Shown: positions 1 through 63,273 of the stretch, piece by piece
Layout: every line of letters begins with the position of its first letter
How positions within the stretch are numbered: position 1 is the stretch's first letter
Origin: Symbiobacterium thermophilum
GTDB taxonomy: Bacteria; Bacillota; Sulfobacillia; DYFQ01
NCBI GenBank assembly: GCA_020725105.1
Contig: DYFQ01000005.1
Coordinates: 1 to 63,273, forward strand
DNA length: 63,273 nucleotides
Direction: 5' to 3'
Notes under the pieces: generated by a model
What the model was told of the DNA's origin: nothing
The model's database searches: none
Seen by the model: the letters and a program-made list of their open reading frames with translations, nothing else
Made by a program: the position numbers and the translations under genes

Positions 1-1789
1 CGGCGGCCCTGGGCGGCCGGCCGTGGCGGCCGGCGGGGGGCACCAGGAAAGAGACCCGGCCAGAGCCTGACGCGGCGAACGCTTCGGCTGCCCGGCGCGC
101 GGCGGCAGGCGACTCCACCACCAGGCCGTCAAGGAGGGGGCCCAGCGCCGCACCGACGGCACGCTCGTACCCTGCCTCGACCTGGACCAGGCGACCGAGG
201 ACGCCAACGACGCCCCCGAAGGCCTCCTCCCCCGCGTGCCGGGCGGCCAGGACGGCCCGTGGCCCGGCCTCCAGCCCCTCAAGCGCCCGGTCCATTTCCG
301 CCAGGGCCTCCTGTCTTGCCAGGAGACCTTCAAGCTCCCGCCACTTTGCGTCGGCGGCCTGCCTGGCCGCGGCGGCCTCCTCCCGGCCCCGGTCGAGGGC
401 GCCGCCGGCGGCCGCCAGCCCGTCACGGTGCGCCTGGCCTTCGGCGGCCAGTCTTTCGGCCCTGGCGCCCAGCTCGGCCCGGCGTTTCCCGACCGCCGCC
501 TGCCGGCTGGCCAGCTCCCGGGCCTCGCCCTCCAGTTCTTCCCGCCGGGCCGCCCGGAGCCGGGCGCCCTCGGCCAGCGCCGCCCGCCGGGCCTCCAGCC
601 GCGCCTGCTCCTCCCGGAGGGCCGCGGTGGCGGCGCGCTCGGCGGCCAGTTTCGCCTCGAGGTCCTTCAGGACCGCCTCCTCGCGGCGCCTGACGTCGCC
701 GGCGGCGGCCAGTTCTGCCTCCCGGGCCGCCAGGGCCGCCTCCTGGACCCCGAGGGCCTCCTCGGCCGCCGCCGCCTGGGTGGCCGCGGTTTCCACCTCG
801 CTGGCGAGTTCACGGGCCAGGGCGGCCTGGCGCTCGGTGTCGGCTTCGAGCCTGGCCGCCCGGGCACGGGCGGTGGCCGCCAGGTCGCGGGCTTCCTCCA
901 GTTCCTGGGCGGCCCGGGCCAGGTTCCGGCGGCGGGCGCCGAGCGCCTCGTCTAGTTCGCCCAACCGGACCCGGGCCGCCTCTGCCTGGCCGTCCAGTTC
1001 CTCCAGCCTGGTTTCGGCCTCCGCCAGCTGGCGCTGGAGCTGGGCGACGACCTGCCGGGCGCGGCTTGCCTCCGCCCCCAGTGTCGCCAGCTCGGCGGTG
1101 TAGAGGGCGATCTCCAGCCCGTCGAGTTCCGTCCGGTAGGCCTGGAACTGCCGGGCCAGGCGGGCCTGCTCCTCCACCGGGCCGAACTGGGCGTGGAGCT
1201 CGGCGATCACGTCACCCACCCGGAGCAGGTGCTGATCGGTCTCCTCCAGGCGGCGCAGCGCCTCCCGCTTGCGCAGGCGGTAGCGGGTGATCCCGGCCGC
1301 TTCCTCCAGGAGGCTGCGCCGGTCCTCGGGACGGGCCGACAGCACGTCGTCAACCTTGCCCTGGTGGATGAAGTTGTAGGCCTCCCGCCCCAGGCCGGTG
1401 TCCATGATCAGGTCGGAGATGTCCTTCAGACGGCAGGGCACGCCGTTGAACAGGTACTCCGACTCGCCGCTCCGGTAGACCCGCCGGGTCAGGGTGACCT
1501 CGCCGAAGTCCACGGGGAGGGTACCGTCGGAGTTGTCCAGGACGACGGCCACCTCCGCCAGCCCCAGCGGTCTTCGGCGGTCCGAGCCGGCGAAGATCAC
1601 GTCTTCCATCCGGGTACCCCTGAGTTCGCGGGCGCTTTGCTCTCCCAGGACCCACCTGAGCGCTTCCACGATGTTGGACTTGCCCACCCCGTTGGGCCCC
1701 ACGATGGCGGTGATGCCCGGCTCCAGTTCCAGGTTGATGCGATCGGCGAAGGACTTGAACCCGAAGATCTCCACCCGGCGCAGGTACAA
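1..1789 (-). CDS. smc: Chromosome segregation SMC ATPase, N-terminal part (cut by window edge)
   Basis: About 596 codons are visible; the rest lies beyond the left edge. The reverse-strand reading begins MYLRRVEIFGFKSF and has the Walker A motif GPNGVGKS at residues 31-38, followed by the typical SMC head strand with LRGTRMEDVIF. A long Ala/Glu/Arg-rich coiled coil follows, and near the edge comes the start of the hinge (GVVGVLGRLV). SMC dimers with ScpAB organise and segregate chromosomes. The start is a TTG at 1787-1789 behind a G-rich stretch; no ATG fits the family N-terminus. It follows rnc and spoVS on the same strand, as rnc-smc do in Bacillus. Family assignment is secure; the TTG start is likely. 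Confidence 0.93.
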   Translation of the reverse strand, partial: MYLRRVEIFGFKSFADRINLELEPGITAIVGPNGVGKSNIVEALRWVLGEQSARELRGTRMEDVIFAGSDRRRPLGLAEVAVVLDNSDGTLPVDFGEVTLTRRVYRSGESEYLFNGVPCRLKDISDLIMDTGLGREAYNFIHQGKVDDVLSARPEDRRSLLEEAAGITRYRLRKREALRRLEETDQHLLRVGDVIAELHAQFGPVEEQARLARQFQAYRTELDGLEIALYTAELATLGAEASRARQVVAQLQRQLAEAETRLEELDGQAEAARVRLGELDEALGARRRNLARAAQELEEARDLAATARARAARLEADTERQAALARELASEVETAATQAAAAEEALGVQEAALAAREAELAAAGDVRRREEAVLKDLEAKLAAERAATAALREEQARLEARRAALAEGARLRAARREELEGEARELASRQAAVGKRRAELGARAERLAAEGQAHRDGLAAAGGALDRGREEAAAARQAADAKWRELEGLLARQEALAEMDRALEGLEAGPRAVLAARHAGEEAFGGVVGVLGRLVQVEAGYERAVGAALGPLLDGLVVESPAAARRAAEAFAASGSGRVSFLVPPAGRHGRPPRAA

Positions 1790-2052
1790 CCCGGCAACCC
1801 CCCAGTTGTTGGGCCCGCCCAGCCCCCATGTTACGACAGACCGGTGGCCAGGGGAAAGCCCGAAACGGCGCGGAATGAAACGGCCCGCCGCGCCGGCGTG
1901 GCCGGCGGGACGGGCCCCTGACCCTCAACTCAACGCGCGCCCTGGCCGCGGCTCCCGCGAGCCGCCCGGCGGCGGTCCGCTGTCCCTACCCCGGTGGGCA
2001 CGCGGCCGCCGCCAGCTGCCCGGAAGGGCGCCGCCTGCCGCGGGCACGGCGC

Positions 2053-2313
2053 CTATCTCGGTTCAACGATGAACTTGATGGCCGTTCGTTCCTCCCCGTC
2101 GATGACGATTTCGGCGAAGGCAGGAATGGTGACGAGATCGATCCCGTTGGGGGCAACGTACCCGCGAGTGATGGCGATGGCCTTGACTGCCTGGTTCACT
2201 GCTCCCGCGCCGACCGCCTGCACCTCCGCGCTGCCCCGCTCACGCAGCACCGCTGCCAGGGCCCCAGCGACTGACTTTGGCTTGGACGAGGCTGAGACCT
2301 TCAGTACTTCCAA
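2053..2313 (-). CDS. spoVS: Stage V sporulation protein S
   Basis: The 86-residue product begins MEVLKVSASSKPKSVAGALA and contains the family stretch AITRGYVAPNGIDLVTIPAF, near-identical in length and sequence to SpoVS. SpoVS is a small Alba-like protein needed for progress through spore coat and cortex stages in Bacillus; its biochemistry is not settled. Translation starts at TTG, with a double Shine-Dalgarno region (GAGGAGG then AGGAGGG) just upstream. It lies between rnc and smc, an insertion relative to the Bacillus order. A SigH-like promoter upstream would let it be expressed apart from rnc. Confidence 0.95.
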   Translation of the reverse strand: MEVLKVSASSKPKSVAGALAAVLRERGSAEVQAVGAGAVNQAVKAIAITRGYVAPNGIDLVTIPAFAEIVIDGEERTAIKFIVEPR

Positions 2314-2381
2314 CCCTCCTATACCTCCTCAGCGCGACGAGAGTGCTGCTACGATGAACCCGCGGGGTAGGTTGGCGTTTA

Positions 2382-2406
2382 CTTCTCTTCCTGGCTGAAA
2401 ATTCCT
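2382..2406 (-). promoter_or_regulatory. Candidate SigH promoter of spoVS
   Basis: On the reverse strand AGGAATT (2400-2406) matches the SigH -35 consensus. It is followed after 14 nt by GAAG (2382-2385), one mismatch from the GAAT -10 core; that spacing equals the Bacillus spoVG promoter as I recall it. Bacillus spoVS is a SigH gene, which supports the reading. A start site near 2375 would give a leader of about 60 nt. Confidence 0.4.
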
Positions 2407-2416
2407 GCCGCTGGGG

Positions 2417-3142
2417 TTAAGCCTTGCCGTCGTCGGCGGGCGCCTCCACGCGCTCCAGGGCAACCCTGGCCGCCTCCTGTTCGGCCGCCTTGAGGGAGCG
2501 CCCGCGGCCCTCTCCCGCTGTCTGCCCGCCCACCCTTACCGCCACCAGGAAGGTACGGTCGTGCGGCGGCCCTTCCTCCCGCAGCACCCGGTATTCCAGC
2601 GGCACGCCCCTGGCCTGCGCCCATTCCTGCAGCCTCGTCTTGAAGTCGCCGGGCACCGGCCCGGCCGCCAGGGCCTCAAGGTCGGGGCCCCAGAGCCCGG
2701 CGCAGAGGGCCAGCACCCCCTCGAAGCCCACCGTCAGGTAGACGGCGCCCAGGCAGGCCTCCATCGCCGCCGCCAGCACCGACGGCTTGTCCCGGCCGCC
2801 GGTGGCGGCCTCGCCGCAGCCCAGGCGGAGCAGGGGGCCGATCCCCGCCGCGCGAGCCTTCCGGGCCAGACAACCCTCGGAGACCAGCGCCGCCCGGAAC
2901 CGGGTCAGGTCGCCTTCGGACCGCTCGGGGAAACCCTCGTGGAGCAGGTGGGCCACGGCCAGCCCCAGAACGGCGTCGCCGAGAAACTCCAGGCGCTGGT
3001 TGTCCCGGCCGGCCCGGCCGGGGTGCTCGTGGGCATAGGAGGGATGGGTCAGGGCCTGGTCCCGCAGGGCGCCGGGCGGCAGAAACTCCCACAGGCTCTT
3101 CGGGGGCGGGTCCGGCCGCCCGTCGCTACCCGGCGGCACCAC
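2417..3142 (-). CDS. rnc: Ribonuclease III
   Basis: A 241-residue double-stranded RNA endonuclease for rRNA and mRNA processing. The N-terminal RNase III domain carries the signature NQRLEFLGDAVLGLAV with the metal-binding acidic residues, and the second acidic cluster is in AMEACLGAVYL. The C-terminal dsRNA-binding domain runs from about GDFKTRLQEWAQ to the end, with the KAAEQEAARVAL helix. The reading frame is open further upstream into fabF, but the tandem GTG GTG at 3137-3142, just after the fabF stop and behind GGGAGG in the fabF tail, is the sensible start. It lies directly downstream of fabF, as in Bacillus. Confidence 0.93.
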   Translation of the reverse strand: MVPPGSDGRPDPPPKSLWEFLPPGALRDQALTHPSYAHEHPGRAGRDNQRLEFLGDAVLGLAVAHLLHEGFPERSEGDLTRFRAALVSEGCLARKARAAGIGPLLRLGCGEAATGGRDKPSVLAAAMEACLGAVYLTVGFEGVLALCAGLWGPDLEALAAGPVPGDFKTRLQEWAQARGVPLEYRVLREEGPPHDRTFLVAVRVGGQTAGEGRGRSLKAAEQEAARVALERVEAPADDGKA

Positions 3143-3147
3143 GGCGC

Positions 3148-4392
3148 TCAGGCGTCCTCCCACCGGCCCACGATGACGCTCGCGTTCTGCCCGCCGAAGC
3201 CGAAGGAGTTGGAGAGCGCCACCCGGACGGGGGCCGGCCTGGCCCGGTTGGGCACGTAATCCAGGTCGCACTCGGGGTCGGGCACCTCGTAGTTGATGGT
3301 CGGCGGCAGGATGCCGTCCCTGATGGCCAGCACGCAGGCGATGAGCTCAAGCGCGCCCGCGGCGCCCAGGAGGTGCCCCGTCATCGACTTGGTCGAACTG
3401 ATGGCCAGCCGGCGGGCGTGCTCGCCGAAGACATCCTTGACGGCGACGGTCTCGGCCACGTCGCCCAGGGGCGTGGAGGTGCCGTGGGCGTTGATGTAGT
3501 CCACGGCGGACGGGTCGAGGCCGGCGTCGGCCAGGGCCCGCCGCATGGACTCGGCGCCGCCGGCGCCGTCGGCCGGCGGCTGGACCACGTGATGGGCGTC
3601 GGCGGAGGAGCCGTAGCCGAGCACCTCGGCGTAGATCCGCGCCCCCCTGGCCCGCGCGTGGTCCAGGGTCTCCAGGATCATGATCCCGGCCCCCTCGCCC
3701 ATCACGAAACCGTCACGCCGGGCGTCGAAGGGGCGTGAAGCCCGTTCGGGCTCGTCGTTGCGGGTGGAAAAGGCCCGCATGGCACAGAAACCGGCGTAGG
3801 CCAGGGGCACGAAGGCGGCCTCGCTGCCGCCGGTGATCATCACCTCGGCGGTGCCCTCCCGCAGGGTCCGGAAGGCTTCCCCGATGGCGTTGGCCGACGC
3901 CGCGCAGGCGGTCACCACCGTGTGATTGGGCCCCCGCGCGTTGAACAGGATGGCCGTGTGCCCGGCGGCCATGTTGGCGATCATCATGGGGATGAAGAAG
4001 GGGCTGACCCGGTCCGGACCCCTGTCCAGCAGGGTGTGGAACTGCTCGGCCAGGGTCTCCATGCCGCCGATGCCCGTACCCATGATCACGCCGACCCGAC
4101 GGGGATCCAGGTCGCGGGTATCCAGCCCGGCGTCCTCCATGGCCATCCGGGTGGCGGCCACCGCGAACTGGGTAAAGCGGTCCATCCGGCGGGCCTCTTT
4201 CTTCTCGATGAAGGCGGTGGGGTCAAAGTCCTTGACCTCCGCCCCGATCTGTGCCGGATAGGGCGTCGGGTCGAACCTGGTGACCCGGCGCACGCCGGAA
4301 CGCCCCTCCAGCATGGCCCGCCAGGTGCTCTCGGCGCTCAGACCAAGCGGAGTCACCGCTCCGAGCCCGGTCACAACCACTCGTTGCCGCAC
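3148..4392 (-). CDS. fabF: Beta-ketoacyl-ACP synthase II
   Basis: A 414-residue elongating condensing enzyme of type II fatty-acid synthesis (acyl-ACP + malonyl-ACP). The N-terminus MRQRVVVTGLGAVTPLG is typical. The nucleophilic Cys is in VTACAASANAIGEA (about residue 165), and the two catalytic His are in NAHGTSTPLGD and KSMTGHLLGAAG. Length fits the family. It is last of the fab genes before rnc, and is separated from acpP by a short gap containing a strong hairpin. Confidence 0.97.
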   Translation of the reverse strand: MRQRVVVTGLGAVTPLGLSAESTWRAMLEGRSGVRRVTRFDPTPYPAQIGAEVKDFDPTAFIEKKEARRMDRFTQFAVAATRMAMEDAGLDTRDLDPRRVGVIMGTGIGGMETLAEQFHTLLDRGPDRVSPFFIPMMIANMAAGHTAILFNARGPNHTVVTACAASANAIGEAFRTLREGTAEVMITGGSEAAFVPLAYAGFCAMRAFSTRNDEPERASRPFDARRDGFVMGEGAGIMILETLDHARARGARIYAEVLGYGSSADAHHVVQPPADGAGGAESMRRALADAGLDPSAVDYINAHGTSTPLGDVAETVAVKDVFGEHARRLAISSTKSMTGHLLGAAGALELIACVLAIRDGILPPTINYEVPDPECDLDYVPNRARPAPVRVALSNSFGFGGQNASVIVGRWEDA

Positions 4393-4417
4393 CGTCGTTC
4401 AACTCCCGTCCAGTCCA

Positions 4418-4443
4418 AGTCCCGCCCGGAGCGGGGCGGGACT
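4418..4443 (-). other. 10-bp perfect hairpin between acpP and fabF
   Basis: AGTCCCGCCC pairs perfectly with GGGCGGGACT across a 6-nt loop. No U-run follows, so it does not look like a simple intrinsic terminator. It may be a processing or stability element, or a partial terminator lowering fabF relative to acpP. Confidence 0.5.
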
Positions 4444-4477
4444 CGACCCTGGCTTGAGCAGTGGCTTGACGCCCGGA

Positions 4478-4720
4478 TTACTGATGCTCCCGGATGTATT
4501 CGACGGCGTCCCCGACGGTCACGATCTTCTCGGCGTCCTCGTCGGGAATCTCCGTGCCGAATTCCTCTTCCATCGCCATGATCAGTTCCACCAGGTCGAG
4601 CGAATCGGCGCCGAGGTCGTCGATGAAGGAGGCCTCAGGGGTCACCTCGTCTTCTTCCACGCCGAGCTGCTCGACAATGATGGCTTTGACCTTCTCGAAA
4701 ATGGCTTCCTTGCCGGCCAC
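4478..4720 (-). CDS. acpP: Acyl carrier protein
   Basis: An 80-residue acidic protein that carries growing acyl chains on a 4'-phosphopantetheine arm. The attachment site is Ser40 in [10 protein letters not shown]. The start chosen is GTG at 4718-4720, preceded at good spacing by GGGAGGTGA; the frame is open upstream but would add non-family sequence. It sits between fabG and fabF, the usual place, and is flanked on both sides by perfect GC-rich hairpins. Confidence 0.97.
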
Positions 4721-4748
4721 CGGCCTCACCTCCCTTAACCCGACTCGG

Positions 4749-4776
4749 CCGCCGGGGAAAGCTCCCTCCCCGGCGG
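4749..4776 (-). other. 10-bp perfect hairpin between fabG and acpP
   Basis: CCGCCGGGGA pairs perfectly with TCCCCGGCGG across an 8-nt loop, just upstream of the acpP ribosome-binding site. No U-run follows. With the hairpin after acpP it brackets the acpP message. Confidence 0.5.
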
Positions 4777-4803
4777 ATGAACGCTTGGCCCCCCGGTCCG
4801 GCG

Positions 4804-5547
4804 CTACATCACCATTCCTCCATCGACGCACAACACCTGCCCGGTGATGTAGTCGGCAGCAGGGGACGCGAGAAAGGCTACGGCTCCAGCCACGTCCTCA
4901 GGCCGCCCGAGGCGGCCCAAGGGGATGACATTTGCGAGCCGCTGGCGGTTTTCCTCCGCCAGCCCGATGGTCATGTCGGTCTCGATGAGACCGGGCGCCA
5001 CGGCGTTGCAGGTGACGTTGCGCGACGCCAGTTCTCTGGCCACCGCCTTGGTGAAGCCGATCACGCCGGCCTTGGCCGCCGCGTAGTTGGCCTGGCCCGG
5101 GTTCCCGGTCAGCCCGGCCACGGACGTCACGTTGATGATCCGGCCGAACCGCTGCCTGATCATGGGCCGGGCCGCGGCGCGGGTGCAGTAAAACACGCCG
5201 CTCAGATCGGTGTCCAGGACGGCGTGCCAGTCGTCGTCCCTCATCCGCACCAGGAGCCCGTCCCGGGTGATCCCGGCGTTGTTCACCAGAATGTCAAGCT
5301 GGCCGAAGGCATCCAGGACCCGCTCGACGAGCTCCTGCGCCTCGCCCCGCCGCCCGACGTCGGCCCCCACGGCGAGGGCTCGCCCGCCCCGCGCCTCGAT
5401 GGCCGAGACGGTGGCCTCCGCCCCCTCGCGGGAGCGGACGAAGTTGACCGCCACCGCGGCGCCCTGGGCCGCCAGTTCCAGCGCGATGGCCCGCCCGATA
5501 CCCCGGGAAGCCCCGGTTACCAGCGCTACCCGCGAGGCCAGCAACAT
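4804..5547 (-). CDS. fabG: 3-oxoacyl-ACP reductase
   Basis: A 247-residue short-chain dehydrogenase that reduces beta-ketoacyl-ACP with NADPH. The cofactor motif [12 protein letters not shown] is at residues 10-21; NNAG, the catalytic Ser in NVTSVAG and the YxxxK pair in NYAAAKAGV are all present. The start is ATG at 5545-5547, one base after the fabD stop (TAA G ATG), so the two genes are probably translationally coupled. The frame is open further upstream inside fabD, but that part has no family similarity. Confidence 0.96.
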
Positions 5548-5548
5548 C

Positions 5549-6496
5549 TTAGCAAACGCCCCCCAGCGATTCAAGGAACGTGGAAATGGACCCGGGCTCC
5601 TCCACCGCCACCGACCGGGCCTCGGGGAGGATCCGGCGCACCAGGCCGCTGAGCACCTTGCCCGGTCCGGGTTCCACGAAGACCTCGATCCCCAGGCCGG
5701 CCATGGTCCGGACGCAGTCCTCCCAGCGAACGGGGCTCGAGACCTGGCGCACCAGGGCGTCCCGCACCTCCTCGGCCGTCCGGACCACCCGGCCGTCCAC
5801 GTTGGCCACCACCGGCCGGGCCGGATCCTTGATGGCGACACCGGCCAGGACCTCCGCCAGCCGGATCCTGGCCGGCTCCAGGAGCGCGCAGTGAAAGGGC
5901 GCCGAAACAGAAAGCCGCTGGACGCGGCGGGCGCCGGCCTGCCGGGCCAGTTCCATCACCCGCTCCACCGCGTCGACCTCGCCCGATACCGCCACCTGGC
6001 CCGGCCCGTTGAAGTTGGCCGCCTCGACCAGCCCGGCCGTGGACGCCTGGCGGCACAGGTCCACCACCACCCCGGCGTCAAGCCCGATGACGGCGGCCAT
6101 GGTACCCCTGCCCAGGGGCACCGCCTCCTGCATGAACTGGCCCCGCAGCCGGACGACGCGAACGGCGTCCTCGAAGGCCAGCGCCCGCGCCCAGACCAGC
6201 GCCGAGTATTCCCCCAGCGACAGGCCGGCCGCCGCTTCCGCCTCGACCCCCTGCCCGGACAGGACCTCGGCCACGGCCACCGCCACCGTCAGGATGGCCG
6301 GCTGCGCGTTGGCCGTCTTCGTCAGTTCTTCTTCCGGCCCCTCGAAGCACAGCCGGGCCAGGTCCGTGCCGAGCGCGTCGCCGGCCCTGGCGAACAGTTC
6401 GCGGGCCACCGGGTACGCCTCGGCCAGCGCCCGTCCCATCCCCACGTACTGCGCCCCCTGGCCCGGGAAGACAAAGCCGATCCGCGCCATCAGCAC
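5549..6496 (-). CDS. fabD: Malonyl-CoA:ACP transacylase
   Basis: A 315-residue enzyme that moves malonyl groups from CoA to ACP. The family start FVFPGQGAQYVGMG and the nucleophile motif GLSLGEYSAL (Ser near residue 93) are present, and the later SAPFHCALL carries the catalytic His. The alternative ATG two codons in would give MARIGFVFPG. The gene follows the DegV-type gene closely and abuts fabG. Confidence 0.96.
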   Translation of the reverse strand: MLMARIGFVFPGQGAQYVGMGRALAEAYPVARELFARAGDALGTDLARLCFEGPEEELTKTANAQPAILTVAVAVAEVLSGQGVEAEAAAGLSLGEYSALVWARALAFEDAVRVVRLRGQFMQEAVPLGRGTMAAVIGLDAGVVVDLCRQASTAGLVEAANFNGPGQVAVSGEVDAVERVMELARQAGARRVQRLSVSAPFHCALLEPARIRLAEVLAGVAIKDPARPVVANVDGRVVRTAEEVRDALVRQVSSPVRWEDCVRTMAGLGIEVFVEPGPGKVLSGLVRRILPEARSVAVEEPGSISTFLESLGGVC

Positions 6497-6502
6497 TCTT
6501 AG

Positions 6503-7345
6503 CTACACCGGGTGGGCGATCCAGCCCAGAACCCCGGGCCCGGTGTGGCAGCCGATGACCGCGCCGATCTGCCCGATCAGCATGTCCTCGACGTCGAGCT
6601 TGGCCGCCAGGGCGTTCTTGAGGGCCTCCGCCTCCTCGGGCGCCGCGCCGTGCACCACGGCCGCCCGGACGCGGGCGCCTCCCAGCCGCTCGGCGGCGAT
6701 CTCCGCCAGGCGCGGGATGACCTTGGGCTTGCCCCGGACCTTCTCGAAGGGGGCGACCACGCCGTTGTCCAGGGTCAGGACGGGCTTGATCTTGAGGAGC
6801 CCGCCCAGCAGCGCCTGGGCCTTGCCGATCCGCCCGTTCTTCTCCAGGTACTCCAGGGTGTCCACGGCGAAGAAGACGTGCGACCGGTCGATGACCCGCC
6901 GGGCCGCGCCCAGGATCTCCGCCCGGTCCGCCCCGGCCTCGGCCGCCCGGGCGGCCGCCAGGACGGCCAGCCCCACGCCGAGGGAGGCCGAGCGCGTGTC
7001 GAGGATCTCGATGTCGAGCCCCGGCAGCATGTCCCGGGCCATGACCGCCGACTGGCAGGTTCCTGAAAGGGCCGCGGAGATGTGGATGGACAGGATCCAG
7101 TCGGCTTTTTTCGCCGCCGCCTCGTAGGCGGCCTTGAAGTCCGCGGGAGACGGCTGGGAAGTGCGGGGCAGGTGGGGGCTCTGACCCAGCTTCCCGAAGA
7201 AGTCGTCGGGGGTCAGTTCCACGTAGTCCTTGTACTCCTCGGGACCGAAGTGAACCGTCAGCGGGACCACGGTGATCCCGTAAAGGTCCACCAGCTGCCG
7301 GGGGAGATCGGCCGTCGAATCGGTAACAATGCGCACCTTGCTCAC
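6503..7345 (-). CDS. DegV family fatty-acid-binding protein (FakB-like)
   Basis: A 280-residue DegV protein: KVRIVTDSTADLP at the N-terminus and the lipid-binding motif HISAALSGTCQSA. FakB proteins bind a free fatty acid and present it to the kinase FakA, which makes acyl-phosphate for PlsX/PlsY. Position inside the fab operon between fabH and fabD, and a FakA homologue at 31.8-33.5 kb, make this role likely here. The start GTG at 7343-7345 has AAGGAGG at good spacing; a TTG two codons earlier is too close. Which fatty acid it prefers cannot be told. Confidence 0.9.
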   Translation of the reverse strand: MSKVRIVTDSTADLPRQLVDLYGITVVPLTVHFGPEEYKDYVELTPDDFFGKLGQSPHLPRTSQPSPADFKAAYEAAAKKADWILSIHISAALSGTCQSAVMARDMLPGLDIEILDTRSASLGVGLAVLAAARAAEAGADRAEILGAARRVIDRSHVFFAVDTLEYLEKNGRIGKAQALLGGLLKIKPVLTLDNGVVAPFEKVRGKPKVIPRLAEIAAERLGGARVRAAVVHGAAPEEAEALKNALAAKLDVEDMLIGQIGAVIGCHTGPGVLGWIAHPV

Positions 7346-7369
7346 GGTCAAACCTCCTTCATGGCCTGC

Positions 7370-8524
7370 CTAGGTCGCGGCCTCGGGAGCCTCGGCGTCC
7401 TGCCCCCACCGGAGCACCGTCGCCCCCCACGTCAGGCCCGCCCCGAACGCCACCAGCACGACGATGTCGCCCCGCTTGATCTTGCCGGCCCTCACCGCCT
7501 GAGTCAGCGCCACCGGCACCGAACCGGAGGACATGTTGCCGTAGTGGCTGATGTTCACCACGACCCGCTCTTCCGGCACCCCCAGCCGCCGGGCGGCGGC
7601 GTCGATGATCCGCCAGTTGGCCTGGTGGGGCACGAACACGTCCACGTCGCGCTTGTCCAGCCCCGCGATCTCCAGGGCCTTCAGGCAGGCGTCGCCCATC
7701 ATCCGCACGGCGAACTTGAAAACCTCCGGTCCGTTCATCTGGATGTAGTGGAGCCGCCGGTTGACGGTGTCGTGAGAAGCGGGGAGCCGTGAGCCGCCTG
7801 CCGGCAGTTTCAACAGGTCGGCTCCCGAACCGTCCGCCCCGAGATAGCTGGCCAGCACGCCGAAGCCCTGGGTTGACGGGCGCAGGAGCGCCGCGCCGGC
7901 TCCGTCGCCGAAGAGCACCGACGTGGAGCGGTCCGCGTAGTCGGTGATCTTCGAAAGGGTTTCGCCGCCGATCACCAGCACGGTGTCGTAGACGCCCGTC
8001 TCGATGAACTTGGCCCCCACCTCGAGGGCGTAGATGAATCCGGCGCAGGCGGCCCCCAGGTCGAAGGCGGCCGACCCCAGGGCGCCGATGCGCCGCTGCA
8101 CCAGACACGCCGTGGAGGGAAAGGGCATATCCGGCGTGACGGTACCCACGATGATGCAGTCCAGCTCCTCCGGACCGTAGCCGGCGTCTTCCAGGGCCTG
8201 CCGGGCGGCGGCCACCGCCAGGTCGGAGGTGGCCTGCTCCGGGCCGTTGATCCGGCGCTCCCGGATACCCGTCCGGGCCACGATCCACTCGTCGGATGTC
8301 TCGACCATCTGCTCGAGTTCGGAATTGGTCAGCACCCGCTCGCCGGTACAGTAACCCAGGCCCGCGATGGCGGCGGTCCGCGCCCGCTGGGCCCTTCGGC
8401 CGGGCCGGCGCTCCGGCTGCGCCGCTGGCCGCGGGGCGCCAGAGGTCTCGTCCGTCCGGGTAGAGCGCTCAAGCTCAGGCCTGGTCACCGGCGCCTGAAT
8501 GCCGGTCGCCTGCTCGCTGGCCAC
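7370..8524 (-). CDS. fabH: 3-oxoacyl-ACP synthase III
   Basis: Initiating condensing enzyme (acyl-CoA + malonyl-ACP), 384 residues from the chosen GTG. Catalytic Cys in LGAACAGFIYAL, His in VPHQANWRIIDAA and Asn in ISHYGNMSSGS form the triad. FabH is usually about 330 residues. Here some 50 residues of Arg/Pro/Glu-rich, probably disordered sequence precede the family start (AAIAGLGYCTGERVLTN). The strong GGAGGAGGT lies correctly for GTG 8522-8524, inside the plsX tail, so the extension appears real. Confidence 0.92.
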   Translation of the reverse strand: MASEQATGIQAPVTRPELERSTRTDETSGAPRPAAQPERRPGRRAQRARTAAIAGLGYCTGERVLTNSELEQMVETSDEWIVARTGIRERRINGPEQATSDLAVAAARQALEDAGYGPEELDCIIVGTVTPDMPFPSTACLVQRRIGALGSAAFDLGAACAGFIYALEVGAKFIETGVYDTVLVIGGETLSKITDYADRSTSVLFGDGAGAALLRPSTQGFGVLASYLGADGSGADLLKLPAGGSRLPASHDTVNRRLHYIQMNGPEVFKFAVRMMGDACLKALEIAGLDKRDVDVFVPHQANWRIIDAAARRLGVPEERVVVNISHYGNMSSGSVPVALTQAVRAGKIKRGDIVVLVAFGAGLTWGATVLRWGQDAEAPEAAT

Positions 8525-9542
8525 GGGCCCCACCTCCTCCGAACCGGGCTCGCAGCCGCTCCACCAGTCCTTGTTCCACCGCGGCGCGCGCTGCCCGGAT
8601 GCCGTTCTTCAGTGCCAGGGCGTCTGAACTGCCGTGGCACTTGATGATCACGCCGTCAAGGCCCAGCAACGGTAACCCGCCGTACTCCCGGTAGTCCATC
8701 CGGCGGCGGATACTCCGGACGCCCGGGCGTACCAGGAGCCCCCCCAGCCGGGTCAAGGGCCGCCGGCCCAGTTCCTCCCGCATGGCCTGGAACAGCCCCG
8801 TGGCCAGCCCCTCGGTGTGCTTGAGGAGGACGTTCCCGGTAAAGCCGTCGCAGACCAGCACGTCCACCGCGCCCAGCGGCAGCTCCCGCGCCTCCACGTT
8901 GCCGACAAAGTTGAGCTCGCTGGCGGCCAGCAGGCGGTAGGCGGCCCTGTAGGTCTCCGGCCCCTTGGTCGGCTCCGAACCGATGTTCACCAGCCCCACG
9001 GTGGGCCGGCTCCGGCCCAGCACCGTCTCGGCGTACATGCTGCCCATGACCGCGAATTGCAGGAGGTGTTCGGGACGAGCCTCAGGGTTGGCGCCCACGT
9101 CGAGGAGCACGGTCCCCGGCCCGCGCAGGGTGGGCACGACGGCGGGCAGGGCCGGCCGGTCCAGCCCGGGGATCCGTCCCAGTTCCAGGAGGCCGCCGGC
9201 CATCAGCGCGCCGGTACTACCGGCCGACACCAGAGCCTGGGCCCTGCCGGTCTTCACCAGGTCGATGCCCACGACCAGGCTGGAATCCCGCTTCCTCCGG
9301 AGGGCGCGAACGGGAGCTTCGTCGGGCTCGATCACCTGGCTGGCGGGAGCGATGGTCAGGCGGGCGGCCGCCCGGGCCAGCTGGCGATGGGCCGCCACCG
9401 CCCGCCGCACCTCGGCCTCCAGTGGCTCGGGCGGGCCGACGAGGGCGATCTCCAGGTCCCACTGGTGAGCGGCCCAGAGGCCGCCCAGTACCGGAGCGGA
9501 GGGAGCCTGGTCTCCGCCGAGCCCATCCACGGCGATCCTCAT
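8475..9542 (-). CDS. plsX: Phosphate acyltransferase PlsX
   Basis: A 355-residue enzyme that makes acyl-phosphate from acyl-ACP for phospholipid synthesis. Family motifs: RIAVDGLGGDQAPSAPV at the start, ALVSAGSTGALMAGG, and NIGSEPTKG. The last 25 or so residues are Gly/Arg-rich and overlap fabH out of frame by about 50 bp. It overlaps fapR by 4 bp (ATGA), so translation is coupled to the repressor gene. Confidence 0.96.
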   Translation of the reverse strand: MRIAVDGLGGDQAPSAPVLGGLWAAHQWDLEIALVGPPEPLEAEVRRAVAAHRQLARAAARLTIAPASQVIEPDEAPVRALRRKRDSSLVVGIDLVKTGRAQALVSAGSTGALMAGGLLELGRIPGLDRPALPAVVPTLRGPGTVLLDVGANPEARPEHLLQFAVMGSMYAETVLGRSRPTVGLVNIGSEPTKGPETYRAAYRLLAASELNFVGNVEARELPLGAVDVLVCDGFTGNVLLKHTEGLATGLFQAMREELGRRPLTRLGGLLVRPGVRSIRRRMDYREYGGLPLLGLDGVIIKCHGSSDALALKNGIRAARAAVEQGLVERLRARFGGGGARGQRAGDRHSGAGDQA

Positions 9543-10219
9543 GCGCGGCCTCTCTCCGACGGGCCGGGGCCGCCTGGACGACGGGCGGCGGACCCCCGCC
9601 CCACCCCGAGCTCAACCTGCCCGGCCTGGGCCAGCCGGCGTTCCCACTCGTCCAGGGCAAACACGACGAACTTCCCCCGGAAGACCGGCTCCTGGCCCAC
9701 CTTGGTCACCACCAGTACCACGTGCTGGTTCCCCTTTTTCCGCAGCACCTCGGCCTTGGCCACCAGCTTCTCGCCGACCCTGACCGGGCGGCGGAACTTG
9801 ATGTTGGCCAGGCCGGTCAGGACCACGTCGGCGTCGACGAGCGCGATGGCCAGAGAGTCAGCCTGGGCGAAGATGTAGTGGCCCCGGACGACCTGGCTCC
9901 GCTCGAACACCATGTCCGGCGTGGTCTCCAGCACCGACAGGCCGCTCTTGCCGAGTTCGACGTCGATGAGTTCGCCGACGATCTCGCGGGAGCCCAGCGA
10001 CCTGACCTGGCTGTAAGCCCGGCCGGCCACCACCTTCATCCGTTCTCGCAGTTCGGGAATGCCCAGGGTCAGGCGGTCGAGGCGGATGGTCTGGACGCTG
10101 ACGCCGAAGTGCTGGGCCAGTTCCTCGTCGGTGAGGAACGGGTTCTCCACCAGCCGCTTGGTCAGCCGGCGCTGGCGCTCCTCCTTCGGTGTGCCGCCGC
10201 CCAATCCCTTGTAGGCCAT
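9539..10219 (-). CDS. fapR: FapR, malonyl-CoA-responsive repressor of lipid synthesis
   Basis: A 226-residue two-domain regulator. Residues 15-55 form a DeoR-like helix-turn-helix (LTDEELAQHFGVSVQTIRLD). The rest is a hot-dog effector domain that binds malonyl-CoA, with IGELIDV-like and GHYIFAQADSLAIA stretches. The last 20 residues are a Gly/Pro/Arg tail not usual in FapR. First gene of the operon fapR-plsX-fabH-degV-fabD-fabG-acpP-fabF; FapR likely represses its own operon. An inverted repeat between promoter and gene is a candidate operator. Confidence 0.95.
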   Translation of the reverse strand: MAYKGLGGGTPKEERQRRLTKRLVENPFLTDEELAQHFGVSVQTIRLDRLTLGIPELRERMKVVAGRAYSQVRSLGSREIVGELIDVELGKSGLSVLETTPDMVFERSQVVRGHYIFAQADSLAIALVDADVVLTGLANIKFRRPVRVGEKLVAKAEVLRKKGNQHVVLVVTKVGQEPVFRGKFVVFALDEWERRLAQAGQVELGVGRGSAARRPGGPGPSERGRA

Positions 10220-10234
10220 GAACTCATCCCGTGC

Positions 10235-10262
10235 TAGGAGCAGTATTCATGATCTGCTCCTA
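10235..10262 (-). promoter_or_regulatory. Inverted repeat, candidate FapR operator
   Basis: TAGGAGCAG and CTGCTCCTA form a perfect 9-bp inverted repeat with a 10-nt spacer, lying about 20-50 nt downstream of the predicted start site. On the coding strand the left edge reads TTAGGAG, sharing TTAG with Bacillus FapR boxes, but the centre differs from the known 17-bp consensus. It could instead be an mRNA hairpin. Confidence 0.45.
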
Positions 10263-10288
10263 AGATTTGATGGTAAGATACGCCCCCG

Positions 10289-10317
10289 ATTATACCTACT
10301 CCTGCCGGGCCGCGCAA
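10289..10317 (-). promoter_or_regulatory. SigA promoter of the fapR operon
   Basis: On the reverse strand TTGCGC (10312-10317), a 17-nt spacer and a perfect TATAAT (10289-10294). Start site expected near 10282, about 60 nt before fapR. Confidence 0.75.
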
Positions 10318-10345
10318 CGAGGGGCGCGGCGGGGGACGCGAAATG

Positions 10346-10373
10346 AAAAAGGCGCCGGGCCGAGGGCCCCGGC
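10346..10373 (-). terminator. Intrinsic terminator after rpmF
   Basis: GCCGGGGCC and GGCCCGGC pair with one bulged G and a 3-nt loop, followed by GCCTTTTTC on the reverse strand. It separates rpmF from the fapR operon promoter. Confidence 0.75.
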
Positions 10374-10430
10374 ACCGCCACGGCGACGCTCCGGCCGCGA
10401 AGCCGGCCGGCCCGCTCCTGGCCGATCGGC

Positions 10431-10613
10431 CTACTCTTTCTCGGTCTCGACGACCTGCCGCCCCGCGTAGTAGCCGCACTCCGGGCAGACCCGGTGGGGC
10501 AGCTTGGGCTGGTGGCATCGGGGGCAGGGCACCAGCCGGGGCGCCTCCAGCTTCCAGTGGGCCCGCCGGTCGCCGCGGCGCGCCCGGGACGTCTTTCGCT
10601 TCGGAACAGCCAT
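10431..10613 (-). CDS. rpmF: Ribosomal protein bL32
   Basis: A 60-residue protein of the large ribosomal subunit beginning MAVPKRKTSRARRGDRRAHW. Two CxxC-type pairs (CPRCH and CPECG) make a zinc ribbon, so this is the zinc-binding (C+) form. AGGAACC precedes the ATG at 10611-10613. It follows the DUF177 gene, as ylbN-rpmF do in Bacillus. Confidence 0.97.
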   Translation of the reverse strand: MAVPKRKTSRARRGDRRAHWKLEAPRLVPCPRCHQPKLPHRVCPECGYYAGRQVVETEKE

Positions 10614-10691
10614 CGGTTCCTCGCTCCTTCTTCCGGCCGCCCGGCGCCCGAGCCTTCGAACCACGGAACTCCGGGCAGGCACCGGCAGGCA

Positions 10692-11225
10692 CTAGCTCTC
10701 CAGGTCGGCTTTGAAATCCTTCAGGGCGCTAAGGCGGGGGTCCACGTCGTCAAGGGTGCACCCGCACGGCCCCGCCTTCAGGTTGTGGCCGCACCGGGGG
10801 CACAGCCCGGGGCAGTCCTCGGCGCAGAGGGGCTTCATGGGCAAGGCCAGCAGCACCGATTGCCTGATCTCCTCGGCGGTGTCGATCACGTCGTCGTGGT
10901 ACCAGACCACCTCGTCGGCGTCTTCCGTCTCACCACCCTGCCCCGGCTCCCCCCCGCTCGGAGCGGCCTGGTACTCCGCGCTGAACGGGACGGAAACAGG
11001 GTGCCGGAACTCTTCCAGGCACCGGCTGCAGCGGAAACGGCCCGCCGTCTCCAGCCGTCCCTCGGCGACGATCCGCCGGCCGGTGTTGGTCAAGGTCAGG
11101 TGGACCTCCACCGGTTCGAAGGTCACCCGGTCCCCGTAGTGAACCGTCGGGTCGATCGCTTCCCGGCCGTGGACGGCAGTCCTGGCGCCGACCTCTCGCT
11201 TGAGGTCGCTGACGTCGATCTTCAG
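10692..11225 (-). CDS. YceD/YlbN family (DUF177) protein, CTG start
   Basis: 177 residues. From the CTG at 11223-11225 the protein reads (M)KIDVSDLKREVGAR, which is the canonical DUF177 N-terminus; an in-frame TGA two codons upstream rules out an earlier start, and the first GTG would lose 33 conserved residues. GAGGTGA precedes the CTG at 6-nt spacing. The CTG overlaps the stop of the protease gene (CTGA), so translation is coupled. Cysteines in CSRCLEEF and CAEDCPGLCPRCG look zinc-binding. DUF177 proteins accompany rpmF and are linked to 23S rRNA/ribosome assembly; the mechanism is unknown. Confidence 0.9.
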   Translation of the reverse strand: MKIDVSDLKREVGARTAVHGREAIDPTVHYGDRVTFEPVEVHLTLTNTGRRIVAEGRLETAGRFRCSRCLEEFRHPVSVPFSAEYQAAPSGGEPGQGGETEDADEVVWYHDDVIDTAEEIRQSVLLALPMKPLCAEDCPGLCPRCGHNLKAGPCGCTLDDVDPRLSALKDFKADLES

Positions 11226-12409
11226 TGGGCGTCACCTCGCTTCTCGCGGTCGCCCGCGCGGGTGGCCGAGAGCGACTCCGAGCCCACATTATAACAGACA
11301 GCCGGCGGACCGCAACGAAAGGCCGGCGGCCGTCCGTCCGGCCGCCCGACCTCGAGGGCGCCGATGGCTTCCCCGAGGTGGCTTATGGGCACGACCTCGA
11401 GGCCGTCCGGCGGGCGGCGCGGCAGGCTCCCGCTCCGCGGAACCAGGAACACGACGGCGCCCGCCCGCCGGGCGCCCCTGGCCTTGTGGCCGATGCCGCC
11501 CACCGGCCCGATCCGACCGTCCGAGTAGACCACCCCGGTGGCGGCCACCAGGCGGCCCCGGGTCAGCTCGCCGCCCCGCAACTGGTCCACGATCTCCAGG
11601 GCGAAGGCCAGGCCGGCCGAGGGGCCGACTATCGCCCCGGGCTCGATGACCACCGGGACGGGCAGGCCGACCGCCAGGTCCTCCTCCTCCACCAGGAACC
11701 CGAAGCGGGCCGGGCCCGCCCCCGCCCCCCGGGACGCCACCCAGGCCCGGTCCGTGGTCCCGTCGGCCCGGCGCACGAGAAGTTCCAGCCCGGCTCCGGG
11801 AGGCAGCCGGGAGATGGCCTGCTCCAGGTGCTCGACCAGTTCCACGGGCCGGCCGGCGGCCTCGATGATGACGTCCCCCGGCTCCAGTGGCAGCGCCGCG
11901 GCCGCCGAAGGGAAAACGTGGCTCACCCTGGCTCCGGCGCCCCGGACCGTTGGCTCGAAGCCCAGAGCCCTGAGGGCCGCGACGGACGCCAGCTTCTGGC
12001 TGGCCTCCATGAGGCGCCGCGATCGGGCCAGGTACGCGTCGGAGCTCATGCCTTCCGGCAGCAGGGTCTCCGTCCGGACCAGGTCGATGCCGGGGTGCGC
12101 CAGGGCCCAGAGCACCCACAGGCCGTTGGCCTCGCGAGTCATCACCGTGGTCAGCAGGACGGCTCCGGGACGGTCGGGCCGCCCGGCGGCGTGCAGTTCC
12201 AGCCGGAGAACGGCTCCGGTCGGCCTGGCCGAGCCAGGATAGACCGCCGAGTACGGCGTGGGCGCGGCCAGCACCGCGCCGGCGGCCAGAGTCACCAGGC
12301 CGGCGAGGGCTACCCGCCGGAGCTGGCGGCGGAGGACGGCGACTCTCGTGCTCCGGGCCCCGGCCGGTGCTGGTGATGGACCGGCGCCAATATACTTGGT
12401 GGTGTCCAG
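11222..12409 (-). CDS. YlbL/SepM-like PDZ-Lon (S16) membrane protease
   Basis: About 395 residues from a proposed CTG start. Order: short basic N-terminus, one membrane helix (RVALAGLVTLAAGAVLAA), a PDZ domain (LEPGDVIIEAAGRPVE), then a Lon-type serine/lysine protease domain with Ser in VGPSAGLAFAL and Lys in GGIGHKARGARRAG. Such proteins cleave extracytoplasmic substrates near the membrane. GTG at 12295 would cut the membrane helix; CTG 12407-12409 has GGAGGTGG at 7-nt spacing and restores it. The family is usually near 340 residues; here a C-terminal tail of about 35 residues is extra. Divergent from ylbJ. Confidence 0.85.
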   Translation of the reverse strand: MDTTKYIGAGPSPAPAGARSTRVAVLRRQLRRVALAGLVTLAAGAVLAAPTPYSAVYPGSARPTGAVLRLELHAAGRPDRPGAVLLTTVMTREANGLWVLWALAHPGIDLVRTETLLPEGMSSDAYLARSRRLMEASQKLASVAALRALGFEPTVRGAGARVSHVFPSAAAALPLEPGDVIIEAAGRPVELVEHLEQAISRLPPGAGLELLVRRADGTTDRAWVASRGAGAGPARFGFLVEEEDLAVGLPVPVVIEPGAIVGPSAGLAFALEIVDQLRGGELTRGRLVAATGVVYSDGRIGPVGGIGHKARGARRAGAVVFLVPRSGSLPRRPPDGLEVVPISHLGEAIGALEVGRPDGRPPAFRCGPPAVCYNVGSESLSATRAGDREKRGDAH

Positions 12410-12443
12410 GCTCAGCCACCTCCAGGGAGGAGCCAGCGTAACC

Positions 12444-13694
12444 GTGTCAAGAGCCGCGGCCCGCTCGGCAGCGCCCCCGACCCGCGCCGGTTCCTGCCTC
12501 GCCGCCGCCCTGGCCGCGGGGGTGGTAATCGCCCTCGTCTTTTTGCCGGACCTGGCTTTCGAGGCCGCCCTCTACGGCCTGAAGATCTGGTGGGAGGTGG
12601 TCTTTCCCGCCCTCCTGCCGTTCTTCGTGGGCGCGGAGATCCTCATGGGTCTGGGCGTGGTGCACGCCATGGGCGTGCTGCTGGAACCGCTCATGCGTCC
12701 TCTGTTTAACGTGCCGGGGGCCGGCTCCTTTGTGCTGGCCATGGGGCTGGCGTCGGGCTACCCCATCGGTTCCATCCTCACCTCCCGGATGCGGCGGGAG
12801 AAACTGGTCTCCCGCCCGGAAGGCGAACGGCTGATGTCCTTCTGTAACACGGCCGACCCGCTGTTCATGTCCGGGGCGGTGGCGGTGGGCATGTTTGCCG
12901 ACGTCCGCCTGGCCGGCGTGATCATGGCCGCCCATTACCTCTCGGCCCTTGGGGTCGGGCTGGGGCTTCGCTTCTACCAGGCGCGCGGCGAACGGACGCC
13001 GGCCGTGGCCGGTGGCTCCGGCGACCGGCCGCTGCCGCTGCGGGCGCTGGACGCCCTCTACGAGGCCAGGGTGAAGGACGCCCGCGCGCTCGGGCAACTC
13101 ATGGGCGACGCCATCCGCTCTTCCGTGAACACCTTGCTGCTGATCGGCGGCTTCATCATCCTGTTCTCCGTGATCATCCGGATGCTGATCAGGGTGGGGG
13201 CCGTCGGGTGGCTGGCCGGCCTCTTCTTGAAGCTGGCCGGACCCCTGGGCCTGGAACGTCCGGCGGCGGAAGCCCTGGTGGCCGGGCTGTTCGAGATCAC
13301 CATCGGCACCCAGATGGCCAGCCAGGCGGCGGTGCCCCTGCTCCAGCGGGTGGCGGTGGCGTCGGCCATCATCGCCTGGTCGGGCCTGTCGGTCCAGGCC
13401 CAGGTCGCCAGCATCATCCAGGGCACCGACCTGTCCATCAGGCCTTATGTCGTGGCGCGCCTGGCCCACGGCGTGCTTGCCGCGGCGTGGACCGTGGTGC
13501 TCTGGGAACCGCTGGGCCACGCCGCGGCGGGCGGCGCCGGGCTCGTGCGGGCGGTCACCGCCATGGCGGGCCTCGACCCGGCACCCGTGCCCTGGCTCGT
13601 GAGGTTGGCCTCCAGCGCCCGCATGGCGGCGTGGCTGGTCCTGCCCGGGCTCGCGCTCTTCTTGGTCGCCAGGCTTCGAGGCCCGTTTCGTTAA
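12444..13694 (+). CDS. ylbJ: Sporulation integral membrane protein YlbJ
   Basis: 416 residues with about eight hydrophobic helices and two gate-type nucleoside-recognition repeats (FPALLPFFVGAEILMG near the start; NTLLLIGGFIILFSVIIRM later). GLASGYPIGSILTSRMR and FCNTADPLFMSG are YlbJ hallmarks. In Bacillus ylbJ is a SigE gene needed for heat-resistant spores; the transported or sensed substrate is unknown. The start GTG at 12444 has GGGAGGAG upstream at slightly long spacing. Only 34 bp separate it from the divergent protease gene, so promoters must overlap that coding region. Confidence 0.92.
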   Translation: MSRAAARSAAPPTRAGSCLAAALAAGVVIALVFLPDLAFEAALYGLKIWWEVVFPALLPFFVGAEILMGLGVVHAMGVLLEPLMRPLFNVPGAGSFVLAMGLASGYPIGSILTSRMRREKLVSRPEGERLMSFCNTADPLFMSGAVAVGMFADVRLAGVIMAAHYLSALGVGLGLRFYQARGERTPAVAGGSGDRPLPLRALDALYEARVKDARALGQLMGDAIRSSVNTLLLIGGFIILFSVIIRMLIRVGAVGWLAGLFLKLAGPLGLERPAAEALVAGLFEITIGTQMASQAAVPLLQRVAVASAIIAWSGLSVQAQVASIIQGTDLSIRPYVVARLAHGVLAAAWTVVLWEPLGHAAAGGAGLVRAVTAMAGLDPAPVPWLVRLASSARMAAWLVLPGLALFLVARLRGPFR

Positions 13695-13719
13695 TTAAAG
13701 CCCTGGTATAAATTCTCTC

Positions 13720-13749
13720 GTATGCCCGCCCGGGGCCAAAGCCAGCCTA
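13720..13749 (+). promoter_or_regulatory. Candidate SigG promoter of the SASP gene
   Basis: GTATG (13720-13724), 18-nt spacer, CAGCCTA (13743-13749). The -35 fits the SigG pattern and the -10 differs by one base from CATnnTA. Start site near 13756, just before the strong ribosome-binding site. Confidence 0.45.
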
Positions 13750-13775
13750 TGCGTAGCAAGGGAGGTGATCTCACC

Positions 13776-14075
13776 ATGGCTGCGGGTCAGCGCAGGAACC
13801 GCGCTCTGGTACCCGGCGCGCAGCAAGCCCTGGAGCAACTGAAGTTCCAGGTCGCTCAGGAGATCGGCATTCCCAACTACCGGGGCTATCTGGGGGACGT
13901 TCCGGCGCGCCAGAACGGCGCCGTCGGTGGTAACATGGTCCGCCGGATGATCGCCCTCGCCGAACAGCAGATTGCGGGTGGGGCTCTTCCCCCTCCGACC
14001 CAGCAGTTCCAGCAGGGGCAGCAACTCCAGGCGGGCCAGCAGGCCTTCGGAGCCGGCCCGTTCCAGCGCCAGTAG
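13776..14075 (+). CDS. Alpha/beta-type small acid-soluble spore protein
   Basis: 99 residues. The core from about residue 18 to 66 matches the family: ALEQLKFQVAQEIGIP, then RQNGAVGGNMVRRMIALAEQQ. These proteins coat spore DNA in the forespore and are degraded by GPR at germination; gpr lies 3 kb away. At the GPR cleavage site the usual Glu before the scissile bond (KFE-I/V) is Gln here (KFQ-V). The C-terminus is Gln-rich. GGGAGGTGATC sits ideally before the ATG at 13776. Confidence 0.95.
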   Translation: MAAGQRRNRALVPGAQQALEQLKFQVAQEIGIPNYRGYLGDVPARQNGAVGGNMVRRMIALAEQQIAGGALPPPTQQFQQGQQLQAGQQAFGAGPFQRQ

Positions 14076-14097
14076 GCGCCGGAAAGCCTGGCGAAAG

Positions 14098-14132
14098 GCG
14101 GGGCTAGACGGCCTGTGGCCGGCTAGCCCGCT
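14098..14132. terminator. Convergent terminator between SASP gene and coiled-coil gene
   Basis: GCGGGGCTAG ... CTAGCCCGC with an inner CGGCC/GGCCG stem and TGT loop; TTCTCTTTCCTT follows on plus. It overlaps the last codons of the minus-strand coiled-coil gene and can serve both directions. Confidence 0.65.
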
Positions 14133-14788
14133 TCTCTTTCCTTGCCGCGCAGCGCCTTGCCCGCCGGGCGGGCGGGCGACGGTGAGCGTTCCACGCCGCC
14201 GTCGTGGCGGTCGGCGGGTGACTGACCGGTGAGTTCGAGCCGGCTCTGGCGGATGGTCTTGATGGTCCGCTCCAGGCCGCCCTCAACCTTGCTCAGGACC
14301 TCGTCGGCGTAACGGTCGGCTCCCAGCCGGATCTCCCGCGCCACCGCCTTGGCCTTCTCCAGTATCTCCTCGGCCTCGGCCTGGGCCAGCCGCATCACCT
14401 CCGCCTCACCGGCCAGGCGCGCGCCCTCTTCCCGTCCCTGGCTGACCAGCCGCTCCGCCGTCTCGCGGGCTTCCGCCAGGATCCGGTCCCGGTCCCGCAC
14501 GATGAACCGGGCCTGGGCCAGTTCCTCCGGAAGCACCCGGCGCAGTTCGTCCAGCAGGCCATATAACTCCTGCTCGTCCACGAGCACCTTGTTGGTGAGC
14601 GGTACCCGGTGGCTGTCGGCCACCAGGTCTTCCAGCCGCTGCACCAGGTCCAGGATGCCCTGCTCCATCCGGCTGAAATCGTCCCCCGGCTGCACGCGAG
14701 CGGTCCTCCTCCCATGGCCGCGGCCGCCTTCCCGCGGTCCCGGTCCCCCGGTGCCCGTTGTCCGGTCAGATGGTGCGCCCATCGTCAC
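14123..14788 (-). CDS. Coiled-coil protein of unknown function next to coaD
   Basis: Up to 221 residues. After a low-complexity Gly/Arg-rich N-terminus comes a conserved-looking stretch (RMEQGILDLVQRLEDLVADS, then VLVDEQELYGLLDELRRVLP) and a long Ala/Glu/Arg heptad region typical of a coiled coil, ending in a charged tail. It resembles F-type ATPase b-subunit or DivIVA-like coiled coils without a recognisable domain. Genes of this type follow coaD in several clostridial genomes as I recall. It overlaps the coaD stop. ATG near 14668 (MEQGILDL) is a plausible alternative start. Function unknown. Confidence 0.7.
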   Translation of the reverse strand: MTMGAPSDRTTGTGGPGPREGGRGHGRRTARVQPGDDFSRMEQGILDLVQRLEDLVADSHRVPLTNKVLVDEQELYGLLDELRRVLPEELAQARFIVRDRDRILAEARETAERLVSQGREEGARLAGEAEVMRLAQAEAEEILEKAKAVAREIRLGADRYADEVLSKVEGGLERTIKTIRQSRLELTGQSPADRHDGGVERSPSPARPAGKALRGKEREAG

Positions 14789-15290
14789 CGGCCCCCGGCG
14801 GCCGCACCGCCGCCTGCTTCATCTTCAGGCGCAACTGCTCCGCCACGTAGGGCGGCACCAGGTGGGCCACGCTGGCGCCGAGGCTGGCAAGTTCCCGCAC
14901 GATGCTGGACGAGAGAAACAGGTGCTCCGACGAGGTCATCATGAACACCGTCTCCAGCGACTCGTTCAGCTTCTTGTTCATGAGTGCCATCATGAGTTCG
15001 TACTCGAAGTCGGAGACCACCCGCAGGCTCTTCAGGATGATCCTGGCCCCTCGCCGGCGGGCATATTCCACCACCAGCCCCTCGGCGGCGTCCACCTCCA
15101 CGTTGGGCAGGTGGCTGGTAACCTGCCTTAGCATGTCTAGCCGCTCGTCGACGGTGAACAGGGGAACCTTGGCGGCGTTGCGGAAGACCACCACCATCAG
15201 GTGGTCGAAGGTTCTGGCGCCCCGTTCGATGATGTCCAGATGGCCGTAGGTCACCGGGTCAAAGCTTCCCGGGTACACCGCGCTGTTCAT
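14766..15290 (-). CDS. coaD: Phosphopantetheine adenylyltransferase
   Basis: 174 residues; joins ATP and 4'-phosphopantetheine in coenzyme A synthesis. Nucleotidyltransferase motif AVYPGSFDPVTYGHLDII at the start, and SSSIVREL near the C-terminus. The usual RGLR phosphate-binding motif reads KSLR here, so the first Arg is Lys, a conservative change. Start ATG at 15288-15290 with AAGGG upstream; a GTG two codons before is less well spaced. It follows rsmD by 24 bp, the common rsmD-coaD pair. Confidence 0.95.
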   Translation of the reverse strand: MNSAVYPGSFDPVTYGHLDIIERGARTFDHLMVVVFRNAAKVPLFTVDERLDMLRQVTSHLPNVEVDAAEGLVVEYARRRGARIILKSLRVVSDFEYELMMALMNKKLNESLETVFMMTSSEHLFLSSSIVRELASLGASVAHLVPPYVAEQLRLKMKQAAVRPPGAGDDGRTI

Positions 15291-15314
15291 GCCCACCCAC
15301 CCTTCCGGGCCGCC

Positions 15315-15950
15315 TCAGCCATTCGTGTCCTGGGGACCGGAATCCTCCGGCAGGCCGCCCCCGGTGTCAGACGCTGTCGGAACGTCGACGGAAGGGTCCG
15401 GCGACCGGTAGAAGGACAGGCAGGTGTCGCCGTAGCTCCTGGTGCGCACCAGCACCAGACCATCAACAGACTGGGGAGGCACCTCCCGCCGCGGGTGCTG
15501 GGCCACGGCCAGACCTCCCTCGCGCACCAGACCCTCGCGGGCCAGCGCGCGAAGGGTGGGCTCCACCAGGCCCAGGTCGTAGGGTGGGTCAAGAAACACA
15601 AGGTCAAAGCCGGTACCCTGCCGGCCGAGCTGCGCCACGGCGGCGATGGCGTCCCCGGCCACCACCCGGGCCCGGTCCGCCAGCCCGGTGGCCCGGAGGT
15701 TCTCCCGGAGCACCGACAGACAGACCCGATCCCGTTCGACAAATACCGCGTGCCGGGCGCCGCGGGACAAGGCCTCGATACCCACGGCGCCCACCCCCGC
15801 GTAGAGGTCGAGCACCCTGGCGCCGGCCACTCCCCGCAGGGCGTTGAAGAGGGCGCTGCGCACCAGTTCAGGAGTGGGACGGACCCGGGCCCGCCGCGGC
15901 GTCCTGAGGGGAAACCCGCGCCTGTCGCCTCCCGCGACCCGCATGCGCAC
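15315..15950 (-). CDS. rsmD: 16S rRNA (guanine966-N2)-methyltransferase
   Basis: 211 residues. SAM-binding motif VLDLYAGVGAVGIEALSRGA and the catalytic DPPY in LVFLDPPYDL are present; the N-terminal RRARVRPTPELVRSALFNAL is the family substrate-binding stretch. The start chosen is GTG at 15948-15950, eight bases after GGGGAGG; the ATG two codons later (MRVAGGD) is the alternative. The C-terminal tail of about 30 residues (PSVDVPTASDTGGGL) is poorly conserved. Confidence 0.94.
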   Translation of the reverse strand: MRMRVAGGDRRGFPLRTPRRARVRPTPELVRSALFNALRGVAGARVLDLYAGVGAVGIEALSRGARHAVFVERDRVCLSVLRENLRATGLADRARVVAGDAIAAVAQLGRQGTGFDLVFLDPPYDLGLVEPTLRALAREGLVREGGLAVAQHPRREVPPQSVDGLVLVRTRSYGDTCLSFYRSPDPSVDVPTASDTGGGLPEDSGPQDTNG

Positions 15951-15997
15951 GGCGGCCGCCTCCCCGTGCCGGGGCTGGACCCCGGATTGTCCCTTGC

Positions 15998-16855
15998 TCA
16001 GGAGGGCGAGGGAAACCAGCTGAAGCGCAGGTGGTGGATGAAGCGGTCGGCCAGGAAGTTGAGGGCCTTGCGGGCCGACCTGAACTCGTCGGCCAGGCCA
16101 CCCAGGACCTGATCGAGCCCGGTCAACGGCGCGTTGGGGTGTTCCGCCGCCCGCCTGTAGTATAGCTGGCCCTGGCGCTCCAGCGCGTCCAGCGTCTCGA
16201 TGGCCAGGCCCCGTTCCTCCCGGCCTTTCGCCCGCCCCCACTCATCATCGGCTCCCGGAAGCCGCGCCCCCAGGGTGCCCGCTCCCAGGTGATCCGGGAA
16301 GATCCCGGTGAGAAAGAGGGTGACGTCGCCCAGCCGTCGCCACAGGGCCAGCCGCTGCGTCTCGCCCACCAGTTCCACCAGGCGCTCAAGGGATCTGGGG
16401 TCCAGTTCGCTCACGCGGAGCCGGACGGTCCGGTCGCCCACCCTGACGTGCAGGGTGGCGCTGTGGACGCGGGTGAACGACGCCAGCATCTCCGCCAGGT
16501 AACGCCGGTGAGTGGGATTCTCGAGCACGGCCCGGACGGTGGGCGCGTCGAAGACCGGCACCCGTTCCCGCGGGCCCGTCCACTCCAGCGTCCAGGAGCG
16601 GGACAGCTCCCGCCGGACCTGGCGGAGCAGCACGGTGAACAACAGGTACGGCGACACCTTGAGCAGGATCTCCTGGTCGGCCACGATCCGCCGGTAAAGG
16701 CGGGGGTCGTCCAGCATCAACTCGACGAAGTCGGCCTTGTCGCGCACCAGCTCGCGGACACGAGGCCGCTCGCGAGGCTCCGCCACCACGGCCCCGACGA
16801 CGAAGTCAAGGTCCCGGTCGCTCAGGTGTTCCAGAAGCTCCGTCTCCCGGTCCAT
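15998..16855 (-). CDS. Conserved-looking protein of unknown function
   Basis: 285 residues starting MDRETELLEHLSDRDLDFVV with GGAGGTG upstream. The composition is helix-rich with many Arg, Leu and Glu, no signal peptide and no clear membrane helix. Recognisable stretches such as SPYLLFTVLLRQVRREL, RYLAEMLASFTRV and LGDVTLFLTGIFPDHL suggest a compact all-helical fold. I do not recognise the family. Codon use matches its neighbours. It heads the rsmD-coaD group and is divergent from gpr. Confidence 0.8.
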   Translation of the reverse strand: MDRETELLEHLSDRDLDFVVGAVVAEPRERPRVRELVRDKADFVELMLDDPRLYRRIVADQEILLKVSPYLLFTVLLRQVRRELSRSWTLEWTGPRERVPVFDAPTVRAVLENPTHRRYLAEMLASFTRVHSATLHVRVGDRTVRLRVSELDPRSLERLVELVGETQRLALWRRLGDVTLFLTGIFPDHLGAGTLGARLPGADDEWGRAKGREERGLAIETLDALERQGQLYYRRAAEHPNAPLTGLDQVLGGLADEFRSARKALNFLADRFIHHLRFSWFPSPS

Positions 16856-16933
16856 GGAGCGGGGCACCTCCGACTGATGGCTCCTACAACTATTTTACCG
16901 GCGCCTCAGTCCCTTTACCAGGCAATATTGCCG

Positions 16934-16963
16934 GGATATGGTCCGGCCGCCCAGGACAGGTTA
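16934..16963 (+). promoter_or_regulatory. Candidate forespore (SigG) promoter of gpr
   Basis: GGATA (16934-16938), 18-nt spacer, CAGGTTA (16957-16963). It resembles the candidate at the SASP gene, including CAG in the -10. The start site would fall almost on the ribosome-binding site, which weakens the case. Confidence 0.3.
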
Positions 16964-16982
16964 GATTCCGAGGAGGATGATC

Positions 16983-17978
16983 ATGGCAGCCGACGGCGAA
17001 CCGCCTGCCGGTCTCGCCGGGATCCGGACCGACCTGGCGCTGGAGGCCCGGGAGTTCCTGCAGGTCTCCGGCGCCCGTGAGGTGCCCGGCGTGGGGGTGG
17101 AAGAAGAACAGGTCGGGCCGGTCAAGGTCACCCGGGTCCACATCCTGACCGCCGAGGCCGAACGGCTCATGGGCAAGAGCCGCGGCCGCTACATCACCGT
17201 CGAGTGCCGCGCCCTCAGGGAACGCAGCCGGGAAGTCGAGGAGCAGGTCTCCTCGGTGGTCGCCCGCGAGCTCCGGCGGCTCCTCGACTGGTCGCAGCAC
17301 CCGTCCGTCTTCGTGGTGGGGCTGGGCAACTGGAACGCCACCCCGGACGCCCTGGGGCCGCGGGTGGTGGACAATCTCCTCATCACCCGCCACCTGCACA
17401 CCTACGCCCCGTCGGAACTGGCCGGCGGCCTGCGGTCGGTGTGCGCCCTCGCCCCCGGGGTGCTGGGTCTCACCGGCATCGAGACCTGGGAGATCATCAA
17501 GGGTGTCGCCGACAAGATCCGCCCCCACGTGGTGGTGGCCGCCGACGCCCTGGCCGCCCGCAACCTGGACCGGGTCATGACCACCGTGCAACTGGCCGAC
17601 ACGGGCATTCACCCGGGCTCGGGGGTGGGCAACCGCCGGGTCGGCATCACCCAGGCCACCATGGGCATCCCCGTCATCGCCGTGGGCGTCCCGTCAGTGG
17701 TCCACGCCGTGACCGTGGCCCAGGATACCATCTCCTTGCTGCTGGACCAGTTGCGCCAGCACGCCAGCCTGCTCCAGATCGTGAGCCAGATGGAGGAGGT
17801 CGAGAAGCAGGAACTCATCAAGGAGGTGCTCCACCCTTACGTGGGCGACCTGATGGTCACCCCGAAGGAGGTGGACGTGCAGATCGACCAGATGGCCAGG
17901 GTGGTGGCGGACGGGCTGAACATGGCCTTCCACGAGGCCATCGGTGAGGAGCGGGCCCCCCACTACACCGGTGTCTAG
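16983..17978 (+). CDS. gpr: Germination protease GPR (SASP endopeptidase)
   Basis: 331 residues. The N-terminal IRTDLALEA matches the propeptide processing region, followed by FVVGLGNWNATPDALGPRVV with a family Asp, and the GIHPGSGVGNRRVGI and GVPSVVHA motifs. GPR is made as a zymogen in the forespore and degrades SASPs when spores germinate. GAGGAGG precedes; the second ATG (16983) has correct spacing, the first at 16977 does not. Its stop overlaps the stop of the convergent aroA by 4 bp. Confidence 0.96.
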   Translation: MAADGEPPAGLAGIRTDLALEAREFLQVSGAREVPGVGVEEEQVGPVKVTRVHILTAEAERLMGKSRGRYITVECRALRERSREVEEQVSSVVARELRRLLDWSQHPSVFVVGLGNWNATPDALGPRVVDNLLITRHLHTYAPSELAGGLRSVCALAPGVLGLTGIETWEIIKGVADKIRPHVVVAADALAARNLDRVMTTVQLADTGIHPGSGVGNRRVGITQATMGIPVIAVGVPSVVHAVTVAQDTISLLLDQLRQHASLLQIVSQMEEVEKQELIKEVLHPYVGDLMVTPKEVDVQIDQMARVVADGLNMAFHEAIGEERAPHYTGV

Positions 17979-19300
17979 CGGCCCGCCCCCTGCCCGGCCA
18001 GCGCCTCCAGGGCCGCGAAGAAGCCGGGGAAGGTCTTTCTCACGCAGCCCGGGTCGGCGATGGCGATCCCGGCTACCCTGAGCCCAGGGACGGAAAAGGC
18101 CATCGCCATCCGGTGGTCACCGTACGTCCTGACCGTCGCCGGCCGCAGCGGACCCGGGGTGATCACCAGGCCGGCCTCCTCCTCGGCCACGGTGACGCCC
18201 AGCCGCTCCAGTTCGGTGGCGACGGCCCGCACCCGGTCCGTCTCCTGGACCCTGGTATGCCCGATGCCCCGGATGCGGACCGGTCCGGCCGCGAACGGAG
18301 CGATGGCCGCCAGGGTGAGGGCCATGTCTGACATGGCGTTCAGGTCGGCGTCGATGCCGGCCAGCCGCCCATCGGCCGGGCCCGTCACCGCGATCCAGTC
18401 CGCGCCCCGCTCCACCCGGCAGCCCATCGCCTCCAGCACCGTCACGAAACCCGTGTCTCCCTGCAGCGAGCCGGGCCGCAGGCCGTCCACCCTCACGCGG
18501 CCGCCGGTGATGGCCGCCGCGGCGAAGAAGTACGAAGCGCTGGACGCGTCGGGTTCCACCCGGTACGGCCGGGCCCGGTAGCGCTGGCCGGCCCGCACGT
18601 GGAAGGTGGCGGGGTCGGGGCATTCGACCTCCACCCCGAACTCGGCCATCATCCGGACGGTCATGTCCACGTACGGCCTGGCCACCAGCGGACCGGCGAG
18701 CCGCACGGTAACGTCCCGGCGGGCGTAGGGGCCCACCAGCAGCAGCGCCGTCAGGTACTGGCTGGAGAGGCTCGCCTCCAGGGTAGCCTCACCGCCGGGA
18801 AGTCCGCCGCCGGCCACCTCCACCGGGGGGCAGCCGGTCCCGTCAAGGCTGCGGGCCGGGGCGCCGAGCGAGACCAGCGCGTCCAGCAGGGGTTGGATAG
18901 GCCGCTCTCGCATGCGCGGTACGCCGTCGAGCCTGACGGGACCCGGAGCCAGGGTCGCCAGGGCGGTGAGAAATCTGGCGGCGGTGCCGGCGTTCCCGAC
19001 GAAGAGGGGCGCGGCGGGAGTCGCCAGCCGGCCCCCGGTACCCGCGACGGTGAACCGGCCGGCCGCCGCTTCCGCCCGGACTTCCGTGCCCAGGCGGCGC
19101 AGGCAGGCGGCCATCACCTCGGGGTCCTCGGCGAAGAGGGCGCCCTCGATGACGGTGGTCCCCGCCGCCAGGGCTCCCAGGACCAGGGCCCGGTTGGTGA
19201 TGCTCTTGGAGCCCGGCACCGTCAGCCTGGCGTCCGGCGGTCCGGCCAGCGGCCGGACCGGATAAGGGTCGGGCAGCGGCGTCTGGTAAACCGTGGACAT
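17975..19300 (-). CDS. aroA: 5-enolpyruvylshikimate-3-phosphate synthase
   Basis: 441 residues; sixth step of the shikimate pathway. PGSKSITNRALVLGALAAG at the N-terminus, GNAGTAARFLTALA (PEP/glyphosate loop) and RVQETDRVRAVATELERLG are typical. Start ATG at 19298-19300 with GAGGTGG at 8 nt. It is the last gene of the trp-tyrA-aroA supraoperon and meets gpr tail to tail. Confidence 0.95.
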   Translation of the reverse strand: MSTVYQTPLPDPYPVRPLAGPPDARLTVPGSKSITNRALVLGALAAGTTVIEGALFAEDPEVMAACLRRLGTEVRAEAAAGRFTVAGTGGRLATPAAPLFVGNAGTAARFLTALATLAPGPVRLDGVPRMRERPIQPLLDALVSLGAPARSLDGTGCPPVEVAGGGLPGGEATLEASLSSQYLTALLLVGPYARRDVTVRLAGPLVARPYVDMTVRMMAEFGVEVECPDPATFHVRAGQRYRARPYRVEPDASSASYFFAAAAITGGRVRVDGLRPGSLQGDTGFVTVLEAMGCRVERGADWIAVTGPADGRLAGIDADLNAMSDMALTLAAIAPFAAGPVRIRGIGHTRVQETDRVRAVATELERLGVTVAEEEAGLVITPGPLRPATVRTYGDHRMAMAFSVPGLRVAGIAIADPGCVRKTFPGFFAALEALAGQGAGR

Positions 19301-19341
19301 CCTCTTCGCCACCTCAGGGTCGTACCTCGTGCCTGACCCGC

Positions 19342-20439
19342 CTAGTCCCGCCGGTGGGCCTTGAACCCTGCCTCCCGGAGAACCGCCAGGGCTCGGGCCT
19401 GCGCCTCGCGGCTGGCAAAGGCCAGCCGGACGGTGCCGCCCTCACCTTCCCGGACCCGCAGGATCTCCAGGTCCCGGATGTTCACCCCGGCCGCTCCCAG
19501 GGCGGTGGCCAGCCGGCCGATCTCCCCGGGGCGGTCCTCGGCCACGACGACCGCGTCGAAGCTGGCGGGCAGGAGCCCCTTGCTGACGGTGGGTATCCGC
19601 GCCCGCCCCTGGCCCGCCCGTTCAAGGGCCCGTGCCAGCGCCCCGGCGTCCCGCAGCTCGAGCGCCCGGTCGAGCCGCTCCAGGTGGGTCCGGAACTTCC
19701 GCAGCACCGCCCGGACAGGACCAGCTTTGGACGCCAGGATGTCCTGCCAGAGGGAGGCCGGGCTGGACGCGACCCGTGTCGTGTCCCTGAAGCCCCCGGC
19801 GGCCAGCCTGAGCACCTCGGGGTGCTCCGGTTCCAGGTCCAGGACGGCGTGGATCAGCGCCACGGCCACCACCAGCGGCAGGTGACTGATGGCCGCCACC
19901 ACCAGGTCGTGCTGGCCCGGGTCCATCTCCAGGGGTAGCGCGCCCGTCAGTTCCACCAGGCGCCTGACGCGGGCCAGCGCCTCAGGGTCGGTGGCCGGCG
20001 TGGGGGTCAGCACGTAGACGGCGTTCTGAAAGAGAAAGGGGTCCGCCGCCTCGACCCCTGACCGGTCGGACCCCGCCATCGGGTGGCCGCCCACGAAGGG
20101 GGTCCCGGACGGCAGCGCGGCCTCCATCAGGGCCACCACCCGCTGCTTGGTGCTACCCACGTCGGTGACCACCGTACCGGGAGCCACCGCCCGGGCCAGC
20201 GCCGGGGCCAGCCGCTCCATGGCCCCCGGCGGCGAGGCCAATACCACCACGGTGGCCTCGCTGAGGCCCGCCGCCAGGTCGGTGGTGCCGTCGTCGATGG
20301 CCTCCAGTTCCCGCGCCCGTTCCAGCGCGGCTTCGGACGGGTCGATGCCCGTGACCCGGGCGACGCTCCGCGCGCGCCGCCACGCCATGCCCAGGCTCCC
20401 ACCGATGAGTCCGACGCCGACGATGGCCACCCGTTCCAC
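19342..20439 (-). CDS. tyrA: Prephenate dehydrogenase with ACT domain
   Basis: 365 residues; oxidative decarboxylation of prephenate towards tyrosine. Rossmann motif VAIVGVGLIGGSLGMAW at the start, then GGHPMAGSDRSGVEAAD with the catalytic His, and ISHLPLVVAVAL. Residues from about 290 (DAVVVAEDRPGEIGRLATAL) form a C-terminal ACT domain, suggesting feedback control by an aromatic amino acid. GGGAGG precedes the GTG start. Placed after trpA, as tyrA is in the Bacillus aromatic supraoperon. Confidence 0.95.
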   Translation of the reverse strand: MERVAIVGVGLIGGSLGMAWRRARSVARVTGIDPSEAALERARELEAIDDGTTDLAAGLSEATVVVLASPPGAMERLAPALARAVAPGTVVTDVGSTKQRVVALMEAALPSGTPFVGGHPMAGSDRSGVEAADPFLFQNAVYVLTPTPATDPEALARVRRLVELTGALPLEMDPGQHDLVVAAISHLPLVVAVALIHAVLDLEPEHPEVLRLAAGGFRDTTRVASSPASLWQDILASKAGPVRAVLRKFRTHLERLDRALELRDAGALARALERAGQGRARIPTVSKGLLPASFDAVVVAEDRPGEIGRLATALGAAGVNIRDLEILRVREGEGGTVRLAFASREAQARALAVLREAGFKAHRRD

Positions 20440-20472
20440 GCGATCGCCTCCCGGCCAGCCCTGCCCCCCGGC

Positions 20473-21402
20473 CTATTCGGCGGGCGCCGCTCCGACCCCT
20501 CTGGTAACGGGCGTCTCCGGCTCGCCCGGACCGTCCAGCGCCCGGCGGAGTTCGGCCACCAGCCCCGCCACCCGCGCGGCGACCGCCTCCGGCCCGCCCC
20601 CCCGGGCAGCCAGGCTGACCAGGGCCGACCCGACGACGACCCCGTCGGCCTGGCGGGCCGCCTGCCTGGCCTGCTCCGGGGTGGCGATGCCAAAGCCGGC
20701 GGCCACCGGAAGCGAGGTGACGGCCCTCACCGCGGCCACCAGCGGCGCCAGCCGTTGAGACAGATTCTCTCGGGCGCCGGTCACCCCCACCAGTGAAACG
20801 GCGTACACGAACCCGCGGGCCCGGCCGCAGATGGCCGCCAGGCGCCCGGGGGGCGTGGTGGGCGCCACCAGGGGCACCATCGCCAGCCCGGCCGTCTCGG
20901 CGGCGGGCCCCAGCAGGTCCGCCTCCTCCAGGGGCAGGTCGGGGACGATCAGGCCGTCGGCGCCGGCCCGGGCGGCGTCCCGGCAGAAGCGCTCGGGCCC
21001 GTACTGCAGCAGCGGATTCACGTAGCTCAGGAGCACCAGGGGTATCGGTGTCAGCCCCCGGAGACGGACCACCCACTCCAGCACGCGGGCGGGGGTCGTT
21101 CCGGCGGCCAGGGCCCGCCGGGAAGCCTGCTGGATGGTGGGCCCGTCGGCCAGGGGGTCGGAAAAGGGAATCCCGATTTCCACCACGTCGGCCCCGGCGC
21201 CGGCCATGGCCACGCCCGCCGAGACGGTGGCCTCTCCTGAGGGGTCGCCGGCGGTCACGTAGGTGATGAGGGCCTTTTTCCCCTGGCGGCGAAGCCGGGC
21301 AAAAGTCGACTCCAGCCGGCCGATGCCGGTGCCGGCCGGGTCCGGCGGCCGAGGCCCGCCGGTCACCTCGACCGGTTGCCGCGCCCGGATCCTACTCGCC
21401 AC
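20473..21402 (-). CDS. trpA: Tryptophan synthase alpha subunit
   Basis: 309 residues; cleaves indole-3-glycerol phosphate to indole. Catalytic Glu in [20 protein letters not shown] with the Asp of PFSDP, later [14 protein letters not shown], and the phosphate loop [10 protein letters not shown]. About 25 residues at each end extend beyond the family core. The GTG start has GGAGGGA upstream and overlaps the trpB stop by 11 bp. Confidence 0.96.
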
Positions 21403-22648
21403 GGCCGGTCCCTCCCGCCACCGCGCCGGCGGCCGCCCCCCGGCCCCAGCGGGCGATGGTCTCCACGTCCTTGTCGCCGCGCCCCGACAGGCAGAGGACC
21501 ACCACGTCGCCGGGGCGCGCGCGCCGGGCGACTTCCGGCAGGTACGCCACGGCGTGGGCCGGTTCGAGGGCGGGGATGATTCCCTCCGCGCGGGCCAGGA
21601 GCTCGGCGCCGCGCAGGGCGTCGTGGTCGGAGACGGAGACGTACTCGGCCCGGCCGGTGTCCTTCAGCCAGCTGTGTTCCGGCCCCACGCCGGGGTAGTC
21701 CAGCCCGGCCGACACCGAGTGGGCCGGCCGCACCTGGCCCTCGCCGTCCTGAAGCAGGTAGCTCAAGGCGCCGTGCAGCACCCCGGGGCGGCCGGCGGTG
21801 AGGGTCGCGGCGTGGCGCCCGGTGTCGAGCCCGGCGCCGCCGGCCTCCACGCCCACCAGCCGGACGGCGGGGTCACGCAGGAAGGGGAAGAACAGCCCGA
21901 TGGCGTTGGACCCCCCGCCCACGCAGGCCACCAGCCAGTCGGGGCCCCGGCCCTCGGCCGCCCGGAGCTGCGCCCGGACCTCCCGGCCGATGATCGCCTG
22001 GAAGTCCCGGACCAGCATGGGATAGGGGTGGGGCCCCACCACCGACCCGATGATGTAGTGGGTCGTCTCCACGTTGGTCACCCAGTCGCGGATGGCCTCA
22101 CTGGTGGCGTCCTTGAGGGTCCGGGTCCCGGAGCTCACCGGTCTCACCTCGGCGCCCAGGAGTTCCATCCGCACCACGTTGAGGGCCTGGCGGGCAATGT
22201 CTTCCTCACCCATGTAGACCACGCACTCCAGCCCGAAGAGGGCGGCGGCGGTGGCGGCCGCCACCCCGTGCTGGCCGGCTCCGGTCTCCGCCACCAGCCG
22301 GCGCTTCTTCATGCGCGCCGCCAGCAGGGCCTGGCCCAGGGTGTTGTTGATCTTGTGGGCCCCCGTGTGGTTGAGGTCCTCCCGCTTCAGGTAGAGTTTC
22401 AGGTGCCCGCCACCTGCGGCCCGGGCCAGCCGCGGCGCGGCGGTGAGGGGACTCGGCCGCCCCACCACCTCGCGCAACAGCCGCCGGAGTTCCGCCCGGA
22501 AGCCCCGGTCCGCCCGGGCGGCGCGGTACGCCGCCTCGAGTTCCAGCAGCGCCGGCATGACGGTTTCGGGCACGTACCGTCCCCCGTAGGGGCCGAACCG
22601 CCCGGCCCGGTCGGGGCCGGCAGCCGGCCGCGCTCGGTCAGTGGCCAT
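21392..22648 (-). CDS. trpB: Tryptophan synthase beta subunit
   Basis: 418 residues; condenses indole and serine with pyridoxal phosphate. The PLP Lys is in [19 protein letters not shown], with [10 protein letters not shown] and the phosphate loop [26 protein letters not shown] at the N-terminus is the classic TrpB1 form that pairs with TrpA. ATG at 22646-22648 has GGGAGG at 9 nt; an upstream GTG is too close. Overlaps trpF by 11 bp. Confidence 0.97.
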
Positions 22649-23273
22649 CCGCACCAGCCTCCCAGCGCCGCACGGCGGCGACGAACTCCCGGAGCTTCGT
22701 GGGGTCTTTGACCCCCGCCGTCTCCACCCCCGACGACACGTCTACGCCGTCCGGGCGGACGGCCGTGAGGGCGCGGCCCACGGTGGCTGGGGTCAGCCCG
22801 CCGGCAAGGAACAGCGGTCCCGGACGCTCCCAGGCGCCCGGCGCCACCAGCCTCCAGTCAAAGGGCGTCCCGGTGCCCCCGGGAGCGGCGGGGTGGTAGG
22901 CGTCCACCAGGTACGCCGCCACCCGGTAGGCGCGAAGGCGCTCGAGGCTCGAGGCGTCTCGCACCCGGACGGCCTTGATGACCGGCAGCCCGACCGCCTC
23001 GCAGGCGGCGGGCGACTCGCTCCCGTGAAGCTGGACCGCGTCCAGACCGCAGCTCTCGGCCACCGACCTCACGACCCCCGGCGGGGCGTCGACGAACACG
23101 CCGACCCTGGTGACGGACGGGGGCAGGGCGGCCGTGATGGAGCGGGCCTGATCCACGCCGATGCGGCGCCGGCCGGGAGCGAAGACAAAGCCCAGCATGT
23201 CCGCTCCGGCCACCACCGCCGCCTCCGCCGCCGCCAGGCTCTGGATGCCGCAAACCTTCACCCGGACCCGCAC
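22638..23273 (-). CDS. trpF: Phosphoribosylanthranilate isomerase
   Basis: 211 residues, a TIM barrel. Catalytic Cys in [30 protein letters not shown], the general acid Asp in YLVDAYHP, and [16 protein letters not shown] at the phosphate site. AAGGAGG precedes the GTG start, inside the trpC tail. Overlaps both neighbours by about 11-16 bp, so the block is tightly coupled. Confidence 0.96.
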
Positions 23274-24118
23274 CGCGCCCCCTCCTTCCCCAAGAGCCGG
23301 CCCAGCGCCCGGCCGGGATCCCTGGCCGTCAAGAGCGCCTCGCCCACCAGGATGGCCGTGGCCCCGGCCCGCCGGAGCCGGAGGGCGTCCGCGCGGCGCC
23401 GGATGCCGCTCGCGGCCACGACGGGCGTGCCGGCCGGCACCAGCGGCGCCAGCCGCTCGGTCAGGCTCGGGTCCGTCTGGAAGGTGGCCAGGTCGCGGTG
23501 GTTGATCGCCACCGCCGGCGCGCCCGCCTCAAGCGCAAACTCCAGGTCGCGACGGTCGTGGACCTCCACCAGGGGGACCAGGCCCAGGGCCAGCGCCTCC
23601 GCCACCAGGGCCCGCAGGCCGGACGGCTCCAGGCACCTGGCGATGAGCAGCACCGCGTCGGCCCCCAGCCAGCGGGACTCCAGCACCTGGTAGGGGTCGA
23701 TGACGAAATCCTTGCGGAGCACCGGCAGGTCCACCGCGGCGCGGGCGGCCACCAGGTCACCCGGGGAGCCACCGAAAAAGGGGCCCTCGGTCAGCACCGA
23801 CAGGGCTGCCGCCCCGGCCCTGGCGTACGCCCGGGCCACGTCCGCCGGGTCCGCCTGGGGCCGCAGCGGGCCACGCGACGGCGACCGGCGCTTGAACTCG
23901 GCCACCACCGCCGGGTCCCGTTCGCTCGCCGCCCGCCACAGCGCGGCGAGGAAGTCGCGCCGCGGCCCCGCCCCGGGCGCCGCCCCACTTGTCAGGTCCG
24001 CCTCGAGGCCGGCCGCCGGGCGGGCCGCCCGGGTGCCCGCTACCGAGCGGGCCCTGGCGGCCAGGATCCGGTCCAGGAGCGACGCCGTCGTTCCCACCGG
24101 TCTAGCCACGGCCGGCAC
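23258..24118 (-). CDS. trpC: Indole-3-glycerol phosphate synthase
   Basis: 286 residues. Conserved catalytic stretches AEFKRRSPSRG (Glu and Lys), VLRKDFVIDPYQV (catalytic Lys), PLVEVHD (Glu) and AINHRDLATF (Asn) are intact. The usual ESGI motif near the C-terminus reads VAASGI: the Glu equivalent to Glu210 of the Sulfolobus enzyme is Ala (codon GCG). Whether activity is kept is unknown; operon context argues the gene is used. It overlaps trpD by 17 bp. Confidence 0.93.
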   Translation of the reverse strand: MPAVARPVGTTASLLDRILAARARSVAGTRAARPAAGLEADLTSGAAPGAGPRRDFLAALWRAASERDPAVVAEFKRRSPSRGPLRPQADPADVARAYARAGAAALSVLTEGPFFGGSPGDLVAARAAVDLPVLRKDFVIDPYQVLESRWLGADAVLLIARCLEPSGLRALVAEALALGLVPLVEVHDRRDLEFALEAGAPAVAINHRDLATFQTDPSLTERLAPLVPAGTPVVAASGIRRRADALRLRRAGATAILVGEALLTARDPGRALGRLLGKEGARCGSG

Positions 24119-25178
24119 CGCCCCCGGCCCCGGCGGCCGCCGGGCCCGCCTGCGACGGCCGCGCCGCCAGGGCGGTCGTGGTCCGCCGCAGTTCTTCCAG
24201 CCTGGCCAGGGCGGCGCCCGAGTCCACGGCCCGGGCCGCCAGGACGACCGCCTCCCGCAGCTCCCCGGCCAGCCCGGCCACGACGAGGGCCGCGGCGGCG
24301 TTCAGGAGCACGGCGTCCCGGGCCGGGCCGGGCCGGCCCTCCAGCACGCCCAGGAGGATGGCCGCGTTGGTGGCGGCGTCGCCGCCACGGAGCGTCGCCA
24401 GGGGAGCGGGCCGTAGGCCCGTGTCCGCGGGGTGGAGGGTCCGGCGGCGGACGCTGCCCCCGGCCACCTCCACCACCAGCGTCTCCGCTCCCAGGCTGAT
24501 CTCGTCGAGCCCATCGCCGCCGTGCACCACCAGAGCCCGCTCCGTGCCAAGCTCGGCCAGGACCCGCGCCAGCGTCTGCGCGAGCCCCGGGTCGTGGACC
24601 CCCACCACCTGGCGCTGGGCGCCGGCCGGGTTGGTCAGCGGCCCCAGACAGTTGAACACGGTCCGGAAGCCCAGTTCCCGGCGGGGTCCGGCCACGTGCC
24701 CCATGGCCTGGTGCAAGAGGGGCGCGAACAGAAAACCGATCCCCACCGCGTCCAGGCACCGGCCGGCGGCCTCTCCGTCCAGGGCCACGAAGACGCCCAG
24801 GGCCTCCAGGACGTCGGCGCTGCCCGCCCGGGACGACACGGCGCGGTTGCCGTGCTTGGCCACGGCCGCCCCGGCCCCGGCGGCCACCAGGGCGGCGCCC
24901 GTCGACAGGTTGAAGGTGAGGCTTCCGTCGCCGCCGGTGCCGCAGGTGTCCACCAGCGGCCGCCGGCTGGTCCTGACCGGCGTGGCCCGCTCGCGCATGA
25001 CCCGGGCGAAACCGGTGATCTCGGCCACCGTTTCCCCCTTCAACCGCAGGGCCGCGAGAAACGCCCCCACCTGGGCCGGCGTGGCCTGGCCGGCCACGAT
25101 CAGCTCCATGGCCGCCCGCGCGTCGACCTCCGTCAGGTCTTGGCCCTCCACCACCTGCCTGAGAAACGGCTTGAGCAT
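24102..25178 (-). CDS. trpD: Anthranilate phosphoribosyltransferase
   Basis: 358 residues. PRPP/Mg-binding motif VDTCGTGGDGSLTFNLST, anthranilate-site KHGNRAVSSRAGSADVLEAL, and NCLGPLTNPAG. The last 20 residues are an Ala/Gly tail. ATG start with GGAGGAGGG upstream. The amidotransferase is a separate gene (trpG), not fused. Confidence 0.96.
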   Translation of the reverse strand: MLKPFLRQVVEGQDLTEVDARAAMELIVAGQATPAQVGAFLAALRLKGETVAEITGFARVMRERATPVRTSRRPLVDTCGTGGDGSLTFNLSTGAALVAAGAGAAVAKHGNRAVSSRAGSADVLEALGVFVALDGEAAGRCLDAVGIGFLFAPLLHQAMGHVAGPRRELGFRTVFNCLGPLTNPAGAQRQVVGVHDPGLAQTLARVLAELGTERALVVHGGDGLDEISLGAETLVVEVAGGSVRRRTLHPADTGLRPAPLATLRGGDAATNAAILLGVLEGRPGPARDAVLLNAAAALVVAGLAGELREAVVLAARAVDSGAALARLEELRRTTTALAARPSQAGPAAAGAGGGAGRG

Positions 25179-25211
25179 GGAATCCCTCCTCCGGCCCGCC
25201 CGGCTCGGGAT

Positions 25212-25775
25212 CTACCGGGCCAGGAAGTTCTCGATCAGGCGCTTGCCCTCGGCCGTGAGTACCGATTCCGGGTGGAACTGGACCCCCTCCACCGGCAGGT
25301 TCCGGTGACGCAGCCCCATGATCGTCCGGTCCGGGGCCTCGGCCGTGATCTCCAGACACGGCGGCAGCCCCTCGGGGGACACCACCAGCGAGTGGTAGCG
25401 GGTGGCCGCCATGGGGTTGGGCAGTCCCCGGTAGACGCCCAGACCGTCGTGTGTCACCCAGCTGGTCTTGCCGTGCATCGGCTCGGGCGCCCGCACCACC
25501 CGGCCCCCGTACGCCACGCCGATGGCCTGGTGCCCCAGGCACACCCCCAGGACGGGCAGGCGGGACCCGAACTCCCTGATGCAGGCCACCGTGATGCCGG
25601 CCGCCTCGGGCCGGCCGGGTCCCGGCGAGATCACCAGCCGTTCAGGCCCCAGACGGCCGATGTCCTCCAGGGACACCGCGTCGTTTCTGACCACCTGGAC
25701 CTCGGCGCCGAGTTCGCCCAGGTACTGCACCAGGTTGTAGGTGAAGGAATCGTAGTTGTCGATGACCAGGACCAT
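25212..25775 (-). CDS. trpG: Anthranilate synthase glutamine amidotransferase subunit
   Basis: 187 residues; supplies ammonia to TrpE from glutamine. Catalytic Cys in [10 protein letters not shown], His/Glu in [12 protein letters not shown], oxyanion region [12 protein letters not shown]. Start ATG at 25773-25775, two bases after the trpE stop (TAG CC ATG). It might also serve 4-amino-4-deoxychorismate synthesis, as TrpG does in Bacillus; no pabB is in the window. Confidence 0.95.
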
Positions 25776-25777
25776 GG

Positions 25778-27343
25778 CTAGCCCCCCCTGCCCGCCGCGG
25801 CGGGGTATGGAGCCGCCGCCTGCCGGCCGGCGGCCTGTTGCTCCGCCAGCTCCAGGGCTCGGAAAAGCGCCTGGGCCTTGCTGGCGCACTCGTCGGCCTC
25901 CCGCTGGGGCCGGGAGTCCGCCACGATCCCGGCCCCCGCCTGCACCAGCGCCCGGCCGCCGGTCATGACGATGGTCCGGATGGTGATGCAGGTGTCCAGG
26001 TTGCCCGAGTAACCCAGGTAGCCGACGGCGCCGGCGTACGGTCCGCGGCGGTGGGGTTCCAGTTCCTCGATGAGTTCCATGGCCCGCACCTTGGGCGCCC
26101 CCGATACCGTCCCCGCCGGAAAGCAGGCAAACAGGGCGTCCAGGGCGTCCCGCCCCCTGTCCAGTTCCCCCTGGACGTCGGTGACGATGTGCATCACGTG
26201 GGAGTAGCGCTCCACCGCCATGAGCCGCCCCACCCGGACCGACCCGTAACGGCAGACCCGTCCCACGTCGTTCCGGCTCAGGTCCACCAGCATCACGTGC
26301 TCGGCCCGTTCCTTGGCGTCGGCCAGCAGTTCGTACTCGAGCAGCCGGTCCTGGGCCGGGGTGCGGCCACGGGGCCTGGTGCCGGCGATGGGTCTCGTCT
26401 GGACCAGGCCGTCTTCGACCCTGACGAGCGTCTCGGGGGAGCTGCCCGCCAGCTTCACCTCGGGAAAGTCAAGGTAGAAGAGATACGGCGACGGGTTGAC
26501 GCGCCTGAGCGCCCGGTACACGTCGACGGGGTGGGCGCCGAGCGGGGCCTCGGACCGCCGGGACAGCACCACCTGAAACACCTCCCCGGCGGCGATGGCC
26601 GCCTGGGCCCGCTCCACGGCGGCCACGTAAGCTTCCCGGGGCCAGGTCGACGCCAGAGCAGTCGCCCCGCCGGGCACCACCGCGGGCACGCCGGGGGCCG
26701 TGCCGGCCGGGCCCGAGCGGGCGGGACCGCCGGCACCCGCCGCGACGGGGGCGTTCAACCTGGCCAGGGTAGCCTCGATGCGGGCCACCGCCTGGCGGTA
26801 CGCCGCCCGGGGCTCGCCGTCAACCCGGGCATTGGCGACCAGCAGCATCCGGTGGCGGACGTGGTCGAAGACGACCACCACGTGGGTCAGGCACAGCAGG
26901 CAGTCGGGCAGCCCCAGGTCGTCCGGGGTCGTCGCCGGCAGCCGCTCGAGAAAGCGCACAAGATCGTAGGCCAGGTAACCGACGGCTCCCCCGTAGAAAC
27001 GCGGCAGTTCGACGTCGGGCAGCGCCGGCCTGAACCGGGCCATCAGTTGCCGCAAGGCCCGGACCGGGTCGGCCCGCCGGACCTCGGTGCCGCCCGGCCC
27101 CTCCAGGCGCACCTCGTCCCCCTTGGCCCTGAAGACCAGGTACGGGTCGATGCCGATGAAGGAATAGCGGCCCAGCCATTCACCCCCCTCGACGCTTTCC
27201 AGCAGGTACGACGGCTTACCGTCGGCTAGCTTCAGGTAGGCGCCGATGGGCGTTTCCAGGTCGGCCGGCACTTCCCGGATCACGGGGATCAGGTTACCCC
27301 GGCCCGCCAGGGTCTGGAACTCCGCCTCGGTCGGGGTGTACAA
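25778..27343 (-). CDS. trpE: Anthranilate synthase component I
   Basis: 521 residues; chorismate plus ammonia to anthranilate. The family start [21 protein letters not shown] begins exactly at a TTG (27341-27343) preceded by GAGGGAGG. The feedback site LLES and the catalytic [25 protein letters not shown] and [11 protein letters not shown] motifs are present. A poorly conserved Ala/Gly/Pro insert of about 30 residues lies between the two halves (near [13 protein letters not shown]). First enzyme gene of the operon and the target of the T-box control. Confidence 0.95.
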
Positions 27344-27359
27344 TGCCTCGCCTCCCTCG

Positions 27360-27581
27360 TCAGATGCCAAGGAAACCGTTGGCCAGGGCCGGGGGTAGCC
27401 GCCGGGCATCGGCGGGTCCGGGTGCTCCGCCGCCGGCACGGCCGGGTTCAACCCGCTCCCGCACCGGCACCGGGGGCTCCCGCTCCGGTCCCGCCGGTTC
27501 CCCGGCCGCCGGTCCGGGCCCGGCCGAGGACTCCCGGCGCGCCGCGCCCGGCTGCCGTGGCGCGTCAAACTCCGCCGCCAT
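27360..27581 (-). CDS. Small ORF between T-box leader and trpE
   Basis: 73 codons, ATG at 27579-27581 with an excellent GGAGGGGTGATC ribosome-binding site; ends 16 nt before the trpE start, so trpE may be coupled to it. The product is Pro/Ala/Gly/Arg-rich low complexity with no known domain and no Trp codon, so it is not a classical attenuation leader peptide. High-GC DNA gives long open frames by chance; only the ribosome-binding site supports it. Confidence 0.45.
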   Translation of the reverse strand: MAAEFDAPRQPGAARRESSAGPGPAAGEPAGPEREPPVPVRERVEPGRAGGGAPGPADARRLPPALANGFLGI

Positions 27582-27599
27582 CGATCACCCCTCCGTTCT

Positions 27600-27980
27600 G
27601 AGAACGCTCCTCCACAAGGCCGCGGGCCTCCGTCCCCGCTCAGGGACGGAGGCCTGCGGTGCCACCCTGGTTAAGCCGGGCGCCCAGGCCCGGGCTTCGC
27701 TCTGCCGGAACCGCTCGTCTGGCGAGCCGATCCCGCCCTCCCGCTCACGGGGGAGGCTCCGGCCGCTCCTACCACCCGGCCCCGCGAGGCGCGGCGCCCC
27801 CCGCGGTGGAGCCGGGCTTCAGGCGGCGGCTCCCGGGTCCATCCGGCGCCGTTCCCCGCCCGACTCCGGGCGGCGGGGAGCGGGTCCCCCGGTCCGGGCT
27901 TCCACCGGCCCCGGCTCGCTTGGCCGGGAGGACCCTGGCGCCGTCTCGTCCCGTTCGTCGCCTTTGTGCTGCAAGCCTCG
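27600..27980 (-). ncRNA. T-box riboswitch 2 (tryptophan), trp operon leader
   Basis: Second of two tandem T-boxes. The T-box core GGGTGGCACCGC lies at 27653-27667. A specifier-loop candidate UGG (27902-27904) sits in CCGGUGGAAGCCCGG. The terminator-like helix at 27625-27654 has a perfect 12-bp stem but no U-run after it, so this copy may work less as a terminator. Uncharged tRNA-Trp would stabilise the antiterminator and allow trpE expression. Confidence 0.8.
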
Positions 27981-27982
27981 AT

Positions 27983-28309
27983 AAAACGTCAACGACCGCT
28001 CGCCCTTCAAAGGGACGAACGGTCGGTTCGCGGTGCCACCCTCATTGGCGCCGACGAGGACCGGCGCCAGCTCGGCAGGGTACGGAAGGCGATGCCTTCG
28101 ATACCCCCTCCCGGGTACCGGCGGGAGTTCCGGCAAGGCCTACTGGCGGCCGCCGCCGCGTTCGGCTCGCGCCTCCCGGGCCCATTCCTCGTGACCGCCC
28201 GGGCCGGGCCTTCCACCGGGCCCCCGGGTCTTCCCCGTCGGCCCTCCCGGCTCGCTCGACCGGCCTGGTCACGGTACTCCGCCCGGTCATCGGCTGGCAC
28301 TGTGGTGTT
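27983..28309 (-). ncRNA. T-box riboswitch 1 (tryptophan), trp operon leader
   Basis: First T-box after the promoter. Core GAGGGTGGCACCGCG at 28029-28043, specifier candidate UGG at 28213-28215 in CCGGUGGAAGGCCCGG. Terminator hairpin 27993-28025 (CGACCG/CGGTCG outer stem) is followed by UUGACGUUUU. The specifier surroundings are nearly the same as in T-box 2, suggesting duplication. Confidence 0.85.
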
Positions 28310-28315
28310 GGCCGT

Positions 28316-28344
28316 ATGCTAGCACGGGCGCCCGCCGGTGTCAA
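28316..28344 (-). promoter_or_regulatory. SigA promoter of the trp operon
   Basis: Reverse strand TTGACA (28339-28344), 17-nt spacer, TAGCAT (28316-28321). Start site near 28309 opens the first T-box stem. Confidence 0.85.
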
Positions 28345-28397
28345 GCGCCGCCCGCCGCCAGACCGCCCGTCCCGGCGACCCGTTCAGTCCTCTTCCG

Positions 28398-29300
28398 TCA
28401 GCCGGCGGGCTTCACCCGGGCCCGGACCCGGCGGATGAACTCCGGGGTGGTACCGCAGCAGCCGCCCACCAGCCTGGCGCCAAGCTCCACGAAGCCCGCG
28501 ATGGCCTCGGCGAAGGCCTCGGGGGTCATGGGGTAGACCACCCGCCCGTCCCGATACTCGGGTAGCCCCGCGTTGGGCAGGGCGGAGACGGGGACCGTGG
28601 CGTGGGCCACCAGTTCCCTGACGACGGCGGCCATCTCTTCCGGACCCGTGGAGCAGTTAACCCCCACCACCCGGGCCCCCAGTCCCTCCAGGGTCCTGAC
28701 CATGGTGGGGACGTCCACCCCGGTGATCGTGCGGACGCCCCGGCCAAAGGTGAGCTGGCTGATCACGGGTAGACCGGTTTCCACGGCGGCCGTGGTGGCG
28801 GCACGGCTCTCGTCGAGGTCGAACATGGTCTCCACGATGAGGCAGTCCGCACCGGCTTCTCGCAGGGCGCCGGCGGCCTCCCGGAAAAGCTCGAGCGCCT
28901 GGTCAAAGCGGAGGTCGCCCGTGGGCGCCATGAGCTTTCCCGTCGGTCCCAGCGACCCGGCCACCAGAGCCCGGGGCTGGCCCGTTGCCGCGGCAAACGC
29001 CTCGGCGGCCCCAAGGGCGATCTCGGTCGCCCGCCGGCAGACGTCGCGGGTCCTGTCGCCGAGGCCGTAGTCGTCCAACCGGGCCCGATTTCCCCCGAAG
29101 GTGTTGGTCTCCAGGATCTCGGCGCCGGCCGCCAGGTAGTCGCGGTGAATGGCCTCCACCACGGTGGGACGTTCCAGGTTCCACAGCTCCGGGCAGCCAC
29201 CCGGCTCAAGGCCCCGCGCCTGCAGCTGGGTACCCATGGCGCCGTCCAGCACCAGCACGGCCTGGGACGCCAGGCGCCGGGAAAGGGCGTCCACCGCCAT
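28398..29300 (-). CDS. Homocysteine S-methyltransferase domain protein
   Basis: 300 residues, a stand-alone equivalent of the N-terminal homocysteine-binding barrel of methionine synthase. LVLDGAMGTQLQARGL at the start, ILETNTFGGNRARL, and zinc-ligand cysteines in GVNCSTGP and VGGCCGTTPEFI. No folate, cobalamin or reactivation domains are attached, and the methyl donor cannot be told from sequence. ATG at 29298-29300 follows GGAGGGGGG; GTG two codons later is possible. It lies between recG and the trp promoter. Confidence 0.9.
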   Translation of the reverse strand: MAVDALSRRLASQAVLVLDGAMGTQLQARGLEPGGCPELWNLERPTVVEAIHRDYLAAGAEILETNTFGGNRARLDDYGLGDRTRDVCRRATEIALGAAEAFAAATGQPRALVAGSLGPTGKLMAPTGDLRFDQALELFREAAGALREAGADCLIVETMFDLDESRAATTAAVETGLPVISQLTFGRGVRTITGVDVPTMVRTLEGLGARVVGVNCSTGPEEMAAVVRELVAHATVPVSALPNAGLPEYRDGRVVYPMTPEAFAEAIAGFVELGARLVGGCCGTTPEFIRRVRARVKPAG

Positions 29301-29313
29301 CCCCCCTCCGGCC

Positions 29314-31773
29314 TCAGCCGACCAGGATGAGACCGGCATTCTCCCGGTACCGGGCCAGTACCTCCCGGCGCAGCGCCTGGTGCTCGAGCGCCTTGAGCTG
29401 CGGGTCACGGGAGACCAGTTCGAAGGCTTCGCGGCGAGCCTGTTCCAGCTGGGCCGCGTCGCGCACCAGGTCGGCCAGGCGAAACTCCGGCAGGCCGTGC
29501 TGCCGCGTGCCCAGCAGTTCGCCGGGCCCCCGCAGGGTCAGGTCGGCCTCGGCGATGGCAAACCCGTCCTGCAGCCGGGTGATCGCCTCCAGGCGCTGGC
29601 GGCCCTCGGGCGTGGCCGGGTTCGCCAGGAGGACGCACACGGAGGCGTGGCGCCCCCGGCCCACGCGCCCCCGCAACTGGTGAAGCTGCGCCAGACCGAA
29701 CCGGTCGGCCCCCTCCACCACCATGACCGTGGCGTTGGGCACGTCCACGCCGACCTCGACGACGGTGGTGGCGACCAGCACGTGGATCCGCCCCGCCTGG
29801 AAGTCGGCCATCACCCGCTCCCGCTCGGCCGGGTTCAGGCGGCCGTGCAACAGGCCCACCGTCCAGCCGGTCAGGGCGCCCGCCGCCAGTTCGTCCCGTA
29901 GCCTGGTGGCCGCCTCCGCGCTGAGCTTTTCCGACTCTTCGATCAGGGGACAGACCACGTAGGCCTGGCGGCCGGCCTCCAGGTGGCGGCGCACCAGCGC
30001 GTATACCTGTGCCCGCCGGCGGTTGGGCTCCCACCTGGTCTCCACGGCCTGCCGTCCGGGGGGCAACTCGTCGAGAATGGAGACGTCGAGGTCGCCGTAG
30101 GCGGTCATGGTCAGGGTACGGGGGATGGGCGTCGCCGTCATCACCAGGACGTCGGGGTGCTCGCCCTTCTCCTGCAGCCGGGCCCGCTGGCGAACCCCGA
30201 ACCGGTGCTGTTCGTCGGTGACGGCCAGGCCGAGGCAGTGGAAGGCCACCGTCTCCTGGATCAGGGCGTGGGTGCCGACGACCACCTGCGCCCGGCCACG
30301 GGCGATGGCCTCCCGGGCCGCTTCCCGCTGGCGGGGCGGCTCACCTCCCGACAGGTAGGCGACGGAAATGCCCAGCGGCTCCAGGAGGGGACCCAGCCTG
30401 TCCCGATGCTGGCGGGCCAGAATTTCCGTGGGGGCCATCATCACCCCCTGGCAGCCGGCCTCAACCGTTTTGACCAGGGCGGCGGCGGCCACGATGGTCT
30501 TGCCCGAGCCCACGTCACCCTGCACCAGCCGGTTCATGGGCTCGGGGGCCTCCATGTCCCGGTAGATCTCGCCGATCACCCGGCGCTGGGCTCCGGTGAG
30601 GCTGAACGGCAGCCCCCGCAGGAATGCTTCCACCAGCGGCCCCGACGGAGGGTGGGCGATCCCGCGCTGCCGGGTGCGGAGGTTCTGCCGGACCACGGCC
30701 AGCGCCACCTGCAGCAGGAAGAACTCCTCGAAGACCAGCCGCCGGCGGGCTGCCTCAAGGCCCGCGTGGTCCTCGGGAAAATGAATCTGCTCCAGGGCCC
30801 GGCGCGCGTCCACCAGTTCCAGCCGCCGGCGCAGGGGGTCGGGCAGGCAGTCGGTGACCAGGTGGCTGAAGCTGTCGATGGCCCGCCGCACGATGCTCCT
30901 GAGCGCCCGGCCCTCCAGCCCCTCGGTGGCCGGGTACAGCGGCACGATCCTGCCCGTGTGCAGCGGTTCGGTCCCGTCAAACAGTTCCCATTGCTCGACG
31001 GTGATTTCCGGGCCGTGGTGCCGGTCGACTTTGCCGGAGAGGATGACCTGGACCCCCGGCCGCAGGTGGCGGCCAACGTAGGGGTTGTTGAACCAGACCG
31101 CCTCCGCCGCGCCGTGGCCGTCGGTGATGCGCGCCTTGGTGATCAGGCGGACCCGGCTGGCCGACCGGGGGCGCAACTCCCGGACCGCCACCACCCGGCC
31201 CTGGACCGTGGCCACCGAACCGGGTTCCAGCCGGGAGAGGGGCACCATCTGGCTCCGGTCAAGGTAGCGGCGGGGATAGTGTCGGAGCAGGTCCTCGACG
31301 GTGTTGACCCCCAGCCTGGACAGGGCCCGCGCCCGGACCGGACCCACCCCCTTCACGTACTGGACGGGCGAGTCCAGGCCGCCGCGGCGTCCGGGCCGCG
31401 TGGGAGCGGAAGCGCCGGCACCGGGCTCAGCGCCGCCGGGTCCACCGCCCCGGCCGGTCTCACGGCCGGCGGGTCCGCCGGGTCCGGCCATCAGGCGGTC
31501 CAGGCACGCCAGCGCTGTTTCGACCTGCCGCGACCGCGCGGCGTAACTGGCGCGGCCGTAGGCGGCCACGGCGCGGGCCAGGGCCTGGAGCTCACGGCGA
31601 CGGCCGGGATCGGGTTCAAGTCCCGCCGCCAGCCGCAACCGCTCGCCCAGAAACCGGTCGAAGCCGCCGAAGACCGAGAGGTTACCGTAGCCGGCGTGGC
31701 GTTCTCCGAGCAGTGCCCGCCGGAGCGAGGCGAGGATCGCGTCAAGTTCGGTCGGAGACGAGGCGCCGCCCAC
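29314..31773 (-). CDS. recG: ATP-dependent DNA helicase RecG
   Basis: 819 residues; remodels stalled forks and Holliday junctions. A wedge OB-fold domain begins near GPVRARALSRLGVNTVEDLL. The helicase has Walker A QGDVGSGKTIVA, motif II TDEQHRFGVRQR, MTATPIPRTL, and VGRGRHASVC near the end. About 130 residues at the N-terminus precede the usual start, with a helical part and a Gly/Pro linker, as in longer RecG forms. It follows fakA with no clear ribosome-binding site, so it is probably coupled. Confidence 0.95.
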   Translation of the reverse strand: MGGASSPTELDAILASLRRALLGERHAGYGNLSVFGGFDRFLGERLRLAAGLEPDPGRRRELQALARAVAAYGRASYAARSRQVETALACLDRLMAGPGGPAGRETGRGGGPGGAEPGAGASAPTRPGRRGGLDSPVQYVKGVGPVRARALSRLGVNTVEDLLRHYPRRYLDRSQMVPLSRLEPGSVATVQGRVVAVRELRPRSASRVRLITKARITDGHGAAEAVWFNNPYVGRHLRPGVQVILSGKVDRHHGPEITVEQWELFDGTEPLHTGRIVPLYPATEGLEGRALRSIVRRAIDSFSHLVTDCLPDPLRRRLELVDARRALEQIHFPEDHAGLEAARRRLVFEEFFLLQVALAVVRQNLRTRQRGIAHPPSGPLVEAFLRGLPFSLTGAQRRVIGEIYRDMEAPEPMNRLVQGDVGSGKTIVAAAALVKTVEAGCQGVMMAPTEILARQHRDRLGPLLEPLGISVAYLSGGEPPRQREAAREAIARGRAQVVVGTHALIQETVAFHCLGLAVTDEQHRFGVRQRARLQEKGEHPDVLVMTATPIPRTLTMTAYGDLDVSILDELPPGRQAVETRWEPNRRRAQVYALVRRHLEAGRQAYVVCPLIEESEKLSAEAATRLRDELAAGALTGWTVGLLHGRLNPAERERVMADFQAGRIHVLVATTVVEVGVDVPNATVMVVEGADRFGLAQLHQLRGRVGRGRHASVCVLLANPATPEGRQRLEAITRLQDGFAIAEADLTLRGPGELLGTRQHGLPEFRLADLVRDAAQLEQARREAFELVSRDPQLKALEHQALRREVLARYRENAGLILVG

Positions 31774-31776
31774 CCG

Positions 31777-33474
31777 TCATTCCAGCCAGAAGAGGAAGTA
31801 CTGGGTCGGCTGGCCGCCCTGGTGGATCTCGAGCTCCACGTCGGGAAAGCGGCGGGCGAACTCCTCCCGGAGCCGGCCGACCTCCTCCTCGTCCACCGCC
31901 CGCCCGGTGAACACGGTCACCAGGGTGGTGTCACCGTCCACGGTCTGGCCCAGCAGGCGAAGGAGCACCTCCACCCGGTCCTTGCCCGTGACGGCCAGTT
32001 CCCCTTCGAACAGGCCCACGCAGTCGCCGGCCTTGATCTCCAGGTCGCCCCACCGCGAATCCCGGACGGCGTAGGTCACCTCGCCCGCCCGCACCTCGGC
32101 CACCGCGGCCGCCATGCGTCTCAGGTTCTCGCCGGCGTCCAGCGTCGGGTTGACGGCCAGCAGCGCCGCCATCCCCTCCGCCGGGTCGGCGGTGGGAACC
32201 ACCCGCACTTCTCGCTGCAGCAGGTCTTTGACCTGCTGCGCGGCAAGCACCACGTTCTTGTTGTTGGGCAGGATGATCACGGTGTCGGCGGCCACCGATG
32301 CGGCGGCCCGGGCCAGTTCCTCGGTGCTCGGGTTCATGGTCTGGCCGCCGTCCACCACCGCGTCGGCGCCGAGACTCTTCAGCGCCGCCTGGAGGCCGGC
32401 GCCGGTGGCCACGGCGACGAAGCCGAAGGGCTTGGTTTCGGGCACGGGCGAGTCCTCCGCGGCGGCGCCGGCGCCCGGCGGCGCCGGGACGGGGTCGCCG
32501 GCGGCCGGCACCGGTTCAGCCTGCGCCGCGGCTTTGGCCCGGCGAAGGGCCTCGTGTTGCTCGCGCATGTTCTTGATCTCGATCTCGACAACCTCGCCGT
32601 GCCTGATACAGTAGTCCAGCACCTGCCCGGGCTGGTTGGTGTGGACGTGCACCTTCAGCAGGCTCGGGTCGCCGACCACCAGCACCGAGTCGCCCAGCCT
32701 CTCCAGGGTGCGGCGGAAGACATCGGCGTCCAGGGCCTGTCCACGCACGAGAAGCTCGGTATCGTAGACGTACCGGATGTCGCTGATCTCTGCGGTGATG
32801 GTGAACTCGGGCGCCACGGCGGCCGGCGCCGCCGGGGCCGCGGCCGCCCGGCGCTGGCCGTCCGCGGAGAGCAGACAGTCCAGGGCGCCCTCCAGCAGGA
32901 CCAGAAACCCCTTGCCGCCGGCGTCAACCACGCCGGCCTGCCTGAGAACGGCCAGCATCGACGGGGTGCGATCCAGTACCTGGCGGCCCTCGTCCAGCCC
33001 CCGGCGCAGGACCTCGCGAATGTCGCCGCCCTTGCGGGCGCTGTCCATGGCGGCCCGGGCAAACCCGCGGGCCACCGTCAGAATGGTACCCTCCACGGGC
33101 TTCATGACGGCCCGGTACGCGACCTCGACCCCGTCGTGGAAGGCGGCGGCCAGGTCCAGGGGGCTCAACTCCCGCTTCCCGTCGGCCCGCCGGGCAAAGC
33201 CCCTCAAGATCTGGGACAGAATCACGCCCGAGTTCCCCCGGGCGCCCATCAGCGACCCTTGTGCCACCGCCCGGGCCACCTCGCCCACCGCGTCCGAGCT
33301 CACCCGGTCCACCTCGCGGCAGGCCGACGCCATGGTGAGGGTCATGTTGGTTCCGGTGTCGCCGTCGGGCACCGGGAAAACGTTGAGGGCGTTCACCTCG
33401 CCCTGGTGGGCGGCCAGGGTTTCGTGGGCGGCGTGGATCATCGCCCTGAAGGTGGGGCCGTCCAGGCGGTTCAT
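31777..33474 (-). CDS. fakA: Fatty acid kinase FakA (YloV, DAK2 domain)
   Basis: 565 residues. The N-terminal DhaL/DAK2 kinase domain has NVFPVPDGDTGTNMTLT (metal-binding Asp) and QGSLMGARGNSGVILSQ; a middle domain holds LKVHVHTNQPGQVL; the C-terminal DegV-like half has IILPNNKNVVLAAQQ. FakA phosphorylates fatty acids bound by FakB; the DegV gene at 6.5 kb is the likely partner. ATG at 33472-33474 overlaps the yloU stop (ATGA). An Ala/Pro linker near residues 330-360 is longer than usual. Confidence 0.95.
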   Translation of the reverse strand: MNRLDGPTFRAMIHAAHETLAAHQGEVNALNVFPVPDGDTGTNMTLTMASACREVDRVSSDAVGEVARAVAQGSLMGARGNSGVILSQILRGFARRADGKRELSPLDLAAAFHDGVEVAYRAVMKPVEGTILTVARGFARAAMDSARKGGDIREVLRRGLDEGRQVLDRTPSMLAVLRQAGVVDAGGKGFLVLLEGALDCLLSADGQRRAAAAPAAPAAVAPEFTITAEISDIRYVYDTELLVRGQALDADVFRRTLERLGDSVLVVGDPSLLKVHVHTNQPGQVLDYCIRHGEVVEIEIKNMREQHEALRRAKAAAQAEPVPAAGDPVPAPPGAGAAAEDSPVPETKPFGFVAVATGAGLQAALKSLGADAVVDGGQTMNPSTEELARAAASVAADTVIILPNNKNVVLAAQQVKDLLQREVRVVPTADPAEGMAALLAVNPTLDAGENLRRMAAAVAEVRAGEVTYAVRDSRWGDLEIKAGDCVGLFEGELAVTGKDRVEVLLRLLGQTVDGDTTLVTVFTGRAVDEEEVGRLREEFARRFPDVELEIHQGGQPTQYFLFWLE

Positions 33475-33839
33475 GACCTGGGACCTGAGCCCACCTTCAC
33501 GCCTTGAACGTGGATGTTCACCTCGACAGCCTCCAGCCCGGTGGCCTGTTTCACCGCGTAGCGCACCTGCGCGAGGACATTGTGGGCGACTTCCGAGATC
33601 TTGACCCCGTAACCGACCACGATATAGAGGTTGATGACCACCCGGTCGCCGTCCACCGACACGGCCACGCCCCGGGACAGGTTCTCGCGCCCAAGGAGCT
33701 CGGCCAGGCCGTCCTTGATCTTGCGCGAGGCCATCCCCACGATCCCGTAGCACTCGGTGGCGGCCACCCCGGCGATGGTGGCGATGGCGTCCTCGGAAAT
33801 GGAGACGGTGCCGTACTCCGTGGTTATCTCGCGCGGCAT
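33471..33839 (-). CDS. yloU: Asp23/YloU family protein
   Basis: 122 residues, TEYGTVSISEDAIATIAG at the start, then YGIVGMASRK and NLYIVVGYGVKISEVAHNVL, the Asp23 signature. These proteins are linked to envelope stress and possibly lipid metabolism; the yloU-fakA pair is widespread. ATG at 33837-33839 with GGGAG upstream. The frame is open further upstream without family similarity. Confidence 0.93.
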   Translation of the reverse strand: MPREITTEYGTVSISEDAIATIAGVAATECYGIVGMASRKIKDGLAELLGRENLSRGVAVSVDGDRVVINLYIVVGYGVKISEVAHNVLAQVRYAVKQATGLEAVEVNIHVQGVKVGSGPRS

Positions 33840-33926
33840 GCCTCGCTCCCGTCTTCCGTCGCGCGCCCCGGGGTTCCGGCCGGCCCCGGGCCGGCCGGCC
33901 TCTCGGAGCTTGTCCAGGCTTCGCTC

Positions 33927-33935
33927 TTTATACCA
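33927..33935 (-). promoter_or_regulatory. Candidate extended -10 promoter for yloU-fakA-recG
   Basis: Reverse strand TGGTATAAA: a TGn extension and a TATAAA -10 with no good -35, about 85 nt before yloU. Confidence 0.35.
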
Positions 33936-34028
33936 GGCCGTCTCGGGACCGCCGCCCGACCCGGTTTCGCTACCGGACCCTTGGTTTTCCTTCCCCGGCC
34001 GGCCCCCGCGGAGCACCCGGGACTGCGC

Positions 34029-34130
34029 TCAGGCGGCGGTCTCCCGCCGGCGGAACAGCCGTGCCAGCCCCATCAGGCCTCGGAGCAGCGCCCGGACGAG
34101 GCCGGGCGGCTTCCACACCACCACTCGCAT
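34029..34130 (-). CDS. spoVM: SpoVM-like amphipathic spore-coat anchor peptide
   Basis: 33 codons: MRVVVWKPPGLVRALL then RGLMGLARLFRRRETAA. Like Bacillus SpoVM (26 residues) it has a basic residue 2, Lys7, the curvature-sensing Pro9, and an amphipathic basic helix to the end. SpoVM sits on the forespore outer membrane, recruits SpoIVA and modulates FtsH. Position between rpe and yloU is the Bacillus spoVM place. GGGGGAGGGG lies six bases before the ATG. The frame is open upstream into rpe but only this part fits. Confidence 0.85.
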   Translation of the reverse strand: MRVVVWKPPGLVRALLRGLMGLARLFRRRETAA

Positions 34131-34209
34131 GGCGGGCCCCTCCCCCACAGGCATCACTTCTATGCATATGCCCGCGGGTTCGATCGAGGCCGCCGGACCC
34201 CGAGAACCG

Positions 34210-34890
34210 TTACCCGGGAGACCGGGTGGCCTGGGCGGCCGCGGCCCGCAGCTCCGCGATGGCCCGGGCCGGATCGGGCGAACCGAACACAGCCGAGCCG
34301 GCCACCAGCACGGTGGCGCCGGCACCCGCGGCCCGGCCGGCCGTCTCGGGCGTGATGCCGCCGTCCACCTCGATTTCGGGAACCCCCGGGCCGGGCGGTC
34401 CGAGCCGCCGCCGGAGCGCTTCCACCTTCGGCAAGACCTCGGGCAAAAACGCCTGGCCTCCGAACCCCGGGTTCACCGTCATCAGCAATACCAGTTCCAC
34501 CAGGTGCAGCACGTGTTCCACGGCCTGAAGCGGTGTCGCCGGGTTGAGTGCCACCCCGGCCCTCACCCCCGCCTCCCGTACCTGCTGCAGCGTGCCATGG
34601 AGGTGGCGGCAGGCCTCGGCGTGAACGGTCACCAGCGTCGCTCCGGCCCTGGCGAACGCGGGAACCAGCGGCAGGGGATCTTCCACCATCAGGTGGACGT
34701 CCAGGGGGATGGTCACCCGCCCCCGCAGGGCGGCCACGGCCGCCGGCCCCAGCGTCAGGTTGGGCACGAACCGCCCGTCCATGACGTCCACGTGGAGCCA
34801 GTCGGCGCCCCCCGCCTGAGCCCGGAGCGCCTCCTCCCTGAGGCAGCCGAAGTCCGCCGCCAGCAGCGAGGGCGCGATCTTTACGGTCAC
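34210..34890 (-). CDS. rpe: Ribulose-phosphate 3-epimerase
   Basis: 226 residues, TIM barrel of the pentose phosphate pathway. IAPSLLAADFGCL, the metal-binding HVDVMDGRFVPNLTLG, VHLMVEDP, MTVNPGFGGQAFLP and EIEVDGGITPETA cover all active-site strands. GGGAGGTGG precedes the GTG start. Downstream of rsgA as in Bacillus. Confidence 0.97.
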   Translation of the reverse strand: MTVKIAPSLLAADFGCLREEALRAQAGGADWLHVDVMDGRFVPNLTLGPAAVAALRGRVTIPLDVHLMVEDPLPLVPAFARAGATLVTVHAEACRHLHGTLQQVREAGVRAGVALNPATPLQAVEHVLHLVELVLLMTVNPGFGGQAFLPEVLPKVEALRRRLGPPGPGVPEIEVDGGITPETAGRAAGAGATVLVAGSAVFGSPDPARAIAELRAAAAQATRSPG

Positions 34891-34965
34891 CCGCCACCTC
34901 CCGACTGGCGCCGTCTGCCCGCGGCCCGCGTCCGGATCCGGTCCTCATCCGGACCCCGGACGGCT

Positions 34966-35844
34966 TCAGTAGGCGGGCCCGGCCGCCTCGATCTCCGACA
35001 GGAACTGAAGGTACCGTTCGTACCGGCCGGCGTCCAGGCGGCCCTGCTTCACCGCCGCCTTGACCGCGCAGTCCGGCTCGTGCCGGTGCAGGCAACCCCG
35101 GAACCGGCACTCCGGGGCCAGCGGTAGAAACTCAGGGAAGTACCGGCCCAGTTCGCCGGCGGCGATGTCCCGCAGTTCAACCTGGGTGAAGCCGGGGGTG
35201 TCGGCAACCAGGCCGGCGCCGGGCACCGGCAGAAGTTCCACGTGCCGGGTAGTGTGGGTTCCCCGTCTCAGCCGGTCGGAGACCGGCGCGGTGTGGAGGC
35301 GGAAGCCGGGTACCAGCGCGTTCAGCAAGGTGGACTTCCCCACTCCCGACGGGCCGGCGAACACGCTGATGCCCCCGCCCAGCGAAGCCCGCAGGTCTTC
35401 TATGCCGTCGCCTCGCCGGGCACTGGTCACCACCACCGGATAGCCCAGCTTGCGGTAGGTCTCGACGACGGGCCGGATGTCCTCCCCGGCCGCAAGGTCG
35501 GCCTTGTTCAGGCAGAGCACCGCGTCCAGGCCGGCCGCGGCGGCCAGCACCAGTTGCCGGTCTACCAGCCTCAGGTCCAGGTCGGGCTGGCGAACCGAGG
35601 CCACCACCACCGCCCGGTCGACGTTGGCCACGGGTGGCCGGAACAACTCGGTGCGGCGGGGCTCCACGCCGCTGATGACCCAGGTCCCGTCCCCGGCGGG
35701 CTCCAGCCTCACCCGGTCGCCAACCAGAATCCTGACGCCCTCTTTCTTCAGGCGTCCCCTCGGCCGGCACAGCACCACGTCACCGTCCAGCCGGACGCGG
35801 AAGGCACCGGAGAAGGCCTTGATCACGAGACCTTCCGTAGTCAA
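34966..35844 (-). CDS. rsgA: Ribosome small-subunit GTPase RsgA
   Basis: 292 residues; circularly permuted GTPase for late 30S assembly. N-terminal OB-fold, G4 motif LCLNKADL, G1 AGPSGVGKSTLLNAL, G3 DTPGF, then the zinc domain ECRFRGCLHRHEPDCAVK. The G-motif order (G4-G1-G3) shows the permutation. TTG at 35842-35844 gives the family N-terminus (TTEGLVIKAFSGAF) and lies just after the prkC stop. Confidence 0.95.
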   Translation of the reverse strand: MTTEGLVIKAFSGAFRVRLDGDVVLCRPRGRLKKEGVRILVGDRVRLEPAGDGTWVISGVEPRRTELFRPPVANVDRAVVVASVRQPDLDLRLVDRQLVLAAAAGLDAVLCLNKADLAAGEDIRPVVETYRKLGYPVVVTSARRGDGIEDLRASLGGGISVFAGPSGVGKSTLLNALVPGFRLHTAPVSDRLRRGTHTTRHVELLPVPGAGLVADTPGFTQVELRDIAAGELGRYFPEFLPLAPECRFRGCLHRHEPDCAVKAAVKQGRLDAGRYERYLQFLSEIEAAGPAY

Positions 35845-35848
35845 GAGT

Positions 35849-37789
35849 CTAGCGCCACTCCCGTTCGTCCACCAGCCGGTCGTTGGCATAGACCCGGACC
35901 AGGGCGTGCTGGCCCTCCCAGGTCACCAGTTGCCGGACCAGTTCTCCACCCCGGTGAGTCTGCTGGTAGATGACGCGGGGTTCCCCGCCGTCGGTGGCCA
36001 GGGTCACCCGGACGTCAACCGCTTCCTGAGGCGTGCCGGGCACCCGGAAGCTGAGCACCGCCTGCTTCACCCCGGCGGGTCCGCCGCCGGCCGAGACCAC
36101 CAGCCGCACCGGCGAGCCGGCCACCACCACCGTCTCCGCCGGAGGATCCTGGTCGATGACGGTTCCCTTCGGGGCGACGCTCGCCTCTTCCGTCAGCCCG
36201 CCCTCCACCAGGTCGGCGCCGCCCAGCCGCTCGCGCGCTTCCGCCAGGGTCAGGCCGACCAGCCGGGGGACCGCCACCGACCTGGGCTCCGGACCCAGGC
36301 TGACCTCCAGCTGAACCACGGTGTCGACCCGCACCAGGGCGCCCGCTCCGGGCGCCTGGTTGATCACGTAACCTTCGGGCACTGTCTCGTGGTAGCGGGA
36401 CACCTCCTGGACCCGCGTCAGCCCGGCCGCTTCCAGCAGGATCTCCGCCTGGCGCAACGGCTGGTTGACGACGTCCGGCACCTCGACCATGCGCGGCCCG
36501 TAGGAAAGGACCAGGGATATGGTGCGGCCGGTGCGGACCACTTCGTCCGGCGCCGGTTCCTGGTGCATGACGACCCCGACGGGATACTCGTCGGAGTGCT
36601 GCTGGCCGACGACGCTGCCCTTCAGCCCCGCTTCCTCCAGCAGTCTGGAGGCCTCCGCCGCGGGCAGCCCTACCACCCGGGGCACCCTGACCTCAGGCAC
36701 TTCCAGCCAGTCGAGGGCCAGGTTCACCGCGTACCCGATGCCCACGCCCAGCAGGGCCAGGAAGGCCAGCCAAAGGGCGGGGCGGACCCAGCGCCGCCGG
36801 CGGCGCACCGGTGCCGACCGGGGCATCGTGTCCACCACCTCCGTGGGGGGCTCGTTGCGCTGGGGCAGGCCTTCGGGCTCCCCTCGCTGCCGGGCCAGCA
36901 CCTCCGCGGCCGGAGCCTCCAGGCCGGCCGGCGGCGCTTCGGCCCCCGGCGCCCGGCGGGCCTGGGCCGGCAGGGTGGCCAGGGCCGCGTTGATGTCGGC
37001 CTTCATCTCCGCCGCTGAAGCGTACCGCTCCCGCTGGCTCTTGCGCAGGGCCCGTAACACGATGCGCTCCACTTCCCGCGGCAGGCCGGGAACCAGCTCC
37101 CGCGGGGGCCGGACCGGCTCCTGTACGTGTTTCAGGGCGATGGTGATCGGGCCGTCCCCACTGAACGGCACCTGGCCGGTGAGCATCTCGTAGAGCACGA
37201 CCCCCAGCGAGTACAGGTCGGACCGCTCGGTGGTGATGCCGCCCCGGGCCTGCTCGGGCGAGAAGTACTGGACGGAGCCGACGATCGTCCCCGGCTGGGT
37301 CACCGTGGCCGAGGTCACGGCCCGGGCGATCCCGAAGTCGGCGACCTTCACCCGGCCCTCCCCGTCGATCAGGATGTTGTGGGGCTTTATGTCCCGGTGA
37401 ACGATGCGGTGCCGGTGGGCGTGCTGCAACGCGTCGCAGACCTGGGCCGCGAAGGTGAGGGCCCGGGCCGGGGCCAGCCGCCCCTGCTCCTTGATGAGGG
37501 CCTTCAGGTTGGTCCCGGGGACGTACTCCATCACGATGAAGTGGAGGTCGTCCTCCTGGCCCACGTCGTAGATGGAGACGATGTTGGGGTGAGACAGGCC
37601 CGCCGCCGCCTGGGCCTCCCGGCGGAAACGGCGCACGAACTCCTCGTCCCAGGCTGCCTGGCCGTGCAGGACCTTCACGGCGACGCGCCGCTCCAGCAGT
37701 TCGTCCTGGGCCAGATAGACCACGGCGGTGCCCCCGCCGCCCAGCCGGTCCCGGATCCGGTAGCGCTTCCCCACCAGCCGGCCGATCAT
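35849..37789 (-). CDS. prkC: PASTA-domain Ser/Thr protein kinase
   Basis: 646 residues. The cytoplasmic kinase has the Gly loop LGGGGTAVVYLA, VAVKVL, catalytic IVHRDIKPHNILID and KVADFGIA. A basic linker and one membrane helix (ALWLAFLALLGVGIGYAV) follow, then three PASTA repeats that bind muropeptide-like ligands, then a C-terminal beta-rich domain of about 70 residues. In spore formers PrkC senses peptidoglycan fragments and promotes germination. It overlaps the phosphatase gene by 4 bp (ATGA). Confidence 0.96.
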   Translation of the reverse strand: MIGRLVGKRYRIRDRLGGGGTAVVYLAQDELLERRVAVKVLHGQAAWDEEFVRRFRREAQAAAGLSHPNIVSIYDVGQEDDLHFIVMEYVPGTNLKALIKEQGRLAPARALTFAAQVCDALQHAHRHRIVHRDIKPHNILIDGEGRVKVADFGIARAVTSATVTQPGTIVGSVQYFSPEQARGGITTERSDLYSLGVVLYEMLTGQVPFSGDGPITIALKHVQEPVRPPRELVPGLPREVERIVLRALRKSQRERYASAAEMKADINAALATLPAQARRAPGAEAPPAGLEAPAAEVLARQRGEPEGLPQRNEPPTEVVDTMPRSAPVRRRRRWVRPALWLAFLALLGVGIGYAVNLALDWLEVPEVRVPRVVGLPAAEASRLLEEAGLKGSVVGQQHSDEYPVGVVMHQEPAPDEVVRTGRTISLVLSYGPRMVEVPDVVNQPLRQAEILLEAAGLTRVQEVSRYHETVPEGYVINQAPGAGALVRVDTVVQLEVSLGPEPRSVAVPRLVGLTLAEARERLGGADLVEGGLTEEASVAPKGTVIDQDPPAETVVVAGSPVRLVVSAGGGPAGVKQAVLSFRVPGTPQEAVDVRVTLATDGGEPRVIYQQTHRGGELVRQLVTWEGQHALVRVYANDRLVDEREWR

Positions 37790-38547
37790 CGGTCGGGCGC
37801 CCCTCGGGCCTCATCCGGGGCCAGGATGACCACCGTCACGTTGTCGTGGCCGCCGCGCTCGTTGGCCAGGGCGGTCAGCCGCTCCGCGGCTTCCTGCAGC
37901 GAGTCGGCCTGGCGGAGCGCCGCCGGTATCTCCCGCGCCGTGACCAGGTTGGTGAGGCCGTCGGAGCACAACACCAGCCGGTCCCCGGGCCTGAGTCCGG
38001 CCTGGACGATGTCGATCCTGACGTCGGGGTGGGTTCCCACGGCGTTGGTCAGGATGTTTCGCTGGGGGTGGACCATGGCCTCTTCCTCTGTCAGGTCCCC
38101 GTTGCGGACCAGTTCACCGACAAGAGAATGGTCCTCGGTCAACTGGTCGATGTTGTCGCCGCGCACGAGATAGGCCCGGGAATCTCCGACGTGGCCGATG
38201 ACGCAGGTGGCGCCGTCGATGACGGCCAGCGTGAGGGTGGTACCCATCGCCCCCGCCCCGGCCGTCTGGCTTCCCGCCGCCCAGACACGGGCGTTGGCGG
38301 CCCGGATGGCGGCACGGACCAGCGCCGGCAGGTCGCCGCCGCCCGCTTCCGCCACCGCGGCCGCCAGTTCGGCCGCGACGGCGTCCAGGGCCAGGGAACT
38401 GGCGATCTCGCCGCCCTCGTAACCGCCCATGCCGTCGGCGACCCCGGCGGCCACCATCCGGTCGCCGGGGCCCAAGCGCCAGATGCTGTAGGCATCCTGG
38501 TTCGCCTGGCGGACGCGGCCGATGTCGCTGCTGGCGCCGACCTCCAT
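37786..38547 (-). CDS. prpC: PP2C-type Ser/Thr phosphatase
   Basis: 253 residues; dephosphorylates PrkC and its targets. SDIGRVRQANQDAY, GVADGMGGYEGGE (metal-binding Asp), GHVGDSRAYL, CSDGLTNLV and GGHDNVTVV are the PPM motifs. The chosen ATG gives the family N-terminus MEVGASSDIGRV; an ATG 22 codons upstream lacks a ribosome-binding site. Partner of the adjacent prkC. Confidence 0.94.
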   Translation of the reverse strand: MEVGASSDIGRVRQANQDAYSIWRLGPGDRMVAAGVADGMGGYEGGEIASSLALDAVAAELAAAVAEAGGGDLPALVRAAIRAANARVWAAGSQTAGAGAMGTTLTLAVIDGATCVIGHVGDSRAYLVRGDNIDQLTEDHSLVGELVRNGDLTEEEAMVHPQRNILTNAVGTHPDVRIDIVQAGLRPGDRLVLCSDGLTNLVTAREIPAALRQADSLQEAAERLTALANERGGHDNVTVVILAPDEARGAPDR

Positions 38548-38694
38548 GCCATCCCGCCCTTCTTCCGGGCCGCCTCGACCCGGCTTCAGCCAACGGGCCA
38601 ACCGTGCCGGCATCGCTGCTCGCTTCGGTGCTGGCCGGGAAATCTCCTTGTGTCGGACCTGGCCCCGGGGCGCCGGGTTTCAACAAACGGCCAG

Positions 38695-40053
38695 CTACAG
38701 CTGATGTTCCACCTTCTCCAGCCGTGCCACGAAGACCCCGTCGGTGCCGTGACGGTGGGGGTAGAGCTGGACCAGACCCCCGTGCCGGGCCGCCTCGGCC
38801 CGCAAGGGCGGGGGAAGCCGGGGCCCCGGGTCGGCCAGCCTGAAGCCGGGCGCCGCCGCCAGGAAACGCTCGACCACCGCCTGGTTTTCCTCGGGCTCGG
38901 TGGTGCAGGTGCTGTAGACCAGCGTCCCCCCGGCGCGAACGCAGGCCCCCGCCCCCAGCAGGATTTCCAGTTGCAGGTCGGCCAGGCCGGCAATGTCCGA
39001 CTCCCGCTTGCGCCACTTGGCGTCCGGCCTGCGGCGGAGCACGCCCAGCCCGGAGCAGGGGGCGTCCACCAGCACCCCGTCGGCCCGGCCGGCGTACTCC
39101 TCCGCCAGTCGCCTGGCGTCCCCCAGCACCGCCCTGACCGACCGGAGTCCCAGGCGCCGTGCGGCCTGCCGGACCAGGTTCACCCGGAAGGGGCGGACGT
39201 CCACGGCCACCACCTGGCCCTGGTCGTCCATGAGTTCGGCCAGGTGGGTGGCCTTGCCTCCGGGGGCCGCGCAGGCGTCGATCAGCCGCTGGCCGGGCGC
39301 GGGACCCACCACCGGCGCGACCAGCATTGCCCCTTCGTCCTGGGGCTGGAACCAGCCGTCCCGGTAGGCCGACAGCCGGCCAAGGGACGCGCCGGCCTCC
39401 AGCACGACCGCCTCCGGCGCCAGGCGGCCGCGCCGGGCCGCCACACTCTCCTCGGCCAGCCGCCCGATGAGGCCGGGGACGTCGCACCGCAGCCGGTTGG
39501 CCCGCAGGACGGTGGGCGCCGGTGAGTTGTTGGCCCGCAGCAGCGCTTCCGCCTCCTCGGCGCCAAAGCGGCGCACCCAGCGCTCCACCAGCCACCGGGG
39601 GTGGGCGTGCGCCAGGCTCAGGTACCCGACGAGGTCTTCCTCCCGGCGGGGCCAGGGCAGGTTCTCCCGCCGTCGCTGCAACTGGCGCAGGACCCCGTTG
39701 ACAAAGGCGCCGGTGCCCCGGTGGCCGGCCCGCCCGGCCAGCTCGACAGCCTGGTGGACGGCGGCCGCGGCGGGAACCCGGGTGAGGTAGAAGAGCTGGT
39801 ACGCCGCCATGCGCAACGCGTTGCGGACGGCGGGCGGGGTGTCCTCCAGCGGCCGGTGGCTCACCTGCCCCAGCATCCAGTCGAGGGTGTTCCGGTACCG
39901 CGTGACGCCGTACACCAGTTCGGTGGCCAGGGCCCGGTCCCTGGCCTCCAGGGGCGCGGCCTCCAGCGCCTCGTCCAGCGCCAGGGCGGTGAAAGCGTCG
40001 TCTCTGTCGATGGCCAGCAGGGCTTCCAGGGCGGCCTGCCGGGCCGGCGTCAC
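38695..40053 (-). CDS. rsmB: 16S rRNA (cytosine967-C5)-methyltransferase
   Basis: About 452 residues. N-terminal NusB-like domain (LATELVYGVTRYRNTLDWML), then the SAM methyltransferase with DACAAPGGKATHLAEL, VDAPCSGLGVLRRRPDAKW (first Cys) and VYSTCTTEPEENQ (catalytic Cys). A GTG at 40051-40053 behind a G-run gives TPARQAALEALLAID; a start 15 codons earlier would overlap the protease gene. The rlmN gene that follows rsmB in Bacillus is absent. Confidence 0.93.
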   Translation of the reverse strand: MTPARQAALEALLAIDRDDAFTALALDEALEAAPLEARDRALATELVYGVTRYRNTLDWMLGQVSHRPLEDTPPAVRNALRMAAYQLFYLTRVPAAAAVHQAVELAGRAGHRGTGAFVNGVLRQLQRRRENLPWPRREEDLVGYLSLAHAHPRWLVERWVRRFGAEEAEALLRANNSPAPTVLRANRLRCDVPGLIGRLAEESVAARRGRLAPEAVVLEAGASLGRLSAYRDGWFQPQDEGAMLVAPVVGPAPGQRLIDACAAPGGKATHLAELMDDQGQVVAVDVRPFRVNLVRQAARRLGLRSVRAVLGDARRLAEEYAGRADGVLVDAPCSGLGVLRRRPDAKWRKRESDIAGLADLQLEILLGAGACVRAGGTLVYSTCTTEPEENQAVVERFLAAAPGFRLADPGPRLPPPLRAEAARHGGLVQLYPHRHGTDGVFVARLEKVEHQL

Positions 40054-40075
40054 GCCCCGCCGGCCCGCCCCCCCG

Positions 40076-40771
40076 TCAGTCGTTCCGGGACGCTCCACGC
40101 AGGACCAGCAACCGGACCAGTTGCAGTACCGCCATGAGGGTGGCCGCCACGTAGGTCAGGGCCGCCGCGTCCAGCACCCGCCTGGTGGGCGCCACCTCCG
40201 CCCGGGTGATGAACCCTCCCGACTCCAGCAGTGCGATGGCCCTGGCGGAAGCGTTGTATTCCACCGGCAGCGTGACGACGGTGAACAGCACCGCCGCGGC
40301 GAACAGGTAGATCCCCAGGTCCATCAGGAAGCTGCCGATGCCCGAGGCGAAGACGAGCCCGATCAGAAACAGCGGCCACGCCAGGTTCGACCCGAAGCTG
40401 GCGATGGGATAGAGGCTCGAGCGCAGGCCGAGCCACAGGTAGCCTTCCCGGTCCTGCAGGGCGTGGCCGGCCTCGTGGGCCGCCACGCCCAGGGCCGCCA
40501 GGGAGAAGTGGTCGTGCACCTCGGGTGACAGCCGGAGCACCCTGGACCGGGGGTCGTAGTGGTCCGCCAGCCGGCCAGAGACCCGCTCGATCGTGACGTC
40601 GCCAAGCCCCGCCCGGTCCAGGATCTGGCGGGCCACCTGGGCCCCCGTCAGCCGGCTCGACGACGGAACCCGAGACAGTTCTCGAAAGGCGCTCCCGACC
40701 TTGGACTGGGCCCAGAAGGCGAAGATGATGGCCGGGATCAACAACACAAAGGTGGAGTCGCCAAAGATCAT
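40076..40771 (-). CDS. YugP-type membrane zinc metallopeptidase
   Basis: 231 residues with the zinc motif AAHEAGHALQ between hydrophobic segments: an N-terminal helix (TFVLLIPAIIFAFWA) and three near the C-terminus (WPLFLIGLVFASGIG, GIYLFAAAVLFTVVTLP, ALTYVAATLMAVLQL). EYNASARA near the end is a family feature. Substrate unknown. ATG overlaps the def-fmt stop by 4 bp, so it belongs to that operon. Confidence 0.92.
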   Translation of the reverse strand: MIFGDSTFVLLIPAIIFAFWAQSKVGSAFRELSRVPSSSRLTGAQVARQILDRAGLGDVTIERVSGRLADHYDPRSRVLRLSPEVHDHFSLAALGVAAHEAGHALQDREGYLWLGLRSSLYPIASFGSNLAWPLFLIGLVFASGIGSFLMDLGIYLFAAAVLFTVVTLPVEYNASARAIALLESGGFITRAEVAPTRRVLDAAALTYVAATLMAVLQLVRLLVLRGASRND

Positions 40772-42432
40772 CCGCCTGCTCCCTCCTCAGCGTCAACTCT
40801 CTCCCCGCCCTCCGCCCCCGCGCTGAAGGCGGTCCCCGCGTCAACCCGGTAACCCCGGGCGAAGGCGTCGGCCGGCATCCTGCCCTTGCCGGCCGGCTGC
40901 ACTTCCTCCACCAGGAGCAGGCCGTCGCCGGTGGCCACCGCCAGGCCGGCCTCGGGAAGGACGGCCACTACCTGACCGGGGGTGGGCGCGGCCTGACCGG
41001 CGCCGGACGCCACCAGTTCCCGGGCGGCGGCGGGGGCCACCGGCCGGGCGGCCCAGACCTTGACCAGTCGTCCGTCCAGGTAGGTCCTGGCTCCGGGCCC
41101 GGGGTTCAGCGCCCGCACCCGGCGCCCCAGCGCCTCCGCCGGCTCTTCCCAGCGCAGGACCTCGTCGGCGGCGGTGAGGGGCGGCGCCTGGGTCACCCGG
41201 GCCGGGTCCTGCGGCACCGGCCGCGCCCGACCGTTGGCCAGGGCGGCCAGGGCCTCCATGAGCGCCACCGCGGCCATCACGGCCAGCTTGTCGTGGAGCA
41301 GCCCCGCCGTGTCGTGAGGCCCGATGGCCAGCCGGCGCTGGAGCAACACCGCTCCTGCGTCCAGCTCTTCAGAAACCTGCATGATGGAGACGCCCGTCAC
41401 GCCGGCGCCGTCCAGCAGCGCCCGCTGGATGGGGGCGGCGCCCCGGTACGCCGGCAGGAGCGACGGGTGCACGTTGATGGCTCCCAGCCGGGGCACTGAC
41501 AGCAGGGCCGGCGGGAGAATCCGGCCGTAGGCCGCGACGACGATGACGTCGGGGGCCCAGGCCCTGACGGCGTCGAGGAAGTCCGGGTCCCGCAGTTTCT
41601 CCGGGGTCAACACGGTGACGCCGTGGGACTCGGCCAGTTCCCGCACGGGGCTGGGCCGCGGCTCGAGCCCGCGCCCGGCCGGCCGGTCGGGACGGGTGAC
41701 CACGCCCACCACCGGGTAGCCATGAGCCAGCAGCGCCCTCAAGCTCGGCAGGGCGAACGCGGGGGTCCCGAAGAAGGCGATCCGGAGAGCCAGCGCCGCC
41801 TCGTCGTGCCAGGGCTCGCGGCGGAAAGGAGCGTACGCCGCCTCCAGGTCACCGGCCACCAGGTCCCGGTCGCGCGCCGCCGTCTCCCCGTTCTCCGGCG
41901 GGGCGAGCCCGACCGCGGCGCTCCCGGCCGCTTCCGCCTCGCCGTCCGGCTCGGCTTTCTCCGCCGCGTCTTTCCTCGGCAGCGGCGGGCCGAGCCTGAT
42001 GGCCCGGTCCACGAAGAGCACGCCGTCCAGGTGGTCAAGCTCGTGCTGGAGCGCCCGCGCCAGCAGGCCCTCCGCCTCGACCCACACTTTCCGGCCCTGC
42101 TCGTCCAGGCCGGCCACGGCGACCCTGGCCGCCCGGGGCACTTCCCCCATCAGGCCGGGAACGGACAGGCAGGCCTCCGTGCCTACCTCGACCCCCTCGG
42201 CGCCGACCAGTTCAGGGTTGACAAGCTGATAAAGGCCGTCGCCCACGTCCACGACCACCAGGCGCTGGTCCAGGCCCACCTGGGGCGCGGCCAGGCCCAC
42301 CCCGTGGGCGGCGTACATGGTCTCGGCCATGGCTTCGAGCCTCTCCCGGACCGCGGCGTCGACCCGCGCCACCGGTCTCGCCCGCTGGCGCAGGGCGGCG
42401 TCCTCCCAGGTCCTTATATCCCCGACCGGCAC
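40768..42432 (-). CDS. Peptide deformylase / methionyl-tRNA formyltransferase fusion
   Basis: 554 residues in one uninterrupted frame. Residues 1-150 are peptide deformylase: HGVGLAAPQVGL, EACLSVPG (usual EGCLS with Gly to Ala) and metal motif QHELDHLDG. A charged Ala/Glu linker of about 65 residues follows. From about residue 216 (LRIAFFGTPAFALPSL) the protein is methionyl-tRNA formyltransferase with AAYGRILP, NVHPSLLPAYRGAAPIQ and the C-terminal OB domain. The order matches Bacillus priA-def-fmt-rsmB, so adjacent genes seem to have fused. No internal start with a good ribosome-binding site was seen. Confidence 0.93.
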   Translation of the reverse strand: MPVGDIRTWEDAALRQRARPVARVDAAVRERLEAMAETMYAAHGVGLAAPQVGLDQRLVVVDVGDGLYQLVNPELVGAEGVEVGTEACLSVPGLMGEVPRAARVAVAGLDEQGRKVWVEAEGLLARALQHELDHLDGVLFVDRAIRLGPPLPRKDAAEKAEPDGEAEAAGSAAVGLAPPENGETAARDRDLVAGDLEAAYAPFRREPWHDEAALALRIAFFGTPAFALPSLRALLAHGYPVVGVVTRPDRPAGRGLEPRPSPVRELAESHGVTVLTPEKLRDPDFLDAVRAWAPDVIVVAAYGRILPPALLSVPRLGAINVHPSLLPAYRGAAPIQRALLDGAGVTGVSIMQVSEELDAGAVLLQRRLAIGPHDTAGLLHDKLAVMAAVALMEALAALANGRARPVPQDPARVTQAPPLTAADEVLRWEEPAEALGRRVRALNPGPGARTYLDGRLVKVWAARPVAPAAARELVASGAGQAAPTPGQVVAVLPEAGLAVATGDGLLLVEEVQPAGKGRMPADAFARGYRVDAGTAFSAGAEGGERVDAEEGAGG

Positions 42433-42452
42433 CGCACCGCTCCTCTGGCTGG

Positions 42453-44765
42453 CTAGAGCAGGTTCTGTGGGTCCACGTCCACGGACAGGCGGACGTCGGT
42501 TGGCGCGCCGTCACGGCCGCCGAGCCCCGCCCATCCTTTTGTATTGTAATGAACCTGCACTTCCCGGGCAATCTGACGCACTGCCGCGTCCGGTCCCTTC
42601 AGCAGCACCTGCCACCGGGAACGTCCCTTCAGCCGCTCCAGGGGCGCGGGGGCGGGTCCGAGCACCTCGGCCCCGGCGTCCCGGATCGCCCCGGCCAGGC
42701 GGGCGGCCAGGATCGCGGCGGCCCGCCTGGCGGTTTCGGTCCGGGGAGCCGCGCACAGGAAGTTGGCCATCGTGACGAAGGGCGGGTAGCCCGCTTGCCG
42801 CCGTTCGACCAGCTCGTGCCGGAGGAAGCCCGCGTAGTCGTGGGCCAGGGCCATCTGGACGCTGTAGTGGTCGGGGGCATAGGTCTGGACGATGACCTCG
42901 CCCGGGTCCTCGCCTCGCCCGGCCCGGCCGGCCACCTGGACCAGCAACTGGAAGGTGCGTTCGGCCGCCCGGAAGTCGGCTAGGTAAAGGGCGGTGTCCG
43001 CCGCCACCACGCCCACCAGGGTGATTCCGGGCAGGTCCAACCCCCTGGCCACCATCTGCGTGCCCACCAGCACCTGGGCCTGGCGGTCCTCGAAGGCCCG
43101 CAGGATCGCCTCGTGGGCGCCCTTTCGTCCCGTGGTGTCGGCGTCCATCCGGACCACCCGCACGCCCGGGAAGAGCGCCCCGAGTTCGGCCTCCACCCGC
43201 TGGGTTCCCAGGCCGAAGTAGCGGATCCGGTGGCTGCCGCACCGGGGACAGACCCGGGGAGCCCGGGCCCTGGCGTCGCAGTAGTGGCAGGCGACCTCGT
43301 CGCGGGGCTGGTGGTAGGTCAGGCCCACGCTGCACCGCCGGCAGCGGAGTCCGTGGCCGCAATCGCGGCACAGCACGAAGGTGGCGAAGCCCCGCCGGTT
43401 GAGAAAGAGCAGCGCCTGCTCGCCGCGGTCCAGCCGGTCAGCCAGGGCGGCCTTGAGGTCCCGGCTGAAGATGTGACGGTGGCCGGCGGCCAGTTCGGCA
43501 CGCATGTCCACCAGCCGCACGGCCGGCATGGGCCGGCCATCGACCCGTTCCCGAAGCTCCAGACGGCAGAACTCGCCCTGCTGGGCCCGGTACGCCGTTT
43601 CCACGGCCGGGGTCGCGCTCCCCAGCACCACCACGGCTTCGGACAGCCGGGCCCGGTGAAGCGCCACCTCCCGCGCGTGGTACTTGGGGTCCTCTTCCTG
43701 CTTGTAACTGGCCTCTTGCTCCTCGTCGAGCACCACGAGCCCCAGCCGTGGCACCGGCGCGAACACGGCCGACCGGGCCCCCACCACCACCCTGGCGTGG
43801 CCGGCCTGCGCCCGCCGCCACTCGTCCCAGCGCTCGCCCATGCCCAGCCGGGAGTGGAGGACGGCCACCTCGCCGCCGAACCTGCTCTTGAACCGGGCGA
43901 CCATCTGAGGGGTGAGGGCGATCTCCGGGACCAGACAGATGGCCCCGCGGCCCCGGGCCAGGCACCTGGTGATCGACTGCAGGTAGACTTCAGTCTTGCC
44001 GCTGGCCGTCACCCCCTGGAGCAAGAAGGCCCGGTGGACTCCCGACTCCAGGGCCTGGCTCACGGCCCGGACCGCTTCAGCCTGGGCCGCGGTCAGGACC
44101 GCCGGCGGCGGGTGGGAAAAGGACCGGCCGGCGTAGGGGTCCCTGAGGACTTCCCGCTGGCGGCGACGCACCAGTCCCCTCGTCTCGAGGGCGGCGATGG
44201 CCGGCCTGGCCCCGGGTCCGGCCCGGGCCAGCACCGCCTGCTCCGGCAGCGGGCTGTCGGCCGCCGCGGTGAGTTCCGCCAGGACCTCGAGGACCGCCGC
44301 CTGGCGTGGCGCCCTGGCCCGCAGTCGCTCCGCGGCGGCGGTCAGGACGTCCGGCGGGACCAGCGGCTCCAGGTCGGCCGCCCGCCGGGCCCGGACCCCC
44401 CGCCTCCCGCGCCCCACGCCAGGCGTGATGGCCCGGAACACCTGGGGGAGCGTGCAGGCGTAATGCCGGGCCACCCACGGGGCAAGCTCCAGGAGGTCCG
44501 GGGGAAGCGGTGGCACCTCCTCGAGCACGTGCTCCACCGGCTTGACGTCTTCCACGTCGGGAGTCGCCACGAACCGGAGCACCACCGCCTGAACCCGGCG
44601 CCGGCCAAAGGGAACCACCACCCGCGCCCCGGGAACGCACCGGTCCAGAAGCTCCCGGGCCACCCGGTAGTGAAAAGGCCGGTCCGTCCCGGGGACCGCC
44701 ACGTCCACGGCGACCTCGACGTAGGCCGGACCGGCGGAAAGCGCGTTGCCGGCAGGATCTGACAC
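42453..44765 (-). CDS. priA: Primosomal protein N' (replication restart helicase)
   Basis: 770 residues. N-terminal DNA-binding domain, Walker A LQGVTASGKTEVYL, motif II VVLDEEQEASYKQEE, GSATPAVET, then eight cysteines in CRDCGHGLRCRRC and CHYCDARARAPRVCPRC for two zincs, and VAGRAGRGEDPG. Motif II reads DEEQ rather than the usual DEEH. AAGGAGA precedes the GTG start. coaBC and rpoZ, usually between gmk and priA, are missing. Confidence 0.95.
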   Translation of the reverse strand: MSDPAGNALSAGPAYVEVAVDVAVPGTDRPFHYRVARELLDRCVPGARVVVPFGRRRVQAVVLRFVATPDVEDVKPVEHVLEEVPPLPPDLLELAPWVARHYACTLPQVFRAITPGVGRGRRGVRARRAADLEPLVPPDVLTAAAERLRARAPRQAAVLEVLAELTAAADSPLPEQAVLARAGPGARPAIAALETRGLVRRRQREVLRDPYAGRSFSHPPPAVLTAAQAEAVRAVSQALESGVHRAFLLQGVTASGKTEVYLQSITRCLARGRGAICLVPEIALTPQMVARFKSRFGGEVAVLHSRLGMGERWDEWRRAQAGHARVVVGARSAVFAPVPRLGLVVLDEEQEASYKQEEDPKYHAREVALHRARLSEAVVVLGSATPAVETAYRAQQGEFCRLELRERVDGRPMPAVRLVDMRAELAAGHRHIFSRDLKAALADRLDRGEQALLFLNRRGFATFVLCRDCGHGLRCRRCSVGLTYHQPRDEVACHYCDARARAPRVCPRCGSHRIRYFGLGTQRVEAELGALFPGVRVVRMDADTTGRKGAHEAILRAFEDRQAQVLVGTQMVARGLDLPGITLVGVVAADTALYLADFRAAERTFQLLVQVAGRAGRGEDPGEVIVQTYAPDHYSVQMALAHDYAGFLRHELVERRQAGYPPFVTMANFLCAAPRTETARRAAAILAARLAGAIRDAGAEVLGPAPAPLERLKGRSRWQVLLKGPDAAVRQIAREVQVHYNTKGWAGLGGRDGAPTDVRLSVDVDPQNLL

Positions 44766-44805
44766 CGCCGGGTCTCCTTCCGTCCCGGAACGGGCTTGCG
44801 ACGGA

Positions 44806-44837
44806 GGGCCCCGGGACTGGTTTCAGCCCCGGGGCCC
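44806..44837. other. 10-bp perfect hairpin between gmk and priA
   Basis: GGGCCCCGGG pairs with CCCGGGGCCC across a 12-nt loop in the 109-bp gap. No U-run in either direction; terminator function is doubtful. Confidence 0.4.
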
Positions 44838-44874
44838 CTGTCCTGGCCAGCTGGAGTCCGTCACCACCTGGAGT

Positions 44875-45579
44875 TCATCCAGGGACGGCCTGATCGTCCG
44901 CGGCGGCGCCCTCCCGGCCCTTCGATCCCCAGTGCCGGCGGGCAGCCTCGAAACGCTGCACTGCCGCGGCCACCGAAGGGCTCTGGCGCCGGACACGGCA
45001 GCGCTCAGCCAGAATGATGGACCAGAGCCGCTCCTCCGCCTGCTCCAGGTTGTCGTTGACCACGCAGTAGTCGTAGTTCTGCAGGGCCTCGATCTCGTGG
45101 GCGGCCCACGCCAGACGGGCGCGTATCTGCTCCGGACGCTCCGTACCCCGCTGGAGAATGCGGGCCTCGAGCACCTCGGGCGAAGGCGGCATGACAAAGA
45201 CGAGCACGGCATCCGCGCACTTTGCCCTGACCGCCGCCGCTCCCTGGGTGTCGATGTCAAGGAGAACGTCGACGCCTCGAGCGAGCCACGCCTCCACGTT
45301 CGCCCGCGGGGTTCCGTAGTAGTCTCCGTACACCTGGGCCCATTCCAGGAACTCGCCACCCTCGATCCGTCGCTGGAACTCCGCCCTGGTGACGAAGTGG
45401 TAATGGATTCCGTGGCGCTCTTCCGACCTCTTGCGCCGCGTGGTGAGGGAAACCGAGAAGGCCACGCCCTGCGAGGCCCGCCTGGCCAGCAGGGTCTCGC
45501 ACAGCGCGGTCTTGCCGGCTCCCGACGGTCCCGAGATCACCACCACAAAGCCGCGCCGGGGAGCGTCCTGTTGGGCCAT
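44875..45579 (-). CDS. gmk: Guanylate kinase
   Basis: 234 residues; GMP to GDP. P-loop ISGPSGAGKTALCETLL; GMP-binding SLTTRRKRSEERHGIHYHF, in which the usual PRxGE is KRSEE; EFLEWAQVYGDYYGTPRA; LDIDTQGAAAVR. The C-terminal 40 residues are an unusual charged tail. ATG start with AAGGACAGGGG. Downstream of remA as in Bacillus. Confidence 0.95.
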   Translation of the reverse strand: MAQQDAPRRGFVVVISGPSGAGKTALCETLLARRASQGVAFSVSLTTRRKRSEERHGIHYHFVTRAEFQRRIEGGEFLEWAQVYGDYYGTPRANVEAWLARGVDVLLDIDTQGAAAVRAKCADAVLVFVMPPSPEVLEARILQRGTERPEQIRARLAWAAHEIEALQNYDYCVVNDNLEQAEERLWSIILAERCRVRRQSPSVAAAVQRFEAARRHWGSKGREGAAADDQAVPG

Positions 45580-45592
45580 CCCCTGTCCTTGC

Positions 45593-45865
45593 CTACTCGG
45601 CAGCCGACTCTTCCGCTGCGGCTTCCTTGGTCGCCAGGCGATGAGCCACGGTTTCGGGTTGCACCGCCGAAAGGATCACGTGGTCGGAGTCGGTTATGAT
45701 CACGGCCCGGGTCCGCCGGCCGTAGGTGGCGTCCACCAGCACGCCCCGGTCCCTGGCCTCCTGGATGATGCGCTTGATCGGTGCCGACTCCGGGCTCACG
45801 ATGGCCACGATCCGGTTCGCGGAGACAATGTTCCCGAAACCGATGTTGATGAGCTTGATGTCCAC
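45593..45865 (-). CDS. remA: Extracellular matrix regulator RemA (DUF370)
   Basis: 90 residues, [20 protein letters not shown] at the start and [20 protein letters not shown]. RemA forms DNA-wrapping rings and activates matrix and osmoprotection genes in Bacillus. AGGAGGGTGA precedes the GTG start. The last 15 residues are an acidic tail. Confidence 0.94.
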
Positions 45866-45876
45866 CGCTCACCCTC

Positions 45877-46194
45877 CTAGCCGTGGGACCCGAGCCGCTC
45901 CAGCAGCGCCTCCCGTTGCCGCTTGCCAAGGCCCTGCACGCGGCGGGACTCGTCGATGCCGATCTCCTCCATGATCTTCCGGGCCGTGGTCTTGCCGATC
46001 CGCGGCAGCGACGCCAGGAGATACGCCACCCGCATACGGCCCATGACCTCGTCCTCGGCGTTTTCCAGCACGTCGCGAAGGCCTAGGGAACCTCCCTTGA
46101 GCCGCTCGCGGATGCTCTTCCGCCTCGAGCGCATCTCCTGCGCCTTCTGGAGGGCCCGCTTCTTCTCGCCAAGGGAAAGCTGTGGCAGGCTCAC
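45877..46194 (-). CDS. mihF: Integration host factor, actinobacterial type (mIHF)
   Basis: 105 residues. The C-terminal two thirds match mIHF: SLGLRDVLENAEDEVMGRMR, VAYLLASLPRIGKTTARKIM, then IGIDESRRVQGLGKRQREAL, a helix-two-turn-helix nucleoid protein that bends DNA. In Actinobacteria mihF lies just before gmk; here remA is between them. GTG at 46192-46194 with a perfect AAAGGAGGTGAGA is the start. Its presence in a spore-forming genome is notable. Confidence 0.9.
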   Translation of the reverse strand: MSLPQLSLGEKKRALQKAQEMRSRRKSIRERLKGGSLGLRDVLENAEDEVMGRMRVAYLLASLPRIGKTTARKIMEEIGIDESRRVQGLGKRQREALLERLGSHG

Positions 46195-46287
46195 CGTCTC
46201 ACCTCCTTTGTCAACCATGCTGGCGGGGGACCGCACCCGCCGCCCGCGGGTGCCGGAGGGGCCCCCGCAAACCCTGTCCCGGGCAGC

Positions 46288-47181
46288 TCACTCGAGGTTC
46301 TGAATCTGCTCGCGGACCTTCTCCAGCTCGGCCTTGGCCTCCACCACCAGCCGGGAGATCTCGGCGTCATTGGCCTTGGCGCCAACGGTGTTGAACTCAC
46401 GGTTCAGTTCCTGGACGATGAAGTCCAGCCGCCGGCCCACCGGCTCTGCCATCGCCTCGCACTTCCGCAACTGCTCCAGGTGACTTTCGGCCCGGACCAG
46501 TTCCTCGGTGACGTTGGCCCGCTCGGCGAAGAGGGCGACCTCCGTTGCCAGCCGGGTACCGTCTATTGCCGCCGCCCCGGGGTGGCCGGCCCCGCGCAAC
46601 AGTTCCTCGACCCGCTCCCCCAGCCGCCGGTGGTAAGCCTCCACCACGGCGGGGGCCCGCACCTCGATGGCCTTAATAATCTGCTCCAGATTGCCGATCC
46701 TATGTGCCAGGTCCTGCCAGATGGCTGCACCCTCGGCCTCCCGCATGGCCACCAGTTGACCGAGGGCCTGCCGGGCCGCCCCCTCGACCGCCGGCCACCA
46801 GGTCTCGACCTCGGCCTCGGCGTCGCGGACCAGCACCACCTCTGGCAAAGCCACCAGGTCGGCCAGACGCGGCTCGTCGGGCAGGTCCAGAAGACGCTTG
46901 ATCTCTAGCAGCGCCTGGTGGTAGGCGGAGGCCAGTGCCTGGTTGACCTCGACCGTCGCCTGGCGGCCGGCGTACTCCTCGAGCGAGACGAGCACGTCAA
47001 CCCGGCCGCGACCGACCTCGGTTCCCACCAGCCGCTTCAACCGGTCTTCCAGGCCGGCGAGGCTCCGGGGCAGGCGGACGCCGATCTCGGTGAACCGGTG
47101 GTTGACCGCCCGGAGTTCCACGACGACCCGCCCGGCGCCGGTGGCCTCCTCACCCCGGCCGTAGCCCGTCATGCTGCGCAC
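46288..47181 (-). CDS. YicC family endoribonuclease
   Basis: 297 residues. SMTGYGRGEEATGAGRVVVE and ELRAVNHRFTEIGVRLPRSL open the protein; the C-terminal GRRLDFIVQELNREFNTVGA plus KANDAEISRLVVEAKAELEK is the DUF1732 signature. YicC proteins cleave RNA and affect stationary-phase survival. First of the yicC-mihF-remA-gmk run, as yloC-remA-gmk in Bacillus. Confidence 0.94.
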   Translation of the reverse strand: MRSMTGYGRGEEATGAGRVVVELRAVNHRFTEIGVRLPRSLAGLEDRLKRLVGTEVGRGRVDVLVSLEEYAGRQATVEVNQALASAYHQALLEIKRLLDLPDEPRLADLVALPEVVLVRDAEAEVETWWPAVEGAARQALGQLVAMREAEGAAIWQDLAHRIGNLEQIIKAIEVRAPAVVEAYHRRLGERVEELLRGAGHPGAAAIDGTRLATEVALFAERANVTEELVRAESHLEQLRKCEAMAEPVGRRLDFIVQELNREFNTVGAKANDAEISRLVVEAKAELEKVREQIQNLE

Positions 47182-47272
47182 CGGTGCCCGGCCCCCTTTT
47201 CGCCCGCCGACGTAGCCGCCATTCTACGCGCCAGGGGTAAATCCTTCCTGGCCCGGGTCGCGGCCCAGCATT

Positions 47273-48454
47273 TCAGCCCCGCGGCCTGGCCAGGTCCGGC
47301 CGGGACCCCAGCCGGCGAAGCGCCTCGTCCAACCGGTCGTCGGGCACGGTCAGGGACAGGCGGACGTAACCCTCGCCGTGGTCACCGTAGGCCGAACCCG
47401 GCGTGACCAGCACGCCCGCGGCGGACAGCACGTGCTCGGCGAAGCCGGCCGAGGTCCAGCCCTCCGGTATGGGAACCCACAGGTAGAAGGTGGCGCTGGG
47501 GGGCCTGACCCGGAAGCCCAGCCGGGCCAGGACCTCAACCGTTCTGTCCCTCCGCTGCCTGTAGAGTCCCGTCATGGCCCGGATGGCCCCGCCGGCCTCA
47601 GACTCCAGGGCATGGATGGCGGCGTGCTGGATGGCGGTGAACTGCCCCGAATCCGTGTTGGTCTTGATCACCCCCAGCGCGCCCAGGGCGTCCGCATTGC
47701 CCACCGCGTAGGCGATCCGCCAGCCGGTCATGTTGAACGGCTTGGACAGCGAGCCAACCTCCACCACCACCTCGCGGGCCCCCGCCACCTGCAGGGGGCT
47801 GGGAGCCGGCGGACCATCGAGCACCAGGTCGGCGTAGGCGGCGTCGTGGCACAAGAGCACCCGGTGCCGGCGGCAGAAGTCTACCACCCCCTCGAAGGCC
47901 TCCAGGTCCGCCACCGCGCCGGTGGGGTTGTTGGGGTAGTTGAGGAACATGAGCCGGGCCCGGCCGGCGACCTCCTCGGGCACCCCCGCCACGTCGGGCA
48001 GAAAGCCCCGTTCCTCCCGGAGGGGCAAGGGGTAGGGCACCCCACCCGCCAGCAGGGACTGGACCCGGTAGACGGGATAGGCGGGGTCTGGGACCAGCGC
48101 CACGTCGCCCGGGTTCAACACCGCCCAGGGCAGGTGGGCCAGACCCTCCTTGGACCCGATGAGCGCCAGGACCTCCCGGTCGGGGTCAAGCTCCACCCCG
48201 TAGCGCCGCCGGTACCAGGCGGCCACCGCCCGCCGGAAGGCCGGACTGCCGGCGTAGTCGGGGTAGCGGTGGTGCTCGGGGTTGGCCGCCTCCCGGCAGA
48301 GGCGCTCCACGATGGCCGGCGGGGTCGGCCGGTCAGGGTCCCCGACCCCGAGGTCGATCACGTCGATCCCCTGGGCCCGGGCTTCTCGCAGCTTCCGTTG
48401 GAGTTCAGCGAAAGGGTACGGTGGCACCTCGTCAAGACGCCGGGCACGCTGCAA
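47273..48454 (-). CDS. dapL: LL-diaminopimelate aminotransferase-like enzyme
   Basis: 393 residues, class I/II PLP aminotransferase. VIDLGVGDPDRPTPPAIVE, LNYPNNPTGAVADLE, CHDAAYADL and the PLP Lys in VGSLSKPFNMTGWRIAYAVG fit DapL from spore formers, which makes LL-DAP for lysine and peptidoglycan. TTG at 48452-48454 behind GGGAGGG gives the family N-terminus (QRARRLDEVPPYPFAEL). A related aminotransferase specificity cannot be excluded. Inserted between yicC and the Ca2+ ATPase relative to Bacillus. Confidence 0.87.
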   Translation of the reverse strand: MQRARRLDEVPPYPFAELQRKLREARAQGIDVIDLGVGDPDRPTPPAIVERLCREAANPEHHRYPDYAGSPAFRRAVAAWYRRRYGVELDPDREVLALIGSKEGLAHLPWAVLNPGDVALVPDPAYPVYRVQSLLAGGVPYPLPLREERGFLPDVAGVPEEVAGRARLMFLNYPNNPTGAVADLEAFEGVVDFCRRHRVLLCHDAAYADLVLDGPPAPSPLQVAGAREVVVEVGSLSKPFNMTGWRIAYAVGNADALGALGVIKTNTDSGQFTAIQHAAIHALESEAGGAIRAMTGLYRQRRDRTVEVLARLGFRVRPPSATFYLWVPIPEGWTSAGFAEHVLSAAGVLVTPGSAYGDHGEGYVRLSLTVPDDRLDEALRRLGSRPDLARPRG

Positions 48455-48497
48455 CGGGCAATCCCTCCCGTCCCGAGGATTTTTTGGCCGGCTGCCG

Positions 48498-51371
48498 CTA
48501 TCCTGCCCGCCCGGCCGGCCGCCGGCCCAGAATCCATCGCCTGAGCGCCGGCCCGCCGCCCCCCACCGCCGACGCGGCCCCCACGAGCACCCAGTCCAGG
48601 GGCGAGAGGGGCACCGTCCGGAACCACGGCGCCAGGGCGGGATGGTGAACCACACCCGCCAGCATGGCCCCGGAAACGATCACCGAGAGGAGAAGCCAGG
48701 GGTTGGACCAGAGCGGCGCGGGGCGGGCCGAGCCCTCGGCGCGGCAGTCGAACACGTGAAAGAGCTGGCAGCCCACGAGGGTGGCGAAGGTCATGGTCCG
48801 GGCCCAGGCCAGTTCCGGGGGCTCCGGGCCGGCGCCGACCGACGCCAGCGCGGCGGACCAGGCGGGCCCCAGGCTCAGGCGGAAGACGGCCAGGGAGGCC
48901 AGGCCGATCAGGGTGCCCCGAACCAGGATCCGCCAGCCCAGGCGGCGGGCGAAAATGCTCTCCCGGGGAGGCCGGGGCGGGCGGTCCATGAGGTCGGAAG
49001 CCCCCGGCTCCATGGCCAGGGCGGTGGCGGGCAGGCCGTCGGTCACCAGGTTCACCCAGAGGATCTGGATGGGGGTGAGCGGGAGCGGCCAGCCGGCCAG
49101 CACCGCCAGGAGCATGACCAGCACCTCGCCGACGTTGCAGGACAGCAGGTAGCGGATGAACTTCCGGATGTTGTCGTAGATGGCCCGGCCCTCTTCCACC
49201 GCCGCGACGATGGAGGCGAAGTTGCCGTCGGTGAGAATCATCGACGCGGCTTCCTTCGTCACGTCGGTGCCGGTCGGCCCCATGCTGATCCCGATGTCCG
49301 CCGCCTTCACCGCCGCCGCGTCGTTGACGCCGTCGCCCGTCATGGCCACCACGTGGCCCTGCCGGCTCAAGGCCTGAACCAGCCGCAGCTTGTGGGCGGG
49401 GGACACGCGGGCGTAGACCGACACCTCCTCGAGGCGGCGTCCCAGCGCCCGGTCGGACATGGTGTCAAGCTCGGCGCCGGTCAACACCGGCCCGTCACCC
49501 AACCCCAGGTCCCTGGCGATGGCCCGGGTGGTCAGCGGGTGGTCGCCGGTGATCATGATCACCCTGATGCCGGCCCGGCGGCACGTCTCGATGGCCTTGC
49601 GGGCCTCGGGCCGCGGTGGGTCCATCATGCCCAGCAGGCCCACGAAGGTGAGGTCCCGCTCCAGTTCCTCACCGTCGCCGGCCTGGGCGGCCGCAACCTC
49701 GGACCCGTCCAGGGCCCGGTAGGCGACGGCCAGGACCCGGAGGGCCCGGCCGGCCATGGCGTCGACCGCCGCCCGGAGGCCGGCCCGGTCCGCGGCGGTG
49801 AGCGGGTTGGGGCCCCGCTCGGTGTAGCTCCGGCTGCACAGGGCCAGGAGCGTGTCGGGGGCCCCTTTGGTCACCAGCACGGCCTGCCCGGGCCCGCCCG
49901 GCCACCACTCGCGCCGGCCGGGCGGGCCGGCGGCGGGCACGACCACCACCGACATCCGCCGGCGGCCGGACTCGAAGGGGACTTCCCCCAGCCGGATCCA
50001 GCCGCGAGCCAGATATTCCGGGGTGAAGCCCGCCTTGGCCGCGGCCACCACCAGCGCCCCTTCGGTCGGGTCTCCCTCCGCCGTCCACCGGCCGCCGGGG
50101 TCGCCTGTCCGGCGGCCGGCTCTCCGGCCCCGGCGTGTCGCCCGGGAAGCCCGCTTCCCGTCGTCGCCGGGCAGGCACTGGAGCCGAGCGTTGGAGGCCA
50201 GTGCCCCCAGGGCCAGGCTCAGGGCGAGGCCCGGCTCCGCGTCCGGCCTGACCGGCTCGCCGTCCCTCGAGAAGTCACCACCCGGCTGGTACCCCGTCCC
50301 TGACACCTGGTACCGCCGGCCGCCGGCCACCACCTCGCGGACGGTCATGGCGCTCTCGGTCAGGGTTCCCGTCTTGTCGCAGGCGATCACGGTGGCGCAG
50401 CCCAGGGTCTCAACGGCGGGCAGCCGCCGGATGATGGCGTTACGCCCGAGCATTCGCTGGACGCCCACGGCCAGCCCGATGGTGACCACGGCGGGCAGGC
50501 CTTCGGGGATGACGGCCACCGCCAGGCTGACCCCGGCCAGGAACATCCGGTACACCGGCTCGCCCCGGGCCATTCCCGCCAGGGCCACGGCGAGGGACAC
50601 CAGGAGGCACACGGCGACCAGGGCCTGGCTGAGGTGGGCCAGCCGCCGCTGCAGCGGCGTGTCGCGTTCCCCGACCGCCTGGATCAGCCCGGCGATCCGG
50701 CCCGTCTCCGTCCTCACCCCCGTGGCCACCACCACGGCGGTCCCCCGGCCGCGCACCGCCGTCGTTCCCAGAAAGACCATGTTCCGCCGGTCGCCCAGGG
50801 GCGTGGCGGGCGCCAGGGCGGAGGTTTGCTTCCGGACGGGCGCCGACTCCCCGGTGAGAATCGCCTCGTCCACTTCGAGGTTGGCCACGCTCACCAGGCG
50901 GCCGTCGGCGGGCACCCGGTCGCCCGTCTCCAGGACCAGCAGGTCGCCCACGACCACCTCCGCCGCGGGGATCCGGGTCAGCCGCCCGCCCCTCAGCACC
51001 CGGGCTTCCGGCGCAGCCATGGCCTGCAGGGCCTGCAGGGCCCGTTCCGCCCGGAACTCCTGGAAAAAGCCCAGACAGGCGTTGAGGATCACGATGGCCA
51101 GGATGGTCAGGCTGTCAGCCATTTCCCCCAGGAGGTAGGCGACGGCGGTTGCCCCCAGCAGGACCAGCATGGTGGCGTCCCTGAACTGGCGCAGGAACAG
51201 GCGGATGGCCGACGGAGGGCCTGGCCCGGGCAGGCGGTTGGAACCCAGGCGTCGCAAGCGGCGGGCCGCCTCGGCGTGGCTCAGCCCCTCCGGCAGCGAA
51301 CCACCCACCCTGGCCAGGGTCTCCTCTACCGAAAGGCTGTGCCAGGCTGCCACCGCGCGTGGGACCGCCAC
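48498..51371 (-). CDS. Calcium-transporting P-type ATPase (YloB-like)
   Basis: About 957 residues of the type IIA family. N-terminal cation-ATPase domain (WHSLSVEETLARVGGSL), actuator TGES in EAILTGESAPVRKQ, helix 4 VAVIPEGLPAVV, phosphorylation site CDKTGTLTESAM, KGAPDTLL, ATGDGVND-type hinge VAMTGDGVNDAAAVKAADIG, and ten membrane helices with NLVTDGLPATAL. A basic insert (ASRATRRGRRAGRRTG) lies in the nucleotide domain. GTG at 51369-51371 with GGAGGTGG is the likely start. Bacillus yloB lies in the same place before yicC. Confidence 0.94.
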   Translation of the reverse strand: MAVPRAVAAWHSLSVEETLARVGGSLPEGLSHAEAARRLRRLGSNRLPGPGPPSAIRLFLRQFRDATMLVLLGATAVAYLLGEMADSLTILAIVILNACLGFFQEFRAERALQALQAMAAPEARVLRGGRLTRIPAAEVVVGDLLVLETGDRVPADGRLVSVANLEVDEAILTGESAPVRKQTSALAPATPLGDRRNMVFLGTTAVRGRGTAVVVATGVRTETGRIAGLIQAVGERDTPLQRRLAHLSQALVAVCLLVSLAVALAGMARGEPVYRMFLAGVSLAVAVIPEGLPAVVTIGLAVGVQRMLGRNAIIRRLPAVETLGCATVIACDKTGTLTESAMTVREVVAGGRRYQVSGTGYQPGGDFSRDGEPVRPDAEPGLALSLALGALASNARLQCLPGDDGKRASRATRRGRRAGRRTGDPGGRWTAEGDPTEGALVVAAAKAGFTPEYLARGWIRLGEVPFESGRRRMSVVVVPAAGPPGRREWWPGGPGQAVLVTKGAPDTLLALCSRSYTERGPNPLTAADRAGLRAAVDAMAGRALRVLAVAYRALDGSEVAAAQAGDGEELERDLTFVGLLGMMDPPRPEARKAIETCRRAGIRVIMITGDHPLTTRAIARDLGLGDGPVLTGAELDTMSDRALGRRLEEVSVYARVSPAHKLRLVQALSRQGHVVAMTGDGVNDAAAVKAADIGISMGPTGTDVTKEAASMILTDGNFASIVAAVEEGRAIYDNIRKFIRYLLSCNVGEVLVMLLAVLAGWPLPLTPIQILWVNLVTDGLPATALAMEPGASDLMDRPPRPPRESIFARRLGWRILVRGTLIGLASLAVFRLSLGPAWSAALASVGAGPEPPELAWARTMTFATLVGCQLFHVFDCRAEGSARPAPLWSNPWLLLSVIVSGAMLAGVVHHPALAPWFRTVPLSPLDWVLVGAASAVGGGGPALRRWILGRRPAGRAG

Positions 51372-51487
51372 TGCTTCGCCAACCACCTCCAGGGGAGCAA
51401 TGAAAACGTCCCCGCGGGCCGGGTGGGCGTGGGAACGCCGGTGTAAGGGTATGGTGGGCCGCAAAGGGCCAGAACCGGGTAATCAGT

Positions 51488-51519
51488 GGGGCCGCGCCGG
51501 CTCTCCCCGGCGCGGCCCC
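51488..51519. terminator. 13-bp perfect hairpin, probable boundary after the mutase-like gene
   Basis: GGGGCCGCGCCGG and CCGGCGCGGCCCC pair perfectly over a 6-nt loop in the 192-bp gap. No U-run, so termination is inferred from position only. Confidence 0.45.
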
Positions 51520-51563
51520 CGTCAAACGCGGCCGCTTATCCTCCCGCCAACGGCGCGTGGGCG

Positions 51564-53216
51564 TTAAACCTCTCGGACGGCCTCCCGGTGGCGGTCGAGA
51601 ACCCGCCGGATGCGCTCCGCCTCGGGCAGGGGCTCCCGCGTATCCGGGTCCACGGCCACCCGCTTGCCATCGACCATCCTGGTCCGCAGGGCGCCCAGGC
51701 AGTGCGGGTTACCGTCGAAGTGCGGCGCGTCCAGCAGCCCGATCTTCACCGCCCGCTCCAGGGTGGCCGCGTCGGTCCAGGGGTCGTCTACGCCGGGACC
51801 GGCGATGTCCCGGATGGCGTTCAGGATCAGCCGGGCCTCGCCCACCAGTTCGGCCTTGCGCGCCTGGACGGCGGGGTCCCGGGTCATGTCGGGCAGGCCG
51901 CCAAGGCAACTGCGGATCACCCCGTGGGCGATCTTGCAGCTCTCGATGATCTCGTCGGCCGTGGCGGCGTGGTCGGCCTCGGGGTAGCCCACCACGTGGA
52001 CGATGTGGGGCCTGACGGCCAGTTGAAGCATGGTGGAGGATGCCAGCTGCCCCTTGGCCGCGTCCGGGTCGGTGACCAGGAAGTGCAGCCCGGCCCGGGT
52101 CTCCCTGAGCACCCGGAAGTCCGGTCCCGCCAGTTCCTCCTCGATCAGTTCCAGCTTGGCCAGCATCTTGGCCAGGTCCATCCGGTACGAGGTGTCCCGG
52201 GGATTGTTGAACATGAGTTGCTGCACATAGTGGCGCACGCCGCAGGCCCTGGCGTTATAGGCACCCAGAAACGCCGCCGCCACGGCGATGGTGTCGTGGG
52301 CGTCACGAAGGCTCCAGTGGTGGGACTCGTTCATCTCCACCGGGATGCCCAGCCGCGCGTAGTAGCGCATGAGCGCCTGGGCCTCGGGGACGGACTCGGT
52401 GAGGGGGCGCCGGGAGCGGCCGTCCAGCACGCTGTACCAGAACAGCGGCGTGGCGGCCCAGGCGTTGTGGATGGTTTCCACCAGCAGCTTGCCCCACTTC
52501 AACAGGTCCTGGGTCCCCGAGTAACAGCGCACGAGCGGGTAGTTGCCCCGGCGGCTGGCCTCGTAGATGCGGCGCAGGTCTTCGGCGGTGCGCACCGGCA
52601 CGCCGCCGGCGCCGTCCTCCTTGGGGTCCATCTCCTCGGGCCGGAAGAAAAACTCCTGGGCGTTCTGGTCCGGGCCGAGGGAGACGACGTCCAGCACCCT
52701 GGCCTCGGCCAGACGGGCCACCCCTTCGATGGTGGCTTCCACCGTGGGTTGCCCGAAGTGGTGCCTGAGCACCGGGTAGGGGGCCTGGGCCTCGATGCGC
52801 TCCACCAGGGTCCGGGGGTAGCTCGCCTCGCCCCTCACCGTGGCCTCCCCCCTCAACCAGGCCACGATGTCCTCCACGGGCGACTCCTGGCTGAACACGG
52901 CCTCGAAGAAGCCCAGCCGGCGGGCCACCTGGCACACGGGGGGCGTCCCGCCGAAGATGAACCGCTTGCTGTCCAGGAGCCCCCGGCGGGCCAGTTCGTT
53001 CTTCAGGTGGGCCAAAAGCTTCTCGGCGGCCTCGGGGGTAAGCCGGTAGCTGACCGCCACGATGTCCGGATCCTCCGCTTCGATGGCCGCCACGAAGGTC
53101 TCCACGGGGACTGCCGGCCCCAGGAACCGGTAGACATACCCGTGGTCCTGAGCCAGGTGGAAGAAGTTGACCAGCCCGGCCACGTGTACGCACTCGCCCA
53201 GGGCGGCGCCCAGCAT
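51564..53216 (-). CDS. Cobalamin-domain / glutamate-mutase-E-like protein, function unknown
   Basis: 550 residues. Residues 1-120 look like a B12-binding Rossmann domain (ALGECVHVAGLVNFFHLA; IVAVSYRLT; FIFGGTPP), but the usual DxHxxG motif has Cys for Asp, keeping His and Gly. From about residue 190 a barrel follows whose stretch VRCYSGTQDLLKWG, ETIHNAW and RLGIPVEMNESHHW parallels the MutE/GlmE subunit of glutamate mutase. I infer a coenzyme-B12 carbon-skeleton mutase relative or a degenerate one. It is 16 bp after the opine dehydrogenase gene, under the same riboswitch. Confidence 0.7.
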   Translation of the reverse strand: MLGAALGECVHVAGLVNFFHLAQDHGYVYRFLGPAVPVETFVAAIEAEDPDIVAVSYRLTPEAAEKLLAHLKNELARRGLLDSKRFIFGGTPPVCQVARRLGFFEAVFSQESPVEDIVAWLRGEATVRGEASYPRTLVERIEAQAPYPVLRHHFGQPTVEATIEGVARLAEARVLDVVSLGPDQNAQEFFFRPEEMDPKEDGAGGVPVRTAEDLRRIYEASRRGNYPLVRCYSGTQDLLKWGKLLVETIHNAWAATPLFWYSVLDGRSRRPLTESVPEAQALMRYYARLGIPVEMNESHHWSLRDAHDTIAVAAAFLGAYNARACGVRHYVQQLMFNNPRDTSYRMDLAKMLAKLELIEEELAGPDFRVLRETRAGLHFLVTDPDAAKGQLASSTMLQLAVRPHIVHVVGYPEADHAATADEIIESCKIAHGVIRSCLGGLPDMTRDPAVQARKAELVGEARLILNAIRDIAGPGVDDPWTDAATLERAVKIGLLDAPHFDGNPHCLGALRTRMVDGKRVAVDPDTREPLPEAERIRRVLDRHREAVREV

Positions 53217-53232
53217 GCGCCGGCCCCGTGCC

Positions 53233-54381
53233 TCAGCCGGCAAACGCCCGGTCGGGCTCGGCTCCCCCATGGGCTTCCTCTCCTTCCGCCGCCAGTCGCC
53301 GGATGGCCGGGGCGTCCAGGCCCTGAAGGCCCAGCCGCTCAGCGGTACGCCCGCCGGACCAGTAGTCTTCCCCGTGGACGATCGACGCCAGCTGGATGAT
53401 GCTCTTGATCACGGGCGTGGCAACCCCCAGCAGGTCGCCCAGGGATGCCATGGGCACCAGGCTGGCCGGCACGTCCTCGAAGATGTAGCGGTTCTCCATG
53501 CTGGCCGGAGCCTTGATCCCCGCGTAGCCGGCGTTGTCCAGCACCGCCTCGTGGAGCGTGTTGCCCCGGGCGCCGTAAGCGATCTCCAGCCACTCCCGGG
53601 CGCTCATGGCCCTGACGCCAAGGGCCTCGGCCACCGCCAGCCGTTCGGCGTCCATGGCCTCCATCACCCGGGCCACCGACGGGGTGATGCCGTCGTGGTA
53701 GTAGTCAAAGTCCCCGTGGGTCGACTCGATGCGCCCGGCGTTCAAAAGGGTAGGCGCCGGGTGGAAGATGGCGCCCACGTTGTCCAGACTGGTCTTGAGC
53801 ACGCTCTCGGCCGCCACGAACTGTGGGAACGCCGCCCCCAGGATCCTGACGACGCCGGCGGTCCGGCCGGCCGGCATTGCCGCCACCGGCACGGCGTTCT
53901 TGATCCGGAAGATGCGGGACATGGCCGGGCCCGCGCTCCGGCTGGCGAAGACGAAAGTCTGGGTTTCCGCCACCACCGCCCGGCCACGGTAGCCGGCGCG
54001 CCGGAGTTCGGCCCGGAACTCCAGGGCCCCACCCGTACGGCCGGGGTGGAGCACCACCACGTGGTCGTCCCGCAGGAAGGGCGCGCAGCGCCGGGCGACC
54101 TCCCCGTGGCCGGAAGCCGGGACGACCACCATGACGGCGTCGGAGCCCCCGAGGACCGCCTCCATGTCGGTGGTGGCCAGTTCCACCGGTCCGAAGCCGC
54201 GCATGATGCCGTTCAGCTCGATGCCGCCCCTGGCCGCCACCGGTTCGATGCGGGGCGCCGAGCGGTTCCACAACCGGACCGGTAACCCCCTGGTGCCCAG
54301 GTAAGCCGCCATGGCCAGCCCGCCGTGGCCCGCCCCCAGGACGGCAAAGCGTGGCGTGGATGATTCGCGCGGTGCTGCCAC
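53233..54381 (-). CDS. NAD/NADP octopine/nopaline dehydrogenase family protein
   Basis: 382 residues. Rossmann motif FAVLGAGHGGLAMAAYLGTRG at the N-terminus and the C-terminal opine dehydrogenase domain with DNVGAIFHPAPTLLNAGRIE and DYYHDGITPSVARVMEAMD. Family enzymes reductively couple an amino acid to a 2-oxo acid (opines, metallophores) or reduce pantoate-like substrates; the substrate here is unknown. GTG at 54379-54381 lies behind GGAGGGAGGGGG. First gene after the c-di-AMP riboswitch terminator, followed by the cobalamin-domain gene. Confidence 0.88.
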   Translation of the reverse strand: MAAPRESSTPRFAVLGAGHGGLAMAAYLGTRGLPVRLWNRSAPRIEPVAARGGIELNGIMRGFGPVELATTDMEAVLGGSDAVMVVVPASGHGEVARRCAPFLRDDHVVVLHPGRTGGALEFRAELRRAGYRGRAVVAETQTFVFASRSAGPAMSRIFRIKNAVPVAAMPAGRTAGVVRILGAAFPQFVAAESVLKTSLDNVGAIFHPAPTLLNAGRIESTHGDFDYYHDGITPSVARVMEAMDAERLAVAEALGVRAMSAREWLEIAYGARGNTLHEAVLDNAGYAGIKAPASMENRYIFEDVPASLVPMASLGDLLGVATPVIKSIIQLASIVHGEDYWSGGRTAERLGLQGLDAPAIRRLAAEGEEAHGGAEPDRAFAG

Positions 54382-54405
54382 TGTCGTCCCCCTCCCTCCA
54401 GGCGA

Positions 54406-54434
54406 CAAAAAACCCCCGGGGAGGCTCCCCGAGG
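54406..54434 (-). terminator. Riboswitch expression-platform terminator
   Basis: CCTCGGGGA/TCCCCGGGG with a 3-nt loop, then GTTTTTTG on the reverse strand, between the riboswitch and the opine dehydrogenase ribosome-binding site. Ligand binding would be expected to favour termination. Confidence 0.85.
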
Positions 54435-54457
54435 GAAACTCAGGTGCCCCCTCCTCC

Positions 54458-54598
54458 GACGCTTGCGAGGTTAGCTGACGGGCTCGGGTTGAGGATTCCC
54501 CTACCGGCGCCGGACCCCGGCGGCCCGACCCGGATTCGCCCCGGATGCTTGGGTCCCCCGCTCCCCCGGTCTCGTCCGGCCGGGGGATTCAGCGATCC
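54458..54598 (-). ncRNA. Cyclic-di-AMP riboswitch (ydaO-yuaA type)
   Basis: Reverse strand carries the class landmarks in order: GATCGCTGAATCC, GGGGGACCCA, GGGGCGAATCC, TAGGGGAATCCTCAACCCGA and CCCGTCAGCTAACCTCG with CAAGCGTC closing the first stem against GATCGCT. Most of these bases match the ydaO consensus as I know it. The ligand is c-di-AMP, which turns expression off. It lies in a 335-nt leader of the opine dehydrogenase gene. Confidence 0.9.
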
Positions 54599-54722
54599 CT
54601 GGAGGCCCACTGGCGACGCGTTCGCCCACTTATGACCTTTGGACCCTGTCCGCTGCCGGTCTCACCTCGCGGCTGGCCGGCGACACGGGACGCCGGCCCA
54701 AGCTCGGGATTGGGCGCGCACC

Positions 54723-54751
54723 ATTATATCCAAAGCGATCCAGGGTGTCAA
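54723..54751 (-). promoter_or_regulatory. Consensus SigA promoter of the riboswitch unit
   Basis: TTGACA (54746-54751), 17-nt spacer, TATAAT (54723-54728): both hexamers perfect. The -35 hexamer contains the TGA stop of the upstream ypjA-like gene. Start site near 54716; the first 115 nt of leader also hold a perfect 8-bp hairpin (GGCCGGCG/CGCCGGCC). Confidence 0.9.
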
Positions 54752-55377
54752 AACCGCGACCCGGCCCGCGTCGCCCGGCACCCGGCGCCCAGGACCCCCA
54801 GCCACCAGAACGCGCCGGTGGACGCCGCGCTCACCACCCGTACCAGGCCGAAGTGGGCCGGGTCGGGCAGCCAGGGCCGCCACGCGGTGAAGTAGTCCAC
54901 GGCGTCGTTCAGGAAATACCAGGCCGCGGCCAGGGCGAGCGCGCCTGGCCCCGGCGGCGCCGCCCGGAGCACCAGGAGCCCCTGGACCACCATCCAGCCG
55001 TGAGTGGCGAACAGCAGGCCGTCGATGGGCAGGAAGCGGCCGCCCGTCAGCCAGTAGAGTCCCAGGACGAAGATGGTCCAGAAGCCGTACTTCAGCAGGC
55101 CCAGGGCGGCCAGGGCCTCCAGCGCCGGGCTCCGCCGGCCCGCCAGCCACAGCCCCACGACCAGCGTGAAGAGGAGGGTCGCCAGGGGGCTGTCGGCGGT
55201 GACGGGCCACAGGAGCCAGGGGGTGACCGCCAGCTGGCTTTTGTACCAGTCAAAGCCGAACACGCTACCGCCCAGGTTGCCGAGGAGAAGCAGCCACAGC
55301 CAACGCCGGTCCTCCGCCGCGGCCACCACGAACGCGTCCAGACGCCGGACCCAGGGCGCCGGTGATTCCACGTCCAT
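54748..55377 (-). CDS. YpjA-like DUF1405 membrane protein
   Basis: 209 residues with about six hydrophobic helices. FGFDWYKSQLAVTPWLLWPV and TADSPLATLLFTLVVGLWL are the DUF1405 signature; KYGFWTIFVLGLYW and LNDAVDYFTAWRPWLP follow. Function unknown. ATG near 55375-55377 after GAGGG is the likely start. Its stop codon forms part of the next promoter. Confidence 0.88.
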   Translation of the reverse strand: MDVESPAPWVRRLDAFVVAAAEDRRWLWLLLLGNLGGSVFGFDWYKSQLAVTPWLLWPVTADSPLATLLFTLVVGLWLAGRRSPALEALAALGLLKYGFWTIFVLGLYWLTGGRFLPIDGLLFATHGWMVVQGLLVLRAAPPGPGALALAAAWYFLNDAVDYFTAWRPWLPDPAHFGLVRVVSAASTGAFWWLGVLGAGCRATRAGSRF

Positions 55378-55434
55378 GGCCCTCAGGCTTCGCGCCGCCG
55401 GCCGGACCATCCTGCCCCCCGGCTCGGTGTACAA

Positions 55435-55487
55435 GGCGGCGGAGCGGACGGGCGCCGGGAAGCCCCGCGCCCGTCCGCCCCGCCGCC
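55435..55487 (-). terminator. Long hairpin terminator after the SLH-GH18 gene
   Basis: A stem of about 21 bp with one mismatch (GGCGGCGG-GCGGACGGGCGC against its complement), loop of about 10 nt, followed by TTGTACA on the reverse strand. Weak U-run. Confidence 0.5.
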
Positions 55488-55491
55488 GGTG

Positions 55492-57238
55492 CTAGTAACC
55501 GCGGTGGCTTCTGATCAGCGGCCAGATCTCGGGGTCCTCCGTTCCCAGGCGCCAGATGGCGATGCCCGCCAGCCGGTGTTCGCTCACCAGGCGCAGCTTG
55601 AACGAGGTGCTCTGCCGGTTCTCGTAGTAGACCGTCCGGGCCTGGCCACCGCTGGTGTAGTGGAAGAAGGGCACCTGCGCCCGGTCGTCCCACTGAACCC
55701 GCACCCCGTGCCGGGCTGCAAGTGCCGGGGCCTCGGCGGCCTTGATCATCGCGCCCCAGCCGCCGGCGGCCGGCCAGTCGTAGCCGTAGGCCGCGATTCC
55801 CAGGTAAATCTTGTTCCTGGGCACCACCGTCACCGCGTACCGGACCACCTGCTCGACCCAGCCGATGGAGGCGACGGGCCCGGGACCCTGGCCGATCCAG
55901 TGCTCGTCGTAGGTCATGATCGCCAGGTGGTCGACGATGCGTCCCAGGGCCGCGTAGTCAAAGGCCCCCGACCAGCCGTGCCCCGGGTCGTCGCCGGTCT
56001 TGGCGGGGACCGCGATGCTCACGTGGTGGCCCGTGGGCCGCAGCACGTCGGCCAGGTCCTGCATGAAGCTGGTCAATGCCCGGCGCTGGGCCGGGTCCAC
56101 GTTCTCCAGATCGATGTGAACACCGTCATAGCCCTGGTTCCTGACCACGCTGACGATGGCGTCGAGCGCCCGGCTCCGCACCGTCGGGTTGGTCAGTACC
56201 TGGCCCGCCGCGTACCGGTCGAAGTTGCCGCTGTTGAAGTTGTGGATCAGGGCGTAGACCTTGATGCCGCGCTGTTTCGCCAGGGTCATGAGCCCGGCGT
56301 CCGCCTGGCCGGACACCCGGCCCTGGGCGTCGATGGCGTAGAGGAACGCCGCCACCTCGTCCACCGGCGGGTTGGCGGCCAGGGAGTTGTAGGCCGTGCG
56401 GTCGCCGGGCCAGTCCACCGGGTAGTAACCCAGCACCCGGTAACGCTGCCCGCCTGCCGGCGGCGGTGGGGCTGGCTGGCGGCTGCTCCGGAGCCGCAGG
56501 CGTTGCCGCCTGGTCCCCCGCGGGCCGGCTTGCCGCCTGATCCGCCCCGGCGGCATCGCCCGCCGGTGGGGCGGCCGCAACGGGTCTGCCGAGCTTCGCC
56601 TGGTTGATGGCGTGCGCCGTCACCGCGGCAGCCTCAGCCCGGGTAGCACTGGCTTCCGGCGCGAACCTGGCTCCGTCCCGCCCGCGCATGAGGCCGCTGG
56701 CCACCACCCAGGCCGTCTCACCGCGGGCCCAGTCGGGGATGGTGTCGCCGTCCACGAATCCGGCCAGGACACCCTGGTTCGCCGCCGCCGGCGAGTAGCC
56801 TGTGGCCCGGGCCAGGATGACGGCTAGTTCGACCCGGGTGACCGGGGCAAGCGCCCGCAGGGTCCCGTCGGGGTAGCCGCGGAGAATGCCGGCGCTGGAA
56901 GACCACCACACCGCCGGCCGGGCCCAATCGGGGACGGCGGCCCAGTCGGCATATCCCGGCGGGCTGGCGCCTGGCTCGCCGGTCGCGGTCGGCCCCGCGG
57001 CCCGCGCCAGCATGGTGACCACCTCGGCGCGGGTCACCGGCCGGTCGGGCCAGAAGCGGCCGTCGGCGTCTCCCAGGGCAACGGCTGCCTGCTGGAGCGC
57101 TTTCACGTACGGTTCCGCCCAGTGGCCCCCGACGTCGGAGAAGGCCTGCACGCGGGCGGAATAGCCCCCGCCGGTCGCCAGAGCGAGCACCCCTGCGGTG
57201 AGGCAAAGGGCCAGGAGCTTGCCATGTCGTCTTCGCAT
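55492..57238 (-). pseudogene. SLH-domain / glycoside hydrolase 18 protein, frameshifted
   Basis: Two overlapping frames make one protein. The first (from ATG 57236-57238) has a signal peptide (KLLALCLTAGVLALATGGG) and three S-layer homology repeats (FSDVGGHWAEPYVKAL, YADWAAVPDWARPAVWW, FVDGDTIPDWARGETAW), then a Pro/Ala linker. The GH18 domain continues in another frame from PPAGGQRYRVLGYYPVDW, with catalytic DGVHIDLENVD, to 55492. Removing one C from the CCCC run at 56468-56471 joins them cleanly. Intact relatives are spore-cortex or cell-wall hydrolases. A sequencing error, real mutation or +1 frameshifting are all possible. Confidence 0.8.
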
Positions 57239-57328
57239 GCCCGGTGACTCCCTTCGGTGCCCGGCATTGGTCCGAGCTCTGACCGTTGGCCTTGAAGCTT
57301 GGCCGTCCGGGACGACCGATTCGACTGG

Positions 57329-57352
57329 TTACATAACAGTGCCTTTATGTAA
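57329..57352. repeat. AT-rich perfect inverted repeat between divergent genes
   Basis: TTACATAA, 8-nt spacer, TTATGTAA. It is the only AT-rich island in the 244-bp gap between the SLH-GH18 gene and the plus-strand membrane protein, about 90 and 130 bp from their starts. A candidate operator or overlapping divergent promoter; the binder is unknown. Nothing else was seen in this gap. Confidence 0.5.
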
Positions 57353-57482
57353 ATTCTGGAGCCGGCCACCGCTCCTGGGAGCTTCTGCCGCCCAAGCCGC
57401 GCCGGCCACGCAAGCTTCGCCGGGCGGCGGCATATACATCTCCGCGACGGCTGCCCGTCTCCTTGCCGGGTGGGATCTGCCC

Positions 57483-57941
57483 ATGTGGCCCCGGATCTTC
57501 AACCTGCCAGCCGCAGCAGGCCGCCAGCCGGCCGGACGCCGGCGGCGGACGAGCCGCCCGGTGGCGGCGGTGCTGGTCCTTGCGCTCCTGGTGGCTCTTG
57601 GCGGATGGTGGTCGGCGGAGCGGCTGGGCCGGCGGCTGGCCGACCCACACCCCCCGCCGAGTCGCCAGGAACTGCTCAGGCAGGCCCGGGAGATGCAGGA
57701 GAACCTGAAACGGGCCCTGGGCCCGGCCTTCATGCCGCCCATCCGGGCTTTCGTCGCGGGCCGGTACGGCAAGAACCCTGCCACCGCGGGACTTCACAGC
57801 ATCGCCGTGGAACCTGATGGCTCCTTCCTGGTACGGGTGGAGATCCTGCGGGAGGAACAACCCCTCTACCTGCAGGAACACTTCCGCTTCCGGTGGGAGG
57901 ACGACGGCTGGAAAATGGAACACGTTGGCTCGGACCTCTGA
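57483..57941 (+). CDS. Single-pass membrane protein of unknown function
   Basis: 152 residues. A basic N-terminus (GRRRRTSRPV), one membrane helix (AAVLVLALLVALGGWW), then an extracytoplasmic domain of about 100 residues with REMQENLKRALGPAFMPPIR and a strand-rich end (VEPDGSFLVRVEI, LQEHFRFRWEDDGWKME). The end resembles a nuclear-transport-factor-like or lipoprotein fold, but I do not recognise a family. ATG at 57483 follows GGGTGGGATC. Directly upstream of the amidase gene. Confidence 0.7.
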   Translation: MWPRIFNLPAAAGRQPAGRRRRTSRPVAAVLVLALLVALGGWWSAERLGRRLADPHPPPSRQELLRQAREMQENLKRALGPAFMPPIRAFVAGRYGKNPATAGLHSIAVEPDGSFLVRVEILREEQPLYLQEHFRFRWEDDGWKMEHVGSDL

Positions 57942-57960
57942 GGTCCGGCAAGGTGAGCCG

Positions 57961-58692
57961 TTGGCCTGGTGCTCGCTTGTCCGGCAGGCGCTGGTCCTCT
58001 CGGCCCTTCTGGCGGTCCTGGCCCTGGGGGCCGGCCGGGAGGAACCGCTGGTGGTGGTCATTGACCCCGGGCACGGCTGGGATCCGGCCACGGGAGGCTA
58101 CACCGGGGCCGTCAACCGCTACACCGGCGATCACGAGGACGAGTTCAACCTGGCCATCGCCCTGCGCCTGGAGCGGGAGCTCAGGCAGGCGGGCTCCGCC
58201 GTCTACCTGACCCGCCGCGACCGTTACGTCCCGCCCGACTACGACGGCGACGGGCTGAGGAACAACGCCGACCGCTGGTACCTGCCAAACGCCCTGGGCG
58301 AGGTGGTTCCCCGGGCGCACAAGCCCAGGGCCGACGCTTACGTGAGTCTCCACCTGAACGCCTCGCCGAAACTCTCGCGGCGAGGGGTGACGGTCGTGTA
58401 CTCCTCCGCCTTCCGCGCCGCCCGGCACCGGGAGCAGAGCCAGGCCCTGGCGTTCGAGATCTACCGTGAGCTGACCGCCCACCTGAAGCCAAGCGCCGAG
58501 CCGTTCACCGTCAACGGCCTCTACTTCGACAAGCTGGCGCTCCCCCACGCCATCGTCGAGGCCGCCTTCATCACCAACGCCGCTGACCTGGCCTGGATCC
58601 GCCGGCCCGAAAACCAGCAACTGGCGGCCGAAGCCGTCGCCCGGGCCGTGCTCCGCTGGTGGCGTCAACGGGCCGCGGCGGAGCCGGATTGA
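57961..58692 (+). CDS. N-acetylmuramoyl-L-alanine amidase (CwlD-like)
   Basis: 243 residues: a signal or anchor helix (ALVLSALLAVLALGAG) and an Amidase_3 zinc domain with VVVIDPGHGWDP (His), DEFNLAIALRLEREL (Glu), YVSLHLNAS (His) and IVEAAFITNAADL (catalytic Glu). In spore formers CwlD begins muramic-lactam formation in cortex; a vegetative role is also possible. TTG at 57961 behind AAGGTGA is the likely start. Confidence 0.88.
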   Translation: MAWCSLVRQALVLSALLAVLALGAGREEPLVVVIDPGHGWDPATGGYTGAVNRYTGDHEDEFNLAIALRLERELRQAGSAVYLTRRDRYVPPDYDGDGLRNNADRWYLPNALGEVVPRAHKPRADAYVSLHLNASPKLSRRGVTVVYSSAFRAARHREQSQALAFEIYRELTAHLKPSAEPFTVNGLYFDKLALPHAIVEAAFITNAADLAWIRRPENQQLAAEAVARAVLRWWRQRAAAEPD

Positions 58693-58786
58693 CGATCCGG
58701 GAGCCCGCTGCTATCATGGGACTGCCTCTGGCCGGGGTGCCTCCGGCGCCGGTCACCCATTCCTTGACGCTGGTGAGGAAGCGGCT

Positions 58787-60712
58787 GTGCCCCTCGACGC
58801 GCTGGTCGCCCGGGCCGTCGCCCGGGAACTGGATGCCCGGCTCTCGGGCGCCCGTATCTCTCGCATCTTCCAGCCTCGCGCCACGGCCCTGGAGCTCGAG
58901 TGCTACCGGCGGGACGAAGCCGGGGGCCACGAGTACTGCCTGTTCGTGTCGGTGGCGCCGGACGATTTTCGCTGCCACCTGGTGGAGGGGCTCGAGCCAC
59001 ACCCCCCGGCGCCGCCGGCCTTCTGCATGCTCCTGCGCAAGTACCTGGAGGGCGCCCGCGTGACCGGCGCCGGCCAGCGCGGCCTGGACCGGATCCTGGA
59101 ATTGCGGGTGGCCCGCTCCGGGCCTCAGAACCACTGCGGCGAGTTCACCCTGGTGCTGGAGCTCACCGGCCGCCATTCCAACGTGGTGCTGGTGGGACCC
59201 GACGGTCGGGTCCTGGACGCCTTGCGGCGCGCCCGCCCCGCCCCGGGCGAGCCGGGCCGCGGCCTGGCGCCCGGCCTCGAGTACGAGGCTCCCGCGGCCG
59301 GGCCGGCCGCCGTCCGGCTGGACGAGACGCCCGCCGGCGGCTGGGAGGCGGTGGTCGCCCGGCTGGCCGACGAGGCTTCTCGGGGGGAAGGGGGCGAACG
59401 CGGGCCAGCCTGGCGCCGACTGATGGAGACCGTGGAGGGTCTGGGTCCCGTGGTGGCCCGGGAGGTCCTCCACCGCTCGGGACTGGCCCCGGACGCGCCG
59501 GCCGGGGAGCTGTCCGGCCGGGCGGCGCCGCTGGCCCGAACCCTGTCGGAGCTTGCCGAACAGGTGCGGGCGGCGGCCTTTTAGCCCACCGTCTACCTTG
59601 GCGCCGGCGGCCGGGTACTCGACGTGGGGGCCGTGGCGCTGACTCACCTGCCGGCCGCCGAGGTCAGGAGTTTCCCCACCATGAACCAGGCCCTGGCGTT
59701 CTACGCCACCCACCTGGTGGCCCACCGGCACCGGGCCGAAGGCCGGCGTCTGATCGCCCAGGCCCTGGCCCGGGCGGTGGGACGGGCGGCGGGGACCCTG
59801 GAAAAGCAGCGCGCCGACCTGGTCGGGGCCCGGGACCACGAGCGCTGGCGGCTGTTCGGTGAACTCCTCATGGCCAACCTGCACCGGTTCCCCCGCGCCG
59901 GGCCCAGCGCCGGCGGCGCCGGCCTGAGCCAGGTGGAAGTGACCAACTACCACGATCCGGAGCTGCCCCCGGTCACCATCCCGCTCGACCCCTCTCTCTC
60001 CCCGGCGGACAACGCCGCCCGGTACTTCGAGCGGTACCGCAAGGCCCGGCGGACCGTGGAGGCGGTCGGGCGGCGGATGAACGAGACCCGGGCCGAACTG
60101 GAGTACCTGCGGGGGGTGGAAGCCGCCCTGGCCCTGGCCGAGGACCCCTCCGACCTGGCCGACGTCGCCGCCGAACTCAGGGAACAGGGTATCCCGGTGC
60201 CGAGGCTGCCCTGGGAGCCCCCGGCTCCGCCGCGGCGGCCCGGAGCCCGCGCCGCCCCTGAACACCCTTCCTGCCTGCGCTACGTCGGGCCAGGCGGCTA
60301 CGAGATCCTGGTAGGCAAGAACAACCGCCAGAACGAAGTCCTGACCCTCCGGGTGGCCGGTCCCGACGACTGGTGGCTGCACGCCAGGGACTACCCCGGG
60401 GCCCACGTGATCTGCCGCCCGGACCCGCGGGGCGGAAGCGACCCCCGCCAGGAAGAAGCCGCGATCGTCGCCGCGGCCCGGCTGGCGGCGGCCTGCTCAG
60501 CTGCACGGCAGTCAAGCCGCGTCGCCGTGGACGCGACCCGGCGGCGGCACGTCAGAAAGCCCAGGGGCAGCCGGCCAGGCTTCGTGGTGTACGACCACCA
60601 CCGCACCCTCACGGTCGAGCCGCTCCGCGATCCGGAAGCCGCGGGCCTGGTCGTTGACGTCCGGAATTTACCTCTCGGCCGCCCCCGGATTTGCCTTCCC
60701 CGCCGCGAATGA
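58787..60712 (+). pseudogene. rqcH: RqcH (NFACT family) with in-frame amber codon
   Basis: RqcH recruits tRNA-Ala to stalled 50S subunits to add Ala tails. The N-terminal part (VPLDALVARAVARELDARLS; GLDRILELRVAR; GRHSNVVLVGPDGRVLDALR) is followed by TAG at 59582-59584, and the same frame resumes at once (PTVYLGAGGRVLDVGA) through coiled coil to the NFACT-R domain (DWWLHARDYPGAHVICR) and stop at 60712. No frame change is needed. It may be a nonsense mutation, a CAG-to-TAG read error, or readthrough. Next to a Ca2+ ATPase-containing block as yloA-yloB in Bacillus. Its end overlaps the PBP start (ATGA). Confidence 0.85.
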
Positions 60713-62973
60713 TCTCCCACGGGGACTGTCCGGATTTGGAGGAACCAGAGACGGCCAGGGACGGGCCGGCCCCCGGCGGGTTGGCCCCTGGCGAAGGTCG
60801 GCCGCCCGTAAGGTGGCGGCACGAGGCGCCGGTGCCATGGCCGGGGGCGCTGTTCAGCGCCGCCGGCCGCTGGTGTTTGCGGCTCCGGAGCCGGCCGGCC
60901 CTGGCTGCCCGGCTGGTCATGGTGGCGGTGGCGGTTCTCCTGGTGCCGGCGGCCCTGGCCACCGCCCTGGCGGCGGCGCTGCCCCTTCCCGTTCCCGAGC
61001 CGCCCCTGGCCACGGTGCTCCTGGACCGCTCAGGTCGGGTACTGGCCCGGATATACGTGGAGCACAGGGAGCCCGTCAGCCTTGCCGAACTGCCCCCGTA
61101 CCTGACCGGCGCGGTGCTTGCGGTGGAAGACTCCCGCTTCTTCTCCCACCGGGGGCTGGACCTCCGGGGGCTGGTCCGGGCGGCCCTGCGCAACGTGGCC
61201 GCCGGCCGGGTGGTGGAGGGCGGCAGCACCATCAGCCAGCAACTGGCCCGGGCGCTGTACCTGAACGCCGAGCCCTCCCTGACCCGAAAGCTCAGGGAAG
61301 CCTGGCTGGCGTTGCGCCTGGAGGCCCACCTGGAAAAGGAAGACCTCCTGGAACGCTACCTGAATGCCATCTACTTCGGCCACGGCGCCTACGGGGTACG
61401 GGCGGCGGCAGAGACCTACTTCGGCATCGAACCCCAGGACCTGTCCCTCGCCCAGGCCGCCCTGCTGGCCGCGGTCATCCGCGCTCCCGAGGCCCTCTCG
61501 CCCCGCCGCCACCCCGAGCGCGCCCTGGCCCGGCGAAACCTGGTGCTCGACCGGATGGTGGCCACCGGGCGCCTCGATCCCGACGCCGCCGCCCGGGCGC
61601 GGGCTGAGCCCCTGGGGCTCGCCCCGCCACCCGTCGCCCCAGACGGGGCGGGCTACGCCAGGGACCTGGTCCGGGCCGAGGTGGAACGGCTGCTTCCCCG
61701 GTACCGGGGCCGTCTGGAAACGGCCGGCCTGCGGGTCGAGACCACTCTCGATGGCCGGCTCCAGCAACTGGCCCAGCGCGCGCTGGCCGGCGGTCTCGAC
61801 GCTCTCGGCACCGAGCCGGCCGCCAGCGCCGGCGGCGTGAGGCAACCTCAGGGGGCCCTCATCGCCCTCGACCCGGCGACCGGGGCCGTGCTGGCGGTGG
61901 TGGGCGGCCGTGACCACGCCGAGACGCAGCTCAACCGGGCGGTTGCCCTTCGACAGCCAGGTTCCGCCTTCAAGCCGCTCGTTTACGCCGCGCTCCTCGA
62001 GAGCGGCGTCACCCCCGCTGACCGCCAGCCCTGCGCTCCGGTCACCTACCCCGGCGAGCCCGGCGGCAAACCCTACACCCCCCGCAACCACGCCCCGGTC
62101 AGTTGCCCCGGCGGGTCGCTGTCGGTCCGGCAGTCCCTGGCTCTGTCCCACAACGTGACCACCGTCCGGTGGGCCCATCACCTGGGGCCCGGGCGCATCG
62201 TGGACCTGGCGCGCCGGCTGGGCATCACCTCGGACCTCCGGCCCGACCTGCCCCTGGCCCTCGGGGCGTCGGAGGTCTCCCCCCTGGAACTCGCGGCGGC
62301 GTACGCCGCCTTTGCCAACGGCGGCCGCCGGGTGCGCCCCCACACGGTGCTGCGGGTGTCGGCGCCCGACGGCCGGGTGCTCTACCAGGCGCCCCCGTCG
62401 GACCCCGACCCCGTTCTCGCCCCCGAGGTGGCGTGGCTCGTCACCGACCTGTTGAAGTCGGCCCTGGAATGGGGCACGGGGCGGAGCCTCCCGCCGCTCG
62501 GCCGGCCGGTGGCCGGTAAGACGGGTACCAGCGACGAGGCGCGGGACGCCTGGTTCGTGGGCTACACGCCCCAACTGGTGACGGCCGTCTACGTCGGCGC
62601 CGACCGGCCCGCGTCCCTGCCCGGCACCGGCGCCACCCTCGCCGGCCCCATCTGGGCCAGCTTCATGGCGGACGCCCTGGCGGGCGCGCCCGCCGCCGAC
62701 TTCACCCGCCCTGCGGGCGTGGTTGCCGCCACCTGGTGCACCGGCAGCCGGGACGCCACCGGCGCCCTCGTGGTGCGGCAAGACCGGGAGTGGTTCGTCA
62801 GCGGGACCCAGCCCAGGGACGACTGCGACCGGTGGTGGGCGCTGCTCCGAAGCGAGCAGGACCGCCGGAGCAGCCAGATCGGGCCCGCGGCGGGCCAGGG
62901 TGACCGGGGAAGCCTCCTGCGCTGGCTCTTCGGGCCGGGTCGGAAGGCGAAGAAACCGGCGGGGGGCGGGTGA
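60709..62973 (+). CDS. Class A penicillin-binding protein (PBP1A type)
   Basis: About 754 residues. A Pro/Arg-rich cytoplasmic tail, one membrane helix (LVMVAVAVLLVPAALATAL), a GT51 transglycosylase (AVEDSRFFSHRGLD, GGSTISQQLARALYL, YLNAIYFGHGAYGV), then transpeptidase with SxxK in RQPGSAFKPLVY, SxN in ALSHNVTTVRW and KTG in VAGKTGTSDEARDAW. Builds and cross-links peptidoglycan. ATG overlaps the rqcH stop; a TTG at 60691 is an alternative. Confidence 0.95.
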   Translation: MISHGDCPDLEEPETARDGPAPGGLAPGEGRPPVRWRHEAPVPWPGALFSAAGRWCLRLRSRPALAARLVMVAVAVLLVPAALATALAAALPLPVPEPPLATVLLDRSGRVLARIYVEHREPVSLAELPPYLTGAVLAVEDSRFFSHRGLDLRGLVRAALRNVAAGRVVEGGSTISQQLARALYLNAEPSLTRKLREAWLALRLEAHLEKEDLLERYLNAIYFGHGAYGVRAAAETYFGIEPQDLSLAQAALLAAVIRAPEALSPRRHPERALARRNLVLDRMVATGRLDPDAAARARAEPLGLAPPPVAPDGAGYARDLVRAEVERLLPRYRGRLETAGLRVETTLDGRLQQLAQRALAGGLDALGTEPAASAGGVRQPQGALIALDPATGAVLAVVGGRDHAETQLNRAVALRQPGSAFKPLVYAALLESGVTPADRQPCAPVTYPGEPGGKPYTPRNHAPVSCPGGSLSVRQSLALSHNVTTVRWAHHLGPGRIVDLARRLGITSDLRPDLPLALGASEVSPLELAAAYAAFANGGRRVRPHTVLRVSAPDGRVLYQAPPSDPDPVLAPEVAWLVTDLLKSALEWGTGRSLPPLGRPVAGKTGTSDEARDAWFVGYTPQLVTAVYVGADRPASLPGTGATLAGPIWASFMADALAGAPAADFTRPAGVVAATWCTGSRDATGALVVRQDREWFVSGTQPRDDCDRWWALLRSEQDRRSSQIGPAAGQGDRGSLLRWLFGPGRKAKKPAGGG

Positions 62974-62978
62974 GCCCG

Positions 62979-63273
62979 CTAGCCGGCCCCGGCCGGCCCG
63001 GGTTCCTTGGGGCGGACTAGCGGCACGCCGTCGCGGCAGAGAGGGCAGGCCTCGGGCGGGTAGTCCGGGATGTCCAGCCGCACCAGGGGGTGGAGCGCGG
63101 CCCCCACGTCGGCCAGGCCCCCCGAGCGGTCCACCAGGCAGGCGGCGCCCACCACCTGCCCGCGGGCGGCCCGCGAGAGTTCCACCACCGCCCGCAGCGA
63201 GCCGCCGGTGGTCACCGCGTCCTCCACCGCCAGCACCCGCTCGCCGGGCTGGATCCGGAACCCCCTGCGGAGC
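62979..63273 (-). CDS. pyrE: Orotate phosphoribosyltransferase, C-terminal part (cut by window edge)
   Basis: About 97 codons up to the right edge, open at the edge. LRRGFRIQPGERVLAVEDAV then the PRPP motif TTGGS match the PyrE type of Thermus and clostridia, which has a short cysteine-containing end (PEACPLCRDGVPLVRP). Makes OMP in pyrimidine synthesis. Converges on the PBP gene with 5 bp between stops. Bacillus pyrE also precedes yloA. Confidence 0.9.
   Translation of the reverse strand, partial: LRRGFRIQPGERVLAVEDAVTTGGSLRAVVELSRAARGQVVGAACLVDRSGGLADVGAALHPLVRLDIPDYPPEACPLCRDGVPLVRPKEPGPAGAG

Follow-up and report, generated by a model that had tools for sequence, protein, structure and literature searches.

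The stretch of DNA analysed here (the window, 63,273 nucleotides from Symbiobacterium thermophilum) carries a c-di-AMP riboswitch ahead of an operon that pairs an opine dehydrogenase with a predicted B12-dependent mutase, and this riboswitch-dehydrogenase-mutase order is seen again and again, in no fewer than 27 bacterial families. The riboswitch, its linkage to the operon and the enzyme families are solid. For the output of the operon, we give about an even chance to a c-di-AMP-repressed pathway leading to an opine- or dipeptide-like compound, most likely a compatible solute, the structure and role of the product being guesses. The features of the region are as follows.

54751-54723, minus strand: SigA-type promoter, TTGACA-17-TATAAT
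54605-54715, minus strand: transcribed leader preceding the aptamer, ~110 nt, GC-rich, as placed from the promoter
54604-54445, minus strand: c-di-AMP riboswitch aptamer, ydaO/yuaA class (RF00379)
54435-54407, minus strand: intrinsic terminator, 10-bp stem (54435-54413) then T6, from the sequence and a shuffle test
54399-54388, minus strand: Shine-Dalgarno-like GGAGGGAGGGGG, 5' of GTG 54381
54381-53233, minus strand: opine dehydrogenase, CENDH type
53270-51564, minus strand: fused B12-binding (MutS-like) and MutE-like carbon-skeleton mutase
48498-51464, minus strand: Ca2+-type P-type ATPase, 3' of the mutase
47273-48655, minus strand: LL-diaminopimelate aminotransferase, after the P-type ATPase

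A preliminary description of the region, made from the sequence alone, had named a perfect SigA promoter, a ydaO-class leader and a U-tailed terminator, and all three were borne out. The promoter agrees with the consensus at 12/12 positions (mean of 0.0 in shuffles). The Rfam covariance model of the ydaO/yuaA class matched the leader with 72.0 bits (E=9e-15, gathering cut-off 38 bits) over the full model, positions 1-134, without truncation, and this is the sole match within the 2.74-Mb genome, which encodes two c-di-AMP cyclase-domain genes. When the aptamer was aligned with 36 others preceding the same operon (37 sequences), two-sided changes appeared at 16 of the 30 consensus pairs. Taken by itself the terminator is marginal when compared with shuffles (1 observed, 0.8 expected); a strict scan detected terminator-like hairpins 3' of 27 of the 53 riboswitches of the dehydrogenase-mutase operon. 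No Rfam match was obtained with cmscan for the GC-rich segment between promoter and aptamer. The leader is a genuine c-di-AMP riboswitch with a predicted response to its ligand, and it resembles the ydaO/yuaA class in its full-length covariance match, its terminator expression platform and the osmotic, K+ and wall regulon found in the bacterial class; its difference lies in the target, an opine-dehydrogenase/B12-mutase operon. Riboswitches of this kind are known to turn expression off and, given this behaviour and the presence of the terminator, the one in the window would act as an OFF switch.

The gene that follows had been taken for an octopine/nopaline-type dehydrogenase, and sequence comparisons agree. 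Its product, the only PF02317 protein of the genome (181 bits), contains both the NAD(P)-binding and the octopine-dehydrogenase domains at full length, and its closest solved relative is CENDH, N-(1-D-carboxylethyl)-L-norvaline dehydrogenase (1bg6; 280 bits over residues 11-363, 415 bits with a family profile). The longest open reading frame reaches back to TTG 54408, but since this codon sits in the T run of the terminator, GTG 54381 behind GGAGGGAGGGGG is the more likely start. H208, R299 and D304 are invariant in 61 sequences and align with His212, Arg324 and Asp329 of octopine dehydrogenase (3c7a), which we take to be its catalytic residues, the positions coming from the alignment. The likeness to CENDH and octopine dehydrogenase thus covers the whole two-domain protein and the catalytic His/Arg/Asp, while the family found here differs in being nearly always paired with a mutase and in carrying N-R-[ST] after the second strand in place of an acidic residue. 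This motif is the pattern of NADPH-dependent enzymes in related families; the dehydrogenase is likely to be NADPH-dependent as well, and the motif suggests that it works in the reductive, synthetic direction.

The second gene, left unnamed in the preliminary description of an opine-dehydrogenase unit, changes the interpretation of the operon, as it encodes a putative B12-dependent mutase; its frame overlaps the 3' end of the dehydrogenase gene. The protein has a B12-binding domain; among 30 homologues this domain (PF02310) was present in all (30/30) and the MutE domain of glutamate mutase (PF06368) was matched weakly in 19. An AlphaFold model (mean pLDDT 88.6) found the E chain of glutamate mutase as its best solved match in Foldseek (6h9e_B, E=1.5e-14), and its N-terminal part matched chain S of the same enzyme. 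The histidine that ligates cobalt corresponds to His29 in 58 of 59 sequences, and a Cys stands for the Asp of the DxHxxG motif in 54. Alignment of its profile with that of 30 canonical MutE proteins is remote (E=1e-4) and indicates that the fold and some residues are retained (the Tyr177 and Glu330 positions). The residues R66, R100 and R149 of glutamate mutase, which we assume to form the arginine claw holding the carboxylates of glutamate, are not aligned: in this remote alignment R66 and R149 become His171 and Tyr250, the R100 position is variable, and the invariant R169 and R248 of the fused mutase lie two residues from the R66 and R149 positions. Because the glutamate-holding arginines are not aligned, we rejected the identity of a canonical glutamate mutase for the fused protein. 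What it has in common with glutamate mutase (MutS/MutE or GlmS/GlmE, with GlmL) is the B12-binding domain, the MutE-like barrel and, in some operons, GlmL; it differs by the single fused chain, the Cys in DxHxxG and the claw. The mutase accessory factor GlmL is encoded in a few operons, in one of them (L258) between the dehydrogenase and the mutase (597 bits, cut-off 475), which supports a predicted activity as an adenosylcobalamin mutase. GlmL as an obligatory partner was rejected, given that three genomes with both riboswitch and gene pair (G021, G081 and G183) gave no GlmL/MutL match. Methylaspartate ammonia lyase was not seen as a conserved neighbour of the dehydrogenase-mutase loci.

To place the operon in a wider context, we surveyed 101 genomes of the class to which the source genome belongs. 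A match to the dehydrogenase was present in 73 of them, in some only to the NAD-binding domain, and the riboswitch in 82, with 207 matches in total. The mutase lies directly 3' of the dehydrogenase in nearly all of the 60 best in-class loci. In a sample of 398 genomes of the phylum, which included a few from the class, 87 contained the fused mutase, and of 40 out-of-class loci that were read the dehydrogenase was nearby in 37 and a riboswitch in front in 16, from 11 families. The pairing of dehydrogenase with mutase is a conserved feature across Bacillota. Within the class the riboswitch precedes the operon in 37 places from 16 families, including the window, mostly directly before the dehydrogenase; ten of the 37 stand before an ATP-grasp gene leading into the dehydrogenase, one before the mutase alone (L116) and one before the dehydrogenase and then an aminotransferase (L079). 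In one of the out-of-class operons (L275) two c-di-AMP aptamers occur in tandem (6749-7138). A survey of genes downstream of the riboswitch, proposed beforehand as a check, has in this way returned opine dehydrogenases repeatedly, and with these 37 in-class and 16 out-of-class placements chance co-occurrence is rejected, simple arithmetic giving well under one co-location expected among 61 loci. No link of the riboswitch with opine dehydrogenases at large was seen: the more distant PF02317 paralogues, of less than 40% identity, were not beside riboswitches when coordinates were inspected by eye. An OLE RNA (RF01071, 474 bits) was also noticed at 4172-4824 of L273, near its riboswitch-dehydrogenase operon.

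Loss of the leader from relatives that keep the gene pair had been put forward as an argument against the link, and part of what we found goes in that direction: about 25 of the 61 in-class dehydrogenase loci, nearest relatives included, keep the pair with no riboswitch leader. The pattern is clustered, the presence of the riboswitch on the mutase tree requiring 8 changes compared with 19.2 expected with shuffled labels, so that the link is common though not obligatory, and osmotic control of the pair is not universal. Loci of this riboswitch-less kind often neighbour rqcH, a P-type ATPase, dapF and dapL, a surrounding that the window shares in part, and the P-type ATPase also follows the mutase in riboswitch-less relatives such as G042. 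In the window itself a GC-rich hairpin occupies the gap between the mutase and the following genes. On the other side of the promoter, SLH domains and a GH18 (chitinase/SleL-like) domain occur in two overlapping frames (55492-57238, minus strand), which probably represent a single gene disrupted through a frameshift or an assembly error, and a stop divides an RqcH/NFACT-like gene into two frames (58787-60712, plus strand), possibly the result of a frameshift or sequencing error.

The first genes 3' of about 90 other in-class riboswitch matches (a few being this operon again) show the company that the operon keeps. Targets related to transport and solutes comprise KimA-like permeases, KdpA, TrkA, betaine ABC components, trehalose-phosphate synthase and a Na+/H+ exchanger; wall hydrolases, an oligopeptide-type binding protein, BshA and further ATP-grasp genes were also found. 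With 37 of the 207 in-class matches, the dehydrogenase-mutase operon is among the commonest targets of the riboswitch in the class, and it keeps company with K+ and solute functions there. At ten loci (L043, L057, L166, L167, L172, L180, L187, L194, L199 and L201) the riboswitch stands directly before a glycosyltransferase; the one that was scored matches BshA, of bacillithiol synthesis (445 bits, cut-off 274). At L191 (145-957) it precedes a gene for phosphosulfolactate synthase (ComA), possibly another solute pathway.

A third enzyme often accompanies the pair, either a ligase of the ATP-grasp type related to D-Ala-D-Ala ligase (Ddl), with scores well under the cut-offs for that enzyme, or an AsnB-type synthetase, most of which retain the N-terminal Cys, with Ser in its place in two. 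The two kinds of enzyme seem to replace each other, and both can form amide bonds; G081 has riboswitch, dehydrogenase, mutase and AsnB together, while the operon in the window has neither an ATP-grasp nor an AsnB gene. N-acetylglutaminylglutamine amide, an amino-acid-derived osmolyte, is known to be made by a ligase of the ATP-grasp kind working with an AsnB-type amidotransferase. The resemblance to that operon is in the manner of working only (the same two kinds of enzyme and an amino-acid-derived solute), whereas the building-block enzymes differ, there is no acetyltransferase and the AsnB scores far under the cut-off of the family model, and we rejected synthesis of this compound. Ddl-like ATP-grasp genes, three of them divergent, were also seen with a c-di-AMP riboswitch of their own away from the dehydrogenase (L163, L165, L169 and L216), in the last case followed by an oligopeptide-type binding protein.

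Putting these elements together, we propose that at high c-di-AMP (K+-replete cells, low external osmolarity) the aptamer would fold and the terminator halt transcription, and that a drop in c-di-AMP would let both the dehydrogenase and the mutase be produced. The mutase, using adenosylcobalamin in the His-on mode, may act on the carbon skeleton of either an amino acid or the opine itself and rearrange it, and the NADPH-dependent dehydrogenase would couple an amino acid reductively to a 2-oxo acid; the Ddl-like ligase or the AsnB-type synthetase present in many species might then make an amide bond. This order of steps is itself conjectural. The end product would be a small molecule akin to an opine or a dipeptide, its most likely role being that of a compatible solute. 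An opine-like compound had been suggested before, and the dehydrogenase is indeed of that family, but because the second gene encodes a B12 mutase and an amide- or peptide-bond ligase is so frequent, the product is probably something other than a plain amino-acid/keto-acid opine.

The same preliminary description had offered a compatible solute or a wall-linked product, and of these the solute, at about an even chance, is the best of the options. It is unlikely, though worth weighing, that the operon produces or alters a building block of the cell wall, such as an unusual crossbridge or an amidated amino acid, with c-di-AMP serving wall homeostasis. The relationship of the ATP-grasp proteins to D-Ala-D-Ala ligase, the AsnB-type synthetases, the dapF/dapL/rqcH neighbourhood of riboswitch-less relatives and the frequency of wall hydrolases among riboswitch targets in the class all fit such a role, but the ATP-grasp scores are well under the ligase cut-offs, the dap neighbours occur mainly at loci that lack the riboswitch, and no Mur-type, transglycosylation or export gene figures among the conserved neighbours. 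We consider it slightly more improbable that the two enzymes form an overflow route for redox or nitrogen, with opine formation as the sink for reductant or amino acids, tuned by c-di-AMP with no osmotic role. In invertebrates opine dehydrogenases classically act as terminal redox enzymes, and many relatives have riboswitch-less versions; however, the NR[ST] motif speaks for NADPH and biosynthesis and not for re-oxidation of NADH, ATP-consuming ligases would be costly in a sink, and c-di-AMP control is repeated in at least 27 families. An opine-type metallophore is very improbable: staphylopine-type metallophores use an opine dehydrogenase and a P-type cation ATPase follows in the window, but genes for a nicotianamine-synthase-like protein, a racemase or an exporter are absent from the conserved neighbours, the known pathway has no room for a B12 mutase, and regulation is through c-di-AMP instead of a metal sensor.

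We found no description of a link between the c-di-AMP riboswitch and opine dehydrogenases in the open-access literature searched, in keeping with the unfamiliarity remarked on when the leader was first noticed, although an earlier listing in tables of riboswitch-associated genes is possible. The link is unfamiliar but no isolated curiosity, being that of a recurrent operon. A conserved gene set marked by a riboswitch gives a handle on what is probably an undescribed product, and with only two to three enzymes the operon is short enough for this product to be searched for in vitro and by metabolomics. That we are dealing with a hitherto undescribed B12-dependent pathway to opine- or dipeptide-type compatible solutes of a new class, found widely in deep-branching Bacillota and controlled directly by c-di-AMP, has in our estimate slightly less than an even chance. 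Should the product be an osmolyte, it would bring to osmoadaptation both a new class of chemical and a new role for coenzyme B12, and c-di-AMP would directly govern the synthesis of a new solute besides the uptake of known ones.
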